Below, piece by piece: positions 1-64,000 of a stretch of DNA of 64,000 nt. The notes under the pieces are model-generated. The model did not search any database. It was not told the DNA's origin and worked only from the letters and a program-made list of their open reading frames with translations. The DNA is taken from the NCBI GenBank assembly GCA_015660865.1, contig JACTUA010000002.1, forward strand, positions 186,548-250,547, in the 5' to 3' direction. Positions within the stretch are counted from its first letter, which is position 1; each line of letters begins with the position of its first letter. Position numbers and translations under genes: made by a program. This DNA is from Methanomicrobiales archaeon. Lineage in GTDB: Archaea > Halobacteriota > Methanomicrobia > Methanomicrobiales > JACTUA01.

Positions 1-1
1 G

Positions 2-2533
2 CTGGGGAAGGAGAAGGAGGGGAACCTCGAGGAGATCAACCGCATCTACATGGACCAGAAGCGGGCCGAGGCCAAGGTCACCGAGTGTACACAGTCCGTC
101 CGGACCCTTTCCATCGACCGGGCGAACCTCGCCATGGAGGCGGGATCCCTCCGGGGCAAGTTCGAGGTTATGGACAGGGACGTGAAGTCCAGGACCGCGA
201 ACGTCGAGAGCTCCCGGGACCGGCTCTTTCAGCTCATGGAGGAGGTGGAGAAGAAGAAATCCGCCCGGGCCGAGGTGATCCATAAGAAAGACCTCCTCAT
301 CGAGAAGAGCAGGACCCGCACCTCCGAGCGGGAGCGACTCCAGAAGGAGGTGGAGGCTACCGAGGCCGAGATGGCCGAGAAAGACCGGCAGGTTGCCGAA
401 TGCGGGACCTCTACCGCTGACCGGGAGGCAGAGAAGCAGGCCCTGGACAGGGAGCTGGCAGCGGCCGAGGGGAATCTCTTCGCCCTCCGTGCCGAGGCCC
501 AGCGGCTCGAGACCGATGGCCGGGCCCGGGAGCGGGAGCTCGCCCGCCTCGAGGCGCAGCAGCAGGCGACCGGCGAAGGGACCGAGCGGGGGCTCGAGGC
601 CGTCCGCGGCATGGACGGGGTCCACGGGACCATCCGGGAGCTCGGGAAGGTGGATCCGGAGTATGCGGTCGCCCTCTCTGTCGCTGCCGGCGGCAGGATC
701 CGGAACATCGTTGTCGACAATGACAGGGTAGCAGCCGATGCCATCACCCTCCTCAAGGAGCAGAAGCTCGGGAGGTTCACCTTCCTCCCCCTGAAGAACC
801 TGAAGACCGTAAACCTCCCGCCCCTCGAGGCACGGCCGGGGGTCATCGACTATGCGGTGAACCTGATCCATTACGACCCCGTATACGCGCCTGCATTCCG
901 CATCGTCTTCGGCCGGACTGTGGTGGTCGACACCCTGGAGCGTGCCAGGAAGCTCCTTGGCCGCTACCGGATGGTGACCCTCGAAGGGGAACTCCTCGAG
1001 GAGAGCGGGGCGATGACCGGCGGGTCCCTGAAGAAGGTGAAGGGCTTCGGGATCGCGGCCGACGATGACATCGCCCGGCTCCGCGCCGAGATCCAGGGGC
1101 TCGCCGTCGAGGCGGAGGAGGTGAAGGAGGCCATCCAGAAGGCCGAGGCCGGGACCACCGGCCTCAGGGCAAAGAGGACCACGCTCGACGAGGAGATGGC
1201 CCGCTTCCGGATCCTCGCGGAGGAGTACAACAAGCGGCGGGAGGCCCTCACCGCCGAACGTGAGGCGGACCTCGCCGCGCTCGCGAAGATCGGGGAGGAG
1301 ACCGGCGGTGGTTCCCAGGAGCTCGCTGCCTGCGAGCAGGAGCTCGACGGGATGAGCCAGGATATCGGCCAGCTCACGGGCGAGGTCGAGGATCTCAAGA
1401 AGACCCTGGACGACGCGACCCTCCCCGGCATCGTCCAGGAGATGGAGCGCCTCCGCACCGAGGCCGACGAGGTCGAGAAGCGGCTCCGGAACAAGGACAC
1501 CGAGATCGCCGGCGTCCAGCAGGAGAGGTCCTACTTCACCAAGCGGGCGGAGGAGCTCTCGGGAGACAAAGAACGGGTCACTGGTAAGAACAAGGAGATC
1601 GATGTCACCGTCGCCTCGGCAAAGGAGGAGATCGGGCGGGCGAAGGGGTCCATCGCCTCGCTCGACGAGCGCCTCTCGGCCTTCTCGAAGGATCTGTCGG
1701 GGCTCCGTACCGCCCGGGACGGGCTCACCGAAAAGGTCAGGACCGCGGAGCGGAAGCGTGCGGAGAAGGAAGCCGGTATCGAACGGATCGCCGTCCAGAT
1801 AGCAGCTCTCGACGAGAAGGAGAAGTCCCTCGCGGCTGCGCTCGAGGGCCTGCGGGTCCAGGCGGCCGGTATCGAGACCGAGCTCTCCCTCAAGGAGATC
1901 GAGGACGGCCTCGCGGAGGCGAAGAAGTCCGTCGAGGGGATGGGCGCGGTGAACATGCTCGCCATCGAGGAGTACGAGCGGACCTGCGCCCGGGTGAAGG
2001 AGCGGAGGGAGCGGAAGGAGGTCCTCTCCCGGGAGCGCGCGAGCATCCTCGAGCGGATCGAGCAGTACGAGAAGATGAAGTTCAGCGCGTTCTCGACCGC
2101 TTTTACCGCCATCGACGGGCACTTCCGGGAGACCTTCGCCCGCCTGACCCTGGGGAGCGGCCACCTGGTCCTGGAGAACGAGGAGGACCCCTTCGCCGGA
2201 GGCCTCACCTTCGCCGTCCAGCCCCGGGACAAGAAGGTCCACCTCCTCTCGTCCCTCTCGGGCGGGGAGAAGTCCCTCACCACGCTCGCCTTCATCTTCT
2301 CCATCCAGAAATACCTCCCTGCCCCCTTTTACGCCCTCGACGAGATCGACATGTTCCTCGACGGGTATAACGTCGAGCAGATCGCCAACATGGTGAAGGA
2401 GCTCTCGGGGAACGCCCAGTTCATCATCGTCTCCCTCAGGAAGCCGATGATCGACCGCGCCGACCGGATCGTTGGGGTGACCCTGAGGGAGGACAAGTCG
2501 TCCCTCGTCACCGGGGTGAAGGCCAGTGGATGA
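2..2533 (+). CDS. smc: Chromosome segregation protein SMC, 3' part (5' end outside window)
   Basis: SMC ATPase that organises and compacts the chromosome together with ScpA. The reading frame is open from base 2, so the N-terminal Walker A head and start of the first coiled coil lie upstream. Visible are a long charged coiled coil rich in Glu/Lys/Arg, a globular hinge around residues 200-340 of the visible part, the second coiled coil, and the C-terminal head with the ABC signature LSSLSGGEKS and Walker B FYALDEIDMFLDG. About 840 residues are present of a family length near 1150-1200. The TGA stop at 2531 lies inside the first copy of a 52-bp tandem repeat. It is followed by scpA, its usual partner. 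Confidence 0.95.
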   Translation: MGKEKEGNLEEINRIYMDQKRAEAKVTECTQSVRTLSIDRANLAMEAGSLRGKFEVMDRDVKSRTANVESSRDRLFQLMEEVEKKKSARAEVIHKKDLLIEKSRTRTSERERLQKEVEATEAEMAEKDRQVAECGTSTADREAEKQALDRELAAAEGNLFALRAEAQRLETDGRARERELARLEAQQQATGEGTERGLEAVRGMDGVHGTIRELGKVDPEYAVALSVAAGGRIRNIVVDNDRVAADAITLLKEQKLGRFTFLPLKNLKTVNLPPLEARPGVIDYAVNLIHYDPVYAPAFRIVFGRTVVVDTLERARKLLGRYRMVTLEGELLEESGAMTGGSLKKVKGFGIAADDDIARLRAEIQGLAVEAEEVKEAIQKAEAGTTGLRAKRTTLDEEMARFRILAEEYNKRREALTAEREADLAALAKIGEETGGGSQELAACEQELDGMSQDIGQLTGEVEDLKKTLDDATLPGIVQEMERLRTEADEVEKRLRNKDTEIAGVQQERSYFTKRAEELSGDKERVTGKNKEIDVTVASAKEEIGRAKGSIASLDERLSAFSKDLSGLRTARDGLTEKVRTAERKRAEKEAGIERIAVQIAALDEKEKSLAAALEGLRVQAAGIETELSLKEIEDGLAEAKKSVEGMGAVNMLAIEEYERTCARVKERRERKEVLSRERASILERIEQYEKMKFSAFSTAFTAIDGHFRETFARLTLGSGHLVLENEEDPFAGGLTFAVQPRDKKVHLLSSLSGGEKSLTTLAFIFSIQKYLPAPFYALDEIDMFLDGYNVEQIANMVKELSGNAQFIIVSLRKPMIDRADRIVGVTLREDKSSLVTGVKASG

Positions 2534-2637
2534 GGCTCAGGCGGGATCCTGCTGGACGTCACCGGGGGTGAAGGCCAGTGGATGAGGCTCAGGCGGGATC
2601 CTGCTGGACGTCACCGGGGGTGAAGGCCAGTGGATGA
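2521..2637 (+). repeat. 52-bp exact tandem duplication across the smc/scpA junction
   Basis: Two identical 52-bp units (2521-2572 and 2573-2624) are followed by the first 15 bases of a third (2625-2639). Each unit carries the smc stop context GGCCAGTGGATGAGG, in which a GTG start overlaps a TGA stop by 8 nt. Because 52 is not a multiple of 3, the units create two mini-ORFs of 19 codons (2526-2585 and 2578-2637). Each begins at GTG and ends with the same six residues as SMC (GVKASG). The third GTG, at 2630, starts scpA. Confidence 0.95.
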
Positions 2638-3328
2638 GGAGCCGGTCGAGATCCTGGTAGGCCTCGCTGAACGGGGGGAGATTGACCCATGGAACATCGA
2701 CATCCTCGAGGTGACCGACAGGTTCCTCTCCGAGCTGGACCGGCTGCGGCAGCTCGATCTCAGGATCTCGGGACGGACGCTCTTTTTTGCCGCGACCCTC
2801 CTCCGGCTGAAGTCCGAGTTCCTCGTCGAACCGGAAGAGGGCGCGGACGGGGACGAGCCCGGGCTGGAGGAGGAGCCCCCCGAAGGCTTCGACATCCACG
2901 AGTACCTCGGCCCCATCGAGCGGCTCGAGCGGGAGATCAGGCGCCGCATCGAGAGGAAGAACCTGCGCACCCGGCCGGTCACCCTCTACGAGCTGATCCG
3001 GATGCTGCGCACCGCCGAACGCGAGGAGAGGATGCGGCGGCGGACGAGGACCGTCCACCCCGAGCCCCTGGTGGAGACCGCCGACGTTATCTCGGTCGCG
3101 CATGACGAGGGGTACCAGGAGGCCGCGAACGCGGTCTGGAAAGGGTACGAGGACCTCCTCGCATCCCGGGAACCGGTCACCCTCGGCGATCTCTGCCGGG
3201 CCCTGGACCGGCGGATCTCGGACGTCTACATCCCCCTCCTCTTCCTGAACCTAGACGGGAAGCTTGAGATCTCCCAGGAGACGTTCTTTGAGGAGCTCTT
3301 CATCCGGAGGACGAAGCCCCGTTCCTGA
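2630..3328 (+). CDS. scpA: Segregation and condensation protein A
   Basis: Kleisin subunit that bridges the SMC heads. The 232-residue protein has the ScpA N-terminal pattern (EEPVEILVGLAERGEIDPWN, then DILEVTDRFL), an acidic central linker (about residues 65-85) and a C-terminal winged-helix-like part containing VTLYELIRML and VTLGDLCRALDRRISDVYIPL. The GTG start at 2630 is the third copy of a GTG that overlaps a TGA stop in the junction repeat, so translation may be coupled to smc through the mini-ORFs. No scpB follows; the rRNA operon comes next. Confidence 0.92.
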   Translation: MDEEPVEILVGLAERGEIDPWNIDILEVTDRFLSELDRLRQLDLRISGRTLFFAATLLRLKSEFLVEPEEGADGDEPGLEEEPPEGFDIHEYLGPIERLEREIRRRIERKNLRTRPVTLYELIRMLRTAEREERMRRRTRTVHPEPLVETADVISVAHDEGYQEAANAVWKGYEDLLASREPVTLGDLCRALDRRISDVYIPLLFLNLDGKLEISQETFFEELFIRRTKPRS

Positions 3329-3350
3329 CCTTTTTCACCGTCGGTGGAGC

Positions 3351-3361
3351 AAAGTATATAT
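3351..3361 (+). promoter_or_regulatory. Candidate upstream promoter (P1) of rRNA leader
   Basis: AAAGTATATAT forms a good archaeal TATA box shortly after scpA. A start about 25 nt downstream would begin near 3380, ahead of the paired hairpins at 3411-3446. It could drive a long rRNA leader or a separate small RNA. The downstream TATA at 3494 is the more standard rRNA promoter. Confidence 0.45.
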
Positions 3362-3410
3362 CGTGACAAAGCCATATACATAAGGTCATGGGGGACGGAC
3401 CAGGGGAACC

Positions 3411-3446
3411 GGGGCCTGACAGAGGCCCCGTCTCCCGGGGCTTTTT
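3411..3446 (+). terminator. Terminator-like hairpin with a competing upstream hairpin
   Basis: GCCCCG (3425-3430) pairs perfectly with CGGGGC (3436-3441) over a 5-nt loop and is followed at once by TTTTT (3442-3446), an intrinsic terminator. The same C-rich arm can instead pair upstream, GGGGCC (3411-3416) with GGCCCC (3424-3429). The two folds exclude each other, as in a transcription attenuator. It could also simply end a small RNA made from the TATA at 3351. Confidence 0.5.
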
Positions 3447-3486
3447 AACCATGAAAAGTTCCGTCGATGGTCACATGTCCCGACCT

Positions 3487-3503
3487 CGGAAATCTTAAAT
3501 ACC
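3487..3503 (+). promoter_or_regulatory. Main rRNA operon promoter (BRE/TATA)
   Basis: CGGAAATCTTAAATACC matches the purine-rich BRE plus TATA layout of methanogen rRNA promoters. The TATA core CTTAAATA is at 3494-3501, giving a predicted start near 3523, about 135 nt before mature 16S. Confidence 0.7.
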
Positions 3504-3602
3504 ATCAGCACCTATGATACGATCCTCATGTTCGATGGAGAGCCAATGACCCCGGCTACGCCGGAGTTGGTTCTGACGTTGGCATTGGCAATGCGGACAT
3601 CT

Positions 3603-3615
3603 CTCTGATAACCGC
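3603..3615 (+). other. 5' arm of pre-16S processing stem
   Basis: CTCTGATAACCGC pairs with GCGGTTGTCAGAG at 5139-5151 (13 bp, one G-U), bringing the two sides of 16S together. Such stems carry the bulge-helix-bulge motif cut by the archaeal splicing endonuclease during 16S maturation. Confidence 0.75.
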
Positions 3616-3657
3616 AATTCTCCATTATTAGACGTTTAGTGTGCATCACATTCACCA

Positions 3658-5125
<1,468 letters not shown>

Positions 5126-5138
5126 AACGACGGGAAAC

Positions 5139-5151
5139 GCGGTTGTCAGAG
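5139..5151 (+). other. 3' arm of pre-16S processing stem
   Basis: GCGGTTGTCAGAG is complementary to 3603-3615; see the 5' arm. It lies in the 16S-tRNA-Ala spacer. Confidence 0.75.
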
Positions 5152-5178
5152 GGACCGTAAAATTGCCGGTGCCGACAC

Positions 5179-5251
5179 GGGCTCATAGCTCAGTTGGAAG
5201 AGCGCGGCCTTTGCGAGGCCGAGGCCGGGGGTTCAAATCCCCCTGAGTCCA
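5179..5251 (+). tRNA. tRNA-Ala (TGC)
   Basis: A complete cloverleaf lies in the 16S-23S spacer, the usual place in euryarchaea. The acceptor GGGCTCA/TGAGTCC includes the G3-U70 wobble pair that identifies tRNA-Ala. The anticodon loop is TTTGCGA (TGC), the T arm has GTTCAAATC, and the discriminator is A. CCA is not encoded. Confidence 0.97.
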
Positions 5252-5322
5252 TTTAGTGCACCTGGAGATGCGAGTCTTCAGGGAAGGGCAGATGGTCACC
5301 GACCAGATGAAGGCCGTGTACA

Positions 5323-5338
5323 GGTGTGCGATCTAGGA
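5323..5338 (+). other. 5' arm of pre-23S processing stem
   Basis: GGTGTGCGATCTAGGA pairs over 16 positions (one G-U) with TCCTGGATCGCACACC at 8303-8318, enclosing 23S. Confidence 0.75.
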
Positions 5339-5344
5339 CGTTAA

Positions 5345-8296
<2,952 letters not shown>

Positions 8297-8302
8297 ACGT
8301 AA

Positions 8303-8318
8303 TCCTGGATCGCACACC
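8303..8318 (+). other. 3' arm of pre-23S processing stem
   Basis: TCCTGGATCGCACACC is complementary to 5323-5338. Confidence 0.75.
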
Positions 8319-8380
8319 GAGATCTGATATCCTTTATCAGGTCCGGCACCCATACCAATGGGTGCCTTTAGCACGGCGCT

Positions 8381-8452
8381 GCCAAGGTGGCGGAGCGGCC
8401 ACGCGGCTGACTGCAGATCAGCTCAACTCCGGTTCAAATCCGGACCTTGGCT
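8381..8452 (+). tRNA. tRNA-Cys (GCA)
   Basis: The acceptor GCCAAGG/CCTTGGC closes a full cloverleaf. The anticodon stem is GCTGA/TCAGC with loop CTGCAGA (GCA), and the discriminator is T, a tRNA-Cys identity base. It lies between 23S and 5S, a common position in methanogen rRNA operons. Confidence 0.96.
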
Positions 8453-8453
8453 T

Positions 8454-8545
8454 ACGACTGGGCATTCGTAAGAATGGCCAGTCGTGGAGAAGATCGGCGT
8501 AAGCCGATCTTCGACCAGGGCAGGCGTCCGTAAGGACGGTTGCCC
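8454..8545 (+). other. Three consecutive GUAA-capped hairpins in the tRNA-Cys/5S spacer
   Basis: Hairpin 1 (8454-8485) has 14-nt arms with one G-G mismatch. Hairpin 2 (8489-8512) has perfect 10-nt arms. Hairpin 3 (8518-8545) has 12-nt arms with one mismatch. All three are closed by the same GTAA (GNRA-type) tetraloop. Stem sequences differ, so these are not simple repeats. A role in rRNA processing or protein binding is inference. Confidence 0.8.
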
Positions 8546-8565
8546 GGGTAACAGTTCATCTCAGT

Positions 8566-8692
8566 GGTGATAGCGGCCATAGCAGTCGGGAAACACCTGG
8601 ACCCATTCCGAACCCAGCAGTTAAGCCGACTCACGTAGTATGCGGTACTGAGGTACGCGAGTCCCCGGGAACCATACCTCGCTGCTATCACC
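8566..8692 (+). rRNA. rrf: 5S ribosomal RNA
   Basis: The terminal helix GTGATAGCGGC/GCTGCTATCAC encloses typical archaeal 5S elements (CCCATTCCGAACCC, then AGTTAAGCC). The ends are approximate by a few bases. The last 42 bp plus flank (8657-8698) recur exactly at 10250 and 11160; see the degenerate copies. Confidence 0.93.
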
Positions 8693-8698
8693 TTCCTT
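8657..8698 (+). repeat. 5S 3'-end direct repeat, copy 1 (candidate attachment site)
   Basis: This 42-bp stretch (GCGAGTCCCC... to ...CACCTTCCTT) is identical at 10250-10291 and 11160-11201. Identity with the third copy extends left to 47 bp (8652-8698 versus 11155-11201). It covers the 3' end of 5S plus six bases. Confidence 0.9.
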
Positions 8699-8818
8699 CT
8701 TATAACGGTATTTACATCAATCAAAGCAATTTTCAAATATATCTCTGACCCTTAGTTCAAACCGAATCAAGAATTCCATCCAAAATCTTATGCCAGTATA
8801 AGTTATAAATTTCAAAAA

Positions 8819-10153
8819 ATGGCTGAAAATGAAATAAATTTGGATGGACTCGATGGATTTCAATTTGAAGAATTAATTGCCAAAATAATGAAAAAGCAAG
8901 GCTTTCAAAATATTCGAGTTACTTCAAAAACGAGGGATTTAGGCCGAGATATTATTATGGAGACTCCAGACGGAAATATTATTTTAATTCAATGTAAGCA
9001 TCAACAATTCGTCGGTAGACCCGTAGTTCAAAAATTGCAGGGAGTAATAAGCTATGAAGAGTCCAGACATCCTCGTAAATCAATTTCCGGAATGATCGTT
9101 ACCTCAGGTAGTTTTTCTCAGGATGCAATTGATTATAAAGAGCAAATTCGCGAAAAGATAGGATTTATTGATGGCAAACTATTGAGAGATATCTGCAAAG
9201 AATTGAATATCATAATCATAAGTGGAAAAATCCAAATTCTCATAGATACGTCTTTTAATAATATTTCCGAAGATAAATCCAAATCGATTACCCTCGATAA
9301 ATTTCATAAAATATATGGAAATGAATACCATAAGCCGAAAGTGGCATCAAATGTCATGTTTTTTCCCTCTGTTTACATCGCTTATAATGTCAATTTCGAT
9401 ACATACACCCAGGTTGGATGTATTGATAAATATTCATCATCTGGACGAATCATGCTGGATGGGGTCACCGGTAAATTCGTTACTGATGATATCAAAAAAT
9501 TCTACTGTGACGATATTCAAAAACGAGAAGAAATCCAACAACATGATCGAGATAAGAAAATTCATTTCGAATTTACCGAGAATGATATCGAGGATGATGT
9601 ATTTAATTATGTTATAAAAAATCACACTCATGATGTACATTACCGGGAAAAAAACAATGTTACGTACAAAAAAACCTGTGTTCCAAAAAGGCGAGATATT
9701 GATATCTTAGAATTTTTACCGATATACTTGCCAATATGGACAAATGACCTCAATGTCAATCAATCAATGAAATATCAACAAAAATTCTACAATAAGGGGA
9801 ATAATCAACTGTTCATTTTAGATGAATTAAAAATTTGTCATATTTGTGGAATGAAAAGGTCTGAATATGAAAATATGAGCCTCTGTAAAGTATGTGGTGG
9901 AATCGTGTGTCCAAGCCATATTAAAATCGATTATTTGGATAAAAAAACGCCTGTTTGCACGAATCACGCTATAGCGCTTAGATTATTTATTCAAAATAAG
10001 TATTTTTCAAACAAAGAAAATTATTCAAAATACCACCAATGGTGGAAATCGGTTAAGTTTACGAGACAATTATATGAGGATAAAATCGCTTTGGGGTTAA
10101 TAATCGCGGGAATTATTCTTACCTTGATAATGGTCATCTTTTATATCATTTAA
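8819..10153 (+). CDS. Mrr-like restriction endonuclease with zinc-binding and membrane-anchor C-terminus
   Basis: Putative PD-(D/E)xK nuclease. Residues about 10-120 match the Mrr catalytic domain: FEELIAKIMKKQGF with E18, GRDIIM with D44, and LIQCKH with Q58/K60. The middle part is unassigned. Residues about 335-385 carry paired CxxC and CxxH motifs (CHICG, CKVCG, CPSH, CTNH), a likely zinc ribbon pair. The last 20 residues are a hydrophobic helix, so the protein may be membrane-tethered. The gene is strikingly AT-rich against a GC-rich chromosome, showing recent acquisition. It lies between the 5S gene and a degenerate 5S copy. TATA-like GTATAAG (about 8795) lies about 25 nt upstream of the ATG, suggesting a leaderless transcript. 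No methylase partner is seen, so it is probably a type IV-like or other defence nuclease. Confidence 0.75.
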   Translation: MAENEINLDGLDGFQFEELIAKIMKKQGFQNIRVTSKTRDLGRDIIMETPDGNIILIQCKHQQFVGRPVVQKLQGVISYEESRHPRKSISGMIVTSGSFSQDAIDYKEQIREKIGFIDGKLLRDICKELNIIIISGKIQILIDTSFNNISEDKSKSITLDKFHKIYGNEYHKPKVASNVMFFPSVYIAYNVNFDTYTQVGCIDKYSSSGRIMLDGVTGKFVTDDIKKFYCDDIQKREEIQQHDRDKKIHFEFTENDIEDDVFNYVIKNHTHDVHYREKNNVTYKKTCVPKRRDIDILEFLPIYLPIWTNDLNVNQSMKYQQKFYNKGNNQLFILDELKICHICGMKRSEYENMSLCKVCGGIVCPSHIKIDYLDKKTPVCTNHAIALRLFIQNKYFSNKENYSKYHQWWKSVKFTRQLYEDKIALGLIIAGIILTLIMVIFYII

Positions 10154-10170
10154 ATTCATAACACCTGACT

Positions 10171-10298
10171 CCCAGTCGGCCCTGATCCTTCTGGTCCACG
10201 AACCCGCCTGTTTCGCTCAGCCCACGTGGTGTCCTGATCCTGATATCCAGCGAGTCCCCGGGAACCATACCTCGCTGCTATCACCTTCCTTTCGTTCT
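10171..10298 (+). pseudogene. Degenerate 5S rRNA copy 2 (3' end intact)
   Basis: The last 42 bp match the true 5S 3' end exactly (10250-10291). The left part is only recognisable in patches such as CCAGTCGG, GAACCC and CCACGTGG. From 10250 to 10298 it is identical to copy 3 over 49 bp, including flank TTCGTTCT not found after the functional 5S. It separates the nuclease gene from the toxin-antitoxin pair. Confidence 0.8.
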
Positions 10299-10321
10299 GA
10301 CGATGCTTTTTGAAGGTCAAT

Positions 10322-10340
10322 AGGATTTAGCAGAAATCCT
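10322..10340 (-). terminator. Hairpin at the 3' end of the hepT gene
   Basis: AGGATTT (10322-10328) pairs with AAATCCT (10334-10340) over a 5-nt loop, overlapping the hepT stop codon. No long T-run follows, so termination is uncertain. Confidence 0.3.
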
Positions 10341-10689
10341 ATGTCGTGAGCAATTCCTTGATCTCGCGGGATAAAAGCGGGAGATGTGTCTCGATGATGC
10401 CCCATACAACTTCATCGGAGATACTGGCATAACCATGGATAAGCCGGTTCCTGAAGGAGATAACCTGTCTGGTATTGCTGATCTTCTCTGAAAGGCTCGG
10501 TTCCTGCTGGAGCGCCTGGTTCAGAGCCTCGCCGATGATCTCGAACTGGCGTTCGACCGCAGACCTGAGCAGGGGATCCCTCTGGTAATCCCCGAATGTC
10601 TTCCCTGCAGTGAACTGGATGACATAGTCGCAGGCTTCGCTGATGTCAAAGAGATACTTCCGGATATTACGAGGCAGCAGGGGCAGCAT
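10339..10689 (-). CDS. hepT: HEPN-domain toxin HepT (DUF86)
   Basis: Putative RNase toxin of a HEPN/MNT module. The 116-residue all-helical protein carries RNRLIHGY (R80, H85, Y87), an exact RX4HXY motif. In characterised HepT/MntA pairs this is the RNase active site, and its Tyr is AMPylated by the antitoxin (family knowledge). The start is taken at the ATG at 10689 (MLPLLPRNIR), overlapping the upstream mntA by 23 nt, which implies translational coupling. The gene pair is framed by 5S-derived direct repeats at 10250 and 11160. Confidence 0.88.
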   Translation of the reverse strand: MLPLLPRNIRKYLFDISEACDYVIQFTAGKTFGDYQRDPLLRSAVERQFEIIGEALNQALQQEPSLSEKISNTRQVISFRNRLIHGYASISDEVVWGIIETHLPLLSREIKELLTT

Positions 10690-10987
10690 AGAGTACGACC
10701 TGCGATTCCTCGATGGATTCCCGGAAGTATGGATTGCGGATAGGGCCCGGTTCAATGAGATCCACGGGTTTTTTCAAGAGATCTTCAAGATCTGCCAGGA
10801 GGCCAAAGTACTTCTCGGCGTGCTCTGCCGGAGACATCTTTTTGAACTCCACAATCATGTCAAGGTCACTTGCCGAGGGATCGAAGGATTTTCTGGTCGC
10901 CGAACCGAATATGGCCAATTTTTGGACGCGATACTTCCGGCAGAGCTTCATTATCCGAGGGATATTGTTCTTAATAATTGAATGCAT
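10667..10987 (-). CDS. mntA: MNT-domain nucleotidyltransferase antitoxin MntA
   Basis: Minimal nucleotidyltransferase (106 aa) that neutralises HepT, in known systems by AMPylating it. The motif FGSATRKSFDPSASDLDM contains the GSX11DXD signature (G28, S29, D41, D43) and a third acidic residue D76 in VDLIEP. The ATG at 10987 is preceded by the ribosome site GGAGG five bases upstream. An in-frame upstream extension reaching 11095 lacks such a site and runs toward 5S-derived sequence, so it was not used. It is the first gene of the two-gene unit. Confidence 0.88.
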   Translation of the reverse strand: MHSIIKNNIPRIMKLCRKYRVQKLAIFGSATRKSFDPSASDLDMIVEFKKMSPAEHAEKYFGLLADLEDLLKKPVDLIEPGPIRNPYFRESIEESQVVLYAAPAAS

Positions 10988-11081
10988 TCGAATCCTCCGA
11001 TTTACTCCCGGTATTCCCTTAAGGAAGATAGTCATTGAAAGATGATATGATTTTCTCGGACCCGAGTAGATCGGCTTGGCC

Positions 11082-11208
11082 CCCAGTCGGGTCACATCCT
11101 CTGACTCCGAACCCGGCGAGTATCAGCCCGACTCACGTGGTATGCTGTCCTCTCGGTACGCGAGTCCCCGGGAACCATACCTCGCTGCTATCACCTTCCT
11201 TTCGTTCT
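11082..11208 (+). pseudogene. Degenerate 5S rRNA copy 3 (3' end intact)
   Basis: This is better preserved than copy 2: CCAGTCGG, CTCCGAACCC, CGACTCACGTGGTATGC and then an exact 47-bp match to the 5S 3' end (11155-11201). The 5' quarter of 5S is missing. The right flank TTCCTTTCGTTCT is shared with copy 2 and may be the original sequence downstream of the rRNA operon. Confidence 0.8.
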
Positions 11209-11387
11209 TCTGAGGATCGTTCCGAACTTTTTGCACCCGTTCAGCGTTTCCTATCTCCTCATATCTTCCCATAACCATTTATCAGAAGAGACCCAATATC
11301 TCCTCACGAAACAGCGAACCGGTCATCCTCTTTTCGATGATTCTTCATCAGGGCAGGGAATGGATCAGGTTCCCTGGAAGTGAATCC

Positions 11388-12722
11388 ATGAAGACTGCAT
11401 CCTTCACCGATTTGGCCCTCTCCCACGAGCTGCAGCGGGCCATCGCGGACCTCGGGTTCGAGGAGCCGACCCCGATCCAGTCCCTTACGATCCCGGTCAT
11501 CCGCTCAGGGAAAGACGTCATCGGCCATGCCCACACGGGTACCGGCAAGACCGCGGCCTATGGCATCCCGCTCCTGGAGGGGATCGATCCCCATAAACGG
11601 ACCATCCAGGCGCTGGTCCTTTGCCCGACGCGGGAGCTCGCCATCCAGGTCTCTGAGGAACTGACAAAGCTCGCGAAGCACCGGAGAGGCATCACCATCC
11701 TCCCGGTGTACGGCGGCCAGTCCATGGACCGGCAGCTCTCGGCCCTCGCACGGGGCGTCCAGGTTGTCATTGCCACTCCCGGCCGGCTTCTCGACCACAT
11801 CAGGCGCCGTTCCATATCCCTCGATGAGGTGAAGTACGTGGTGCTCGACGAGGGGGACGTGATGCTCGACATGGGCTTCATCGAGGACATCGAGGCGATC
11901 CTCGCCCGGACGCCGAGGGGGCGGCAGACCGTTCTCTTCTCGGCGACAGTCCCTGATACGATCCATGACCTCTCACGCCGCTACATGCGCGATCCAAAGA
12001 TCATCAGGGTGGTCCACGAACGGCTGACGGTCCCGGGTGTCGAGCAGCGGTACTACCAGGTGAACGAGCAGGAGAAGCTCGACGTCCTGGCCGACCTTCT
12101 CGAGGAGTTCGACCCGAAGCTCTCCCTTATCTTCTGCAACACGAAACGCAGGACGGATGCGCTCGCCCGGCGCCTGCGTGCCCGGGGGTACCCGGCCGAC
12201 AAGCTCAACGGGGACATGACCCAGGGGCAGCGGGAACGGGTCATGGCGAAGTTCCGGCGGGGGGAGATCGGGGTGCTCGTGGCTACCGACGTCGCTGCCA
12301 GGGGCATCGACGTGGAAGGGATCGATGCGGTCTTCAACTACGACGTCCCGAATGACCCGGAGTATTACGTCCACCGGATCGGGCGCACAGCCCGGGCAGG
12401 GAAGGGCGGACGGTCGTTCACCCTCGTGACCGGGATGGATGCCGGGAAGATCCGGGATATCCAGCGGTATGCAAAGATTACCATCGGGGAACAAGCCGCA
12501 CCTGTCCGGGGACCGGCACCTGTCGTAACCGGCACCCTGCCGGATGAGATCCGGACCTTGATCGAGAAGGGCGATCTCGGGCCCTACAGGTCCCGGATCC
12601 AGCGCTGGATCGAGGAGGGCCACACCTCCCTCGACATCGCGGCGGCACTCCTTGCGGTTACCGAATCTGCCCCGGAAGGGGAGATGGGTACCGCCAGCCC
12701 TTCGAGGAGAAGAATCCACTGA
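11388..12722 (+). CDS. DEAD-box-type ATP-dependent RNA helicase (DEGD variant)
   Basis: RNA unwinding or remodelling enzyme. All superfamily 2 motifs are present: a Q motif (PTPIQ, residues 27-31), motif I AHTGTGKT (48-55), PTREL, motif II, SAT (185-187), a C-terminal RecA domain with VATDVAARGIDV, and HRIGRTARAGKGG. Motif II reads LDEGD (residues 153-157) instead of DEAD. A short C-terminal segment follows (about residues 385-444). The ATG at 11388 was chosen because it begins at the usual FTDLAL start; an in-frame ATG at 11337 would add 17 residues without family support. A T/C-rich tract after the stop may terminate it. Confidence 0.93.
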   Translation: MKTASFTDLALSHELQRAIADLGFEEPTPIQSLTIPVIRSGKDVIGHAHTGTGKTAAYGIPLLEGIDPHKRTIQALVLCPTRELAIQVSEELTKLAKHRRGITILPVYGGQSMDRQLSALARGVQVVIATPGRLLDHIRRRSISLDEVKYVVLDEGDVMLDMGFIEDIEAILARTPRGRQTVLFSATVPDTIHDLSRRYMRDPKIIRVVHERLTVPGVEQRYYQVNEQEKLDVLADLLEEFDPKLSLIFCNTKRRTDALARRLRARGYPADKLNGDMTQGQRERVMAKFRRGEIGVLVATDVAARGIDVEGIDAVFNYDVPNDPEYYVHRIGRTARAGKGGRSFTLVTGMDAGKIRDIQRYAKITIGEQAAPVRGPAPVVTGTLPDEIRTLIEKGDLGPYRSRIQRWIEEGHTSLDIAAALLAVTESAPEGEMGTASPSRRRIH

Positions 12723-12885
12723 ATCCGTGAGCCCGGGATCAACACCTCATTCGATTATCCGATTGCTCATTTCTTCCCCTTCCTTTGTCACGGGACGGGA
12801 GAGGATCCTCCCACTATCCTCATGAAGTGAGACAGAGATTACTTCTCGTGATCCATCCGAGGTTGCGAAGGAGTGATACAGGTCT

Positions 12886-13977
12886 ATGAGATGGCATGGC
12901 TGGCCACGGGTGAAGCTGCGGATTCAGGACCCTTGCAGCCGGGCGGGGGGGGATCAAGACCCGCCCGCTCAGGAGATCCCGTTCAGCCGCGAGGTCGAGG
13001 CCATCGCTCCCCTGATCATCTCAGCCTCGCGGTCAACAGATATCCCTGCATTTTATGGCGACTGGTTCATGGAACGGCTCCGAAGCGGCTATGCGAAGTG
13101 GGTCAACCCATGGAATGGTGCCCCAATCTACGTCTCCTTCCAGAACGCCCGTGTCTTCGTCTTCTGGTCCAAGAACCCCACCCCCTTCCTTCCCTGCCTT
13201 GAAGAGATGACACGGCTGGGCTATCAGTACTACCTGCTCTTCACCCTGAATGACTACGAGGTCGAAGGGGTCGAGCCCCGTCTTCCTCCCCTCGAAGACC
13301 GGGTACAGACCTTCATCTCGCTCTCGCGGATGGCAGGGAGAGGGAGGGTCGTGTGGCGGTGGGATCCCCTCCTCCTCTCGGATACCCTCGATGTGACAAC
13401 CCTCCTGGATCGGATCCGGAAGGTGGGCGATGCCATTGCGCCCTTTACAGAACGCATGATCTTCTCGTTCATCGACATTGCAAGATACCCGGGAGTCGGC
13501 AGGAACCTCAGGGCCCGGGGATTCGGGGATATCCGGGAATTCTCGCCCGCCGAAGAACTGGAACTCGCAGCAGGGCTTCAGGAGCTGAACAGGTCCTGGG
13601 GCCTTACGATATCCGCCTGCGGTGAGGAGAAGGACCTCTCCGGTTTCGGGATAGAGGCAGGCGGATGCATCTCCCGCGACCTGATGCTGCGGGAGTTCAG
13701 GGGAGACCAGGTGCTCCGTCATTTCCTGGAGCCCCCTGATCCCGGTATCCCTCTGGTCAGGGGGACTGCTTCGCCTGTCCCCCCGCACCTGAAAGACCCC
13801 GGCCAGCGGCCCTCATGCGGATGCGTCGTCTCGAAGGATATAGGGCAGTATTCGACCTGCCCCCACCTCTGCGCCTACTGTTATGCCAATACCACTCCCA
13901 AAAGGGTGGAGAAACGTTACATAATCTACCAGATACAGTCCGAAAAGGGTCTCTTTGGCGATTCCATCTCCGAATAA
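12886..13977 (+). CDS. DUF1848 family protein with C-terminal CX3CX2C cluster
   Basis: Family of unknown function recognised by ISASRSTDIPAFYGDWF (about residues 44-60), VNPWNG and VFWSKNP. Near the C-terminus CPHLCAYCYAN places cysteines 325, 329 and 332 in a CX3CX2C array, the spacing used by radical SAM enzymes to hold a [4Fe-4S] cluster, here at the wrong end of the chain. Another cysteine pair (CGC) lies about 15 residues before it. The ATG at 12886 has GAAGGAGTG about ten bases upstream; the N-terminal 40 residues are an extension relative to the family core. It stands alone with no clear operon partner. A biochemical role is not assignable. Confidence 0.8.
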   Translation: MRWHGWPRVKLRIQDPCSRAGGDQDPPAQEIPFSREVEAIAPLIISASRSTDIPAFYGDWFMERLRSGYAKWVNPWNGAPIYVSFQNARVFVFWSKNPTPFLPCLEEMTRLGYQYYLLFTLNDYEVEGVEPRLPPLEDRVQTFISLSRMAGRGRVVWRWDPLLLSDTLDVTTLLDRIRKVGDAIAPFTERMIFSFIDIARYPGVGRNLRARGFGDIREFSPAEELELAAGLQELNRSWGLTISACGEEKDLSGFGIEAGGCISRDLMLREFRGDQVLRHFLEPPDPGIPLVRGTASPVPPHLKDPGQRPSCGCVVSKDIGQYSTCPHLCAYCYANTTPKRVEKRYIIYQIQSEKGLFGDSISE

Positions 13978-14044
13978 CAGGGTGAATTCCAAACCCCCCG
14001 GAGGCAGCAGCCGGAGGATTTGCGAGGTGTGATCGTCTGAGAGA

Positions 14045-14599
14045 TCACGCAGTTTCTGAATCCTCACGGATGACGAAGAGGCATCTCTCCAGGGCATTCA
14101 CGGCGATCTCCTCCATCTCGGGGGCAAAGGTGCGGAGGGCCAGGTTCATCTGGTACAGACCCGAGACCAAAGCTCCCGACTCGCCCTCCCCGTCCCCGTT
14201 GGACAGGAAGAAGTAGAGGATGAAGAGGTCTGCGAGGTTATCCTGATCCATCGTGGACGTGGTTGAGAGATATGCACAGGTTCTCCTCGAGACCTGCTCA
14301 CCGAGCGTTACCCTGATCTCCTGCGAGAGTGGTGTCATGATTTCATTCCTGATCTCCTCGTCATGCTCGCTGGCTGGGCTGTAGTGCGGCTGGATGACGA
14401 CCTGGCAGGAATCCGTATCCGGGCAGTACCTCATCCGTACGATAAGGGCCATCAGGTATGTTACCGTCGGAGCGGAGGAGAGGAGCCCGCAGGCGGTCTC
14501 AAGGACATGCTGCCTGCCGGCACGGAGCCTGGGGGCTGGAATTCCGCGATCGTCAGGAACATTCATCGGTGCATACCGGGTGTCCGAATCTGCTGCCAT
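14045..14599 (-). CDS. Hypothetical protein, 184 aa
   Basis: No family recognised. The predicted product is soluble and acidic, with an N-terminal polar stretch and a moderately hydrophobic C-terminal half (LADLFILYFFLS and YQMNLALRTFAPEMEEIAVNALERC). No catalytic motif is evident. The start is the ATG at 14599, preceded by AGAGGATT; an ATATATA element about 35-45 bases upstream (14633-14645) is a plausible TATA box. The in-frame region further upstream is AT-rich and non-coding in appearance. It is divergent from the HEAT-repeat gene downstream on the other strand. Confidence 0.6.
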   Translation of the reverse strand: MAADSDTRYAPMNVPDDRGIPAPRLRAGRQHVLETACGLLSSAPTVTYLMALIVRMRYCPDTDSCQVVIQPHYSPASEHDEEIRNEIMTPLSQEIRVTLGEQVSRRTCAYLSTTSTMDQDNLADLFILYFFLSNGDGEGESGALVSGLYQMNLALRTFAPEMEEIAVNALERCLFVIREDSETA

Positions 14600-15001
14600 T
14601 GGAATCCTCTGAGGATTAATTATTATCAATACTATATATATGTTTCCTGTGTTAATCCTGATCCTGTGTCGTGCAAACAGTCTATAAATGGTCCATTGAG
14701 ATAAATAAAAGCAAATTTCATTCATATAAATTCTAAAAGCATAACAAGGCGTTTGTTCATGAATCTAGAGAATAAGATGATAAAATGAAGTAACCATCCC
14801 GGTTCCTTGCCCACGGGCGCCCCTGGAGCAAGGGGATGGAGACTCATCGGATACGCCCTCACCCGACCGGACGATGAAAACGATCCCGATGGGAACTTGG
14901 GGAGACGAATCGAATCCGGGTTTCACTCTGGCAGTTACGGAACGCTTTTATCCACCACTCTTTATACTCTTATTCAATTTTATGTCACCGGAGGATGTGG
15001 A
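14600..15001. other. Intergenic region with divergent promoters
   Basis: This 402-bp gap holds TATA-like ATATATA at 14633-14645 for the minus-strand gene and CTTTATACT near 14958 for the plus-strand HEAT gene. The stretch 14690-14795 is AT-rich. No ORF with coding character or RNA gene was seen. Confidence 0.5.
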
Positions 15002-15805
15002 ATGGCACTGAGGGACGAGAAGTTCTCCATACCTGAGGAGCTGATCATAGAGGATCTCACCGGGCAGGACAGGAAGATCCGGCAGAATGCCCTTGACCTC
15101 CTGAACGTGATGACCTGGTACGACTGGAACCCGACGACATTCGTGGCTTCCGGGGGAGCCCAGGCCCTCATCTCCTGTCTCGAAGATCCGGACGAGGAGG
15201 CAAGGAGGCTCGCCGCCTTCCTCATCGGCTATGTCGCCGAGGCCTGCGGCGTCGAGAATACCGGGATCGTCAGTGCCGTCCCCCTCCTCATGAAGCTCTT
15301 CGATGGATCCTCCGTCTCCTTCTCAAAGAAGATCCTCTCCCGGGGGACCAGGAACCTCCGGGTGGCAGCAGGAAATACCCTCGTGAAGATAGGTTCTCCG
15401 GCGGTCGAGGCACTCACCGTGGCCCTCCACAACCCGAACCGGGACGTGCGGTTCAATGCAGCCCGGGCCCTGGGTGAGATCCGGGATCCGAGGGCAGTGG
15501 AGTCCATCCTCGACCTTCTCCGGGACCAGAACCGGACCGTCCGGCTGGCCGCCGCCCGGGCCCTCGGTTTCATCAAGGATGAGCGGGCGGTGGAACCCCT
15601 CTCCCATGCTCTCGGCGACAGGACCCGGATGGTGAGGAACTATATCGCCTGGGCCCTTGGCGAGATCGGCGATGAGAGGGCGGTCACCGCCCTCCAGAAG
15701 GCGTACAAACATGCTCTCATGGATGGGGATCTCTCGGGCCAGTTCGCCATCAACGCGGCGCTCGAGGAGATCGAGAGCTCGAGGTACCGGAAGTACAGGG
15801 AATAA
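15002..15805 (+). CDS. HEAT-repeat (PBS lyase-like) protein, 267 aa
   Basis: Scaffold-type alpha-helical repeat protein. At least four PBS-lyase HEAT repeats of about 31 residues fill the C-terminal half, each with the pattern DPRAVESILDLLRD...VRLAAARALG (for example residues 150-265). The N-terminal half contains more divergent helical repeats. The ATG at 15002 has GGAGG eight bases upstream; longer in-frame starts lack one. A specific partner cannot be inferred. A second HEAT protein is encoded 1 kb downstream on the other strand. Confidence 0.8.
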   Translation: MALRDEKFSIPEELIIEDLTGQDRKIRQNALDLLNVMTWYDWNPTTFVASGGAQALISCLEDPDEEARRLAAFLIGYVAEACGVENTGIVSAVPLLMKLFDGSSVSFSKKILSRGTRNLRVAAGNTLVKIGSPAVEALTVALHNPNRDVRFNAARALGEIRDPRAVESILDLLRDQNRTVRLAAARALGFIKDERAVEPLSHALGDRTRMVRNYIAWALGEIGDERAVTALQKAYKHALMDGDLSGQFAINAALEEIESSRYRKYRE

Positions 15806-15949
15806 CGGGAAATGAACCATCCTCCCTTCCTGTTCTCCGGTGCACCGGGAGATCCCTCCTTCCCCCTCTTTCGCTCATTCTCCGATGAAATCCCGGCGGG
15901 AGAACCATTGCCCTCACCTCGTTCCGGGAACCCCTGGTGAGGCCTGTTC

Positions 15950-16801
15950 ATGTCACCTCTCCAGACCCGATCCTTCGGGAAGAACGGCCCCGGGGTCACC
16001 ATCGTCGGACTCGGCGGTGAAGGGATCCTCCGGAGCCACGGGAAGAATGCCTTCGCCCAGCCGGTCATCGAGGAGGCGGCCGCACAGGGGATCACCTACT
16101 TTGACTCGGCGAGGGCGTATGACGAGAGCGAGCGGTACCTCGGCAGGTTCTGGGAGACCAGGCCCGAACTCCGGGCCCGGATCTTCCAGACCTCCAAGTC
16201 CGCGTGTCGTGACTATGCAGGGGCGTGGGCCGACCTCGAGACCTCCCTTGCAAACCTCCACACCAGCCACCTGGACCTCTGGCAGATCCATGACCTGAGA
16301 AGCTGGGAGGACGTGAAAGCCGTGGAAGGCTCCTCGGGTGCGCTCGATGCATTCGGGGAGGCACGGAAGCAGGGGAAGGCGAGGCATATCGGGGTCACCG
16401 GGCACCATGATCCCACGATCCTCACCCATGCCGTTGAGAACTGGCCGGTGGATTCCGTGCTCCTCCCCGTGAACCCGGTCGAGGGGGTCCTCGGGGGGTT
16501 CCTGGACCGGACCATCCCCATGGCAGAGAAGAAGGGGCTTGCCATCATCGGGATGAAGGTCCTCGGGGCTGGCAACTACCTCGCACCGTCTGGCGGGATC
16601 TCTGCCGAGCTCCTCATCCGGTACGCCCTCTCCCGGCCGGTCACCCTCATCATCGTCGGGTGTACTCAGCCCATCGAGGTGCTCACCCTTGCCTCCCTTG
16701 GAAGGGATTTCACCCCTCTCTCCGAGGGCGAGCAGCGGATGCTCGAGGAGAAGTTCGCCCCCTATGCGGCAGACCTCGCCTTCTACCGTGGGGTGACCTG
16801 A
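15950..16801 (+). CDS. Aldo/keto reductase
   Basis: NAD(P)H-dependent oxidoreductase of the AKR superfamily (283 aa). The visible tetrad candidates are D and Y in YFDSARAYDESE, K in FQTSKS and H in LWQIHDL. A C-terminal nucleotide-binding segment SRPVTLIIVGCTQPIEV follows. The substrate is unknown. It converges on the HEAT-repeat gene with only 4 bases between the stops. Confidence 0.9.
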   Translation: MSPLQTRSFGKNGPGVTIVGLGGEGILRSHGKNAFAQPVIEEAAAQGITYFDSARAYDESERYLGRFWETRPELRARIFQTSKSACRDYAGAWADLETSLANLHTSHLDLWQIHDLRSWEDVKAVEGSSGALDAFGEARKQGKARHIGVTGHHDPTILTHAVENWPVDSVLLPVNPVEGVLGGFLDRTIPMAEKKGLAIIGMKVLGAGNYLAPSGGISAELLIRYALSRPVTLIIVGCTQPIEVLTLASLGRDFTPLSEGEQRMLEEKFAPYAADLAFYRGVT

Positions 16802-16805
16802 CGGG

Positions 16806-17432
16806 TCAGGGCGGACCTCCCCCCTCCATCAGCTCCAGGATGCGCAGGAGGGCATTTCCTGCCACCTGGCGGACGACCGTGTTTTCGTCGGACTCCGCAA
16901 GCTTCCCGAGGGGATCTCTCGCCCGTGCATCCCCCAGTTCGCCGAGGGAGATCGCGGCCTGGGCACGCACATTCTCGCTCCCGTCCGTGAGGGCCGAGAT
17001 GAGGGGATCGACAGCCCTGGGATTCCGCATCTCCCCCAGGACAAGGGCGGAGAGGACCCTGACCTCCTCGTCCGGGTCCTGAAGCGCAACGATGATCTCG
17101 TCCATCGCAGGATCCCCGATGTTTGCCAGGATGTCCGCGATCTTCACCCTCACGAGGCCGTCCTTCTCATGAAACGCCCTGATGAGGGGAATGACGGCAA
17201 TCTTCCCGATCTTCTCCAGCGCAATGGAGGCGACCATGTGGATCTGCTCATCCCCGTCCCTCAGAGCCATGAGGAGGGTCGGTACGGCTGCCGCTCCCGA
17301 ACCGATGAGGGCGTCCAGGACATCGCTCATGGTATCGGGATCGCTCCCTTTCACCGATGCGATGAGTTCCCTGAACTCGCCTCTCTTCACCATGCCCTCG
17401 ATATCCGGCCGCACATTTCCCGTCTCTGCCAT
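16806..17432 (-). CDS. HEAT-repeat protein, 208 aa
   Basis: The protein is made of about six HEAT/PBS-lyase repeats of 31 residues (for example DPAMDEIIVALQDPDEEVRV and NPRAVDPLISALTDGSENVR), giving a right-handed helical solenoid used for protein contacts. The start at 17432 (MAETGNVRPD) follows a G-rich ribosome site. An in-frame TTG at 17453 is less likely. It lies downstream of two peroxiredoxin genes on the same strand, 34 bases from the nearer one, so may be cotranscribed. Confidence 0.85.
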   Translation of the reverse strand: MAETGNVRPDIEGMVKRGEFRELIASVKGSDPDTMSDVLDALIGSGAAAVPTLLMALRDGDEQIHMVASIALEKIGKIAVIPLIRAFHEKDGLVRVKIADILANIGDPAMDEIIVALQDPDEEVRVLSALVLGEMRNPRAVDPLISALTDGSENVRAQAAISLGELGDARARDPLGKLAESDENTVVRQVAGNALLRILELMEGGGPP

Positions 17433-17466
17433 CAGAACCCCCCGTAAGAACAAGGGTGATACGCTC

Positions 17467-17946
17467 TCATTTCCTGCTTAGCCCTTCAAGAACCCGGATG
17501 ACTTCCCCGATATCCGGCACGCTGTGGATGGGATAGACCTTCACGAACACCACCGTCTGCTTCTCGTCGACGATCACATTCGCCCGCTCGGCGAACCCGT
17601 TCGCGTCCCTGAAGAGGCCGTACATCTGCGCAACCTTCCCGTGGGGCCAGAAGTCGCTGAGGAGCCGGGTCTGGGTGATCTTCAGGCTCTCGGCCCAGGC
17701 CTTCTTGCAGGGGACGGAATCGACGCTGATCCCGACCGCAACCGTGTTCAGGGCTTCGAGCGCCCCGCGGTTCTCCTCGAGGGATTTCATCTGGCCAGCG
17801 CAGAACGCGGTCCATGCAAGGGGATGAAACGAGAGGAGGACCCTCTTCCCTGACTGTTCAAGGAGATCGAAGGTCTTGTCGTTCTGGTCCTTGATGGAGA
17901 AGTTCTTGGCCGGGTCCCCCGGCTTGATCATCCGCGGCTGGTCCAT
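17467..17946 (-). CDS. Peroxiredoxin (AhpC/TSA-type redoxin)
   Basis: Thiol peroxidase fold of 159 residues. The peroxidatic centre is HPLAWTAFCAGQM with C49. C-terminal strands ANVIVDEKQTVVFVKVYP complete the thioredoxin-like domain. A candidate second Cys (VPCKKAW) is present. The ATG at 17946 has AGGTG upstream, and GATAAATACT further upstream is a likely TATA box, so it probably has its own promoter despite its position behind bcp. Confidence 0.88.
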   Translation of the reverse strand: MDQPRMIKPGDPAKNFSIKDQNDKTFDLLEQSGKRVLLSFHPLAWTAFCAGQMKSLEENRGALEALNTVAVGISVDSVPCKKAWAESLKITQTRLLSDFWPHGKVAQMYGLFRDANGFAERANVIVDEKQTVVFVKVYPIHSVPDIGEVIRVLEGLSRK

Positions 17947-18016
17947 AGAGTGCACCTGACTACGCATCCTGCCAGCGAGTATTTATCCCTTCGGTCGTGG
18001 TCTTCAAAGCATCCCC

Positions 18017-18517
18017 TCACGCTCCTTCACCCCTGCCGGCCTTCTCTGCGAGGAGCGCCTCCTTCACGGCCTCTGCATGCCCCTTCACGTTGACCCTCCT
18101 CCAGACCTCCACGATCTTCCCCTCTGGATCGATAAGGAAGGTGTCGCGCTCGGTGCCGAGGATCTCCTTGCCGAAGATGGTCTTCGGTTTCCACGTGCCA
18201 TATGCTGCAAGGACATGGTGATCCAAGTCGGAGAGGAGGAGCACGGTCAGCTTGTGCCGTTCGGCGAAATCCTGGTGGCTCTCGGGCGAATCCGTGGAGA
18301 CCCCGATGACCTGGGCACCGAGCTCGGCAAATTTCTCAAGCGCTGCAGAGAACTGGATCGCTTCGAGGGTGCAGCCCGGGGTGTTGTCCCGGGGGTAGAA
18401 GTAGAGCACCACCCATCTCCCGCGAAAGCTCTCGAGACAGATCTCCTTCTTTTCAGCATCCGGGAGGCAGAACGGGGGAGCCTGCCTTCCGATGCATGGA
18501 TCGACACCTGCTTCCAT
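18017..18517 (-). CDS. bcp: Peroxiredoxin, Bcp/PrxQ type
   Basis: Thioredoxin-dependent peroxidase of 166 residues. YPRDNTPGCTLEA holds the peroxidatic C49. The PrxQ resolving Cys five residues later is absent (Ile at that position), so this is a 1-Cys form or uses another Cys such as C17 or C27. The rest of the fold (VIGVSTDSPESHQDFAE, RDTFLIDPEGKI) is intact. A second peroxiredoxin follows 70 bases downstream, an oxidative-stress pair useful to an anaerobe. Confidence 0.92.
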   Translation of the reverse strand: MEAGVDPCIGRQAPPFCLPDAEKKEICLESFRGRWVVLYFYPRDNTPGCTLEAIQFSAALEKFAELGAQVIGVSTDSPESHQDFAERHKLTVLLLSDLDHHVLAAYGTWKPKTIFGKEILGTERDTFLIDPEGKIVEVWRRVNVKGHAEAVKEALLAEKAGRGEGA

Positions 18518-18646
18518 AAGGACCGGAAGATGACTGGTCGTGCGGGTTCTTCAAACCATACCTTCCTCGCGGGTCGCGTTCCCAGGGGGAGGAGATCTCT
18601 GATTCAGGGGGGGGCCTGAATAGATGCCCTGAACTGTACCAGGGTA

Positions 18647-18719
18647 TACCCCCGGGCGGATTCGAACCGCCGTCACCGGCTCCAAAGGCCGGTATGATTG
18701 ACCGCTACACTACGGGGGT
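18647..18719 (-). tRNA. tRNA-Gln (TTG)
   Basis: A minus-strand cloverleaf has acceptor ACCCCCG/CGGGGGT, anticodon stem CCGGC/GCCGG with loop CTTTGGA (TTG, reads CAA), and T arm GGCGGTTCGAATCCGCC. The discriminator is A, and CCA is not encoded. Confidence 0.95.
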
Positions 18720-19036
18720 GCCTGATGATTAGCCTGCTCTCATCATTTTCCTATTCGGAGAAATGATACGTTATATTCAATTCGGGAATGGATAAAAAGA
18801 TGTACTCCTCATATTCGTCCCGATGGAGAGATCAACGAACCGCGGGTGCGACAATGAATTGGTAAAATTCTCGTCGGTGTCCAAACTTTTTCTGCAAGAT
18901 GTATGCCCCATCCCGTTCTGCACGTAGTCTTCGAGGGGTGTTACCGGTTGTATCCCAACCCCCGATGTTTGCCATGTTTCGAGATTATTCGGTGCCTGGG
19001 CAGAAAATGAAGGTGGGAAGAAGGATAGAAACGCTC

Positions 19037-19918
19037 TCATCCCGTTATCTGGAATGAGTTGAGCATCTGTCGTTCGGTCCCCGACCAGTCATTGAAGGTG
19101 TCGTCTCTCGAGGTAAATCCGATATTATATCCCTTTTCCCCCACTTCCAGCAAATATCCGACGGTCCTGATCTTGTCTCCCGAATTTAAAACGACCGTAT
19201 ACTCCAGATTCTGCGCTGGATATCCGGCAAGGACCGTCCTCTCATTTCTCAGTAACGTGAACTGGGAAGAAATTGTGTTTGAACCTAATATCTCGATTGA
19301 ATGGTTCGTCCAGGCATCGAGGGAAACCCCGCGGTATCCCGGCCCGGTAAGGTCAACCACCTGTACGGTCGCGGCTGTTTTTCCATCGCCGCTTATAAAA
19401 GCAGTATCGGTGATGAAATCCGAATTCGGATCTTTCCTCGTGAAATGGTTCCAGGTGCCGGGATATACTATCCTGAACCCGAGAACGGGATCCTCGTACG
19501 TCGAGAAGCTGCCCGCTGAGCCGGGTGGTGACACAGGTCCAAAGGCAGAAAAAATTCCAGACATGAAAGGAAACAGGAGGGAAATAAGAACACCTGCCCC
19601 TCCCAGGGCAATAAGCCAGAGAAGAAGAACTCTCCTGTTTCCGCTTCCCGGATATACTTTTTTCAGGAGAGAATAGAGGAGAGAGAAAAGAACGATGAAA
19701 AAAACGAGAGCCGCCGTGAAAACCAGTATGGTGGAAGCTACACGCTGGTTCTTGAGAGAGAGAAAGACAGCCAGAAGAGCGAAGATAAAAGAGAGACCCA
19801 GAAAAACCCGTTCACCTGTGGTTAAATCTTCAAACATCCTGATCATATAGGTGAACGGGTAACTTTTTATTAATTCTCCTGTTGCCGGGAATTTTTCACC
19901 AGGGATTCCGTCATGCAT
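19037..19918 (-). CDS. Membrane protein with PsbP-like C-terminal domain
   Basis: 293 aa. Three hydrophobic segments occupy about residues 37-56, 62-86 and 96-125. They are followed by an exported or surface domain starting FSTYEDPVLGFRIVYPGTWN, the signature of PsbP/DcrB-like domains found in methanogen surface proteins. The role is unknown. The start codon is uncertain: an alternative Met occurs at MIRMFEDLT about 25 residues in. It is divergent from the beta-propeller gene, with a shared AT-rich promoter region. Confidence 0.65.
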   Translation of the reverse strand: MHDGIPGEKFPATGELIKSYPFTYMIRMFEDLTTGERVFLGLSFIFALLAVFLSLKNQRVASTILVFTAALVFFIVLFSLLYSLLKKVYPGSGNRRVLLLWLIALGGAGVLISLLFPFMSGIFSAFGPVSPPGSAGSFSTYEDPVLGFRIVYPGTWNHFTRKDPNSDFITDTAFISGDGKTAATVQVVDLTGPGYRGVSLDAWTNHSIEILGSNTISSQFTLLRNERTVLAGYPAQNLEYTVVLNSGDKIRTVGYLLEVGEKGYNIGFTSRDDTFNDWSGTERQMLNSFQITG

Positions 19919-20105
19919 ACCATATCACCCCTGATGACTGCTTCCGCCTCTCGCAGCAGGGCTGTTCCGGTTCCATTCCATGACTCTTCGGAGACAAGAA
20001 AATCCCTTATAATTACGAATATTTTCGTAGTTAAAGCAATTATCTTATTCTTTTACGCCAATAGACTCATATACACAGGATTTTGACATGGAGAAGGAGA
20101 TCAAT

Positions 20106-22046
20106 ATGGAGAACCGCTGGCAGATCGTCTGGATGGTGGCCGCTGTCACATTGATAGCTGTCATCATCGGTTATGGAATCATCAGGGAACAGCCTCCTGT
20201 CCTCTCGGAAGAGGGCGTCCTCAAGCAGTTCGCTTCCGCGGGTGAGGTCAGGGCTTATCTTGCAGCTCATACCCCCTCCGGGACCGGCACGAACACCTGG
20301 AACCGGGCTGTGGATGGCATCGCCCCCCAGGCCATGTCCGGGGTGGGAGAGAAGTCTGGAGCTGCGCTCCCGTCCCTGGATATCTCCACTGACCATTCCA
20401 CCACCAATGTCCAGGTCCAGGGTGTGGACGAGGCTGATATCGTCAAGAACGACGGCAGGTACATCTATGTCATCTCGGGCGGGGAGCTCGCCATCGTGGA
20501 TGCGTACCCGGGCGAGAAGGCGAAGATACTCTCGGAGACCCCCGTGAACGGGACCCCCAGTGAGATCTTCCTCTCAGGCGATCGTCTCGTGGTCTTCTCC
20601 TCTGGAAATGGTTACTATCCGGTAATGTACAAAACCAGCGGTATGGTGGCTCCCCGTTCTGTCCGGACCGAATCCCATGCATACGTCTATTCGCTCGGTG
20701 ACCGGTCGAACCCAGAACTTGTCCGGGATATCACCTTCTCGGGCACGTACTATGATTCCCGGATGATCGGGGACCAGGTCTATGTCATCACGAATGAGAA
20801 TGTCTATTATGGCATGGGCGATATCCCGATGCCCGAGGTGAAGGATGGGGCGGGAATCTCCATCGAGCCCCGGGTATCCTACTTCGACGTCCCCTTCGAC
20901 ACATTTACCTTCTCCACGATCTCGTCCTTCTCGATGACAGACGATAGATCCCTTTCGGCCGAGTCCTACCTCCTCGGCTACACGTCCACCCTCTACGTCT
21001 CTCAGGACAATATCTACATGGCATTCCAGAAGCCTGTGACAATCCGTGAGGTGCCGGTGGTCGGGAAGGATATCGTCGCCAGTCCAGTTCGCCAGCAGCC
21101 CGCCGAGGAGATAACCGCTATCTACAAGTTCGCCATCCGCGATAGCCAGATCCGGTTCGGTGGTAACGGAGAGGTGGCGGGGCACCTCCTGAACCAGTTC
21201 TCCATGGATGAATCGGGAGGGAACCTGAGGGTCGCGACGACGGTCCAGGGATACGGAAACAGCGGTTCATACGTGTACAACAATGTCTTTGTCCTGGACC
21301 CGGGGATGAAGACAGTCGGGAGCCTGAAGTACATCGCCCCGGACGAGAAGATCTACGCCACCCGGTTCATCGGCGACCGGCTCTATATGGTCACCTTCAA
21401 GAGAATCGATCCCCTGTTTGTCATCGATCTCTCGGATCCGGCCAACCCGGGAATCCTCGGAGAGCTGAAGATACCAGGTTACTCCGACTACCTCCATCCG
21501 TATGATCAGAACCACCTCATCGGGATCGGGAAAGAGACCGAAAGCAACGACTGGGGCGGGGTCTCCACGTCGGGCCTGAAGCTCGCGCTCTTCGATGTCT
21601 CGGATGTCAATAACCCGAAGGAGGTCGATCACGTGGAGATCGGGGAGGCAGGGTCCGACTCCGAGGCTCTCAGGGATCACAAAGCCTTCCTCTTCTCAAA
21701 GGAGAAGGATCTCCTCGTCATCCCCGTACGGGCGGTGCAAAAGGTTCTCTTGAAAGGCGATTCTGCGTCATATACCCAGAAAATATGGCAGGGAGCGTAT
21801 GCCTTCTCCGTCTCACCGTCGAAAGGGTTCACCCTGCGGGGCACAATAACCCACAGTGATGAGGACACTTCTGGATACTACTGGGGATCCCAGGACGCGG
21901 TGAAGAGATCGCTCTATATCGGCGATGTCCTGTACACCCTATCCTCGGACGAGATCATTGCTACCAATCTGGCGACGATGACCCTCATCCGGGTAATCCC
22001 CCTCCCCTACGGGGGATACGGAACGCCTGTCCCGATGATCGAGTAG
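20106..22046 (+). CDS. Membrane-anchored C-terminal beta-propeller protein (PF09826-like)
   Basis: 646 aa. The N-terminal signal anchor WQIVWMVAAVTLIAVIIGYG is followed by an extracellular domain beginning TNVQVQGVDEADIVKNDG, which is diagnostic of the secreted beta-propeller family. Repeated blades include DPANPGILGELKIPGYSDYL and DVNNPKEVDHVEIG. The function of the family is unknown; a surface adhesion or binding role is inference. The ATG at 20106 has AAGGAG 8 bases upstream; an ATG at 20088 would add six residues but lacks a ribosome site. Confidence 0.85.
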   Translation: MENRWQIVWMVAAVTLIAVIIGYGIIREQPPVLSEEGVLKQFASAGEVRAYLAAHTPSGTGTNTWNRAVDGIAPQAMSGVGEKSGAALPSLDISTDHSTTNVQVQGVDEADIVKNDGRYIYVISGGELAIVDAYPGEKAKILSETPVNGTPSEIFLSGDRLVVFSSGNGYYPVMYKTSGMVAPRSVRTESHAYVYSLGDRSNPELVRDITFSGTYYDSRMIGDQVYVITNENVYYGMGDIPMPEVKDGAGISIEPRVSYFDVPFDTFTFSTISSFSMTDDRSLSAESYLLGYTSTLYVSQDNIYMAFQKPVTIREVPVVGKDIVASPVRQQPAEEITAIYKFAIRDSQIRFGGNGEVAGHLLNQFSMDESGGNLRVATTVQGYGNSGSYVYNNVFVLDPGMKTVGSLKYIAPDEKIYATRFIGDRLYMVTFKRIDPLFVIDLSDPANPGILGELKIPGYSDYLHPYDQNHLIGIGKETESNDWGGVSTSGLKLALFDVSDVNNPKEVDHVEIGEAGSDSEALRDHKAFLFSKEKDLLVIPVRAVQKVLLKGDSASYTQKIWQGAYAFSVSPSKGFTLRGTITHSDEDTSGYYWGSQDAVKRSLYIGDVLYTLSSDEIIATNLATMTLIRVIPLPYGGYGTPVPMIE

Positions 22047-22247
22047 GGAAGACCCATCCTCCCTTTCTTTATTTTCCTGTGAGCCGGGACAGTCCGCAGG
22101 ATCAATGGTTCTTATTCATGGGACGTTTCCGCTCCCGACGGAGTTATCAGAATTCAGCCCCGTACGCCCGGAAACAGGTGAAAATGACACCTCCAGTGAG
22201 TTTTTCCGGTCCGGTGAATATCCCCCAATCATATCGCAGCCGGCGGT

Positions 22248-23165
22248 TTATGACTCGTCCTTCTTCGAGAGGGGGAAGTAGTCGCGATAGACCTTCTTCC
22301 GTTCTTCCACGTCGGTATGGAGGTAGATCTCCGTGGTCTTGATGGAGGAATGGCCCAGGTTCTCCTGGACGACCCGGAGGTTACGGGAACGGGTGTAGAG
22401 CTCGCTCGCATAGCTGTGGCGGAGCTTGTGGGGGGTGATCCCCGCCGGCGCGTACTTCCTGAAGATGAACTGGATGGTTCTCGGGGAGATGGGGTTGCCC
22501 ATCTGGCCGGGGAAGAGGGGGCCCTCCCTCCTCTCCCCCGCGAAGCCCCGGATATCGTCGAGGGTCTCCCCGTCGATGAACACGGTCCGGATCTTCCCGC
22601 CCTTCCCCTTCACCCGGATGGTATGGCCCTCGAAGTCGATATCCTCCAGCCGGATGCCGGAGAGCTCCGAGACCCGGACACCGGTTGCATAGATGGTCCT
22701 GACGATGAGCCGGTCCCTGGTATCAGGGATGGAGGCGAGGAGATCGAGGACCTGGCTGTGCTTCATGTAGATAAGCTCCTTCTCCTTCACCCTGGGCCGC
22801 TCGATGGCAACGAGGGGGTTGGAATCGACCGCCTTCTGGGCATAGAGGAAACGGTAGAAGGAGGAGAGGGTGGAGATGATTCTGTGGAGGGTGCGCGGCC
22901 GGTAGCTCCGCAGCGAGGAGAGGAACGAGAGGAAGTCGGTGACAAGGGGCACGGTCACCCCGATCTCGGTATCGAGCCGGGCTGATGCAAGATCCTTCCA
23001 GTAGAAGATCAGCTTCCCGGGTTCGCTATGGCGCCTCAGCCAAAGGTACCGTGCAAACCGTCCAATGATCTCCTCATAGCTCTCGATGGTCCTGTCAGAG
23101 TAGTTCCGCATCCGGAGGTAATACCGGTACCGGGGGATCCACTCCGAAAAAAGACCATTTTCCAT
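22248..23165 (-). CDS. xerA: Tyrosine recombinase, XerA-type
   Basis: Site-specific recombinase of 305 residues that probably resolves chromosome dimers. An N-terminal SAM-like core-binding domain (about residues 1-120) precedes the catalytic domain with R164 (TGVRVSELSG), a Lys in GKGGK, H246 and R249 (HKLRH), H272 (LGHSS) and Y281. The ATG at 23165 lies about 28 bases after TTTATTTA, consistent with a leaderless transcript; longer in-frame starts extend into the promoter. It is the only recombinase seen here, 11 kb from the 5S repeats, and nothing ties it to them. Confidence 0.9.
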   Translation of the reverse strand: MENGLFSEWIPRYRYYLRMRNYSDRTIESYEEIIGRFARYLWLRRHSEPGKLIFYWKDLASARLDTEIGVTVPLVTDFLSFLSSLRSYRPRTLHRIISTLSSFYRFLYAQKAVDSNPLVAIERPRVKEKELIYMKHSQVLDLLASIPDTRDRLIVRTIYATGVRVSELSGIRLEDIDFEGHTIRVKGKGGKIRTVFIDGETLDDIRGFAGERREGPLFPGQMGNPISPRTIQFIFRKYAPAGITPHKLRHSYASELYTRSRNLRVVQENLGHSSIKTTEIYLHTDVEERKKVYRDYFPLSKKDES

Positions 23166-23391
23166 GTCCAGAATTATGAATAGCCTGCTAAATAAAGTTT
23201 TGCGCAGAATAGACATTCTGCGAAAGATCTCGATCCTCCCCTGGTCCATGCCAGGGAGGGATCATGGAACAAGTCAGACTGAGTCAAGGGAGCTCCTGTC
23301 ATCTCCAGTTCTATAAATTATTGCTAGCTCACCCATACTTGAGCGCACCGTTCCCACCGCGAGACCGCGAGGCTTCGTCCAGCTGGTTTCA

Positions 23392-23812
23392 GGTATCTCT
23401 CATTTTTACCTCCTGTATCTCCGGCAGGTCAACCAAAATGCAATCTCTCCGCCTCGGGTGTCCTGTACGCCTTTTGTGTCCATCCCTGCGCCCAGAATGA
23501 CGATATTCTCGGTCTGTCAGGTATGGCCTCCTCGAGACGTCATCGATATACCTTGCGAGGCGGATGAATGCCCCGATGATGCCAGGAGTCCCCCCTCGAA
23601 CAAATTCACAAATATCTTCCTGATAATGCCGAATCCAGGACCATTCCAGCCACATGGCCGAGCAGGAGTTGTGCATAAGGGTCATCAAAGAGGAGTACCT
23701 CTTCGGGGTAGTCCGATTCGATAACCCTCACGCCGGTCGGAATGAAAGCCTTGATCCGGCACGCCATCCCTTCATCGGAGGATAGGTGGGGTAATTCGCT
23801 GATACGATTCAC
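23392..23812 (-). pseudogene. Frameshifted LCM-type SAM methyltransferase remnant
   Basis: Pieces of a leucine carboxyl methyltransferase-like protein appear in order but in different frames. First comes LLFDDPYAQLLLG (about 23665-23700), then IRLARYIDDV (about 23550-23580), then NIVILGAGMDTKG (about 23475-23515), then AYRTPEAERLHF and DLPEIQEVK (about 23400-23470). At least three frameshifts and a truncated 3' end show it is dead. An intact, unrelated methyltransferase gene follows 300 bases away. Confidence 0.8.
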
Positions 23813-24115
23813 CTGAATTCAATCGCCAGCCGGCACATAAGCCGGTGAAGATTCCTTCACTTCCTTTAGGCCAGACACATGCCTTCCCTGATCGCATGAG
23901 GGCAGAGAAAGATCCAGGGATAGGGCTGCAAAACGGTTTTGGCCGATGCTGGTTCGCGCCCGGGATCAGCCCGCCGGTTCCATCGGGAAGGGACTATAAA
24001 CCATATGATGCTATACATAAGGGGGGCGGAGTGCAGCAGTAGTTCCGAAAGTAGATACCTTTTAAAATATCTCTTCGAAATCTAGTATTAAGTTAAGAAA
24101 GCGGAAAAGATTGCA
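23813..24115. other. Intergenic region
   Basis: 303 bp without a supported gene. It contains CTTTTAAAATATC near 24058, a TATA-like element ahead of the methyltransferase gene. Nothing else was recognised. Confidence 0.5.
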
Positions 24116-24697
24116 ATGAGAGCTGATAATATACAGGATTTTAACCGATGGTCTAGCACATACGAGGATTCCTGGCTGCAGCGGCATTATTTCGATTACG
24201 TGCATGGAGGAGTCCTTAATTTAGTCGATATGGAATCGACCTTCACAAGAATATTGGATATCGGATGTGGAACTGGAAGGTTGCTACGAAAAATCAAGGA
24301 ACGTTATCCAGATGCGCAACTGATCGGTGTGGATCCTGCAGAGGGAATGATAGAGAAGGCCCGGCAACTGATGCCGAATGCTACGTTTTCTGTTGGTCTG
24401 GCGGAATCAATACCTCTGCCGGATGCATCCGTGGATCTCGCTCTCAGTACCATGTCTTTTCATCATTGGTCAGACCAATTGCAGGGTATACGTGAGATCA
24501 AACGAGTTTTACGCCCCGGAGGTCTATTTTTACTTGCTGACGTTGCAGGTTTAATCCTCCCAAAAATTATGCATCACGGCCAGATGCGTAATCCCACCGA
24601 GGTTAGACTATTGTTTGAACAGGCAGGATTGGAGGTCCGGATTCAGCGACGGCTGATGTTGGGGCATGTCCGTGTAACAGTAGGAATTCGGCATTAA
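24116..24697 (+). CDS. Class I SAM-dependent methyltransferase
   Basis: 193 aa. Motif I ILDIGCGTGRLL (about residues 46-57), the acidic end of beta-2 in LIGVDPAEGMIEKAR, motif II/III PDASVDLALSTMSFHHW and REIKRVLRPGGLFLLADV are all present, in the UbiE/Methyltransf_11 style. The C-terminal substrate-binding part is short. The substrate is unknown. Upstream AT-rich sequence with a TATA-like element suggests its own promoter. Confidence 0.88.
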   Translation: MRADNIQDFNRWSSTYEDSWLQRHYFDYVHGGVLNLVDMESTFTRILDIGCGTGRLLRKIKERYPDAQLIGVDPAEGMIEKARQLMPNATFSVGLAESIPLPDASVDLALSTMSFHHWSDQLQGIREIKRVLRPGGLFLLADVAGLILPKIMHHGQMRNPTEVRLLFEQAGLEVRIQRRLMLGHVRVTVGIRH

Positions 24698-25145
24698 TGT
24701 CATTCATGATTTTAAATGGCGCGGACCAGACACTTTCACCATCCTCAAGAGTTCCCAGTCCCCTCCTCCCTGCTTCTTTTCGTGCTGTAGAAATGCACCC
24801 CGCTGGAATTGACGGTAAACCAGTCTTTGGCCGCGAGGCAGCCTGCATGCATCTTCGCGCAACCGGGGAATCACCCGTAGCACGGGTTACCTTTTATAAC
24901 TCAGATATGGGGAGAGCGAAAACCGATAATGGCCCGACCAGCCCTCATCCCTGACCCCCCTCGGAGGAGAAGCGATAGGCCGTGCCTCAAGGCGGGATCC
25001 CTAGAGGGGTGATCCTGTTTCATGGATGATGAACTTTGATGAATAGTCTCAGGGCAGGAGAGACAAAAGTATACATCCGACCCGGTTCACCATTTTGCCA
25101 GGTCAAGGGGAGAAGGATGAATGATACGGGGGGGGGTCGGGGTGC
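24698..25145. other. Intergenic region
   Basis: 448 bp. There are short ORFs on both strands but none with coding character or a ribosome site. A small hairpin ACCCG/CGGGT near 24874-24890 and a TATA-like CTTTTATAACT near 24892 are present. An unannotated small RNA is possible but not shown. Confidence 0.4.
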
Positions 25146-26063
25146 TTACTTCCTTTTGGCGACGAGGAAGAATGCCGCCATGATGAGGGCGAAGATGGCA
25201 ATGAGGAGCGGGGCCGGGGTGCTCTTCTGGGTAGTGACCGGAGGCGGGGAGAGGGTGGGCAGGGTCGGGGTGACAGGGGAGGTTTCCCCTCCAGTGACCA
25301 TGGTGGGGGACGACGTGGATGTCGGGGTCCCGGGCTCACCGGAAGGAACAATGAGGCGCATGGAGACATTATCGAGATACCCCTCGGCCACCGCGCTTGG
25401 GTTCTCGAAATCACCTATGGTGGAGAGGTAGATACGATCCATGAACCCCAGGTTCGAGATGCTCGAGAGAGTATAGCCCCAGAGCGAGGACCCGTTGGAG
25501 AGGAAACTGATATCGATACCGACGGTCTTCTGCTCACGATTGTACTTGAGGGATACATGGTAAGGGATGCCATCCGAGAAACGGACCGACGGGCCGCCAT
25601 AGGACTGGGCGTAGGATGAGACTTCCCTCCTCTGGTTCGACTGGTCGATGACCCGAAGCCACATAATATTCCCGTACGGTCCGTTCTCAAACTCCGAGAA
25701 GATGGTTGTCCCCTGGTTGATTTTCATGTCCCGGTTGCCGAGCCCCAGCCTGAAGGAAGACTGGAAATCGGTCTTCAGGGGAAAGAGATCATAATCGAGG
25801 TTGAAGGATTCGCCCATGTAGGGGATCTTCTTGTATACAAAGGTGTTTGTCGAATCCCGCAGGGCATAATCGAACATTCCCATCGCCTCATCCCAGTGGT
25901 TTGTGTAAGGATTGTTGGTCACCCAGTCGGGGTTTGATGAAAAGTCGGTAGAGTAGATGGTGGTCGACATCTCCGCAGATCGTGCGAGGCCGGCTGCTGA
26001 TACGAGGATCAGGAGGGCAAGAACGATGGGGCGGAGGTGCCGCCGCGGTAATCCCTTGATCAT
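25146..26063 (-). CDS. Secreted surface protein with C-terminal membrane anchor
   Basis: 305 aa. It has a twin-basic signal peptide (IKGLPRRHLRPIVLALLILV) and an extracellular domain of about 200 residues that looks like a beta-sandwich (TDFSSNPDWVTNN, FDYALRDSTNTFVYKKI, YLDNVSMRLIV). A Thr/Pro/Ser-rich linker (about residues 240-280) and a final helix LLIAIFALIMAAFFLVAKRK follow. This is the usual architecture of archaeal S-layer-associated proteins. A lectin-like fold is inference. A TATA-like TATATACATATAA lies about 80 bases upstream on the minus strand. Confidence 0.75.
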   Translation of the reverse strand: MIKGLPRRHLRPIVLALLILVSAAGLARSAEMSTTIYSTDFSSNPDWVTNNPYTNHWDEAMGMFDYALRDSTNTFVYKKIPYMGESFNLDYDLFPLKTDFQSSFRLGLGNRDMKINQGTTIFSEFENGPYGNIMWLRVIDQSNQRREVSSYAQSYGGPSVRFSDGIPYHVSLKYNREQKTVGIDISFLSNGSSLWGYTLSSISNLGFMDRIYLSTIGDFENPSAVAEGYLDNVSMRLIVPSGEPGTPTSTSSPTMVTGGETSPVTPTLPTLSPPPVTTQKSTPAPLLIAIFALIMAAFFLVAKRK

Positions 26064-26270
26064 GGACGGGGCTCCTTCATTATCAGGTCTCCCCCGGCTT
26101 CCTGCAGGGCGACCTGCCTGAATCTAGTACAGGTGTACTTGCTTCCTTATATGTATATAGCTGGCCCGCAGCGACCTTCCCGGAGTTTTCGACGGCCATA
26201 AACCACAGGTTGCTCTATGCAAGCCCTGACCGCGGGATTCATTATCTGCACCTTCTCAGGAGTACAATGA

Positions 26271-26894
26271 ATGCAGGAGCGAGAGGGAGAGGCAGACGCG
26301 CAGAAATACCAGAAATTCAAGAAAGTGGACGGTGCCACCTACCAGAAGGTGAACGCCTTCCTCCGGAAGAGGACCTATGTCACTGCCCGGGAATGGGCCA
26401 TCGCGAGGCTCTGCGCCGACTTTAAGACAACGAGCGGTTCTGAGATGACCTTCATCGGGGAACACCTGCCGGAGCTCGTCCCGTTCATGACCGATACCTA
26501 CACTCCTCAGGCGGTGAATCAGGCGCGGAGTGCATTCAAGCGGAAGGTGAAGAAGGCGGGGGCCACCTTCTTCTACGGGGCCATGTGCGGCTTCTTCACT
26601 GCTGAGGAGCTGGACGACATCCTCTTCGAGGCGAGCGAGGTGGCGAAGTTCCTCCTCGAGGTGGAGGGCACGAGACTGGATATCGACGAGGAGATCTCGA
26701 TCGAGGACCGGATCACCGATGTGATGCGGAATGTCGCCCAATCTGCCGCAAAGGTCCTCAAGGCCAGGGAGGCGGGCGAGGATCAGCACCTGGATGTCGG
26801 TGATCAGCAGCCGGCCGAGGGAGAGGGACGGGTTTCCGGGGAGGATCGGGATCAGGGTCCCGGGAAGGAAGCCGAACCGGGTTCCGGGGTGTAG
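26271..26894 (+). CDS. DUF5806-like conserved archaeal protein
   Basis: 207 aa, resembling a family of unknown function shared by methanogens and haloarchaea: KYQKFKKVDGATYQKV, FLRKRTYVTAREWAIARLCA, and FYGAMCGFFTAEELDDILFE. The last 45 residues are low-complexity and acidic (Gly, Glu, Asp, Gln). The ATG at 26271 has AGGAGT about ten bases upstream. The phosphohexomutase gene begins 2 bases after its stop, so the two are almost certainly cotranscribed. Confidence 0.75.
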   Translation: MQEREGEADAQKYQKFKKVDGATYQKVNAFLRKRTYVTAREWAIARLCADFKTTSGSEMTFIGEHLPELVPFMTDTYTPQAVNQARSAFKRKVKKAGATFFYGAMCGFFTAEELDDILFEASEVAKFLLEVEGTRLDIDEEISIEDRITDVMRNVAQSAAKVLKAREAGEDQHLDVGDQQPAEGEGRVSGEDRDQGPGKEAEPGSGV

Positions 26895-26896
26895 AC

Positions 26897-28285
26897 ATGG
26901 GAGAGGGAGAGATCCGGAAACGCCTCTTCGGCACCAATGGCGTACGCGGGATTGTCGGGCAGGATATGAATCCCGAGCTCGTGCTCAGGATCGGGGCCGC
27001 CCTCGGGTCGATGAGAAGAGGGAGAATTGCAGTGGGGCGCGATACAAGGACTTCGGGTGCGGCCCTGGCAAGCGCCCTCCAGGCAGGAGTTATGGCATCG
27101 GGATCCGATGTCGTGGACCTCGGGATACTGCCGACCCCAGCCCTCCAGTACATCGTTCGTGGCCGGTTCATAGCCGGGGCGATGGTGACAGCGTCCCACA
27201 ATCCTCCCGAATATAACGGCGTGAAGATCATCGATACCGACGGGACCGAGATGGGGGACAGGGAGGTCATCCAGCTCGAGGACCGGCTCTTTTCACACCA
27301 GTTCGAGCTCGCACCCTGGAACCGGGTCGGCAGGCAGACTTTTGCCCCCAACCTGGTCGAGGAGTACCTTGCCGCGGTCCCGGGTCACTTCGCTTCCGGT
27401 ACGGGTGAGGGGCTGACCGTGGTGGTGGACCCGGGATCCGGGGCCGGGGCCCGGACAACCCCGGAGATCCTGACCCGCATGGGATGCCGGGTTCATACCC
27501 TGAACGCAACGCTGGATGGCACATTCCCCAACCGTGCCCCCGAGCCATCAGCGGAGGGCCTCGAACCCCTCGCGCAGATGGTGAAAGCAACTCATGCCGC
27601 GCTGGGCCTCGCCCATGATGGTGATGCCGACCGCACGGTCTTTGTTGACGAGAAGGGCCGATACATCGAGGAGAACCGGGAGTTCGCGCTCATTGCCCGT
27701 TCCATGTGCCGCGAGATGAAGGGGGTTGTTGTCGCCCCGGTGAGCACCTCCCGGATCATCGAGGAGGTTGCGGGCGAGTCCGGCTGCAGCGTCGATTATA
27801 CGGCGGTCGGATCGATCTACGTTGCCCGGCGGATGATGGATCTCATAGCCGGAGGAACTCCAGTTGTCATGGGGGGTGAAGGAAACGGCGGCCTCATCTA
27901 CCCCGGCCACCAGTTCTGCAGGGACGGCGCTCTGACAGCGGCGAAGATGGTATCCCTCCTCGCCCTGTCCGGTACGCCCCTCTCTGAGATGGCTGATTCC
28001 CTCCCCAGGTATCACATGATCAAGGAGAAGATCCGGACCGGGGACGCCCGCCACCTCGTAGCAGGCCTTATCGAGCGGTTCAGGTCAGAGAAGCCCGACC
28101 TGACCGACGGGATGCGCCTGAACCGGGATGATTCCTGGGCTCTTATCCGCGCATCGGGCACCGAACCTCTCGTCCGTATCACGGTCGAGTCCAGGAGAGA
28201 GAATGAGGCCGGGGATCTCCTGGGGGAGATCCGGGATGCCATCCGGGGGATTGCGGGATCCCGGAGCGATCCTGAGATCCCCTGA
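26897..28285 (+). CDS. glmM: Phosphoglucosamine/phosphomanno mutase family protein
   Basis: Alpha-D-phosphohexomutase of 462 residues making sugar-1-phosphates for surface glycans. The active serine is S100 in TASHNPPEYNG, the Mg loop is DGDADR (about residue 240), the sugar-specificity loop is GGEGNGG, and the phosphate loop RASGTEPLVRI is near the C-terminus. The archaeal GlmM/ManB subgroup cannot be separated by eye, so the symbol is tentative. It follows the DUF5806-like gene by 2 bases. Confidence 0.88.
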   Translation: MGEGEIRKRLFGTNGVRGIVGQDMNPELVLRIGAALGSMRRGRIAVGRDTRTSGAALASALQAGVMASGSDVVDLGILPTPALQYIVRGRFIAGAMVTASHNPPEYNGVKIIDTDGTEMGDREVIQLEDRLFSHQFELAPWNRVGRQTFAPNLVEEYLAAVPGHFASGTGEGLTVVVDPGSGAGARTTPEILTRMGCRVHTLNATLDGTFPNRAPEPSAEGLEPLAQMVKATHAALGLAHDGDADRTVFVDEKGRYIEENREFALIARSMCREMKGVVVAPVSTSRIIEEVAGESGCSVDYTAVGSIYVARRMMDLIAGGTPVVMGGEGNGGLIYPGHQFCRDGALTAAKMVSLLALSGTPLSEMADSLPRYHMIKEKIRTGDARHLVAGLIERFRSEKPDLTDGMRLNRDDSWALIRASGTEPLVRITVESRRENEAGDLLGEIRDAIRGIAGSRSDPEIP

Positions 28286-28541
28286 ATTATCTTTTTGCCT
28301 TTTGCCTGATAGCTCTCCTTCCAGCGGGTGTACCTACATAAATAATGAGAATATGGAGTTTTCATCAGAAAATAACCGTCAGAATCAAGTTATTGGCATG
28401 CCATACTCTTGAAAACGCTGGGAAGTTGTTTTTTCTCATAATCTTTGTCAAATAAGGTTGGAATTTCGTTAAACGAATGGATTTTAATCGAAATACTTAT
28501 AAATAAGATTGGGTTATATCTTGTATATTGCGGGGATTTCC
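28286..28541. promoter_or_regulatory. AT-rich promoter region of the large repeat-protein gene
   Basis: CTTATAAATA (28496-28505) is a strong TATA element in an AT-rich 250-bp gap. The predicted start is near 28528, which leaves the TTG at 28542 as the first good start codon. Confidence 0.55.
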
Positions 28542-31500
28542 TTGCCAGCCACCCCCAATACCTCCCATATCAAGAAGAAGATCCACCAGGCTCTCCTACA
28601 TAAAGATCTCGATGGGATCAAGCTCATCCTTGATGATGTCCGGACCATCCAGAAGAGGAAGGAGCGGAGGATGATCCTTGCGGTCATTCACGAGGCCATC
28701 AAGGAGAGCATCTTCAAGGAGGGCATCCCCGACTTCCTCGTCTTTCTGGGCGACCTCCCCTTCCCCGAGGTCCAGGAGGTGGCGGACCGGGCAATAAAGG
28801 CATATATCTCCTCCCGGAACGAGCGGTGGCTCCAGAAGACCATCGAGCTCTGCCATGGCCTCGACCGGAAGAACTACCAGTCCAAGATCTTCTCGGTCCT
28901 CTCCAAGGAGCTCATCGAGGCCGGGGTGGCCCAGAAGGACCGGCAGCTCATGGAGAAGGGGATGTCCACCATCCACATGATCAGCTTCCGGAAACACCGG
29001 TCGAGCATCATGATGGACATCATCCCCATGATCATCGTCTGGAGCGTATCCACGGAGGACGACAGGCACCTCTACACCTCCCTCCAGCTCATCGATGTCA
29101 TCGGGGATGTATCGAAGAGGTCCATCCTCCACTCGGAGATCGCAAAGGCGATCGGCATGATCGGGATCCTCCAGCGGGATATACGGGGCGTCCGCGAGGC
29201 TGTGAAGATCGCGATCATCATCAAGCAGAAGCAGAGGCGGATAACCTGCATCTCCCATATCCTGGAGAGGGGGTGGTCCTCGCCCCTCGGGAAGCAGCTC
29301 GAGGACGTGGTCAGCTTCATGAACCTCATGGGCGAGGTGCCCGCGCCGAGGAAGCACGAGATCCTCTCAGTCCTCATCGAGCACCTCCTGAACCGGGTGA
29401 AGGACAAGAAGCAGATCAATTACACCCTCCAGAACCTCGTGGACCGGATCCCTGTATCGAGGGAATGCATCGTTCTCAAGTTCGTGAAGAAGGCCGAGAT
29501 CTCGGGGGACAAGTGGTACTTCGAGCGGGCCCTCGAGTTCAACGAGAAGATCACCGACCCCTCTCGGACCCCCATCAAGGAGATCATCGCCTCGGCGAGT
29601 TCTGTCGTCGAGAAGACCGGTGACATCAGCCTCCTCATGAAGACCGTGCCTCTCCTCGATGCCGTGGCGAAGACCTCTGAGGAGTCGTTCCTCCCCCAGT
29701 ACCTGATGGTCGCGGACACCCTCCTCAAGAGGGGCAACCTCCAGAACGCGGTCGATATCTTCGCCCGGATCGGAGGGCCCCTCGAGAGCGCGAACAAGGT
29801 GGCCATGGATACCTGCGTCCGGATTCTCCGGGAGGGGATCTTCAGGGACGAGACCGAGCTCCTGAAGGAGAAGATCCTCTCGCCCATGGACGCCGGGACC
29901 CGGGACTTCGTCATCAACCGGGCGGTGATCGAGTTCTGCACCGATGTGGAGTTCGTGGACATCATCGCCCACCTCCCCTCCCTCCAGTCCCTCACCCTGG
30001 CCCACAATACCCCGGGCGTCATCATCCCCGAGTGCATCCGGATCCTGATCGAGCGGAACTTCATCGAGTTCCAGGACCCCTCGGCCCTTCTCTCCCTCGC
30101 AAACCAGATCCCGAACCGGGCCGAGAAGGAGCAGATCATCTCGGCGATCGTCATCGGGATCGCCCGGGTGGGGGTGGCCCACAAGAACAGGGACCTCCTC
30201 CAGCGGGCCGTGGGGCTCTCGTGCGAGATCAAGGAGCAGCGGCCACGGTCCGAGGCCCTCGGGCATATCATCGACCAGGCCACCCTCCTCGCCGTCGAGC
30301 AGGGGGACCTGGACCTCCTCCACCGGATGATGAAGTGGACCGGATCGCTCCTCGAGCGGGACTTCAAGCTCTATGCCATCGACAGCGTCATCAAGGGGAT
30401 GATCACGTACGGGATCCACCACCAGTCGCCCAAGGCCCTCGACGAGGCATACCTGATCACCCATACGGTGGACGACCCCTCGCTCCAGCAGCAGCAGCGG
30501 GAGAGCATCATCGAGGGGCTCGTCCGGGTCGGGTGCATCCGGCTCACGACGGCGGTGACCCCCATCACCCCCGAGGCGCTCAAGTTCGAGATCGAGCCCT
30601 TCGACCGGGCCCTCACCCTCCTCTCGGAGAGCGTGAACCGCTCGCAGCTCTCCCTCAAGATCTCCAAGTTCATTGATATCATCCTCGAGTACGCCCAGGC
30701 GGCGAACCGGCAGGAGTACCTCATCCCCCTCACGATGTTCATCCTGAAGATAGAGGACCGGCTGGAGAGGAACGCGATGTTCTACCGGATCTCGGGGAAC
30801 TTCAGGGATGTGATGGAGGACCTGGAATCAACAGATCCCTACGAGATCGTGGCTGCGGTCCTCCAGCGCCTCCAGAGCGGGAACATCTCGCCCCTCGTCC
30901 TGGATCTCATCCACCGGCTCCTGGAGCAGACACCGGACTCCTACAAGAAGTTCGCAGGGCTCTGCAACCTCGCGGATTCCTACTACTCCATCCAGGAACG
31001 GGAGAAGGGGACCGAGATCCTGAAGAAGGTCTACAGCAACCTCTCTTCCCTCACCGATGCCTACGAGAGGGCGAGGATCCTTGCCGATCTCGCGGGGATG
31101 CTCGCACGGGTGGACGAGGCCCTTGCCCGGGACTGCCTCGAGGCAGCCATCGCCCTCCTCACCCAGGTGAAGGACGAGAAGGGCTCGCTCCTTCGGAAGC
31201 ATATCGTCTTTGCCATCCTCTCCCTCCACACCCTGAGGACCCAGGAGGAGAACCTCGAGACGGCCCTCGATCTCGTGAAGCAGATCGAGGATCCCACGGA
31301 GTACGTCAACGCCCTCATCGCCATCCTCTCCATGGTGATCACGGGCGAGAAGGCGAAGGAGATCCTCGCCAACATCTACGATGCCATCGCGGCCATCCCG
31401 TCCACGTACGAGCGGGTAGCCATGCTCCTTGACGTGGTCCCCCTCGCGGAGCAGTATGGCGATCCCGATGACGCCCTCAGGCTTCTCGAAGAGGCGCGGG

Positions 31501-32123
31501 CAGAGGTGGAGTCCATCTCCATCCCCTACATCGCCACCATGATCAAGAAGGGGCTCGTCCAGGTGATGCTCATGGTCTTCCACAAGAGGGGCGACGAGGC
31601 CATCCGGAAGAAGGCCAAGGAGGTCACCATGCGGATCGAGGACGAGGAGGCGAGATCCCAGCTCCTGGCCCAGACAGGGTATGAGAGGGCAGATGCCGAG
31701 GTGAGCCCGGTGTTTACCTCGCTCCACGTCCTGCGCGAGAAGATCAAGGAAGGAAGGAACCCCCTGAACGAGCTCTCGAGTATCACCCACCAGATCACCA
31801 CCCTCCCGGACCGGGCAAAGCGGGCGACTTACTACACCGACCTTTTCAGGATCTTCACCGAGAGCAAGGAGGAGAAGATGGCAGAGCGGATGCTCTCGGC
31901 TGCCATCGACGAGGCGGCTATTATCCGGCCCCTCTCGCGCCGGGCATATGTCCTCGGCGACCTTGCCCTGAATGTCTATAATTCTGGTTTCGAGGAGCGG
32001 TCCAAGGATATCCTTGGGATGGCGGTCTACGCTGCCATGAACATCCGCGACGAGGGCCTCAGGGACGAGGTCTTCTACGAGCTCGACGTCGCCCTCCGGA
32101 TCATCGAGGAGCGCCTTGCGTGA
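28542..32123 (+). CDS. Very large alpha-helical repeat protein (about 1193 aa), unknown function
   Basis: Not assigned to a named family. The whole chain is a series of helical hairpins of roughly 35-40 residues with a loose TPR/HEAT flavour, for example ALDLVKQIEDPTEYVNALIA, YERVAMLLDVVPLAEQYGD and RRAYVLGDLALNVYNSG. No transmembrane segment, signal peptide or enzyme motif is seen, so a cytoplasmic scaffold is the simplest view. The start is probably the TTG at 28542, with CGGGGA before it; an in-frame TTG at 28509 sits too close to the TATA box. The acylphosphatase gene overlaps its stop by 4 nt (GTGA), indicating coupling. Confidence 0.7.
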   Translation: MPATPNTSHIKKKIHQALLHKDLDGIKLILDDVRTIQKRKERRMILAVIHEAIKESIFKEGIPDFLVFLGDLPFPEVQEVADRAIKAYISSRNERWLQKTIELCHGLDRKNYQSKIFSVLSKELIEAGVAQKDRQLMEKGMSTIHMISFRKHRSSIMMDIIPMIIVWSVSTEDDRHLYTSLQLIDVIGDVSKRSILHSEIAKAIGMIGILQRDIRGVREAVKIAIIIKQKQRRITCISHILERGWSSPLGKQLEDVVSFMNLMGEVPAPRKHEILSVLIEHLLNRVKDKKQINYTLQNLVDRIPVSRECIVLKFVKKAEISGDKWYFERALEFNEKITDPSRTPIKEIIASASSVVEKTGDISLLMKTVPLLDAVAKTSEESFLPQYLMVADTLLKRGNLQNAVDIFARIGGPLESANKVAMDTCVRILREGIFRDETELLKEKILSPMDAGTRDFVINRAVIEFCTDVEFVDIIAHLPSLQSLTLAHNTPGVIIPECIRILIERNFIEFQDPSALLSLANQIPNRAEKEQIISAIVIGIARVGVAHKNRDLLQRAVGLSCEIKEQRPRSEALGHIIDQATLLAVEQGDLDLLHRMMKWTGSLLERDFKLYAIDSVIKGMITYGIHHQSPKALDEAYLITHTVDDPSLQQQQRESIIEGLVRVGCIRLTTAVTPITPEALKFEIEPFDRALTLLSESVNRSQLSLKISKFIDIILEYAQAANRQEYLIPLTMFILKIEDRLERNAMFYRISGNFRDVMEDLESTDPYEIVAAVLQRLQSGNISPLVLDLIHRLLEQTPDSYKKFAGLCNLADSYYSIQEREKGTEILKKVYSNLSSLTDAYERARILADLAGMLARVDEALARDCLEAAIALLTQVKDEKGSLLRKHIVFAILSLHTLRTQEENLETALDLVKQIEDPTEYVNALIAILSMVITGEKAKEILANIYDAIAAIPSTYERVAMLLDVVPLAEQYGDPDDALRLLEEARAEVESISIPYIATMIKKGLVQVMLMVFHKRGDEAIRKKAKEVTMRIEDEEARSQLLAQTGYERADAEVSPVFTSLHVLREKIKEGRNPLNELSSITHQITTLPDRAKRATYYTDLFRIFTESKEEKMAERMLSAAIDEAAIIRPLSRRAYVLGDLALNVYNSGFEERSKDILGMAVYAAMNIRDEGLRDEVFYELDVALRIIEERLA

Positions 32124-32398
32124 AGACCATCGAGCTCTACGCCTCAGGCCGCGTCCAGAGCGTCGGTTTCCGGGCCTGCGTGAAGAAGGTGGCCGGAAAC
32201 CTCGGGATCCTCGGTGACGTGATGAACCTCCCCGACGGCAAGGTGAAGATCACCGCCACTGCCGAGGATGTCATCCTGGAGAAGTTCGTCTCCATGCTCT
32301 ACGGGTGCCCCCGGGCCGTGATCCGCAGCCTGGAGATCAGGGAGACGGATCCGGTCGCCTTCCCCGACTTTTCGATCAGGAGAGCCCAGGATCACTGA
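32120..32398 (+). CDS. acyP: Acylphosphatase
   Basis: 92-residue enzyme hydrolysing acyl phosphates such as acetyl phosphate or carbamoyl phosphate. GRVQSVGFRACV contains catalytic R18 and DVMNLPDGKV contains N36; the usual GxVQGVGFR has Ser for one Gly. The GTG start overlaps the stop of the large repeat-protein gene. Its stop overlaps the end of the convergent cas1-like gene by 7 bp. Confidence 0.92.
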   Translation: MKTIELYASGRVQSVGFRACVKKVAGNLGILGDVMNLPDGKVKITATAEDVILEKFVSMLYGCPRAVIRSLEIRETDPVAFPDFSIRRAQDH

Positions 32399-33345
32399 GA
32401 GGCCGCGTCACCCGGCGAGATGGAGAAGAGGCGGCCACCGAGCAGGGAGTCCCTGAACCGGGCGACCATGTCATCGATCTCCTCGCCCCTCACCGAGCTG
32501 TACAGGCGCGCAAGGAGCCTCTCGATGAGGCCCTCGGAGAGGTGGCACCGCCGGTCACCGTACTCGTAGTCCCCGTCGAGGAGCCCCTTCCGGGCGATCT
32601 CGAGGACGACATCGTCCACCATCCCGGGCTTGAGGGGCTCGATGAGATCATAGACAAAGCTCCCCGTGCCCTCGTGGAGCATCCCGAGATCGGGATCAAG
32701 GTTGGCACCCAGCACCGCCCGCATGCACTGGGAGAAGAGCATGGCGTACCCGAAGGAGAGCATGGCATTGACCGGGTCCTGGTGGGGCCGCCTCGTCCTG
32801 CGCCGAAAGCCGAGCTCGGGGGGCAGGGTGCGGGAGAGGATCTCGTAGTACATGTCGCCCGTGAGCGTGAAGAGCCTCCGAACCTCGTCCAGTTTCACGA
32901 GGAACTCCATCTCCTTGAACGATGTATGGAGGAACTCCAGTTCGCCCTTGTACAGGATCTCCCTCCCCGAGCCCTCCCCGAGCCTCTCGACCCGGAGGAT
33001 CCGTGCCCGGATAGCAGCGGTGGCGATCGCGAGGGCATACCGGTGGGCAGGGGCCAGTTTCTGGATGGCCTTGATCTCCTCGTCAGGATGCCTCAATGGC
33101 GGATTGAGGAAGCCGACTGGATTGCTGTCCTGGTCGAGGAAGCTGATGGCTCCCCCGGCCTTCAGGAGGTTGATGATGACTGAGGTATGAATGGTGTGGC
33201 CTCCGGCGATGACCAGGTGATGGACGCTCCGGAGAGGGTAATTCTGTATCTCGCCCTTCCTCTGGATGATCAGCTGGGTGGGTGTGGACTTGATGTGTGC
33301 ACCATACCCTGACACGGTGAGCCAGGGAACTTTCTGTAAGACCAT
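32392..33345 (-). CDS. Stand-alone Cas1 homologue (no CRISPR context)
   Basis: 317 aa. The N-terminal beta domain is about residues 1-80. The helical integrase domain has RRPHQDPVNAMLSFGYAMLF, NLDPDLGMLHEG and VYDLIEPLKP. H224, D233 and E236 fit the Cas1 metal site. The first catalytic Glu, normally in an EGxAA..Y helix, is not evident: the matching segment reads LFTLTGDMYYEIL (158-170), with Thr or Phe at the likely position. No cas2, other cas gene or repeat array is in the window. No DNA polymerase B or HNH gene lies beside it, so it is not an evident casposon. It resembles the Cas1-solo proteins described from methanogens. Neighbours are acyP (convergent) and arginine deiminase (divergent). 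Confidence 0.88.
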   Translation of the reverse strand: MVLQKVPWLTVSGYGAHIKSTPTQLIIQRKGEIQNYPLRSVHHLVIAGGHTIHTSVIINLLKAGGAISFLDQDSNPVGFLNPPLRHPDEEIKAIQKLAPAHRYALAIATAAIRARILRVERLGEGSGREILYKGELEFLHTSFKEMEFLVKLDEVRRLFTLTGDMYYEILSRTLPPELGFRRRTRRPHQDPVNAMLSFGYAMLFSQCMRAVLGANLDPDLGMLHEGTGSFVYDLIEPLKPGMVDDVVLEIARKGLLDGDYEYGDRRCHLSEGLIERLLARLYSSVRGEEIDDMVARFRDSLLGGRLFSISPGDAASQ

Positions 33346-33468
33346 CCTGTACCCGCAATAGCTTGATTTCGGCGAAAGAAGGTACCAAGTTCGGATTACA
33401 TTAACTCATCGTTTCTTGCCTGCCGGGGAGGGAAATCATCTTCTCCCGAGAAGCTCCTAGCTCATTGG

Positions 33469-34749
33469 ATGGAACCAGGCGCAAGGGCCGAGTGGGATAC
33501 CCTGAGGCATGTCCTGGTACATGAACCCGGGATCGAGGTCTTCTTCGCCCTCCTTGCACCCGAAGCCCACCTGTACGAGCGGTTCTTCACCCACCATGAG
33601 GCACGGTGGGAGCACCGCCAGCTCTGCGACCTCCTCCACAACAGCTTCGGGGTCAGGATTCATCACCTGAAGACCACGCTCATGGAGGAGGCGGGTGAAC
33701 CGGGCCCTATCAGGGATCTCCTCGTCTCCATGGCCGGGAGGAGGCTCGCAGATGACAGGACCGCCCTGACAGCCACCGGAAGGGACGGGAAGGCTGGCGG
33801 AGACGGCCTGGCAGTCCCGCTCGATGAACGGGACCCGGAACACCTCTTCAGGATCATCGTCCTCAACCCCGCAATCGGTCATGGGCGGGGCGGGCATGTA
33901 CGGCTTATCAACCCCCTCCATAACCTCTATTTCATGAGGGACCAGCAGGCGGCAACCGACAGGGGGATCTGCATGGGCCGGATGGCAACCCATGAGCGAT
34001 CCGAGGAGGTCGCGGTCTCTGCCCTGTGCCTGAAGGCCCTCGGGGTCGAGCCCGTCCACAGGGTGAGCCAGGGGCGGTTCGAGGGAGGGGATTTCATCCC
34101 TGCGGGTGAGTTCGCCCTGGTCGGCTGCGGGTCACGGACGAACCCGGAAGGGGTCCGCGACCTCCTTGCCGGAGGGATGGGTTTCGACGAGATCGCGGTT
34201 GTCCGCGAGCCGAAGCACCCCCTCATCAGCGGCCGGGACCACATGGTGAACATGCATCTGGACACGTACCTCAACTTTCCGAAGGAGGGGGTGGCAGTCG
34301 GCAGCCCTGCTCTCCTCCAGGAGGCGAAGGTGACGGTGTTCAACCGGTCGGGTGAGGGCTACGAGAGATCCGGCGACCATGGCACCGTCCCGGAATACCT
34401 CAGGGAAAAGGGGTTCGATCTCATCGAGATCACCACTCTCGAGCAGCTCTGCTTCTCCTCGAATTTCCTCTGCGTCAGGAATGGCTCCTGCATCACCCCC
34501 GATGCCAGCGCTCTCGCACCCGTCATGCTCAGGCGGCTCTCGGAGAAGGCTCATGCCAATCCCGGTAAGTACGGCAGGCTCCTCGCCCAGGCAGAGCATG
34601 ACTACCAGATCCTCCGCACCGAGGCCGAGTTCTTCCCCCACAAGAAAGCGGTCTATGCCCATGGCCTGGAGATGACCACCGTTCTCCTGAACAATGCCAC
34701 GGGTGGTTACGGGGGGGCCCACTGCATGACCTGCGTCATCGCAAGGTAG
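33469..34749 (+). CDS. arcA: Arginine deiminase
   Basis: Hydrolyses arginine to citrulline and ammonia. The family active-site set is present in 426 residues: FMRD (D158), FEGGD (E205, D208), MHLDT (H263, D265) and the nucleophile C419 in GGAHCMTC. Bacterial enzymes usually read GGPRCMS there, so the loop is slightly altered and carries a second Cys. A carbamate kinase gene lies directly behind it in convergent orientation, completing two of three steps of the deiminase pathway. No catabolic ornithine transcarbamylase is in the window. Confidence 0.9.
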   Translation: MEPGARAEWDTLRHVLVHEPGIEVFFALLAPEAHLYERFFTHHEARWEHRQLCDLLHNSFGVRIHHLKTTLMEEAGEPGPIRDLLVSMAGRRLADDRTALTATGRDGKAGGDGLAVPLDERDPEHLFRIIVLNPAIGHGRGGHVRLINPLHNLYFMRDQQAATDRGICMGRMATHERSEEVAVSALCLKALGVEPVHRVSQGRFEGGDFIPAGEFALVGCGSRTNPEGVRDLLAGGMGFDEIAVVREPKHPLISGRDHMVNMHLDTYLNFPKEGVAVGSPALLQEAKVTVFNRSGEGYERSGDHGTVPEYLREKGFDLIEITTLEQLCFSSNFLCVRNGSCITPDASALAPVMLRRLSEKAHANPGKYGRLLAQAEHDYQILRTEAEFFPHKKAVYAHGLEMTTVLLNNATGGYGGAHCMTCVIAR

Positions 34750-34751
34750 AA

Positions 34752-35687
34752 TCAGGGGAGGATGCGGGTCCCCGCTCTCCCTTCCAGGCTATCCAAGGCC
34801 TTTTCAAGGGAGGTGACGATGGCACACCGGCCGCCATCCTCGACAAACTTCGCGCATGCCTCCATCTTGGGCCCCATAGAGCCCTCAGGGAATTGTCCCT
34901 CCCTGAGCCACGCCCGGACTTCGGACGCACGGGCTGATCGGATAGGTTGTGAATCGGGCGTGCCGAACCCGAGGGACACCTGTTCCACATCGGTGAGGAT
35001 GAGGAGGGTATCAGCTCTGATCGCCCTCGCGAGTCGCTCGGCGGTGAGATCCTTATCGATGACCGCCTCAACCCCGCTGAGGTTCCCTGACCCGTCCTGC
35101 ACCACGGGTATCCCGCCACCTCCGGCAGCGATGACGATGAAGCCTTCCTCGACGAGGGTCCTGATGGAGGACTCCTCGACGACCTTCAAGGGCTTCGGCG
35201 ATGGGGCAACCCTCCGGTACAGACCCCCTTCGACGGGGAGGATCGTCCACCCCTCCTTCTCCCTGAGCTGCCGGGCCTCGATCTCTCCATAGAAAGGCCC
35301 TATCGGCTTTGCGGGATGGGAGAAGGCGGGATCCGCGCGATCGACGACGGTCTGGGTCACCACGGTGATGACCCTCCTGTCGATCCCCGCGGTCCTGAGG
35401 GCGTTCTCCAGGCTCTGCTGGATCATGTACCCGAGCATCCCCTGGCTCTCGGCCCCGCAGACGTCGAGGGGCATCCTGGGGAGGGTATCCTTCGCGCACT
35501 CGTTCGCAAGAAGGATATCCCCCACCTGGGGGCCGTTCCCGTGGGTGATGGCGATGCGGTGCCCCCCCTTCACGATCGCCGTGAGGTTGGCTGCCGCGTA
35601 GTGCACGTGCACGAACTGCTCCTCCGCGGTCCCCTTCTCCCCCCGCCGGAGGATGGCGTTCCCGCCCAGGGCGACGACAAGCCGCAT
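34752..35687 (-). CDS. arcC: Carbamate kinase
   Basis: Transfers phosphate between carbamoyl phosphate and ADP, the ATP-yielding last step of arginine deimination. The 311-residue amino-acid-kinase fold shows VVALGGNAI at the N-terminus, THGNGPQVGDI, VTQTVVD, AGGGGIPVV and SMGPKMEACAKFVE. The start at 35687 (MRLVVALGG) has no ribosome site; a TTAAAT element about 25 bases upstream on the minus strand suggests a leaderless transcript. It is convergent with arcA, with only two bases between the stops. Confidence 0.94.
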   Translation of the reverse strand: MRLVVALGGNAILRRGEKGTAEEQFVHVHYAAANLTAIVKGGHRIAITHGNGPQVGDILLANECAKDTLPRMPLDVCGAESQGMLGYMIQQSLENALRTAGIDRRVITVVTQTVVDRADPAFSHPAKPIGPFYGEIEARQLREKEGWTILPVEGGLYRRVAPSPKPLKVVEESSIRTLVEEGFIVIAAGGGGIPVVQDGSGNLSGVEAVIDKDLTAERLARAIRADTLLILTDVEQVSLGFGTPDSQPIRSARASEVRAWLREGQFPEGSMGPKMEACAKFVEDGGRCAIVTSLEKALDSLEGRAGTRILP

Positions 35688-35841
35688 AGGGAGATGATGG
35701 TGCCCCCGGGATTTAAGGGGGGCGGTAGCCAGGGATGGGCATATCCCCCGTCCCATCCCGCGCCGTCATAAATCGCGGTCTCCTGTGCCAGATCACGCAC
35801 CATAAATAGCATGCCATGCAACGGCATATCTGGGATTCCGG

Positions 35842-37137
35842 ATGTTCTGGAACGAGAGGATGGAGACCCTGAAAGGGAAGGATCTCGGGGATCTCCAGCT
35901 CAGGCGCCTTCGGTGGACGGTGACCCAGGCGGGCAGGGTCCCGTTCTACGCGAGGCTGCTCGGGGATGCCTCCGTCGGAACAGGGGACATCCGGACCCTC
36001 CAGGACGTGGCAAAGCTCCCGTTCACCTCGAAGCAGGATCTCAGGGGGGGCTACCCGTTCGGGTTCCTGGCCGTGCCCCTCCGCGAGGTCCGCCGGATCC
36101 ACACCACCTCCGGGACGACAGGGAAGCCCACCGTCGTGGGCTACACGGCAAAGGATCTCTCGAACTGGGCGGAGCTCATCGCCCGGAACCTTACCATGGT
36201 CGGCCTTGGGGAGGGCGATGTCTTCCAGAACATGGTGAACTACGGCCTCTTCACGGGGGGGCTCGGGTTTCATTACGGGGCAGAGCTCATGGGTCTCACC
36301 GTGGTACCCTCGGCAACGGGAAACACCCGGCGGCAGATCGAGATGATAGAGGACTTCGGCGTCACCGCGATCCACTGCACCCCCAGCTACGCGATGCACC
36401 TCGCAGAGGTGGCAGGGGAGATGGGTGCGACCCTCGAGACCCTGAAGGTCGGGTGCTTCGGGGCCGAGCCCTGGTCCGAGGCGACCCGGGGCGAGCTCGA
36501 GAGGCGCCTCGGGGTCTCGGCCTTCGACTCCTACGGCATCTCCGAGATGTACGGCCCCGGGGTCGCCATGGAGTGCCCCGAGAAGGACGGGCTCCACATC
36601 TGGCATGACAGCTACCTCGTGGAGATCGTCGATCCCGCGACCGGCGAGGCGCTCGGCCCCGGGGAGAAGGGGGAGATGGTGATCACGCCCCTCGTGAAGG
36701 AGGCGATGCCCCTCCTCCGGTACCGGACGGGCGACGTCACGATGCTCATGGACGAGGAGATCTGCTCATGCGGGCGGGGCCAGAAGATCAGTCGGATCCT
36801 GGGGAGATCGGATGACATGCTCGTGGTCCGGGGGATCAACGTCTTCCCCTCCCAGATCGAGCATGTCCTCTTCTCCCTTCCCGAGGTCGGGGAGCAGTTC
36901 ATGGTCTACCTCGACCGGATCCACCAGCTGGACGAGATGACCATCGAGGTGGAGATGAACCGGAGTACGTTCTCCGGGGAGCTCCGGGACCTCCACCGGG
37001 TCCAGGAGAAGATCGCCTCCGCACTCCGCGAGACCCTGGGGATCCGTACCGACGTGAAGCTCGTGGAACCGGGCAAGCTCCCCAGGTTCGAGGGGAAGGC
37101 GAAGCGGGTGGTGGATAGGAGAGGGGTGTTGTTCTGA
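35842..37137 (+). CDS. paaK: Phenylacetate-CoA ligase family protein, paralogue 1
   Basis: AMP-forming acyl-CoA ligase (431 aa) that would activate aryl acids such as phenylacetate or indoleacetate. It has the adenylation P-loop HTTSGTTGKPT (87-97), DSYGISEMYG, RYRTGD and the hinge/C-terminal segment GRSDDMLVVRGINVFPSQIE. In methanogens these enzymes run with indolepyruvate oxidoreductase to make or use aryl-CoA (family knowledge); that partner is not in the window. Paralogue 2 starts on the last base of its stop. Confidence 0.9.
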   Translation: MFWNERMETLKGKDLGDLQLRRLRWTVTQAGRVPFYARLLGDASVGTGDIRTLQDVAKLPFTSKQDLRGGYPFGFLAVPLREVRRIHTTSGTTGKPTVVGYTAKDLSNWAELIARNLTMVGLGEGDVFQNMVNYGLFTGGLGFHYGAELMGLTVVPSATGNTRRQIEMIEDFGVTAIHCTPSYAMHLAEVAGEMGATLETLKVGCFGAEPWSEATRGELERRLGVSAFDSYGISEMYGPGVAMECPEKDGLHIWHDSYLVEIVDPATGEALGPGEKGEMVITPLVKEAMPLLRYRTGDVTMLMDEEICSCGRGQKISRILGRSDDMLVVRGINVFPSQIEHVLFSLPEVGEQFMVYLDRIHQLDEMTIEVEMNRSTFSGELRDLHRVQEKIASALRETLGIRTDVKLVEPGKLPRFEGKAKRVVDRRGVLF

Positions 37138-38435
37138 TGTACTGGGATTCCAAGATCGAGACGATGGAGAGGGAGGAGCTCGAGCGCCTCCAGTACCGGC
37201 TGTTGAAGACCCTTGTCTACCGGCTCTACAGCTTCTCGGCGTTCTACCACCGGCGGATGGAGGAGGCGAAGGTGCACCCGGATGACGTGAAGACGCTTTC
37301 CGACGTGACAAAGCTCCCGTTCATGTTCAAGCGGGACCTCCGGGACAACTACCCGGACAAGCTCTTCATGGCGACCCAGGAGGATCTCGTCCGGTACCAC
37401 GTCTCGTCAGGAACAACAGGGAAGCCCACCGTCGTAGGATACACGGCAAACGACCTGGAGGAGTGGACCGTCTCCCTCGCCCGGGCCCTCACCTCCTGCG
37501 GCCTCGGTACAAAGGATGTCATCCAGGTGAGCTACGGCTACGGCCTCTTTACGGGCGGCCTGGGCCTCCACTACGGGGCCGAGCGGATCGGGGCGACGGT
37601 CATCCCGACTTCGGTCGGCGGGACCGAGAGGCAGATCGAGCTGATGCAGGACCTGGGGGCGACGGCCATCTGCTGCACCCCGTCGTACCTCCTCCACATG
37701 GGGGAGGCGGCCGAGAAGATGGGGGTCTCCATCAAGAAGGATACGAAGCTCAAGGTGGGGATCCTGGGGGCAGAGCCCTGGACCGCCGAGATGCGCACCC
37801 GGATCCAGGACTGGCTCGGGATCAAGGCGTACGACATCTACGGGACGAGCGAGCTTTCGGGGCCCCTCTTCACCGAGTGCACAGAGCAGAACGGGATCCA
37901 CATCTGGGGCGACTTCGCTTACACCGAGATCGTCGATCCCAAGACCGGCGAGCATGTCGGCGATGGGGAGAAGGGGGAGCTCACCATGACCATCCTGAAG
38001 AAGGAGGCCCTCCCCATCGTCCGCTACCGGATCGGGGACATCACCGGGATGGAGCATGAGGTCTGCGCCTGCGGACGGACCCACCCGAGGATCACGCGGA
38101 TCACGGGCCGGGTCGACGACATGCTCATCATCCGGGGGATTAATGTCTTCCCGTCCCAGATCGAGCACACCCTGATGGGTATCCCCGAGGTGGGGCAGCA
38201 CTTCCAGATCGTGGTGGACAGGAAGCACGAGCTCGACGCCCTCCTCGTCAGGGTCGAGGTGAAGCCCGAGGCCTTCTCGGACAAGATCACCGACCTCATG
38301 AAGATCAAGGAGATGGTCGCCCACCGGCTGGGGGCCGCCCTCACGGTGAATGTCGACGTTGAGCTCGCCGAGCCCGGCTCCCTCCCGCGGTTCGAGGGGA
38401 AGGCGAAGCGGGTCATCGACAGGAGGAAGATGTGA
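37137..38435 (+). CDS. paaK: Phenylacetate-CoA ligase family protein, paralogue 2
   Basis: 432 aa, clearly homologous along its length to the preceding gene: SSGTTGKPTVVGYTANDL (90-107), YDIYGTSELSG, RYRIGD and GRVDDMLIIRGINVFPSQIE. Its ATG overlaps the TGA of paralogue 1 by one base, and the ACT-domain gene begins immediately after its own stop, so the three form a tight operon. Differences between the two ligases lie mostly in the substrate-binding middle, suggesting different acid specificities. Confidence 0.9.
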   Translation: MYWDSKIETMEREELERLQYRLLKTLVYRLYSFSAFYHRRMEEAKVHPDDVKTLSDVTKLPFMFKRDLRDNYPDKLFMATQEDLVRYHVSSGTTGKPTVVGYTANDLEEWTVSLARALTSCGLGTKDVIQVSYGYGLFTGGLGLHYGAERIGATVIPTSVGGTERQIELMQDLGATAICCTPSYLLHMGEAAEKMGVSIKKDTKLKVGILGAEPWTAEMRTRIQDWLGIKAYDIYGTSELSGPLFTECTEQNGIHIWGDFAYTEIVDPKTGEHVGDGEKGELTMTILKKEALPIVRYRIGDITGMEHEVCACGRTHPRITRITGRVDDMLIIRGINVFPSQIEHTLMGIPEVGQHFQIVVDRKHELDALLVRVEVKPEAFSDKITDLMKIKEMVAHRLGAALTVNVDVELAEPGSLPRFEGKAKRVIDRRKM

Positions 38436-38870
38436 ATGGAGCATGAGAGGTATTTCATCAAGCAGATCTCCGTCTTCTCGGAGAACCGGCCAGGAAGGCT
38501 CGCCGCCATCGCGAAGGCCATGGAGGAGGATGGGATCAACATCTTTGCCTTCTCCATCGCCGAGGCCGACGGGTTCGGGGTGGTGCGGGCACTCGTGAAC
38601 CACCCGGACAAGGCGTACAGGAAGCTCACGGGCCTCGGGTTTGTCGTCTCCTTCACGGACGTCATCGGGGTGAAGATGCGGGACGAGCCCGGCGGGCTCT
38701 ACGAGGTGGCGAGGATCCTCGGGGAGGCAGGCATCAACATCGAGTACTCATACGCCTACAGCGGGAAGGAGGCCGCGGTCCTCATCCTCAGGGTCGATAA
38801 CATCAGGAGCGCGATCGAGAAGATCCTTGCCCACGGCGGGTCACTCATGGAGGCCGCTGCCTTCCGGTGA
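38436..38870 (+). CDS. Tandem ACT-domain regulatory protein
   Basis: 144 aa with two ACT domains: ISVFSENRPGRLAAIAKAME (about 8-27) and KMRDEPGGLYEVARILGEAG (about 77-96), each with the Gly at the ligand-binding turn. ACT domains bind amino acids. Its place directly after two aryl-CoA ligases (stop and start adjacent) suggests sensing of an aromatic amino acid to control them. Confidence 0.88.
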   Translation: MEHERYFIKQISVFSENRPGRLAAIAKAMEEDGINIFAFSIAEADGFGVVRALVNHPDKAYRKLTGLGFVVSFTDVIGVKMRDEPGGLYEVARILGEAGINIEYSYAYSGKEAAVLILRVDNIRSAIEKILAHGGSLMEAAAFR

Positions 38871-38871
38871 C

Positions 38872-40182
38872 CTACCGCTTCTCCCACTTCTCGAGCTCCT
38901 GGATCACCGAGAGCGTCCCGCCCCGGGAGATCTCCTCCCGGATCCGCTCCTCGTTCTTCTGCACCTCGCGGGCCCTCCTCGCCACCTCGTAGGCACGCTC
39001 CTTCGGGATGACAACAACGCCGTTCATGTCCCCCACGATCCAGTCACCTGGACGGACGACCTGGCCGCAGCAGGCGATCTCTGCATTGATCTCGCCGAAA
39101 CCCTTGGGCTCGCCGGCGTTCGGGACGATGGCCCGGGCAAAGAGCGGGTAGGCGAGCCTCCTGATGTCGTCCACATCCCTCACTGCGCCATCGATGACAA
39201 CACCTGCAACCCCTTTGACAATACAGCTTCGGGTGGCGAGCTCTCCCCAGGGTGCGACATGAATCCCCCCGTCGTTGTTGATGACGATGACATCGCCCGG
39301 CCCGGCGACGTCAATGGCTTCGACGGGTTTTGCCCAGTCACCCGCAAAGGTCTGGACGGTGATGGCCTTCCCCGCCATCTTCACGTCCCCGCAGATGGAG
39401 AGGATTCTCTGCATCGCACCTTTGCGGTGCATGGCGTCCGAGATATTCGGGGTGGACACCCCCGAGAGGAGCTCGCGGATCTCCGCATCCCTGGGGCGGA
39501 TGGTCCCCTTCCGGGTGCCCGGGCGATCGATGGCCTTGCGGATCCTCTTTGCTGAGGCTGTCACATCGCCGGATCGGACGATGTTTCCCCCGACGATGAT
39601 GATCCCGGCCCCGGACCTCACCGCCTCCGCCGCAGATGCTGCGTCGAGCCCTCCAGCAACGGCGATAGGGACCGAGATCTTCCCTGCGAGGTCCTTCACC
39701 AGGTCGACCGAGGTCAGCCCCACCATCTGCTGGTCGATCCCTGCGTGGGCCGCGATGATATCCACCCCCATCTCCTCGAGCTCTCCCGCCCGGGCGACCG
39801 GATCCGGGGAGTTGATCAGGTCGGCCATGATCCGGACCCCGTAGAGGTGCTTCGCCCGCACCGCCTCCCTGACCACCTCGTTATCGGCGGTGGCGAGGAT
39901 GCAGACGATGCTCGAACCGGACTTCGCCGCCATCTCCACCTCGAGGGTCCCCGTGTCGGCGACCTTCATGTCGGCGACGATCTCCCGATCCGGGAACTCG
40001 GCCCGCAACCTCCGCACCGCCTCCATCCCGGCGCTCTTGATGAGGGGAGTCCCTGCCTCTACCCAGTCCGCCCCGCCGAGGACCGCCTCGCGGGCGATCA
40101 CGATCGCCCGTTCCAGCTCCAGGAGGTCGAGAGCGACCTGCAGGATCGGCTTGCGCTGGATCCCCTCCGCACCCGGGCTCAT
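38872..40182 (-). CDS. 3-hexulose-6-phosphate synthase / RraA-like fusion
   Basis: Two-domain protein of 436 residues. The N-terminal half is hexulose-6-phosphate synthase: QVALDLLELERA, EIVADMKVADTG with the DxK catalytic pair, and AVAGGLDAASA. In archaea without a pentose phosphate pathway it supplies ribulose-5-phosphate by running the RuMP reactions backward. The C-terminal half is RraA/DlpA-like: GDVIVINNDGG, VVIDGAVRDVDDI and GDMNGVVVIP. The start at 40182 (MSPGAEGIQR) is a little uncertain; the in-frame region upstream lacks coding character. It converges on the ACT gene. Confidence 0.9.
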   Translation of the reverse strand: MSPGAEGIQRKPILQVALDLLELERAIVIAREAVLGGADWVEAGTPLIKSAGMEAVRRLRAEFPDREIVADMKVADTGTLEVEMAAKSGSSIVCILATADNEVVREAVRAKHLYGVRIMADLINSPDPVARAGELEEMGVDIIAAHAGIDQQMVGLTSVDLVKDLAGKISVPIAVAGGLDAASAAEAVRSGAGIIIVGGNIVRSGDVTASAKRIRKAIDRPGTRKGTIRPRDAEIRELLSGVSTPNISDAMHRKGAMQRILSICGDVKMAGKAITVQTFAGDWAKPVEAIDVAGPGDVIVINNDGGIHVAPWGELATRSCIVKGVAGVVIDGAVRDVDDIRRLAYPLFARAIVPNAGEPKGFGEINAEIACCGQVVRPGDWIVGDMNGVVVIPKERAYEVARRAREVQKNEERIREEISRGGTLSVIQELEKWEKR

Positions 40183-40336
40183 ACCATGGGGTGGGGGAAG
40201 AAAAGGGATAAGGGTTGCTGGGATCCCGGGTCCCGCAGGGAGCCGGGATCGTCCAGGGGGGAAGGGGCCCCTCTGGACGGAATCGCCTCCGGGCACGGAA
40301 GGTTCAATTCCGGGAATGGTACATACTCATGACAGG

Positions 40337-40912
40337 ATGGGAACGGATCCCGTGGGTACTCGGATCGCTTTGCTCTCGGCGCGGATGCGGCGGGCTGCGT
40401 CCAGGGGAGCCCTTGCCGCCGTCATCGCCGAGGAGGTCGCGACCTATTCCCTCCACGACCTTCTCCACCTCAGGGCCTCCGTGGAACGGGATCTCCGGCA
40501 TGTCCCCCCGAATTACCGGGCGAAACTCCAGCCGAGGATGATGGAGCACCTCTTCGGGACCCACCACATCATCATGGTTGGCCACCGGAGGGGGAGGTTC
40601 GGGGATCTCCGGGAGCACCTCGATGAGAAGATCGGGGAATTCTGCGACATGCTCCTCGACCTCCCCAACCGGGAGGAGGAGGGGGATCTCCGGCTCGTGT
40701 TCCTCTACTACCTCATCGCGGCCTTCACCATCTTTGTCTGCGAACTCCCCGGGCATCCCGTCGGTACCCCATTCCCGGGCGGGTTCCTCGTGGAAGAACG
40801 GGACGGCACCTACTACTGCCCGGTGAGGGAGAAAGAGGACGATGTCGAGACCTCCATCTGCCCCTACTGCCCTGCAGAGCAGAGCGCATTACCTGGGGAC
40901 GAACCGCTCTGA
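40337..40912 (+). CDS. UPF0305 / DUF2115 family protein
   Basis: Conserved methanogen protein of about 191 residues, function unknown. Characteristic stretches are HDLLHLRASVERDLR, PPNYRAKLQPRMMEHLFGTH and a C-terminal CPVREKEDDVETSICPYCP with possible metal-binding cysteines. The start may be the ATG at 40337 or 40316 (seven residues longer, with GGAAGG about 13 bases upstream). Its end overlaps the convergent nitroreductase gene by 24 bp. Confidence 0.75.
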   Translation: MGTDPVGTRIALLSARMRRAASRGALAAVIAEEVATYSLHDLLHLRASVERDLRHVPPNYRAKLQPRMMEHLFGTHHIIMVGHRRGRFGDLREHLDEKIGEFCDMLLDLPNREEEGDLRLVFLYYLIAAFTIFVCELPGHPVGTPFPGGFLVEERDGTYYCPVREKEDDVETSICPYCPAEQSALPGDEPL

Positions 40913-41395
40913 GAAGCTGATGGCGGTGAGATCCTTCTTCGGAACTATGGCGATATCGGCCGGATACCCGGCAGGGACGAGGGAGACCAGGGTATAGGTG
41001 TCGGGTACCTGGAGGAGATCCCTCACTGCAACCGCATAGTGCTTCTTGTCGCCGGCTACCCAGCAGGTCCCGATACCGTAGGCCCAGAGCCCGAGGATCA
41101 GGTTCATTGTGGCGCAGGAGCAGTCCTCCAGGTAATACTTCGCCTTTTTCTCCCCGAAGACCGCGAAGCAGGCCCGCGCCTGGGCGATGAACCTCCCGTG
41201 ATCGGTGAGATCCGCGATCTTCGCGAGGGTCTCCTTCTCTTTCACCACGCCGATGATCCAGGGTTGGCCGTTCGCAGCGGTCGGCGCCTGTCGTGCACAC
41301 TCCAGTGCGTCGCGGATGGCGTCCTCGGGGATCTCGGTCTCCCGGAAGCTCCTCACCGATCTCCGGCCCTTGATGATGGTCGTGCCAAGGTTCAT
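40889..41395 (-). CDS. Nitroreductase family protein
   Basis: FMN-dependent oxidoreductase fold of 168 residues: RRSVRSFRETEIPED at the N-terminus, ARQAPTAANGQPW for FMN binding, and GIGTCWVAG. The substrate is not predictable. It is shorter than most nitroreductases, as is common in archaea. It is followed on the same strand by nothing obvious; its 3' end overlaps the UPF0305 gene. Confidence 0.9.
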   Translation of the reverse strand: MNLGTTIIKGRRSVRSFRETEIPEDAIRDALECARQAPTAANGQPWIIGVVKEKETLAKIADLTDHGRFIAQARACFAVFGEKKAKYYLEDCSCATMNLILGLWAYGIGTCWVAGDKKHYAVAVRDLLQVPDTYTLVSLVPAGYPADIAIVPKKDLTAISFSERFVPR

Positions 41396-41467
41396 ACACG
41401 ACGGTTTGGTTAAGGGGCTACTTGAGCTTTGTGCGATCTGCCCCCGTACCTGCCCTGGGTCTGATTT

Positions 41468-42010
41468 TCACTCTTTGCAGACCTGGAGGCCGGATCCATC
41501 CACAACGAACCGCTTCCCTTCAGGGATCCTGATCGTCGGAAAGATCCTTCTCACCCGCTCCTCTTCCTCGTTCTCGAACCTCGCCCTTTCCAGGAGATCC
41601 CCGGCCAGGACCAGTGCCTCTTCCTCGGAGATGGATCCCCCAAGCCCGGGGCAGTCTGAGATGACCAGATCCCCGGCCAGAAGGGCAAAGGGATAGGTCC
41701 GGCAGATCCAGGGGCGTGCAGGGTACATGGTGCACCCCCTATCTGAGAGGAATCTGCACCGTCCTCCCTCATGCCCGAGGCACCAGCCGAAGGTAACGGC
41801 AGCCCTGTTCCCGCAGGGGGTAAAATCCGGGTAGGGTTCGGCGACCTCGTCCCAGGTCCCTGCACCGGAGGCGACGAGGGCCTCCACTTCGTCACGCGAG
41901 ACGAAGACGAGGCCGGAGTCTTCGGGACCCTCGCGGCAGCAGGCCCCACAGCTCAGGCAGAAGAAGCCTATCCTCCGGATATCCGCGGCGATACTCTCAA
42001 CGGATGGCAT
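41468..42010 (-). CDS. YkgJ-type CxxCxxxCC zinc/iron-cluster protein
   Basis: Members of this family (UPF0153) carry a cysteine cluster thought to bind zinc or iron-sulfur. The visible ligands are FFCLSCGACC near the N-terminus, WCLGH, CRFLSDRGCTMYPARPWICR, and a late ISDCPG. The ATG at 42010 gives 180 residues; a GTG at 42052 overlapping the guaA-type gene by 11 nt is an alternative. It lies downstream of that gene on the same strand, so is likely cotranscribed. Confidence 0.85.
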   Translation of the reverse strand: MPSVESIAADIRRIGFFCLSCGACCREGPEDSGLVFVSRDEVEALVASGAGTWDEVAEPYPDFTPCGNRAAVTFGWCLGHEGGRCRFLSDRGCTMYPARPWICRTYPFALLAGDLVISDCPGLGGSISEEEALVLAGDLLERARFENEEEERVRRIFPTIRIPEGKRFVVDGSGLQVCKE

Positions 42011-42041
42011 CTCCGGGGCGACCTTCACGGGGTTCCCGTCC

Positions 42042-42599
42042 TCATGGCTCACGGCAGATGCGGTCGAAGTTCTCAAAGGTGAGCCGGCCGTTCTCCGTAT
42101 GGCTCACCTCGGGATGCCACTGGACCCCGTACAGGCGCTCTTTCGGGTTTGCCATGGCCTCGATCCAGCAGATCCGGGAGCTGGCAAGGAGGGTGAACCC
42201 CTCGGGCAGCCTGGTTACCTCGTCCATATGGGATGCCCACACGTTTGTCATGAGAGGGTATCCCTTGAGGATCTCATCGGGGTCGACGATCTCCACCTCG
42301 ACGAGGCCGTAGCCGCCCATGGATCCAGGGGAGACCGATCCCCCCCGGGCAAGGGCCATGGCCTGCATCCCGAGGCAGATCCCGAGGACCGGAAGGCCGA
42401 GATCCAGGTACCGGCTGCAATTGCCGGCCCTCTCCATGGTGGGCCCGCCCCCGAGGATGATCCCCCGGCATCCGCTGGCTATCTCCTCCGGCGGGGTCAT
42501 GTTCGGCACGAGCTCCGCCGGGATCCCCATGTCCCTGAGGCTGCGGAGGATCAGGTGGTTGAACTGCCCGTAGTTGTTCACCACATAGAGGGGGCGCAT
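42042..42599 (-). CDS. guaA: GMP synthase glutaminase subunit (GATase1)
   Basis: Supplies ammonia from glutamine for XMP amination. Methanogens use a separate glutaminase subunit, and this 185-residue protein lacks the synthetase domain. The catalytic triad is C75 (LGICLGMQ), H162 and E164 (GVQWHPEVSH), with the oxyanion glycines in IILGGGPTMERAG. The synthetase subunit is not in the window. It precedes the YkgJ-type gene. Confidence 0.9.
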   Translation of the reverse strand: MRPLYVVNNYGQFNHLILRSLRDMGIPAELVPNMTPPEEIASGCRGIILGGGPTMERAGNCSRYLDLGLPVLGICLGMQAMALARGGSVSPGSMGGYGLVEVEIVDPDEILKGYPLMTNVWASHMDEVTRLPEGFTLLASSRICWIEAMANPKERLYGVQWHPEVSHTENGRLTFENFDRICREP

Positions 42600-42635
42600 G
42601 GGAGGTATATTGGCACTCCAGTCTCTAGAAGTTTT

Positions 42636-43667
42636 TCAGTAGCCGGACACGGTTGTGAGGAGAGCCTCCCGGATCTCCTCCTCGCTCTTCCCCATGATCC
42701 GGGCGAGGAACATGGCCCCGCCGGCCCCGATCCCCTCCTTCACCTCGCCCACGCAGTAGCGGGCAAGGCCTGTATGCCCGATGCTTGCAAAGCCCGGGTC
42801 CACATAATAAACACGGGCTCCGATCATAACCGCCGTGGCGGCGAAACCGGCCGAGGGATCGTCGCGAACGTAGACGGTGGTGACGACGGAGGGAACCTTT
42901 TTCCCGAGTTCGCGGAGCAACGCTGCAACCGCGAGCATCTGGGTTCCCCCAGCGAGAACGGTCTCACCTTTGAAGGAGGCCGCTATGCCGACCGCAACCG
43001 CGAGCATCGGGTCACCCCCGATCCGGATGATGTCAAGGGGATCTTTCGTGTTCCCGGCCCGGATCCCTTTCGCCTCATCAGCCTGGATCCGTTCCTGGAC
43101 CCGTGCGCAGATTGCCTCCTTCAGCGCTACCGGGTTATTGACAAAGGACGACGAGACGCTCGCCGGTATCCCGAGACCCCGGAGCACGCAGAGCGCCGTC
43201 GTGGTACCACCGGGCACGCACTCACCCAGCAACAGGAGGTCCGCTGACTGCGAGAGGAAGCGCCCGACCTGTTCTCCCCTGGCATAGAGCTCATGGGCAC
43301 GGGGGACTGCATCCCCCTCCCTCGGGTCTTTCCCTGGCTCCCCGTAGACATCCAGGCACGGGATGACCGGCTGTGTGGTGAGCCCCGAATTGACAAAGAG
43401 GGGTACCATCCCCAGGAGGGTCATCATAGCCCGGGTGATGACCGCCGGCGTCGGGCAGCCGGTGGGGGTGTTCGGCTTCCACTTCCTGCTCCGAATGTCC
43501 CCGTGGGTGATCAGCTCAGAGTCGAGTACCGGGGTGAGCACGGTCTTCTCGGGCGACATCCCTGCAGCGGAGATCCCGGGGACCGTGGAGAGGAGGGTGT
43601 TCCCGAGGACGATGGCAAAGACCGGACGTTCAGGCCGGAACGGCGGGATTCCGGAGAGGAATGGCAT
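42636..43667 (-). CDS. cobT: Archaeal CobT-like nicotinate-nucleotide phosphoribosyltransferase (UPF0284)
   Basis: Predicted to activate the lower-ligand base for cobamide assembly. The 343-residue protein shows TPTGCPTPAVITRAM, LLLLGECVPGGTTTALCVL, GGDPMLAVAVGIAASF and LAGGTQMLAVAALL, typical of the archaeal branch. It is divergent from cobZ-cobS by about 30 bp, so three steps of nucleotide-loop assembly cluster here. Confidence 0.9.
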   Translation of the reverse strand: MPFLSGIPPFRPERPVFAIVLGNTLLSTVPGISAAGMSPEKTVLTPVLDSELITHGDIRSRKWKPNTPTGCPTPAVITRAMMTLLGMVPLFVNSGLTTQPVIPCLDVYGEPGKDPREGDAVPRAHELYARGEQVGRFLSQSADLLLLGECVPGGTTTALCVLRGLGIPASVSSSFVNNPVALKEAICARVQERIQADEAKGIRAGNTKDPLDIIRIGGDPMLAVAVGIAASFKGETVLAGGTQMLAVAALLRELGKKVPSVVTTVYVRDDPSAGFAATAVMIGARVYYVDPGFASIGHTGLARYCVGEVKEGIGAGGAMFLARIMGKSEEEIREALLTTVSGY

Positions 43668-43698
43668 ACCGATCTCTATAAGAAGCCGCGGATAAAAA

Positions 43699-44148
43699 AT
43701 GGATCAGATCATGTTCGGGATCGCAGAGCGCCTCGAAGGGATGGGGATCGGGATCCCAACGATGGTGGATGCCGCGATGGTCCTCTATGTCTCACACGGG
43801 ATCCCGCCCGAGGGAGCCCGGGTGATCATCGCTGGGAAGCTTGAGAAGGCCATGACGGACCCGAACGTATCCTCTCTCCTCCTTGCCGCCGTCCTCCTCG
43901 AGGAGGAACTCTGTGCCCGGAACCCCGACACCGGCATCAGGAGCGACCCGGTCTTCCTCCTCTCTGACGAGATCATCGGCATGGCGATCGCCGAATATAT
44001 CGGGGGGACGTGTGCCCGGTTCGAGTTCACCCGGTACGACCAGAAGAAGCCCGGGATCCTCTCCCGCCTGGGACCGTTCCTTGACGACGCAGTGGCAGGC
44101 CTCATCGCCGGCTGCACCTCGAGACTCTACTCAGAGTGCGTGGAATGA
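43699..44148 (+). CDS. cobZ: Alpha-ribazole phosphatase CobZ (PgpA-like)
   Basis: 149 aa. In methanogens CobZ removes the phosphate from alpha-ribazole phosphate or adenosylcobalamin phosphate. Supporting features are LSDEIIGMAIAEYIGG and FLDDAVAGLIAG, plus the arrangement with cobS. The cobS ATG overlaps its TGA by 4 nt. Confidence 0.85.
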   Translation: MDQIMFGIAERLEGMGIGIPTMVDAAMVLYVSHGIPPEGARVIIAGKLEKAMTDPNVSSLLLAAVLLEEELCARNPDTGIRSDPVFLLSDEIIGMAIAEYIGGTCARFEFTRYDQKKPGILSRLGPFLDDAVAGLIAGCTSRLYSECVE

Positions 44149-44861
44149 TCCTGGAACCGGCGATCGCCCTCCTCCAGTTCGAGACCCGCCTCCCCCTGGG
44201 GAAGCCGGTGGACTTCAGCCGGTTTGCCCGCCACACCTGGCTCTATCCCCTTGCCGGCTATGTGGTGGGTGGGATCGCCGCCCTCGTTGCCTTCTTCATC
44301 GCTCCGCGGCCCCTGGCCGCTGCAGCAGCCCTTGCGGTTGCCCTCCTCGTCACCGGCTTCCACCACCTCGACGGCCTCCTGGACTTCGGGGACGGCCTCA
44401 TGGCCCACGGGAGCAGGGAGAAGAGGGTCGCCGCCCTCACCGACCGGTCCATCGGGGCGGGAGGGGTCGGCCTCGGGCTCACGGTGACCTTCGTCGCCTT
44501 TGCGGCCCTCTTCTCCGTTCCCTCTGTCGCAGCTGCCATCCTCGCGGCTGAGGTCTTCGCACGACTGGGAACCGCCTGGATCAGCATCGGGGGCCGACCC
44601 TTCAAGGAAGGGATCCACAGTACCCTCCATACCAATGCCCGGCCGGTGCACGGGTTCTACGCCGCTCTCTTCCTCCTTCCCCTTTTCCTTATCCAGTCCC
44701 CCGGGTCCATCGCCCTTGCTGGTGGCATCACCGCCTTCACCGTCGCGGGCATGATCACCCTCGGTGATCGCCTCTTCGGGGGGGTAAACGGGGACATCGC
44801 GGGTGCCACCCACGAGATAGTCCGGGCCCTGGTCATCGCCTCCCTTGCCATCGTCCTGTGA
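44145..44861 (+). CDS. cobS: Adenosylcobinamide-GDP ribazoletransferase
   Basis: Integral membrane enzyme joining alpha-ribazole to AdoCbi-GDP. The 238-residue protein has RLPLGKPVDFSRFARHTW, GFHHLDGLLDFGDGLMAHGS with acidic metal-binding residues, and KRVAALTDRSIGAGGV, among about six hydrophobic helices. The ATG at 44145 overlaps the cobZ stop (ATGA), so I prefer it to an upstream GTG at 44136. Confidence 0.93.
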   Translation: MILEPAIALLQFETRLPLGKPVDFSRFARHTWLYPLAGYVVGGIAALVAFFIAPRPLAAAAALAVALLVTGFHHLDGLLDFGDGLMAHGSREKRVAALTDRSIGAGGVGLGLTVTFVAFAALFSVPSVAAAILAAEVFARLGTAWISIGGRPFKEGIHSTLHTNARPVHGFYAALFLLPLFLIQSPGSIALAGGITAFTVAGMITLGDRLFGGVNGDIAGATHEIVRALVIASLAIVL

Positions 44862-44909
44862 GGAGCGGAGACTACCCTTTTATCCGATTGGGGTGCAACC
44901 TCCTTTACA

Positions 44910-45770
44910 ATGGCTCCCCACTATGGTATCCATCTCCGGGGCGGGGTGATCACCGAGCGGGACATCGATCTCTGCACCGTCCGGGTGCGGGTGCCCGCTG
45001 GCAACCTCACGGTCGAGCAGATGCGGGGCCTCGCAACTATCTCGAAGAGGTATGGGAGCGGCTTCGCCCATTTCACCGGCCGACAGGCGGTCGAGATTCC
45101 CCATGTGAACCCGAAGAACCTGGTCCGGATCACGAAAGCCCTCGCCAAGAACGGGACCCCCCTCGGGTCTGAGCGGGACGAGGTGGTGAACATCGTCGCG
45201 TGCCCGGGGAAGGAGCGGTGCAAGTTCGGGATGATCGATACCATCGCGCTCGCAAAGAAGCTGGACGAACGCCTCTTCGGCAAGGATATGCCCGTCAAGA
45301 TGCGCATCTCCATCTCCGGCTGCCCGAACGCGTGCACAAGCCCGATGCTGAACGAGATCGGGATCATCGGCAGGGTCAAGCCGAAGAGGATCCCCGGGCT
45401 CTGCACCGGCTGCGGCACCTGTGCCGAGTACTGCAAGGAATGTGCCATCTCGATCCGGAACGGGGTCTCGGTCCTTGACGAAGAGAAGTGCGTCCAGTGC
45501 GGGGTCTGCATACAGTCCTGCCCCTTCCACCTCCTGAAGTCAGAGCACAGCCACTACCTGGTGATGGTGGGCGGCCGGCGGGGTCGGCATCCCCGGACGG
45601 GGCGGACCCTCATCGCCCTCGAGGAGGAGGAGAAGGTGGTGGACGCCGTGGAGCGGATCATCGCATGGGTCTACCGGCGCGCCTGGAGCGGGCGCCTCCT
45701 CTCGGACCAGCTGGACGACCTTCACTTCGACGGGTTCAGGAACGAGATCATGGGCGAGCTTCAGCAGTGA
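44910..45770 (+). CDS. Small dissimilatory sulfite reductase-like protein (Dsr-LP) with two [4Fe-4S] ferredoxin motifs
   Basis: 286 aa. C98/C104 (ACPGKERC) and C138/C142 (GCPNAC) form the CX5C...CX3C set that holds siroheme-[4Fe-4S]. Two ferredoxin clusters follow (C165-C168-C171-C175 and C194-C197-C200-C204). This matches methanogen Dsr-LP proteins, whose substrate is not settled. TATA-like CTTTTATCC lies about 35 bases before the ATG. The last 10 bp overlap the convergent small gene. Confidence 0.88.
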   Translation: MAPHYGIHLRGGVITERDIDLCTVRVRVPAGNLTVEQMRGLATISKRYGSGFAHFTGRQAVEIPHVNPKNLVRITKALAKNGTPLGSERDEVVNIVACPGKERCKFGMIDTIALAKKLDERLFGKDMPVKMRISISGCPNACTSPMLNEIGIIGRVKPKRIPGLCTGCGTCAEYCKECAISIRNGVSVLDEEKCVQCGVCIQSCPFHLLKSEHSHYLVMVGGRRGRHPRTGRTLIALEEEEKVVDAVERIIAWVYRRAWSGRLLSDQLDDLHFDGFRNEIMGELQQ

Positions 45771-46066
45771 TGGTACAGGGACGAGAACCCCTCGTTCCCG
45801 TCGTCATCACACTCGATGGCATCCCCGTCACGGATGAGGGTGTTGAACATCATCGCAGCACTCATGAGGGCCTCATCCGGACCCGTCCCTCTCCTCACTT
45901 CCTTGTAGGACTGAAGGATGGGAGATGGGATGGTCCGTTTCCCGACACGGACACCTGCGCAGTGCGTGCAGTAGGCACAATGGCTGTGCACCGAAACCTC
46001 GCCGTCAGCACACTGGACCGTCACCTTGTCGGACGGTGGGTTCCGGAGAAGGGGCAGGTTCTTCAT
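45761..46066 (-). CDS. Small Cys-containing conserved-looking protein, 101 aa
   Basis: No family recognised. SHCAYCTHC gives three closely spaced cysteines, preceded by VQCADGEVSVH and followed by an acidic C-terminus; a small metal-binding protein is possible. The ATG overlaps the TGA of a 40-codon upstream ORF (ATGA), suggesting coupling. Confidence 0.55.
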   Translation of the reverse strand: MKNLPLLRNPPSDKVTVQCADGEVSVHSHCAYCTHCAGVRVGKRTIPSPILQSYKEVRRGTGPDEALMSAAMMFNTLIRDGDAIECDDDGNEGFSSLYHHC

Positions 46067-46185
46067 GGCATTGTGATCATGGACGTTCCATGTGATATGA
46101 GGATGTCGATCCCGGCCGGGATCCCACCGGACTCCGCCAGACCCCCGCCAATGAGGAGCAGGAGAAGAGCTGTTCCCCAGGGCAC
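46063..46185 (-). CDS. Possible 40-aa hydrophobic leader or membrane peptide
   Basis: A GTG-started ORF encodes VPWGTALLLLLIGGGLAESG and then 20 more residues, ending in an ATGA overlap with the next gene. AGAGGA lies about 15 bases upstream, and the shared palindromic TATA is about 60 bases upstream. It may be a real small protein or the displaced N-terminus of the downstream gene after a frameshift. Confidence 0.35.
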   Translation of the reverse strand: MPWGTALLLLLIGGGLAESGGIPAGIDILISHGTSMITMP

Positions 46186-46241
46186 GAGACCGTGCGTTCC
46201 TCTTTGTGAGAGGGACTTCTCACGCAGGAAAACAGGCCTGT

Positions 46242-46260
46242 GACTATAATTTATATAGTC
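46242..46260. promoter_or_regulatory. Palindromic TATA element, probable bidirectional promoter
   Basis: GACTATAATTTATATAGTC is an inverted repeat (7-bp arms, 5-bp centre) with a TATA core on each strand. It sits between the minus-strand small genes and EF-1alpha. A second TATA-like ATAATTTAC at about 46268 could serve EF-1alpha alone. Confidence 0.6.
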
Positions 46261-46339
46261 CTGTCCCCAATAATTTACACTCGCATCGCACGATTGTGAG
46301 CTTGCATATTACCATCGGAAAACTGGAGGATCAAGGAAA

Positions 46340-47617
46340 ATGGCAGCAGCAAAGCCCCATCTCAATCTTGCCGTCATCGGCCACATCGATCACGGGAAGT
46401 CGACCCTCGTCGGCCGTCTCCTCTTCGAGACCGGAGCGGTACCCCAGCATGTGATCGACGGCTACCGGAAGGAGGCAGAGAGCAAGGGGAAGGGAACCTT
46501 CGAGTTCGCCTGGGTCATGGACAACCTGAAGGAGGAGCGGGAACGGGGGATCACCATCGATATCGCCCACAAGCGGTTCGACACCGCCAAGTACTACTTC
46601 ACCATCGTGGACTGCCCCGGCCACCGCGACTTCGTGAAGAACATGATCACCGGCGCATCCCAGGCGGATGCGGCGATCCTCGTGGTCGCGGCATCTGAAG
46701 GTGTCCAGGAGCAGACCAAGGAGCATGTCTTCCTCGCACGGACCCTGGGCATCAACCAGCTCATCATCGTCGTCAACAAGATGGACGCGGTGAACTACGA
46801 CCAGAAGCGCTTCGATGCCGTAAAGGCCGATGTAACAACGCTCCTCAAGATGGTCGCCTACAAGCCCGAGGACATGCTCTTCATCGCGGCAAGCGCGTTC
46901 CAGGGCGTGAACATCTCCAAGAAGTCTGACAAGACACCCTGGTACAAGGGCCCGACCGTCCTCGAGGCATTGGACACGCTCAAGGAGCCCGAGAAGCCGA
47001 CGACCCTGCCCCTCCGCCTGCCCATCCAGGACGTGTACAGCATCAGCGGCATCGGGACAGTACCCGTCGGCAGGGTGGAGACCGGTATCCTCAAGAAGGG
47101 GATGAACGTCATCTTCATGCCGGCGAACAAGACCGGCGAGGTGAAGTCGGTCGAGATGCACCACGAAGAGATCCCCCAGGCGGTACCCGGGGATAACGTG
47201 GGCTTCAACATCCGCGGGGTCGCGAAGAACGAGATCCGGCGGGGCGACGTCGTGGGCCCTGTCGATAACCCGCCGACGGTTGCTGAGGAGTTCACGGCCC
47301 AGATCGTCATCCTCTTCCACCCGAGCGCTATCACCGTGGGGTACACGCCCGTCTTCCACTGCCACACCGCCCAGGTGGCATGCACGATCACGGCGCTCAA
47401 GAAGAAGCTCGACCCGAGGACCGGCCAGATGAAGGAGGAGAATCCCACCTTCCTGAAGACCGGTGACGCGGCCATCGTCCAGATCAAGCCGAGCCGCCCC
47501 CTCGTGATCGAGAAGATCAAGGAGATCCCCCCGATGGGGAGGTTCGCCATCCGGGACATGGGGTCGACCATCGCTGCGGGCATGTGCATCGACATCGTGC
47601 CCAAGCAGATGAGGTAA
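46340..47617 (+). CDS. tuf: Translation elongation factor EF-1alpha
   Basis: GTPase delivering aminoacyl-tRNA to the ribosome. The 425-residue protein has G1 [10 protein letters not shown]3 DCPGHRDF, G4 NKMD and the domain 2/3 region with [20 protein letters not shown] is about ten bases upstream of the ATG. S10 follows 22 bases downstream, the usual archaeal order. Confidence 0.98.
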
Positions 47618-47639
47618 CCATTTTTTGGGGTCGTTCTCG

Positions 47640-47948
47640 ATGCAGAAAGCCAGAATACGCCTGACAGGGACGGATTGCAGGAAGGTTGAGATGGTCTGCG
47701 AGCGGATCAGGGAGATCGCGGAGCGGACGGGCGTGAATCTGGCCGGGCCGATACCCCTCCCGACGAGGCGCCTCGTGGTCCCTGTCAGGAAGAGCCCTGA
47801 CGGAGAAGGGACCGCGACCTGGGACCGGTGGCAGATGCGGGTTCACAAGCGGCTGATCGATATCGACGCGGATGAACGGGCGCTCCGGCAGCTCATGCGC
47901 ATCCAGGTGCCAAAGGACATCGGCATAGAGATCGTCCTGGAGAGTTGA
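47640..47948 (+). CDS. rpsJ: Ribosomal protein S10
   Basis: 102 aa: [33 protein letters not shown] and [12 protein letters not shown] are classic S10 blocks. The ATG at 47640 begins the conserved N-terminus. It is cotranscribed with EF-1alpha. Confidence 0.97.
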
Positions 47949-47950
47949 GC

Positions 47951-49579
47951 ATGGGGCGGAGAGCCGCCGGTCTTATCGACCGCCTCCGCGCCGTCTTCAC
48001 CTTCGACCGAATCTTTATTCTCATCCTCGTACTCACCGTCTTCCTCCGTTTCTACCGGCTGGATCTCAAGCTCTTCCACCACGACGAGGCGATCCACAGC
48101 TGGTTCTCCTACCGGCTCCTCCACGAGGGGATCTGGACCTACGATCCCTCCTACCACGGCCCCCTCCTCTACTACATCACCGCAGGGATGTTCGGGATCT
48201 TCGGCGACGGGGATCTCGTGGCAAGGATAGTCCCTTCCCTCCTCGGCACCCTCATCGTCGCCCTCATCTACCCCCTCTACCGCATGGGATACCTGGACAA
48301 GCGCCAGACCCTCGTCGGGGCACTCTTTCTTGCCATCTCGCCTGATCTCGTGTACTTCTCCCGGTTCCTCAGGCATGATATCTTCATGCTCTTCTTCATC
48401 ATGCTCCTCCTCGTGACGATCCTCGCGTACCTCGAGACAGGCAGCAGGTGGTACGGCCTCGGGGTCGCGATCGCAGTGGCCGGCGGGACGACCTGCAAGG
48501 AGGAGTTTCCCGTCATCCTCCTCATCTTCGCGACCTACTTCATCTATGCCGCGTGGAAGGGCAGGATACATCTCCCCACCCGGTGGAAGAAGGATCTCGC
48601 CATCTTCACCCCCATAGCCATCGGGATCATCGCCCTCTTCTACTCGTCCCTCGGGCAGCATCCGGAGATCCTCCTCTCCGGGGGACTTTCCGCCATCCAG
48701 CACTGGACCGAGATGTCAGAGCAGGGGCGGCTCGGTGGACCCTGGTACTTCTATATCCTCCTCTTCATCATCTACGAGCTCCCCATCTTCATCCTTGCCA
48801 TCGTCGGGACCATCCAGTTCCTGGCAGCCCACTCAGATCTCCGCCGGAGGATCGATGAGCTTATCCGGAAGATCCGGCGGGGAGAGACCTTCACGGGCAG
48901 CCTGGTGGACCGGATCAGGAAAGATACAGGAACTCCCGAAAGAGAGAATGCAAAACAGGAGGAGTTCTTCGGGTTCTGTATCTGGTGGATGGTCCTCACC
49001 CTGGCCTTCTATGCCATAGTGAACGAGAAGGTCCCCTGGCTCATCATCCCCCAGCTCCTCCCGGCGGTCTTTGTATCCGTGTATCGCATGACCAGCCTGA
49101 AGGCCATCCTTGCTGTCGTGTCGGTCATCTTCCTCATCCTCTGCACCTGGCATACCTCCTTCGTGCCCGCCGATGTGAACGAGCCGATCGTCCAGGTCCA
49201 GAACTCCGAGGATCTCAGGGGATTGTTCGCCCAGATCGACAACTCAAGCCATGTCGCCGTGGCATCCGAGAACTACTGGCCCCTGCCGTGGTACTACCGC
49301 GGGGACCTGGCAAAGAAGCTCGCTTACTACGGGAAGAAGGTGGACGAGGACACCATCTACAGCAATAACTATGATCTTGTCATCGCCTATGACCAGTCGA
49401 GCTACACGTCCCTGGACGGGTACACGAAGAGGACCATAAAACTGGACTACTGGTTCTCGCTGTACGACAACCAGGACAGGCTGCTCGAATGGTACTTCAA
49501 AAGGGACGGGAAGATGGGGAGTATGAACCTGGATATCTTTACCCGAGTTCGTCCCAATGCGTCTTCTTCCGGTATATGA
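47951..49579 (+). CDS. Flippase activity-associated membrane protein Agl23-like (TIGR03663)
   Basis: 542-residue polytopic membrane protein of the dolichyl-phosphate mannosyltransferase-like group. An acidic N-terminal loop HHDEAIHSWFSYRLL precedes YDPSYHGPLLYY and SRFLRHDIFML. About ten hydrophobic helices are seen, with a soluble C-terminal part after about residue 400. It probably takes part in N-glycan export or transfer. The ATG at 47951 follows the S10 stop by 2 bases. Its 3' end overlaps the convergent surface-protein gene by 41 bp. Confidence 0.85.
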   Translation: MGRRAAGLIDRLRAVFTFDRIFILILVLTVFLRFYRLDLKLFHHDEAIHSWFSYRLLHEGIWTYDPSYHGPLLYYITAGMFGIFGDGDLVARIVPSLLGTLIVALIYPLYRMGYLDKRQTLVGALFLAISPDLVYFSRFLRHDIFMLFFIMLLLVTILAYLETGSRWYGLGVAIAVAGGTTCKEEFPVILLIFATYFIYAAWKGRIHLPTRWKKDLAIFTPIAIGIIALFYSSLGQHPEILLSGGLSAIQHWTEMSEQGRLGGPWYFYILLFIIYELPIFILAIVGTIQFLAAHSDLRRRIDELIRKIRRGETFTGSLVDRIRKDTGTPERENAKQEEFFGFCIWWMVLTLAFYAIVNEKVPWLIIPQLLPAVFVSVYRMTSLKAILAVVSVIFLILCTWHTSFVPADVNEPIVQVQNSEDLRGLFAQIDNSSHVAVASENYWPLPWYYRGDLAKKLAYYGKKVDEDTIYSNNYDLVIAYDQSSYTSLDGYTKRTIKLDYWFSLYDNQDRLLEWYFKRDGKMGSMNLDIFTRVRPNASSSGI

Positions 49580-50669
49580 CGACCCCGGCGATGATGAGCA
49601 CGACCGCTACCACGGCGAGGATGGGGAGGAAGGCGCTCAGGTTCGGCAGCGAGAAGCCCTGTCCAAGCTCAGTCTTGAGATCAAGGGAGAGGTTCCACGC
49701 CTGGTTCGCGAGGGTGTTACCTTCGTTTGCCTTGGACCTTGCAGTGCTGTAGGTGCCCGTGGTGAAGAGGTCATTCGCATTCGAGATGGCCTGGGCGGCG
49801 AGGTCCCTCTTGTTGATGATGGCGACGAGGCGGGAGTCGGTGGTCTTCAGGCTGTCATTCACGGTGAACTCATTGATGAGGCCATCGACGCTTGCAAGCA
49901 TCGTCTTCGCCTGCTGGACTGACTGATCCGCCCAGGCCTGGTCGAGGGCGATTGTGGCGTCGTTGATATTGCTTGTCGCAGTATCGAGGAGGGACTGGAC
50001 TGATGTGGGCGAGGAGTAAATGGAAGCTTCTGCATTAGCTAATGCCTGTTTTGCCGCTTGGTAATCCTGAAGAGCTTTTGTAACGTCAACCCCATTACTT
50101 TGCTTGGCGTCGATAGCTGTTTTCAGATCTGCAAGATTCGAAGCCACCGTATTCAATGTTACATTCAATGCTTGCGTGTTGATGACCGTCCCGTTCACAT
50201 AGAATCCCGCACCCACCTGGTTGGACTGGGCATCGTCTTCAAGGGCACGGACAAGGATGATATCGCCGCTGTTGAAAGACGCCGGCACTACTCCATTTTC
50301 CATCGTGAACTTGACCTTCACAGCGTACTTGGAAGAGACATAAGCGAGGTCCATGCCCAGGATGCTCGCATGCTTCCCGCCGAACGTCCTCGGAGGGTTC
50401 TCGATATCGTTGATGATAATGGAGATCGACCACTTCGCATTGTCCAGCTGGGTATAGAAATCCAGGGTGTCATCCAGGTTAAAGGTCTGGTCCCCGTTCG
50501 GGGGGAGCAGGAGGGTCCCGCTGACCTCTGAGACGATATCCCCGGGTTTCAGGGCATTCAATTGCGAAGGGGTGGTGGTGATCTGTCCCTCATGCGTGAT
50601 CGCTGCACCCGCCTGCACCAGGCAGAGAAACACAAAAGTCACGAGCAGAAATACACTAAGACGCTTCAT
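49539..50669 (-). CDS. Secreted membrane-anchored protein with coiled-coil region
   Basis: 376 aa: signal peptide KRLSVFLLVTFVFLCLVQAG, a beta-rich domain (about 25-165), a long alpha-helical stretch with many Ala/Asp/Leu (about 170-330), and a C-terminal helix FLPILAVVAVVLIIAGVVIY followed by basic residues. GAGGAGGAG precedes the ATG at 50669. It starts 8 bases after the CetZ-like stop, so one operon makes a tubulin-like protein and a surface protein. Function unknown. Confidence 0.78.
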   Translation of the reverse strand: MKRLSVFLLVTFVFLCLVQAGAAITHEGQITTTPSQLNALKPGDIVSEVSGTLLLPPNGDQTFNLDDTLDFYTQLDNAKWSISIIINDIENPPRTFGGKHASILGMDLAYVSSKYAVKVKFTMENGVVPASFNSGDIILVRALEDDAQSNQVGAGFYVNGTVINTQALNVTLNTVASNLADLKTAIDAKQSNGVDVTKALQDYQAAKQALANAEASIYSSPTSVQSLLDTATSNINDATIALDQAWADQSVQQAKTMLASVDGLINEFTVNDSLKTTDSRLVAIINKRDLAAQAISNANDLFTTGTYSTARSKANEGNTLANQAWNLSLDLKTELGQGFSLPNLSAFLPILAVVAVVLIIAGVVIYRKKTHWDELG

Positions 50670-50677
50670 ACTCCTCC

Positions 50678-51868
50678 TCACTCGAAGAGCGGCTCGATGT
50701 CCTCGTCAAAGAGGGAGACCCGCTTCTCCTTGGCCTTCACGGCATCCTCCTTCGTCTCCTTCGCGATCTCCAGGAGCTCCCGGATCCTCGGGGCGTTCCC
50801 CACCGTCGCAAGGACCACGACGGCAGCGATATAGTTGGAGTCCACCGGGTAGTCGCCGCCGCGGACCTCGATCCCGGCGATATTCTCCTCAACCCAGCTC
50901 TTGGACTTCTCGACCCCCTTCCGGTCCATCTCCTCCGGCGGGCCTGCTATAAGGACGAGGGCCCGCTCGGCGGACGAATAGTCGCAGGGGAGGGTGAGCC
51001 GGCCGAGCATGGCCCGTCGGACAAGGGCGATGATCTTCGCGGACTTGTCCTCCCCGAGGAGAACCTCCTCGGTCGGTTCCTTCTTGCCCGATGCTGTCCT
51101 GGAGATGGTATCCTTCAGCCCGCCGAAGATGCCCTTCTGCTGCTTGGTACGCCGGGAGACGACCTCAGTGATGGCGTACCCGACACTCGTGATCCCCCCG
51201 CCCCGGAGCGTGTTGATGATCTCGCTCGAGTCGACGACCATCTCGCCGACCCCCATCTTCGTGACCTCGCCTGCGCGGAAGAGGACCCCGAACCTCCGCA
51301 CGATCTCGTCGTTCAGCCGCTGGTAGGCCGACTTGATGCTCTCCCCCTCGTTCTTCCAGGCGCTGTTGTCAAAGAGGAAGGTGCTGTCCACCTCGTTCAC
51401 GAGAGTTGAGAGGCTCCGGGCGGCGTTGTAGGAGTAGAGGCGTCCTTCCTCGGGGGCCGGGAGGATCCCGAGGGCATAGACGGGTTCCCGGTAGATCCTT
51501 TTTAAGGCTCGTGCAAGGACCGGGGAGCCACCGGAACCGGTCCCGCCGCCGAGCCCGGCAATGATGACAAAGGCGTCGATATCATGGGTCCCCCGGGAGT
51601 CGATGGCATTGATGATGCTGTCGATCTCGTCGGAGGTGACCTTGGCCCCGGTGACGTTGTCGGTCCCCACGCCGTGCCCCTTCACCATCGTCTGGCCGAT
51701 GAGGATCCGGTCCCGGAGTCCGATGTTCTTGAGGCCCATCAGGTCGGTCCGTGCGGTATTGACAGAAATGGCCCTGAAACACTGTGCGGCCATCTTTTTA
51801 TCCTGTTCTATGAACATATCAGCTATTTTGCCGCCCGCCTGGCCGAATCCTATGAAAAATACGCGCAT
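50678..51868 (-). CDS. CetZ-like tubulin/FtsZ superfamily GTPase
   Basis: 396 aa. N-terminal FFIGFGQAGGKIAD replaces the usual FtsZ GVGGGG loop, the tubulin signature GLGGGTGSGGSP is at about 106-117, and LYSYNAARSLSTLV binds the guanine. These fit CetZ-type archaeal tubulin homologues, which act in cell shape rather than division (family knowledge). A charged C-terminal tail ends FDEDIEPLFE. The next gene, 8 bases on, encodes a membrane-anchored surface protein, suggesting an envelope-linked function. Confidence 0.85.
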   Translation of the reverse strand: MRVFFIGFGQAGGKIADMFIEQDKKMAAQCFRAISVNTARTDLMGLKNIGLRDRILIGQTMVKGHGVGTDNVTGAKVTSDEIDSIINAIDSRGTHDIDAFVIIAGLGGGTGSGGSPVLARALKRIYREPVYALGILPAPEEGRLYSYNAARSLSTLVNEVDSTFLFDNSAWKNEGESIKSAYQRLNDEIVRRFGVLFRAGEVTKMGVGEMVVDSSEIINTLRGGGITSVGYAITEVVSRRTKQQKGIFGGLKDTISRTASGKKEPTEEVLLGEDKSAKIIALVRRAMLGRLTLPCDYSSAERALVLIAGPPEEMDRKGVEKSKSWVEENIAGIEVRGGDYPVDSNYIAAVVVLATVGNAPRIRELLEIAKETKEDAVKAKEKRVSLFDEDIEPLFE

Positions 51869-51975
51869 TAAATGACACCAACCAGCAGGAATCCACTCTC
51901 CGGGAGCTCAATTTCCTTAACTCATTTTATTCCAGATAGTTCAAAAACTTTCTTATGCGCTTTCCGCGATAAACT

Positions 51976-53220
51976 ATGGGACGAGCGATGAGGGTTTGTA
52001 TCCTTGGCGGGGGTTTATGCGGCCTTGTTGCAGCCCTGCAGCTCTCGAAGTCCTCTGAAGTGACCATTCTCGAGAGGGACGGGGACCCGGGAGGGTGCCT
52101 CTCCTCCTACCAGATCGGCGGTGCGTGGGTGGAGCGGTTCTACCACCACTGCTTCGCCGGGGATTCCCACCTCCTCTCCCTTCTCTCCGAGATCGGCCTC
52201 TCGGACCGGCTGGAGTGGCTGAAGGGGACGACCGGTTCATTCGCCGACGGGAAGATCTACCCTCTCAATACACCCCTCGAGATCCTCCGCTACCCCTACC
52301 TGAGTGCCCTCGATAAGGCGAGGCTTGCCCTCTTCACCATGAGAGCACGGCGCCAGAAGCTGGAAGACCTCGACACGGTGACGGCCCGGGCTTTCATCGT
52401 CGACAGGCTCGGGGAGAAGATCTACACCCAGTTCTTCCGGCCCCTCCTCATGAGCAAGTTCGGCGACAGGGAGGACGAGGTCTCGGCGGGCTGGCTCATC
52501 TCCCGGGTCGCCATCAGGTCGAACCGGGGGCTCTCCGGGGAATACCTCGGGTATCTCAAGGGGGGCTTCCACCTTCTCATTGAACGCCTCGCGGAGATCG
52601 CCGGTAGACAGGGGTGCGTCATCGAGACAGGAACCCCGGCAACCCGGATGGAACGGAAGGATGGCGGCTGGGTCGTAAACGGCACCCGGTACGACCAGGT
52701 CCTCTCCACCATCCCACCCCAGGAGGTGACAAGGATCGGGGGTCCGGAGCTCCCTGCCATCCCTTACCAGGGGGCGGCCTGCATGACCCTCGGCCTCGAC
52801 CGTGATATCACAGCCGGAGTGTACTGGCTCAACATGAAGGATCCCGCCCCCTACGGGGCAGTCGTATCCCACACGAACTTCATCCCGCCGGAACGCTATG
52901 GCGGGAGGATCCTGTACCTCGCCTCCTACTTCCAGGGGAAGATGGAACCCGACCTGCCCCAGCGGATGTCTGATGATTTCTGCAGCCGTTTCGGTGTTGC
53001 ACCTGAGTCCATCCGCTGGAAGAAGATGGCGGTTGAACCCTTCGCGGGGCCGGTCTACATCACCGGTTACCGGAACCATATCCCCGCCTATGAGCAGGGA
53101 GGGCTCTTCCTGGCAGGCATGTTCTCGCTCCCCAACTACCCCGAGCGTTCCATGGAGGGTTCGATCGTCTCGGGAACCGAAGTGGCGAGACGGATGGAGG
53201 AGGCTATCACCCATGGGTGA
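51976..53220 (+). CDS. FAD-dependent amine oxidase/protoporphyrinogen oxidase-like protein
   Basis: 414 aa. The N-terminal dinucleotide fold is VCILGGGLCGLVAALQLS with the E of TILERDGDPGG. Other flavin contacts are WVERFYHHCF and a C-terminal GLFLAGMFSLPNYPERSMEG. Proteins of this kind accompany polyprenyl sugar or heme-like chemistry; here the following genes are a glycosyltransferase and membrane proteins, so a role in surface glycolipid synthesis is likely. The start is 51976, with TTCTTATG about 25 bases upstream (leaderless), or the ATG at 51988. Confidence 0.85.
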   Translation: MGRAMRVCILGGGLCGLVAALQLSKSSEVTILERDGDPGGCLSSYQIGGAWVERFYHHCFAGDSHLLSLLSEIGLSDRLEWLKGTTGSFADGKIYPLNTPLEILRYPYLSALDKARLALFTMRARRQKLEDLDTVTARAFIVDRLGEKIYTQFFRPLLMSKFGDREDEVSAGWLISRVAIRSNRGLSGEYLGYLKGGFHLLIERLAEIAGRQGCVIETGTPATRMERKDGGWVVNGTRYDQVLSTIPPQEVTRIGGPELPAIPYQGAACMTLGLDRDITAGVYWLNMKDPAPYGAVVSHTNFIPPERYGGRILYLASYFQGKMEPDLPQRMSDDFCSRFGVAPESIRWKKMAVEPFAGPVYITGYRNHIPAYEQGGLFLAGMFSLPNYPERSMEGSIVSGTEVARRMEEAITHG

Positions 53221-53929
53221 GATCGAGGTCTCTGCCGTCATCCCGGTGTTCAACGACCGCACCGCTCTCGAGATGGCCCTCCCGAGATCCCTCTCGGTCC
53301 TGGAGCAGATCGCCCCGGTTTTTGAGCTGATCATCGCAGAGGACGGATCCACCGATGGCACTGCGGAATTTGTCCGGGGGAAGGCAGCAGCAGACCCCAG
53401 GATCCGGCTCCTCCATTCCGACGAGCGCCTCGGCCGGGGGCGTGCCCTCACCCGTGCTTTCGCCGAAGCGAAGGGAGGGATCGTCTGCTACTACGACGTC
53501 GACCTCGCGACCGACCTCTCGCATCTCGGGGAACTCATCGGGGCCATCCGGGGAGGCTCCGATATCGCGACCGGATCCCGCCTCCTCCCCTCGAGCGATG
53601 TAACCCGGACGGGGGAACGGGAGGTCGCGAGCCGGGTATACAACGCCCTCGTCCGGGTCATCCTCGGGAGCAGGGTGCATGACCACCAGTGCGGTTTCAA
53701 GGCCTTCAACCGCGCGAGGATCCTCCCCCTCCTCCCCTCGGTGAGGGCAACCCACTGGTTCTGGGACACCGAGGTGCTCGTGAGAGGCCAGCGGGCTGGC
53801 TTTCGGGTGACGGAGTTCCCCGTGGTCTGGAGAACGGGCCGGACAACGACGGTGAGGTTGAAGGACATCTTCGAGATGGGTGGGGCGATCCTCGCCCTCA
53901 GGTGGCAGCTCCATGGACCGAAAGGTTAG
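53213..53929 (+). CDS. Family 2 glycosyltransferase, dolichyl-phosphate sugar synthase-like
   Basis: 238 aa: VSAVIPVFNDRTALE, LIIAEDGSTDGTAEF, the DxD-type YYDVDLATDLSHL, GSRVHDHQCGFKAFNR and WFWDTEVLVRGQRAG. These are typical of transfer of a sugar from a nucleotide to a polyprenyl phosphate. The ATG at 53213 overlaps the stop of the flavoprotein gene by 8 bp. It forms an operon with the two membrane genes that follow. Confidence 0.92.
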   Translation: MGEIEVSAVIPVFNDRTALEMALPRSLSVLEQIAPVFELIIAEDGSTDGTAEFVRGKAAADPRIRLLHSDERLGRGRALTRAFAEAKGGIVCYYDVDLATDLSHLGELIGAIRGGSDIATGSRLLPSSDVTRTGEREVASRVYNALVRVILGSRVHDHQCGFKAFNRARILPLLPSVRATHWFWDTEVLVRGQRAGFRVTEFPVVWRTGRTTTVRLKDIFEMGGAILALRWQLHGPKG

Positions 53930-54875
53930 CGTCCTCGTCGTCTCGGCGGGCCTCGCCGCGGGGATCATCGTCTTCATGCTCCTCCGGGTATGGGGCGATC
54001 TCATCCTCGCCATCGAGCACTGGAACCCCCTCTTCCTCATCCCGGCCATCGCCTTCTCCACGGCAGGCTGGTGGATGCGGGGGGCACGCTACCGTTCCAT
54101 CCTAGGAAGGCTCGGGATCAGGGCAGGCCTCGGGTTCTCGACAGCCTGCGTTCTCATCAGCCAGACGGCAAACCTCATCATACCCGCCCGCCTCGGCGAC
54201 CTGGTCCGTATCTTCATCCTGAAGCACGAGAACCTCTCAGGCTACCCCACAGGCATCTCATCCATCGTCATAGAGCGGTTCTTCGACATCCTCACGGTGG
54301 CAATCCTCGGCCTCGTGGCACTCCCCTTCATCCCAGGCGTCCCCGCGTGGGTCTATCCTGTTATCGTCCTCCCCCTCGCGATCTGCGGTGCCTTTGTGAT
54401 CATCCTCCTCGCACTCGGGAAGGTGCAGTCAGAGAACCGGATCCTTGCCATCGCCTTCTCGATGATCTACGAGATGAGGAAGGCCTCCCTCTCCCTCAGA
54501 TCCATCCTCGGCCTCTCCGGCCTCTCGGTTGCGATCTGGCTCACCGATGTCTTCACAACGGTCTCCATCGCGGCGATGTTCCGGGCGGAGATCAGCCCCG
54601 CCGTGATCATCCTGGCCGTGGTGGTGGGCAACCTCTTCAAGGCGGTCCCCATCACCCCCGGGGGTATCGGTACCTACGAGGCGGCCGTGGCGGTCATCCT
54701 CGTCCTCTCCAGGACAACGAACCAGGCCACGGCGACCCTCATCGCCATCTCCGATCACCTGGTCAAGAATGTCATCACCGCCGTGGGCGGGGTCCTCTCC
54801 ATCCGGCTCATGGGCACCTGGGTCGTGGATGCCATCAGGGACGCCTTCCGCGGGAAGGGGGAGACCGGGGCGTAA
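53913..54875 (+). CDS. Lysylphosphatidylglycerol synthase TM-region/UPF0104-type membrane protein
   Basis: 320 residues with about eight helices. Conserved blocks are STAGWWMRGARYRSIL, TANLIIPARLGDLVRI, ISSIVIERFFDILTVA and ITPGGIGTYEAAVAVIL. Proteins of this group are linked to lipid or glycolipid flipping. The ATG at 53913 overlaps the glycosyltransferase 3' end by 17 bp. Confidence 0.85.
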   Translation: MDRKVSVLVVSAGLAAGIIVFMLLRVWGDLILAIEHWNPLFLIPAIAFSTAGWWMRGARYRSILGRLGIRAGLGFSTACVLISQTANLIIPARLGDLVRIFILKHENLSGYPTGISSIVIERFFDILTVAILGLVALPFIPGVPAWVYPVIVLPLAICGAFVIILLALGKVQSENRILAIAFSMIYEMRKASLSLRSILGLSGLSVAIWLTDVFTTVSIAAMFRAEISPAVIILAVVVGNLFKAVPITPGGIGTYEAAVAVILVLSRTTNQATATLIAISDHLVKNVITAVGGVLSIRLMGTWVVDAIRDAFRGKGETGA

Positions 54876-54876
54876 C

Positions 54877-56883
54877 ATGGAGGTCTGGGTCCAGATCCTG
54901 TACGTCCTCTCCTGGCTGATCCTGCTCAAGTTCCTCCAGATATCCGTCTACCCGGCCCTCAGGTCCCCGCTCGGGAAGCTCGCCTATCCCATCTCATTCT
55001 CGGGGGGCGTCCTCGCTTTCTCGGCACTCTCCTGGTACCTCGGCCTCCTCCGGCTCCCCGTCTCCCTCGCGGCCCTCCCGTTCCTCGGGCTCCTGGGCTG
55101 GGCCCTCGTGAAGGACAGGTACAGCTGGGAGGACCTGAAGCCGCACCTGACCTGGGACCTCGTTTTCCTCGTCGCATTCGCCGCCATGCTCGTGGTACGG
55201 CTCGCAAACCCGACCATCATCAGCGCCGAGAAGTTCATGGACCATGCCTTCATCGCCTCCATCATGAGGAGCCCCATGGTCCCGCCCCCCGATCCCTGGT
55301 ATGCAGGCGGCACCATGAACATCTACTACTACGGGGGGTACTGGCTGATGGGGATCCTCGGCACCCTCACCGGTGTCCCGTCATCGGTTGTCTTCAACCT
55401 GGCCCTCCCCACGGTCCTCGCCCTTGCCGCGGTGAACCTGTACGCCATCGGTGACCTCCTTCTCCCCCGGTTCAAGTGGTTCCCCCTCCTCACCCTCGTC
55501 CTGGTCAACCCCGCCTTCCTCCGGTTCCTCATCCTCGGGGGTGACACGGCGGGGATACTCTGGGACACCACCCGGGTCATCACGAACACCATCAACGAGT
55601 ATACCCTCTTCTCCTTCCTGTGGGGCGATGTCCATCCCCACGTCCTCGCGATCTTCAACCAGGTGTTCATCCTCCTCCTCCTCCTCATCGCCCTGAAGTG
55701 CTGGTACAAGATAGGCAGGTCAGGGCGGATCGCCCTCACGGCTCTCGTGGCCCTCTCCCTCGGCTCGATGCCCGTGATGAATACATGGGACGTCCTCGTC
55801 TACGCGCCCGTGACCGTCCTCTTCGGAGTTCTCCTCCTCTGGGACGGGCTTCATCGGGAAGAGCGGGACCTGTCGGCCCTGGGGTTCCTCCTCGTCGTGC
55901 CTCCCGTCTCCATCCTCCTGTACCTCCCGTACTACCTCCAGATGGCCGCCACTGGTTACCTTGGGATCTTTCCCGTAACGACCCCATCGGATCCCTGGGA
56001 GTTCCTCCTGGTCCACGGGTTCTTCCTGGCGATCTTCCTCGCTTACGGGGCGAAGAGCCTTGTCAGGCGGCCTTACCTCCTCCTCCCTGCCGTGCTCGTC
56101 GCTCTCGCAGGTTATGGATCGGCAGCCATCGCCATCGCAGCAGGTACCGCCCTCCTCGCACGGTGGGAGCGGAGGCCTGAGATCTTGATGGCCCTCGCCG
56201 GGCTATCGATCATCACCTTCACCGAGGTCTTCTACCTGAAGGACTACCTCGGCGGGATCTACTACCGGATGAACTCGGTCTTCAAGTTCTACAACATCGC
56301 CTGGATCCTGATGGGGGCGGCAGCCCTCATCATCGTGGCAGGGGTCCTCGCCAGGGTGAGGATACCGAGTATACCCGAAGGCCAGGGGAAGGTCGCCATG
56401 GTCATCTCCCTCGTCATCCTCATCATTGCTGCCCCCGCTGTGCTCGCGATCGCAAGCGGCTCCGGGGTGCTCACCCTCGATGGCCTCCAGTATCTCGAAA
56501 GTTCTCATCCCGGGGATGCAGCCGCGCTCCCCTTCGTCCGGGGGCTTCCCCCCGGCACCGTGATCGCCGAGGGGGCGAAGGGGGACTACAGCTATCCGTC
56601 CCGGATCTCCTCCTTCACGGGGGTCCAGACCATCATCGGGTGGCCCGGCCACGAGTTCATGTGGAGGGGCGCCGGGGGGAGAACCTCGGCACGGATCGAT
56701 GAGGTGAGGGCTGTTTACGAGGACCCGGCAATAGCCACCGGGATCCTGCGACGCTATAACGCCACGTATATCTACGTCGGGGATACCGAGAGGGAGCTCT
56801 ACAGCCGCCTGAACCTGCCAGCGGGGGACCTTGTTCCTGTCTACGATGCCCAGGGCGTCACCATCTACCGGTTCACCGGTTGA
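54877..56883 (+). CDS. DUF2298 / Chlor_Arch_YYY membrane protein
   Basis: 668 residues, about 14 hydrophobic helices. The signature MNIYYYGGYWLMG (about residues 147-159) names the YYY family. Other marks are HPHVLAIFNQVF and FYLKDYLGGIYYRMNSVFKFY. The C-terminal about 150 residues are soluble. Probably a membrane glycosyltransferase acting on a lipid-linked sugar. Its ATG lies 1 base after the preceding stop, ending the four-gene operon that starts at the flavoprotein. Confidence 0.88.
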   Translation: MEVWVQILYVLSWLILLKFLQISVYPALRSPLGKLAYPISFSGGVLAFSALSWYLGLLRLPVSLAALPFLGLLGWALVKDRYSWEDLKPHLTWDLVFLVAFAAMLVVRLANPTIISAEKFMDHAFIASIMRSPMVPPPDPWYAGGTMNIYYYGGYWLMGILGTLTGVPSSVVFNLALPTVLALAAVNLYAIGDLLLPRFKWFPLLTLVLVNPAFLRFLILGGDTAGILWDTTRVITNTINEYTLFSFLWGDVHPHVLAIFNQVFILLLLLIALKCWYKIGRSGRIALTALVALSLGSMPVMNTWDVLVYAPVTVLFGVLLLWDGLHREERDLSALGFLLVVPPVSILLYLPYYLQMAATGYLGIFPVTTPSDPWEFLLVHGFFLAIFLAYGAKSLVRRPYLLLPAVLVALAGYGSAAIAIAAGTALLARWERRPEILMALAGLSIITFTEVFYLKDYLGGIYYRMNSVFKFYNIAWILMGAAALIIVAGVLARVRIPSIPEGQGKVAMVISLVILIIAAPAVLAIASGSGVLTLDGLQYLESSHPGDAAALPFVRGLPPGTVIAEGAKGDYSYPSRISSFTGVQTIIGWPGHEFMWRGAGGRTSARIDEVRAVYEDPAIATGILRRYNATYIYVGDTERELYSRLNLPAGDLVPVYDAQGVTIYRFTG

Positions 56884-57013
56884 GATGCCGTCTGGCACGC
56901 CGGCGAAGTCTCCGAGCGACAAACCTTTATCTCCCGCCCTGATGACATGATATGGTTACGGCGTCACTACCTGTGAGTGATGAAGGAGATTACCCTCCTG
57001 AATGAGGTGTGTT

Positions 57014-57382
57014 ATGGCAAAGGGATTTGTAAAATTCGAGGTTCCCGATGAGATCCAGAACAAGGCCCTCGAGGCCCTGGAGATCGCCCGGGACACGGGG
57101 AAGATCAAGAAGGGATCCAACGAGGCCACCAAGGCCATCGAGCGCGGCATCGCCCTCCTCGTGCTCATCGGGAGCGACGTGCAGCCAGAGGAGGTCGTGA
57201 TGCACCTCCCCGCCCTCTGCGACGAGAAAAAGGTCCCCTACCTCTTCGTGAAGCGGCAGAACGATATCGGGGCTGCAAGCGGCCTCGCCGTCGGCTCGGC
57301 CGCTGCGGCCATCGTGAAGCCCGGGAAGGCGAAGGAGATCATCGACGACATCGCCAAAAAAGTGGCCGAGCTCAAGGGATGA
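57014..57382 (+). CDS. rpl7ae: Ribosomal protein L7Ae
   Basis: 122-residue K-turn-binding protein of the ribosome, box C/D RNPs and archaeal RNase [35 protein letters not shown] and [13 protein letters not shown]. The ATG at 57014 follows GAGGTG; an in-frame ATG at 57002 would add four residues. It is first in the L7Ae-S28e-L24e-ndk operon. Confidence 0.97.
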
Positions 57383-57388
57383 GCAGCC

Positions 57389-57598
57389 ATGGCAGGCGAC
57401 GCGACACCGGCTGAGGTCATCGAGGTCATCGGGAGCACCGGCATGCACGGTGAGGCGATGCAGGTGAAGTGCCGGGTCCTTGACGGGCCGAACAAGGGGA
57501 GGATCATCACCAGGAATACCGTGGGTCCCATCCGCGAGGGCGATATCCTCATGCTCCTCGAGACCGAGCGCGAGGCAAAGAAGCTCTCGAAGAGGTGA
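57389..57598 (+). CDS. rps28e: Ribosomal protein S28e
   Basis: 69 aa: [20 protein letters not shown] and [20 protein letters not shown] are standard S28e. It lies six bases after L7Ae in the conserved archaeal order. Confidence 0.96.
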
Positions 57599-57602
57599 GT
57601 CC

Positions 57603-57794
57603 ATGGTCGATACGCGCACATGCAACTTCTGCGGGGAGGCGATCGACCCCGGAACCGGGAAGATGTTCATCCGGAAGGACGGGGCCATCTTCTACTTCTG
57701 CAGCTCCAAGTGCCAGAACAACTCGAGGCTCGGGCGGGTTCCCCGCCGCGTCAGGTGGACACAGGCGGGGAGGAAGGCCCTCGGGAAGGAGTGA
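57603..57794 (+). CDS. rpl24e: Ribosomal protein L24e
   Basis: 63 aa with a zinc ribbon: [20 protein letters not shown], then FYFCSSKCQ. Begins 4 bases after S28e. Confidence 0.96.
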
Positions 57795-57800
57795 TCCCGG

Positions 57801-58259
57801 TTGGATCGCACCTTCGTCCTGATCAAGCCCGATGGGATCCAGCGCGGCCTCGCGGGGGAGGTCATCTCCCGGCTCGAGGCGAAGGGGCTCAAGCTCGTGG
57901 GGGCGAGGTTCTTTCTCGCCACCGAAGCCCAGGTGATGGAGCAATACAGGGAACATATCGGGAAGCCCTTCTTCCCCCATCTCAAGCGCTATATCATGAG
58001 CGGGCCGGTACTCGCCATGGTCTGGGAGGGGAAGGACGCGGTTCCCGTCGTGAGGAGGCTTGTCGGGGCCACGAACCCCGCCGAGGCAGCCCCGGGGACC
58101 ATCCGCGGGGACCTCGCCCTTGACACGGGGAGGAACGTCATCCATGCCTCGGACTCACCGGCGAGCGCCGCCCGGGAGGCAGCCATCTACTTTGCCGAGG
58201 CCGATCTCATCAGCTACCCGAGGATCGATGAGCCAGTCCTCTACGAGTGGGTTGGGTAG
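57801..58259 (+). CDS. ndk: Nucleoside diphosphate kinase
   Basis: 152-residue enzyme balancing NTP pools. Phospho-acceptor H115 in [11 protein letters not shown], plus [14 protein letters not shown] and [13 protein letters not shown]. The start codon is TTG at 57801, which matches the family N-terminus and has AAGGAG about 12 bases before it. It closes the ribosomal-protein operon. Confidence 0.96.
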
Positions 58260-58497
58260 GCAGGTTCATCAGGCAGCCCTTCACTTTCACCCCCCGCACT
58301 GCCACCCTTTTTTACCTCATCCGGTGACGGTTTCTCTGCATACCATTATCCCAACTCTTTTAGAGAGAGGAGCCCCATGCTCCCCTTCATCAGCTATTTA
58401 AATTTCCACGCCCCAGATCAGGATGAGGCTGGACACTGGACGTCCGGATCTCACCCGGGGGATGGATCTCTCTCCCGTTGCCAGCGAGGAACGTACC

Positions 58498-58710
58498 ATG
58501 GAACATGACATCAGCGACACCCTTCTCATCAGCATCAGCCTCTGCTTCATCATCGGTGGATCCATCTTTGCCGCGATGGTGGTGGGAAAGGACTACGGCG
58601 TCCTGGAGATCCCGTACGGGCCCTATATCCTCCTCGTCATCTCCGTCGTGATAGTGATCCTCGCCGGTCTTATCGTCATCACCGGTACAGCCAAGGAGAA
58701 TGGCACGTAA
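58498..58710 (+). CDS. Small two-helix membrane protein, 70 aa
   Basis: Two hydrophobic segments, TLLISISLCFIIGGSIFAAM and YILLVISVVIVILAGLIVIT, with a short polar loop. Family not recognised. The ATG at 58498 has GAGGA eight bases upstream. A strong TATA (CTATTTAAAT, about 58392) sits about 25 bases before an in-frame ATG at 58423, so a leaderless 95-residue form is also possible. Confidence 0.6.
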   Translation: MEHDISDTLLISISLCFIIGGSIFAAMVVGKDYGVLEIPYGPYILLVISVVIVILAGLIVITGTAKENGT

Positions 58711-58747
58711 AGGCCGAGCCGGGGATATCTCTCCTCATTCAACACCG

Positions 58748-59545
58748 ATGAAAGTCTGCACCGCCCAGATGGCAAGCGCCTGGGAGGATCCCGGGGCGAA
58801 CCTCGCAAAGGCCGCCCTCCTTGCCGGGTCCGCGAAAGCGAAGGGCGCGGGCCTGATCTGCTTCCCGGAGCAGTTCGTCACCGGCTGGTCCCCGCATTCC
58901 AGCCTCTTTGCAGAAGACCCTGACGGCCCCACCGTGAGTGCCCTCCGGGACCTCGCGAGGGACCACTCCATCTCCATAGTCGGATCATATATCCAGAAGC
59001 ACGATCCCCGCCCCCTGAATACCGCTGTTGCCATAGATGCCGGGGGGAGTGTGGTGGCGAGCTTCTCCAAGATCCATCCGTTCTCACCCGGGGGGGAGGA
59101 TCTCCACTATGACCCCGGCGACCATATCTCGGTCTTCTCCGTTGAAGGTGTCCGATTCGGGATCGCCATCTGTTATGACCTCCGTTTCGCCCCGCTCTTC
59201 AGGGTCTACGAGAGGCAGGGTGTACACTGCGTCCTCGTGCCATCGGCATGGCCCTGCAGCAGGACCCGGTCCTGGGAGCTCCTCATCGCGGCGAGAGCCC
59301 TCGACAACCAGTTCTACGTGATAGGGTGCAACCCTACGGGGACCACGCCGGTTGACCGGTACTGCGGGCATTCGCTCTCGGCGGATCCGGTCGGTGTCGT
59401 CATAAGCCGCGGGGGCGAGGCGGAGGAGCTCGTGATGACCGATGTCGATCCCGCACGGGTTGAGGCGACCCGGGCACGGATGCCGGTGGAACGGGATAGG
59501 CGTCCGGATCTCTACCACCAGTTCCTTTCTGAGGCTGATCCCTGA
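58748..59545 (+). CDS. Carbon-nitrogen hydrolase (nitrilase superfamily, omega-amidase-like)
   Basis: 265 aa with the Glu-Lys-Cys triad: E41 (CFPEQF), K108 (FSKIHPF) and C142 (ICYDLRF). The short form and the YDLRFAPLFR motif resemble omega-amidase/YafV enzymes that hydrolyse alpha-keto acid amides; the substrate is inference. Confidence 0.9.
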   Translation: MKVCTAQMASAWEDPGANLAKAALLAGSAKAKGAGLICFPEQFVTGWSPHSSLFAEDPDGPTVSALRDLARDHSISIVGSYIQKHDPRPLNTAVAIDAGGSVVASFSKIHPFSPGGEDLHYDPGDHISVFSVEGVRFGIAICYDLRFAPLFRVYERQGVHCVLVPSAWPCSRTRSWELLIAARALDNQFYVIGCNPTGTTPVDRYCGHSLSADPVGVVISRGGEAEELVMTDVDPARVEATRARMPVERDRRPDLYHQFLSEADP

Positions 59546-59634
59546 CCGGCCGTTCTGCCCGGTCACGCCCTTCCACGTTATTGTTTCGATGCCGGCTGAA
59601 TAGGTATACATGCCCCTGCACCCAAAGTGTACCC

Positions 59635-60840
59635 ATGCACCACCTGGCCTGCATCCACTGCGGTGCCAAGTATCCGCCTGACGAGGTCATCTACTCCTGC
59701 AGGGCGTGCGGCCACCCGCTGGAGGTCCGCTACCCCCTCGACCGGCTCGGGATCGAGAGAGCGGAGTGGGCGAAACGCCCCCTCTCGGTCTGGCGCTACC
59801 GCGAGATCCTGCCGGTGCATATCCAGCCCGTAACCCTTCGCGAGGGAGGAACCCCGCTCTACCATCTCGATGCCCTCGGGAAGGAGATGGGGCTTCCCCA
59901 CCTGTATGCAAAGCACGAGGGGATGAACCCGTCCGGGTCATTCAAGGACCGGGGGATGACCGTAGGGGTCTCGATGGCGCTCCAGCTGGGGAAGCGATCG
60001 GTGGCATGCGCGAGCACGGGGAACACCTCCGCGAGCCTGGCCATGTATGCGGCGAAGGCAGGAATCCCGTCGGTGGTCCTTCTCCCATCGGGTAAGGTCG
60101 CGCTGGGGAAGGTGGCCCAGGCCCTCATCCACGGGGCGCGGGCGATCACCATCAGGGGGAACTTCGACCGGGCCCTGGAGTTGGTCCAGGAGCTCTGCGA
60201 CAAGCATGGCCTCTACCTCCTCAACTCGATGAACCCATACCGGCTCGAGGGGCAGAAGACCATCGGCTTCGAGATACTGGACCAGCTCGGGTACGTCCCC
60301 GACCGGATAGTGTTACCGGTCGGGAACGCGGGGAACATCTCGGCCATCCACAAGGGGCTCCGGGAGCTCCGTGAGCTGGGCTTCATCGACCGGCTCCCCA
60401 TGATGACCGGGATCCAGGCCGAGGGATCGGCGCCGGTGGTGAGGGCGGTCCAGGAGAACCTCCCCGAGGTCATCCCCGAGGCACACCCGGAGACGGTTGC
60501 GACCGCCATCCGTATCGGCGCACCCGTGAACGCCGAGAAGGCGCTCCGGGCCATCAGGGAGACCGGCGGGACCGCGATCTCGGTGAGCGACGCCGAGATC
60601 CTCTCGATGCAGCGGGCCCTCGCATCCCGGGAAGGGATCGGGGTCGAACCCGCCTCGGCAGCCTCGGTGGCCGGGGTGAAGAAGCTCGTTGCGGCCGGCG
60701 TCATCGGCCGGGACGAACGGGTGGTCTGCGTCGTGACCGGCCACCTCCTCAAGGATCCCGAGACGGTGGTGAAACAGTGCGAACCCCCGCAGGAGATCGA
60801 ACCCGACCTGCCCTCGCTGCTCTCTGCGCTGCGATTGTGA
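59635..60840 (+). CDS. thrC: Threonine synthase
   Basis: PLP enzyme converting O-phosphohomoserine to threonine, 401 residues. An N-terminal zinc ribbon (C6, C9, C22, C25) precedes the PLP lysine K104 in NPSGSFKDRGM, then ASTGNTSASLAMYAAKAG and LPVGNAGNISAI for phosphate binding. The long C-terminal tail is normal. The start at 59635 (MHHLACIHCG) includes the full ribbon. Confidence 0.95.
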   Translation: MHHLACIHCGAKYPPDEVIYSCRACGHPLEVRYPLDRLGIERAEWAKRPLSVWRYREILPVHIQPVTLREGGTPLYHLDALGKEMGLPHLYAKHEGMNPSGSFKDRGMTVGVSMALQLGKRSVACASTGNTSASLAMYAAKAGIPSVVLLPSGKVALGKVAQALIHGARAITIRGNFDRALELVQELCDKHGLYLLNSMNPYRLEGQKTIGFEILDQLGYVPDRIVLPVGNAGNISAIHKGLRELRELGFIDRLPMMTGIQAEGSAPVVRAVQENLPEVIPEAHPETVATAIRIGAPVNAEKALRAIRETGGTAISVSDAEILSMQRALASREGIGVEPASAASVAGVKKLVAAGVIGRDERVVCVVTGHLLKDPETVVKQCEPPQEIEPDLPSLLSALRL

Positions 60841-61397
60841 TCTGCACCGCAGCGGCAGGAGCACTCAACGCGAGCTTCCAGGTCGCTCCCGGGGGTGCGG
60901 CCTACTCCGCGGCGGTCGAGGTCGAGAATGCAGACGGTTACTCCTTCTGGGACTATGGGCCCCTGGGAGAACGGATCCCCCGCCCGGTCTCGAACGTGAG
61001 CCTCCACGGGGCCTGCGGCAACTGCACATTCGATTGGGTCGATCCCTTTACCATGAACTTCACCCAGGGGAACTACACCATCCTCTACAGCGGGGAGATC
61101 ATGGAGAACCACCTGCAGGGGACCTTCGAGAGCCCCTACCATGTCTCGGTGCTTCTCCCGCAGGGCCTCGACGTGCGGGATCCCTTCCTCGGTATGAGGA
61201 ACACGGGTTCGGAGATCACGGAAGGGCCCTCCTCCCTGATCATCATCTGGAACAGTACCCAATCCTTCGAGTTCAGGTTCTACACGCCCGAGAGGGAGAG
61301 GCTCCTCCTGATCTTCGGGGTGCTCTGGGTCGTAGGGCTCGTCCTCGTCCTCATCCCGTTCCTCCTGTCACGATCGGGGAGGATGAACCGTGATTGA
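60777..61397 (+). CDS. Membrane-anchored secreted protein, unknown function
   Basis: 206 aa: signal sequence PALAALCAAIVICTAAAGAL, an external beta-rich domain with several NxS/T sites and a Cys pair (GACGNCTF), and a C-terminal helix LIFGVLWVVGLVLVLIPFLL. Starting at GTG 60777 gives a proper signal peptide but overlaps thrC by 64 bp; the GTG at 60837 overlaps by 4 bp but truncates the signal. The LysE gene overlaps its end by 8 bp. Confidence 0.65.
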   Translation: MRTPAGDRTRPALAALCAAIVICTAAAGALNASFQVAPGGAAYSAAVEVENADGYSFWDYGPLGERIPRPVSNVSLHGACGNCTFDWVDPFTMNFTQGNYTILYSGEIMENHLQGTFESPYHVSVLLPQGLDVRDPFLGMRNTGSEITEGPSSLIIIWNSTQSFEFRFYTPERERLLLIFGVLWVVGLVLVLIPFLLSRSGRMNRD

Positions 61398-61965
61398 GGT
61401 CCTCCTCCAGTCGTTTGTCATCGGCCTCTCGGGGGCTCTCTCGCCAGGCCCCCTCTCGGCATCCATCCTGGGCATGACTCATAAGAAGCCCCTCGTATCC
61501 ACCGCCGGGCTCGTGGCCGGCCATGGTCTCGTCGAGCTCCTGGTGGTCTTCGGGATCTCCCTCGGGCTCCGCTCCCTCCCCTTCAGGACCGAGCTCGCGC
61601 TCCTCGGCTGCGCCGTCCTCGTACTCTTCGGGATCCTCCAGTTCAGGGCGGGGCAGGAGGAAGGGACGCGAACTGCCGACGGCCGGAACCCGTTCCTCGC
61701 GGGAATCGTCCTTACCCTCTCGAACCCATACTGGTGGATCTGGTGGCTCACCTTCGGGGCGGGTTTCCTTGCACTGCAGCCGGCCTATGCCGAGTTCTTC
61801 GCAGGGCATATATCGGCAGATGCCCTCTGGTTCGGAGTCCTTGCAGTAACCGCTTCCCGGGGCGCGGTGATCCTGGGAGAAAAGTACCGGTGGGTGGTGA
61901 AGGGGAGCGGGGCTGCCATGGCAGCCTTCGGGGTCCTCTTCGCCTTCTCTATTTTTTCAGCCTGA
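61390..61965 (+). CDS. LysE-type exporter
   Basis: 191 residues with about five to six helices. GLSGALSPGPLSASILGMTH is the LysE/RhtB N-terminal motif and LSNPYWWIWWLTFGAGFL the second. Probably exports amino acids; its place behind thrC and a membrane protein suggests threonine-related efflux (inference). The 3' end lies inside a repeat shared with the porB tail. Confidence 0.88.
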   Translation: MIEVLLQSFVIGLSGALSPGPLSASILGMTHKKPLVSTAGLVAGHGLVELLVVFGISLGLRSLPFRTELALLGCAVLVLFGILQFRAGQEEGTRTADGRNPFLAGIVLTLSNPYWWIWWLTFGAGFLALQPAYAEFFAGHISADALWFGVLAVTASRGAVILGEKYRWVVKGSGAAMAAFGVLFAFSIFSA

Positions 61966-61975
61966 GGTGAAAAAA
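61952..61975. terminator. Hairpin terminator at the lysE end
   Basis: TTTTTTCA (61952-61959) pairs with TGAAAAAA (61968-61975). T/A-run arms make it usable in either direction. It overlaps the lysE stop. Confidence 0.55.
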
Positions 61976-62033
61976 ACGGAGGGGGCTAGCGGAGCGCCTT
62001 CGAAGGCCAGCCTCACCCTTCAGGATTCTCCAC

Positions 62034-62062
62034 CGGTTTTTTCAGCCCAGGTGAAAAAACCG
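62034..62062. terminator. Perfect 11-bp hairpin, bidirectional terminator
   Basis: CGGTTTTTTCA (62034-62044) pairs perfectly with TGAAAAAACCG (62052-62062) over a 7-nt loop, between convergent lysE and porB. Confidence 0.6.
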
Positions 62063-62087
62063 ACCGCCGGCCGGGCGATCTTCGGAG

Positions 62088-63002
62088 TCAACCCTCGGGC
62101 TTCTCTACCGGTTTTTTGAGCTTGATATCGATCCCGAACTTCTCGGCGTTCCTGTCCGCGGTGGCCTGGATCCTTGCGATCTCGGCCTCGTTCCTTGTGG
62201 GCTTGAAGAGGTGGGCGAACCGCTTCTGGCCTTTGAGGTACTCCTCGACGGGTTTCCTCATCACCTTCTTCACTCTGGTGACCGTCCCGTCGGTCTGCTC
62301 GAAGAGGACGAAGAGACCGGTCTCCACCGCGAGTTTACCCATGACCATGGTACGATCGCCCTCGTACCCCCACCCGGTGGGGCACGGAGCATGGATCTGG
62401 ACGTAGCACGGCCCCTTCGTCTCAATCGCCCGCTCAACCTTCTGCATCAGATCGTTCGGGTAGGCGATGGAGGTGGTCGCCACGTACGGGGCCCCGTGGG
62501 CAGCGAGGATGGCCGGCATGTCCTTCTTGGGCCGCCGGTTGCCAGTCGAGCATTTTCCTGCCGGGCTCGTGGTGGTATGGGCGTCGAGAGGCGTTGCCCC
62601 GGAGCGCTGGATGCCTGTGTTCATGTAGGCCTCGTTGTCGTAGCAGATGTACGTGAAGTCATGGCCGCGCTCGAAGGCCCCGCTGATGCAGAGCATCCCG
62701 ATATCGAAGGTCGCCCCGTCACCGCCGATGACCACCACCTTCTCGCTCCGCCCCTGCTTCTTCAGCGCAGCCTCGACGCCCGATGCCACCGCGGCCGCGT
62801 TCTCGAAGAGGGAATGGATCCAGGGGACCTTCCAGGCGGTCTCGGGATAGGGGGTCGAGAAGACCTCCATGCACCCCGTGGCAGAGACGACGATGGTATC
62901 TGTTCCCGCCGCCTTCATGATGAGCCGGGCTGCGAGGGCCGGGCCGCAGCCGCCGCACGCGCGGTGGCCGCAGTCGAAGAGCTCCAGGGTCTTGTCCACC
63001 AT
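62088..63002 (-). CDS. porB: Pyruvate:ferredoxin oxidoreductase beta subunit
   Basis: TPP-binding subunit of 304 residues. [15 protein letters not shown] holds cluster cysteines, [10 protein letters not shown]...[10 protein letters not shown] is the TPP/Mg motif, and [14 protein letters not shown] is typical of PorB rather than other 2-oxoacid oxidoreductases. The enzyme makes pyruvate from acetyl-CoA during autotrophic growth. The porA stop abuts its ATG. The C-terminal ten codons are duplicated downstream. Confidence 0.95.
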
Positions 63003-64000
63003 CTATGCCACCTCCTCGCGAAGGCCGTAAAAGAGGTCCCCTTCGCCCTTCTCGGCGAGGGTGACGATCCGCTCGATGTCCCGCTTCCTCATGTCCCTCC
63101 CGCCAAGTCCGACTATATAATCGAGCACCGGGATCCCCGAGCCATAGAGGACGTCCTTCACCTCGAGCCCGACGGCGCCCTTGGAGCCGAGGGAGATATT
63201 CTTGTCAAGGACCGCGACCCGCTTTGCTCCCTTGAGGGCCGCGGCGACCTCCTCGCCCGGGAACGGCCGGTAGGTGCGGATCTTGAGGAGCCCCACCTTC
63301 CTCCCTGCCCCGCGCATCTCGTCGATCGCATCCTTGGCAGTGCCGCAGAGGGAGCCCATCGCCACGAGCACCGTCTCCGCGTCCTCGAGCCGGTAGCCCT
63401 CGACGAGGGCACTGTAGTCACGCCCGAATTTCTCTTTGAACTCCTTCCCTGCCTCCCGGATCTTCTCCCTGGACTGCTGCAGGGCCTGGTCGATCGCGTA
63501 CCGGAACTCCATGTAGTACTCCGGGAACGCGAACATGCCGAAGGAGATAGGATCTTTTGCATCCAGGCGCTGGCAGGGGTTGAACTTCGGGAGGTAGGCA
63601 TCCACCTCCTCCTGGGTGGGCATGTCCACGGGCTCGTACGTATGGGAGAGGATGAACCCGTCGAAGCAGACCATGGCCGGGAGGAGTATCTTCTGGTCCT
63701 CAGCCACCTTGTATGCCAGGTAGTGGAGATCGGCTGCCTCCTGGTTGTCCTCGGCGTAGAACTGGAGCCACCCCGAGTCCCGGAGGGAGATGGAGTCCTG
63801 CTGGTCGTTCCAGATGGAGAGGGGGGCCGAGATGGCGCGGTTCGCGATCGTCATCACCATGGGGAGGCGCATCCCTGCCAGGTTGAAGCAGACCTCGAAC
63901 ATGAGCGCGAGCCCCTGGGAGGAGGTGGCCGAGTAGGCCCGGGACCCTGCGGCCACGGCGCCCAAACAGGCCGAGAGAGCCGAGAACTCCGATTCAACGG
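63003..64000 (-). CDS. porA: Pyruvate:ferredoxin oxidoreductase alpha subunit, partial (5' end outside window)
   Basis: The frame is open to the right edge: VESEFSALSACLGAVAAGSR is the conserved PorA segment just after the missing N-terminus. TATSSQGLALMFE, CFDGFILSHT and VAVLDKNISLGSKGA follow. About 332 residues are present of about 380-400. PorG and PorD, the other usual subunits, would lie upstream outside the window. Confidence 0.95.
   Translation of the reverse strand, partial: VESEFSALSACLGAVAAGSRAYSATSSQGLALMFEVCFNLAGMRLPMVMTIANRAISAPLSIWNDQQDSISLRDSGWLQFYAEDNQEAADLHYLAYKVAEDQKILLPAMVCFDGFILSHTYEPVDMPTQEEVDAYLPKFNPCQRLDAKDPISFGMFAFPEYYMEFRYAIDQALQQSREKIREAGKEFKEKFGRDYSALVEGYRLEDAETVLVAMGSLCGTAKDAIDEMRGAGRKVGLLKIRTYRPFPGEEVAAALKGAKRVAVLDKNISLGSKGAVGLEVKDVLYGSGIPVLDYIVGLGGRDMRKRDIERIVTLAEKGEGDLFYGLREEVA

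Follow-up and report, generated by a model that had tools for sequence, protein, structure and literature searches.

Genes that vary between relatives have been described next to rRNA genes before. According to the description of the HVR2 region of SAR11 in PMC2217521, 48 kb of surface genes lie between the 23S and 5S genes, and the rRNA genes (5S and 23S) were proposed as recombination anchors; another account places the recombination borders outside the rRNA operon (PMC4033161). The locus considered here resembles HVR2 in that variable genes adjoin rRNA genes, whereas the description of HVR2 in PMC2217521 makes no mention of a repeated 5S end. Such a repeat is, instead, reminiscent of the integrative elements that use the 3' ends of tRNA genes, where a repeated RNA-gene end frames the cargo; in the order Methanomicrobiales, this type is exemplified by a locus with an integrase gene directly behind tRNA-Cys (L261). 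Unlike those elements, the present locus has no integrase, the order of its flanks is wrong for such an element, and the similarity to 5S continues upstream of the repeated core. Among the titles and abstract openings of the open-access papers surveyed, we recognized no description of an attachment site at the 3' end of a 5S gene.

Two further phenomena are pertinent. More than one 5S gene behind a single rRNA operon is found in Methanomicrobiales, e.g. in Methanospirillum hungatei, where two operons are described as carrying two 5S copies each (PMC2686161); the present locus shares this arrangement but differs in that the extra copies have decayed below recognition by Rfam and have genes in between. 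Gene conversion, in turn, has been measured between the rRNA operons of E. coli, as reported in PMC8022953. Here, as there, copies would be kept identical, but conversion would act on a 42-bp block shared by one gene and two pseudogenes.

A 5S gene and two decayed copies

The window (the whole 64,000-nucleotide stretch of DNA analyzed, G000:C9:186548-250547, from a 1.94 Mb genome in 9 contigs) contains an archaeal rRNA operon that consists of 16S (3658-5125), tRNA-Ala, 23S (5358-8282), tRNA-Cys (8381-8452) and 5S (8569-8690), the last being the single 5S gene that Rfam detects in the whole genome. The features that follow the operon are:

8569..8690, plus strand: functional 5S rRNA gene (copy 1; Rfam RF00001, 93.9 bits), with the 42-bp block at 8657-8698
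8691..8712, plus strand: flank behind the functional 5S, resembling the flanks of 5S genes in other genera (flank comparison)
8819..10153, plus strand: gene for an Mrr-type nuclease of 444 aa, AT-rich (32% GC; Pfam Mrr_cat, 7e-22)
10156..10305, plus strand: copy 2, decayed 5S unit, ends approximate (42-bp block at 10250-10291; 5S-like alignment)
10339..10755, minus strand: HepT-like gene (Pfam HepT-like, 4.7e-21)
10667..11095, minus strand: MntA-like nucleotidyltransferase ORF (Pfam NTP_transf_2, 2.5e-12; PADLOC PDC-S09), with the ATG near 10990 as the probable true start
11070..11218, plus strand: copy 3, decayed 5S unit, ends approximate (42-bp block at 11160-11201; 5S-like alignment)
11337..12722, plus strand: DEAD-box helicase gene to the right of copy 3 (homology in family members starts near 11254-11268)

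Since Rfam ends the gene at 8690, the 42-bp block comprises the last 34 nt of 5S and 8 nt of its flank. A reading of this DNA made from the sequence alone had reported that the block of copy 1 recurs exactly in copies 2 and 3, that the latter two are identical over 49 bp, and that the cargo consists of an AT-rich Mrr-like gene and a HepT/MntA pair; all of this holds, the cargo being borne out by the Pfam matches. Further copies of the repeat, which that reading had proposed to look for, did not emerge: when the whole genome was scanned with up to 3 mismatches, the 36-nt core of the block was found at exactly these three places, and the reversed core pattern gave 0 matches. Thus, the exact 3' end of the gene is repeated at the far border of the cargo, as in an RNA-gene integrative element.

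Only copy 1 is called 5S by Rfam, which over 10100-11300 yields no match even at E <= 1. In pairwise alignment of the sequence upstream of the block, copy 3 reaches a local score of 79 against 5S (maximum of 1000 shuffles, 50.2), and copy 2 scores 49.4 against 5S, barely over the shuffle maximum of 47.4 (n=1000), and 63.8 against copy 3, a value reached in 0 of 1000 shuffles. Whole-length similarity to 5S is therefore clear for copy 3, whereas copy 2 is marginal against 5S and clear against copy 3. Searched with a model of the 3' half of 5S, the window yields all three copies; the corresponding 5'-half model recovers the real gene only. The description of copies 2 and 3 as having decayed 5' parts and perfect 3' ends is, accordingly, sound; the proposal that they are displaced gene ends is not supported, since sequence resembling 5S extends beyond the core on its upstream side.

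The three-way alignment upstream of the block (85 ungapped columns used, 8 gapped columns set aside) further shows how the copies are related. All three agree in 34 columns, copies 2 and 3 agree against 5S in 18, copy 3 alone equals 5S in 21, copy 2 alone does so in 5, and all differ in 7. Independent decay would be expected to yield 5.4 shared changes rather than 18 (P = 6e-6; a more lenient rule gives 1e-3), which argues for descent of copies 2 and 3 from an already decayed ancestor. Against the 46 changes in 85 columns of copy 2 and the 30 in 85 of copy 3, there are 0 in the 42 positions of the block (Fisher 3e-11 and 9e-7, respectively), so that some process has held the block identical. 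Plain decayed copies would be expected to decay evenly along the gene, which is not what is seen; hence, neutral decay alone is insufficient, and either gene conversion or selection is required in addition.

Tandem 5S genes and their cargo in relatives

A 5S above the Rfam cut-off is present in 51 of 61 genomes; 60 stretches were taken, five contig-end stubs were set aside, and the remaining 55 were searched for further copies of their own 5S. Tandem 5S genes are common in the order: a second full-length 5S within 1 kb was found in 10 of the 55 (in L051, the first copy is cut by the contig end) and partial remnants in four (L049, L050, L072 and L080), and none of the 55 stretches had a perfect repeat of the 3' end only. 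Two nearly full-length 5S within 1 kb also occur in 8 of 20 further stretches of family f5, from 7 genomes. The intact tandem 5S genes that the sequence-only reading had named as an indication of gene duplication are thus found in relatives, albeit not at the same locus. The members of the organism's own family with an assembled 5S (G004, G005 and G008) have a single copy each, which counts against an array; G001 has no assembled 5S.

A 5S-end pattern was found in nine stretches among the named genomes, all of them Methanoregula or Methanoregulaceae. Several 3'-end-only matches (G188, G025, G077 on contigs 17 and 20, and G179:C106) were discarded as probable truncated genes because they lie at contig edges, and the split 5S of G158 is due to a run of N. 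Across 185 genomes, matches to the 3' half of 5S exceed those to the 5' half, an excess that we do not count as proof, since contigs often break off within an rRNA operon, to the advantage of 3' ends, and since the stretches L161-L180 were fetched mainly for their extra 3' matches. Most of the remnants that lie apart from complete genes score higher with the 3' half, but remnants that retain the 5' part exist as well (L172, L221, L222 and L164 at 10485); a control with reversed sequence gave no match at E <= 1.

In Methanoregula-like genomes, genes are found between intact, split and decayed 5S copies, an observation that speaks to existence and not to frequency, as these loci were chosen for extra 3'-half matches. 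In G181 (L165), two intact 5S are followed by a 3-kb segment, on which a FilR1-like regulator and a UbiA-like gene are located, and then by a third copy whose sequence, beginning at about nt 35 and up to its 3' end, is identical to 5S and which falls below the Rfam cut-off. In G206 (L164), the same regulator (85% identity) follows the second 5S, but the two 5S genes are separated by 2.2 kb of DNA that contains a nitroreductase and an endonuclease V-like ORF. At the left edge of this insert, the native spacer leads into the start of a 5S (nt 1 to about 25); at the right edge, the last 34 nt of a 5S are followed by native spacer. With 5S fragments and native spacer on both edges, a middle 5S copy seems to have been interrupted by the cargo of G206. 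The right fragment scores higher than every one of its 939 control windows. Taken by itself, the left fragment is no better than its control, where 16 of 958 windows attain the same score; what gives it weight is its continuous alignment with the spacer. Judging by these alignments, displaced 5S pieces can mark the borders of cargo (G206 as compared to G181).

In G202 (L161), a 5S and a weaker 5S are followed by 3 kb of cargo, a decayed 5S and a RibD-like gene. RibD also lies behind 5S in L072 (193 bp) and L230 (386 bp); overall, 13 of 39 f5 loci have it in the stretch taken, at a distance of 193 bp to 11.9 kb behind the last full 5S, and the stretches of the other 26 lack it. Hence, gene content beside the rRNA genes varies among relatives as it does in HVR2, with the caveat that most of these genomes are metagenome bins, so that misassembly is possible. 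A shared breakpoint at nt 21-25 of 5S in several of these genomes was considered as a target site and dropped, since the junctions, inspected by eye, show graded decay and no common element end. The earlier view of the 5S end as a site for defense cassettes stands in so far as foreign genes collect behind 5S both here and in relatives; the cargo of the relatives is not specific to defense.

To the right of copy 3, the helicase has kin in seven other family members (10 searched). The DNA similarity to the helicase region starts at window positions 11268 (G001), 11254 (G009), 11264 (G002) and 11264 (G007), and upstream of that start these four contigs have neither a 5S piece nor any of the window cargo, but other ORFs. 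The 5S and the helicase were, therefore, probably joined by a rearrangement in this lineage. In G025 (L076), a helicase of 53% identity lies 0.7 kb behind the 5S on the opposite strand, a link that family members lack; this arrangement argues for an old connection between helicase and 5S, against a recent meeting.

Possible origins of the locus

We consider it probable, short of firmly established, that the locus represents a tandem 5S array that has decayed and taken up genes between its copies, and that the 3' block was kept identical through gene conversion. Under this scenario, the 5S gene would have been duplicated behind the rRNA operon, and the extra copy would have lost its function, decayed, and then been itself duplicated. 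Ordinary recombination would have placed the AT-rich Mrr gene between copies 1 and 2 and the HepT/MntA pair between copies 2 and 3, in a region that suffers little from insertions. The 3' block would have been reset repeatedly by conversion with the functional 5S, while the sequence near the edge of the cargo escaped. Gene conversion is preferred because it has been measured among rRNA copies and would be expected to fade towards the edge of unrelated cargo. What the sequences themselves show is similarity along the full length, decay common to copies 2 and 3, a flank of native type on the functional gene and, in relatives, tandem 5S genes as well as cargo among 5S copies. We infer the order of events, the conversion and the route of insertion; conversion is assumed rather than seen.

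Both blocks were probably acquired. An unlikely alternative is that they were imported by homology, i.e. that incoming DNA with a piece of 5S recombined via the conserved 3' end and brought the decayed parts along. The GC content of the blocks (0.32 for block 1 and about 0.5 for block 2) deviates from that of the window (0.60), and the proposal of rRNA genes as recombination anchors in SAR11, as described in PMC2217521, provides a precedent. Among 184 genomes searched, 25 other than this one contain relatives of HepT (57-68% identity, with 106 residues or more aligned), and these are scattered over other families, which also suits import; in the own family, there is no match in G002, G004 and G006, and G005 has weak matches only. 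Among the 55 stretches from relatives, there is one weak HepT match (30%, in L069, 11.3 kb into the stretch). MntA has no match in the seven helicase loci searched. For Mrr, a scan of the genome contigs found no protein relative, and, with 199 genomes of the order covered, the best relative (in G034) has 30% identity. However, model R1 detects no 5S end in the flanks of the best 5 of the 25 HepT relatives, nor in those of the Mrr kin loci, 11 of which were listed (L095-L105), so that, in the flanks examined, the kin of both genes appear to have no link to 5S; furthermore, the 5' parts of copies 2 and 3 are decayed, not 5S of the functional kind that a donor would supply.

The sequence-only reading had, instead, invoked site-specific insertion, in which an integrase, lost or acting in trans, targets the 3' end of 5S, the gene is restored, and what was displaced stays behind as copies 2 and 3. 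We regard this as quite improbable, even though an exact repeat frames two unrelated blocks and perfect 3' ends are joined to poor 5' parts. Cassette entry that restores the gene end should leave a foreign flank on the functional gene and the native flank on the last copy. The opposite is found: nt 9-28 after copy 1 match the 5S flanks of other genera with a score reached by 2 of 500 shuffles (best match L216, followed by L165 and L065), whereas the scores for the flanks of copies 2 and 3 are reached by 249 and 476 of 500 shuffles, respectively. Own-family flanks are absent from the best matches to the flank of copy 1. The 5S similarity upstream of the core, the lack of a perfect 3'-end-only repeat in the relatives' 55 stretches and the five HepT relatives without a 5S end likewise leave the proposed attachment site without support.

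As had been claimed, neither block contains an integrase ORF. The genome has three Phage_integrase matches, on contigs 8 and 4 and in the window (22248-23249); the last is presumably the chromosomal Xer, its size and score being typical of most genomes in the set. When the integrase matches listed for 61 genomes were compared by eye with the 5S positions, a single one was within 5 kb downstream of a 5S (G021, ~4.1 kb); it was rejected as 5S-linked because it abuts tRNA-Cys, so that none of the integrases listed for these genomes lies at a 5S gene. In G199, an integrase gene (L163, 6442-7800) does adjoin a decayed 5S copy, in favor of insertion, but its relatives of 86% identity in G181 (L182) and G201 (L183) have no 5S in their 1.5-kb flanks, which argues against a 5S-specific enzyme; an 89% copy of this gene sits at a contig end (G199:C37). 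Nor did one degenerate 5S-end pattern find any match in viral contigs.

Only a slim chance can be granted to the notion that a decayed 5S unit with a constant 42-bp end is a passive docking site, so that cassettes of a gene plus such a unit, with no recombinase of their own, may enter and leave the array through the block, helped by host recombination or by an enzyme acting in trans. The decay that copies 2 and 3 have in common also fits related cassette ends and, were this true, would be the family likeness of those ends. In folding, copies 2 and 3 do not surpass shuffled sequences (z 0.73 and -0.25, as compared to -1.69 for the functional 5S), which gives no sign of integron-like structured recombination sites between the cassettes.

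Finally, retention of the 3' block by selection, as a transcription terminator or processing signal, has very little probability. The 3' end of copy 2 could form a GCGAG/CTCGC stem followed by a T-rich tract, and copy 2 is located right behind the Mrr stop codon. Yet the fold does not exceed that of shuffled sequence (z 0.34), copy 3 has divergent genes on its two sides, so that a terminator on the plus strand would have no gene to end there, and, to our knowledge, terminator function does not need 42 identical bases.

A pseudogene with a perfect gene end and a decayed remainder can imitate an attachment site, and scans for integration sites that rely on repeated RNA-gene ends should examine the flank as well as what precedes the repeat. 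For the biology of these archaea, the implication of the tandem-array scenario is that the end of an rRNA operon, where redundant 5S genes are present, can become a landing strip for acquired genes.

The Mrr-type protein of the window

In the Mrr-type protein encoded between the functional 5S rRNA gene and a decayed 5S copy (8819-10153, forward strand), a long region C-terminal of the nuclease domain contains, as judged by eye, paired cysteines, and the C-terminus itself likewise appears hydrophobic upon inspection. The relatives of this protein within the order are distant, the closest one being at 30%.

5S copies in related genomes

Tandem 5S copies with a spacing of approximately 200 bp are found in relatives, namely, three in one fetched stretch (L178) and five in G167 (contig C1, 706224-707087). 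In the Methanoregula-like genome G206 (stretch L164, 10468-10516), a solitary 5' fragment of 5S (nucleotides 4-35) lies approximately 3.7 kb past the second 5S.

Recombinase and integrase genes

In G199, also Methanoregula-like, a gene for a tyrosine recombinase of 452 aa (stretch L163, 6442-7800) starts approximately 140 bp past a decayed 5S copy; the 86% relatives of this recombinase, in G181 and G201, are located elsewhere, without 5S in their 1.5-kb flanks. The window contains an ORF of the Phage_integrase family (22248-23249), which is probably the chromosomal Xer recombinase. In G021 (on the reverse strand of stretch L261, at a distance of 4.1-14 kb from the end of the contig), tRNA-Cys is followed directly by an integrase gene and then by further ORFs, which we take to resemble Cdc6 and type I restriction genes; this region probably represents a tRNA-targeting element with defence genes.
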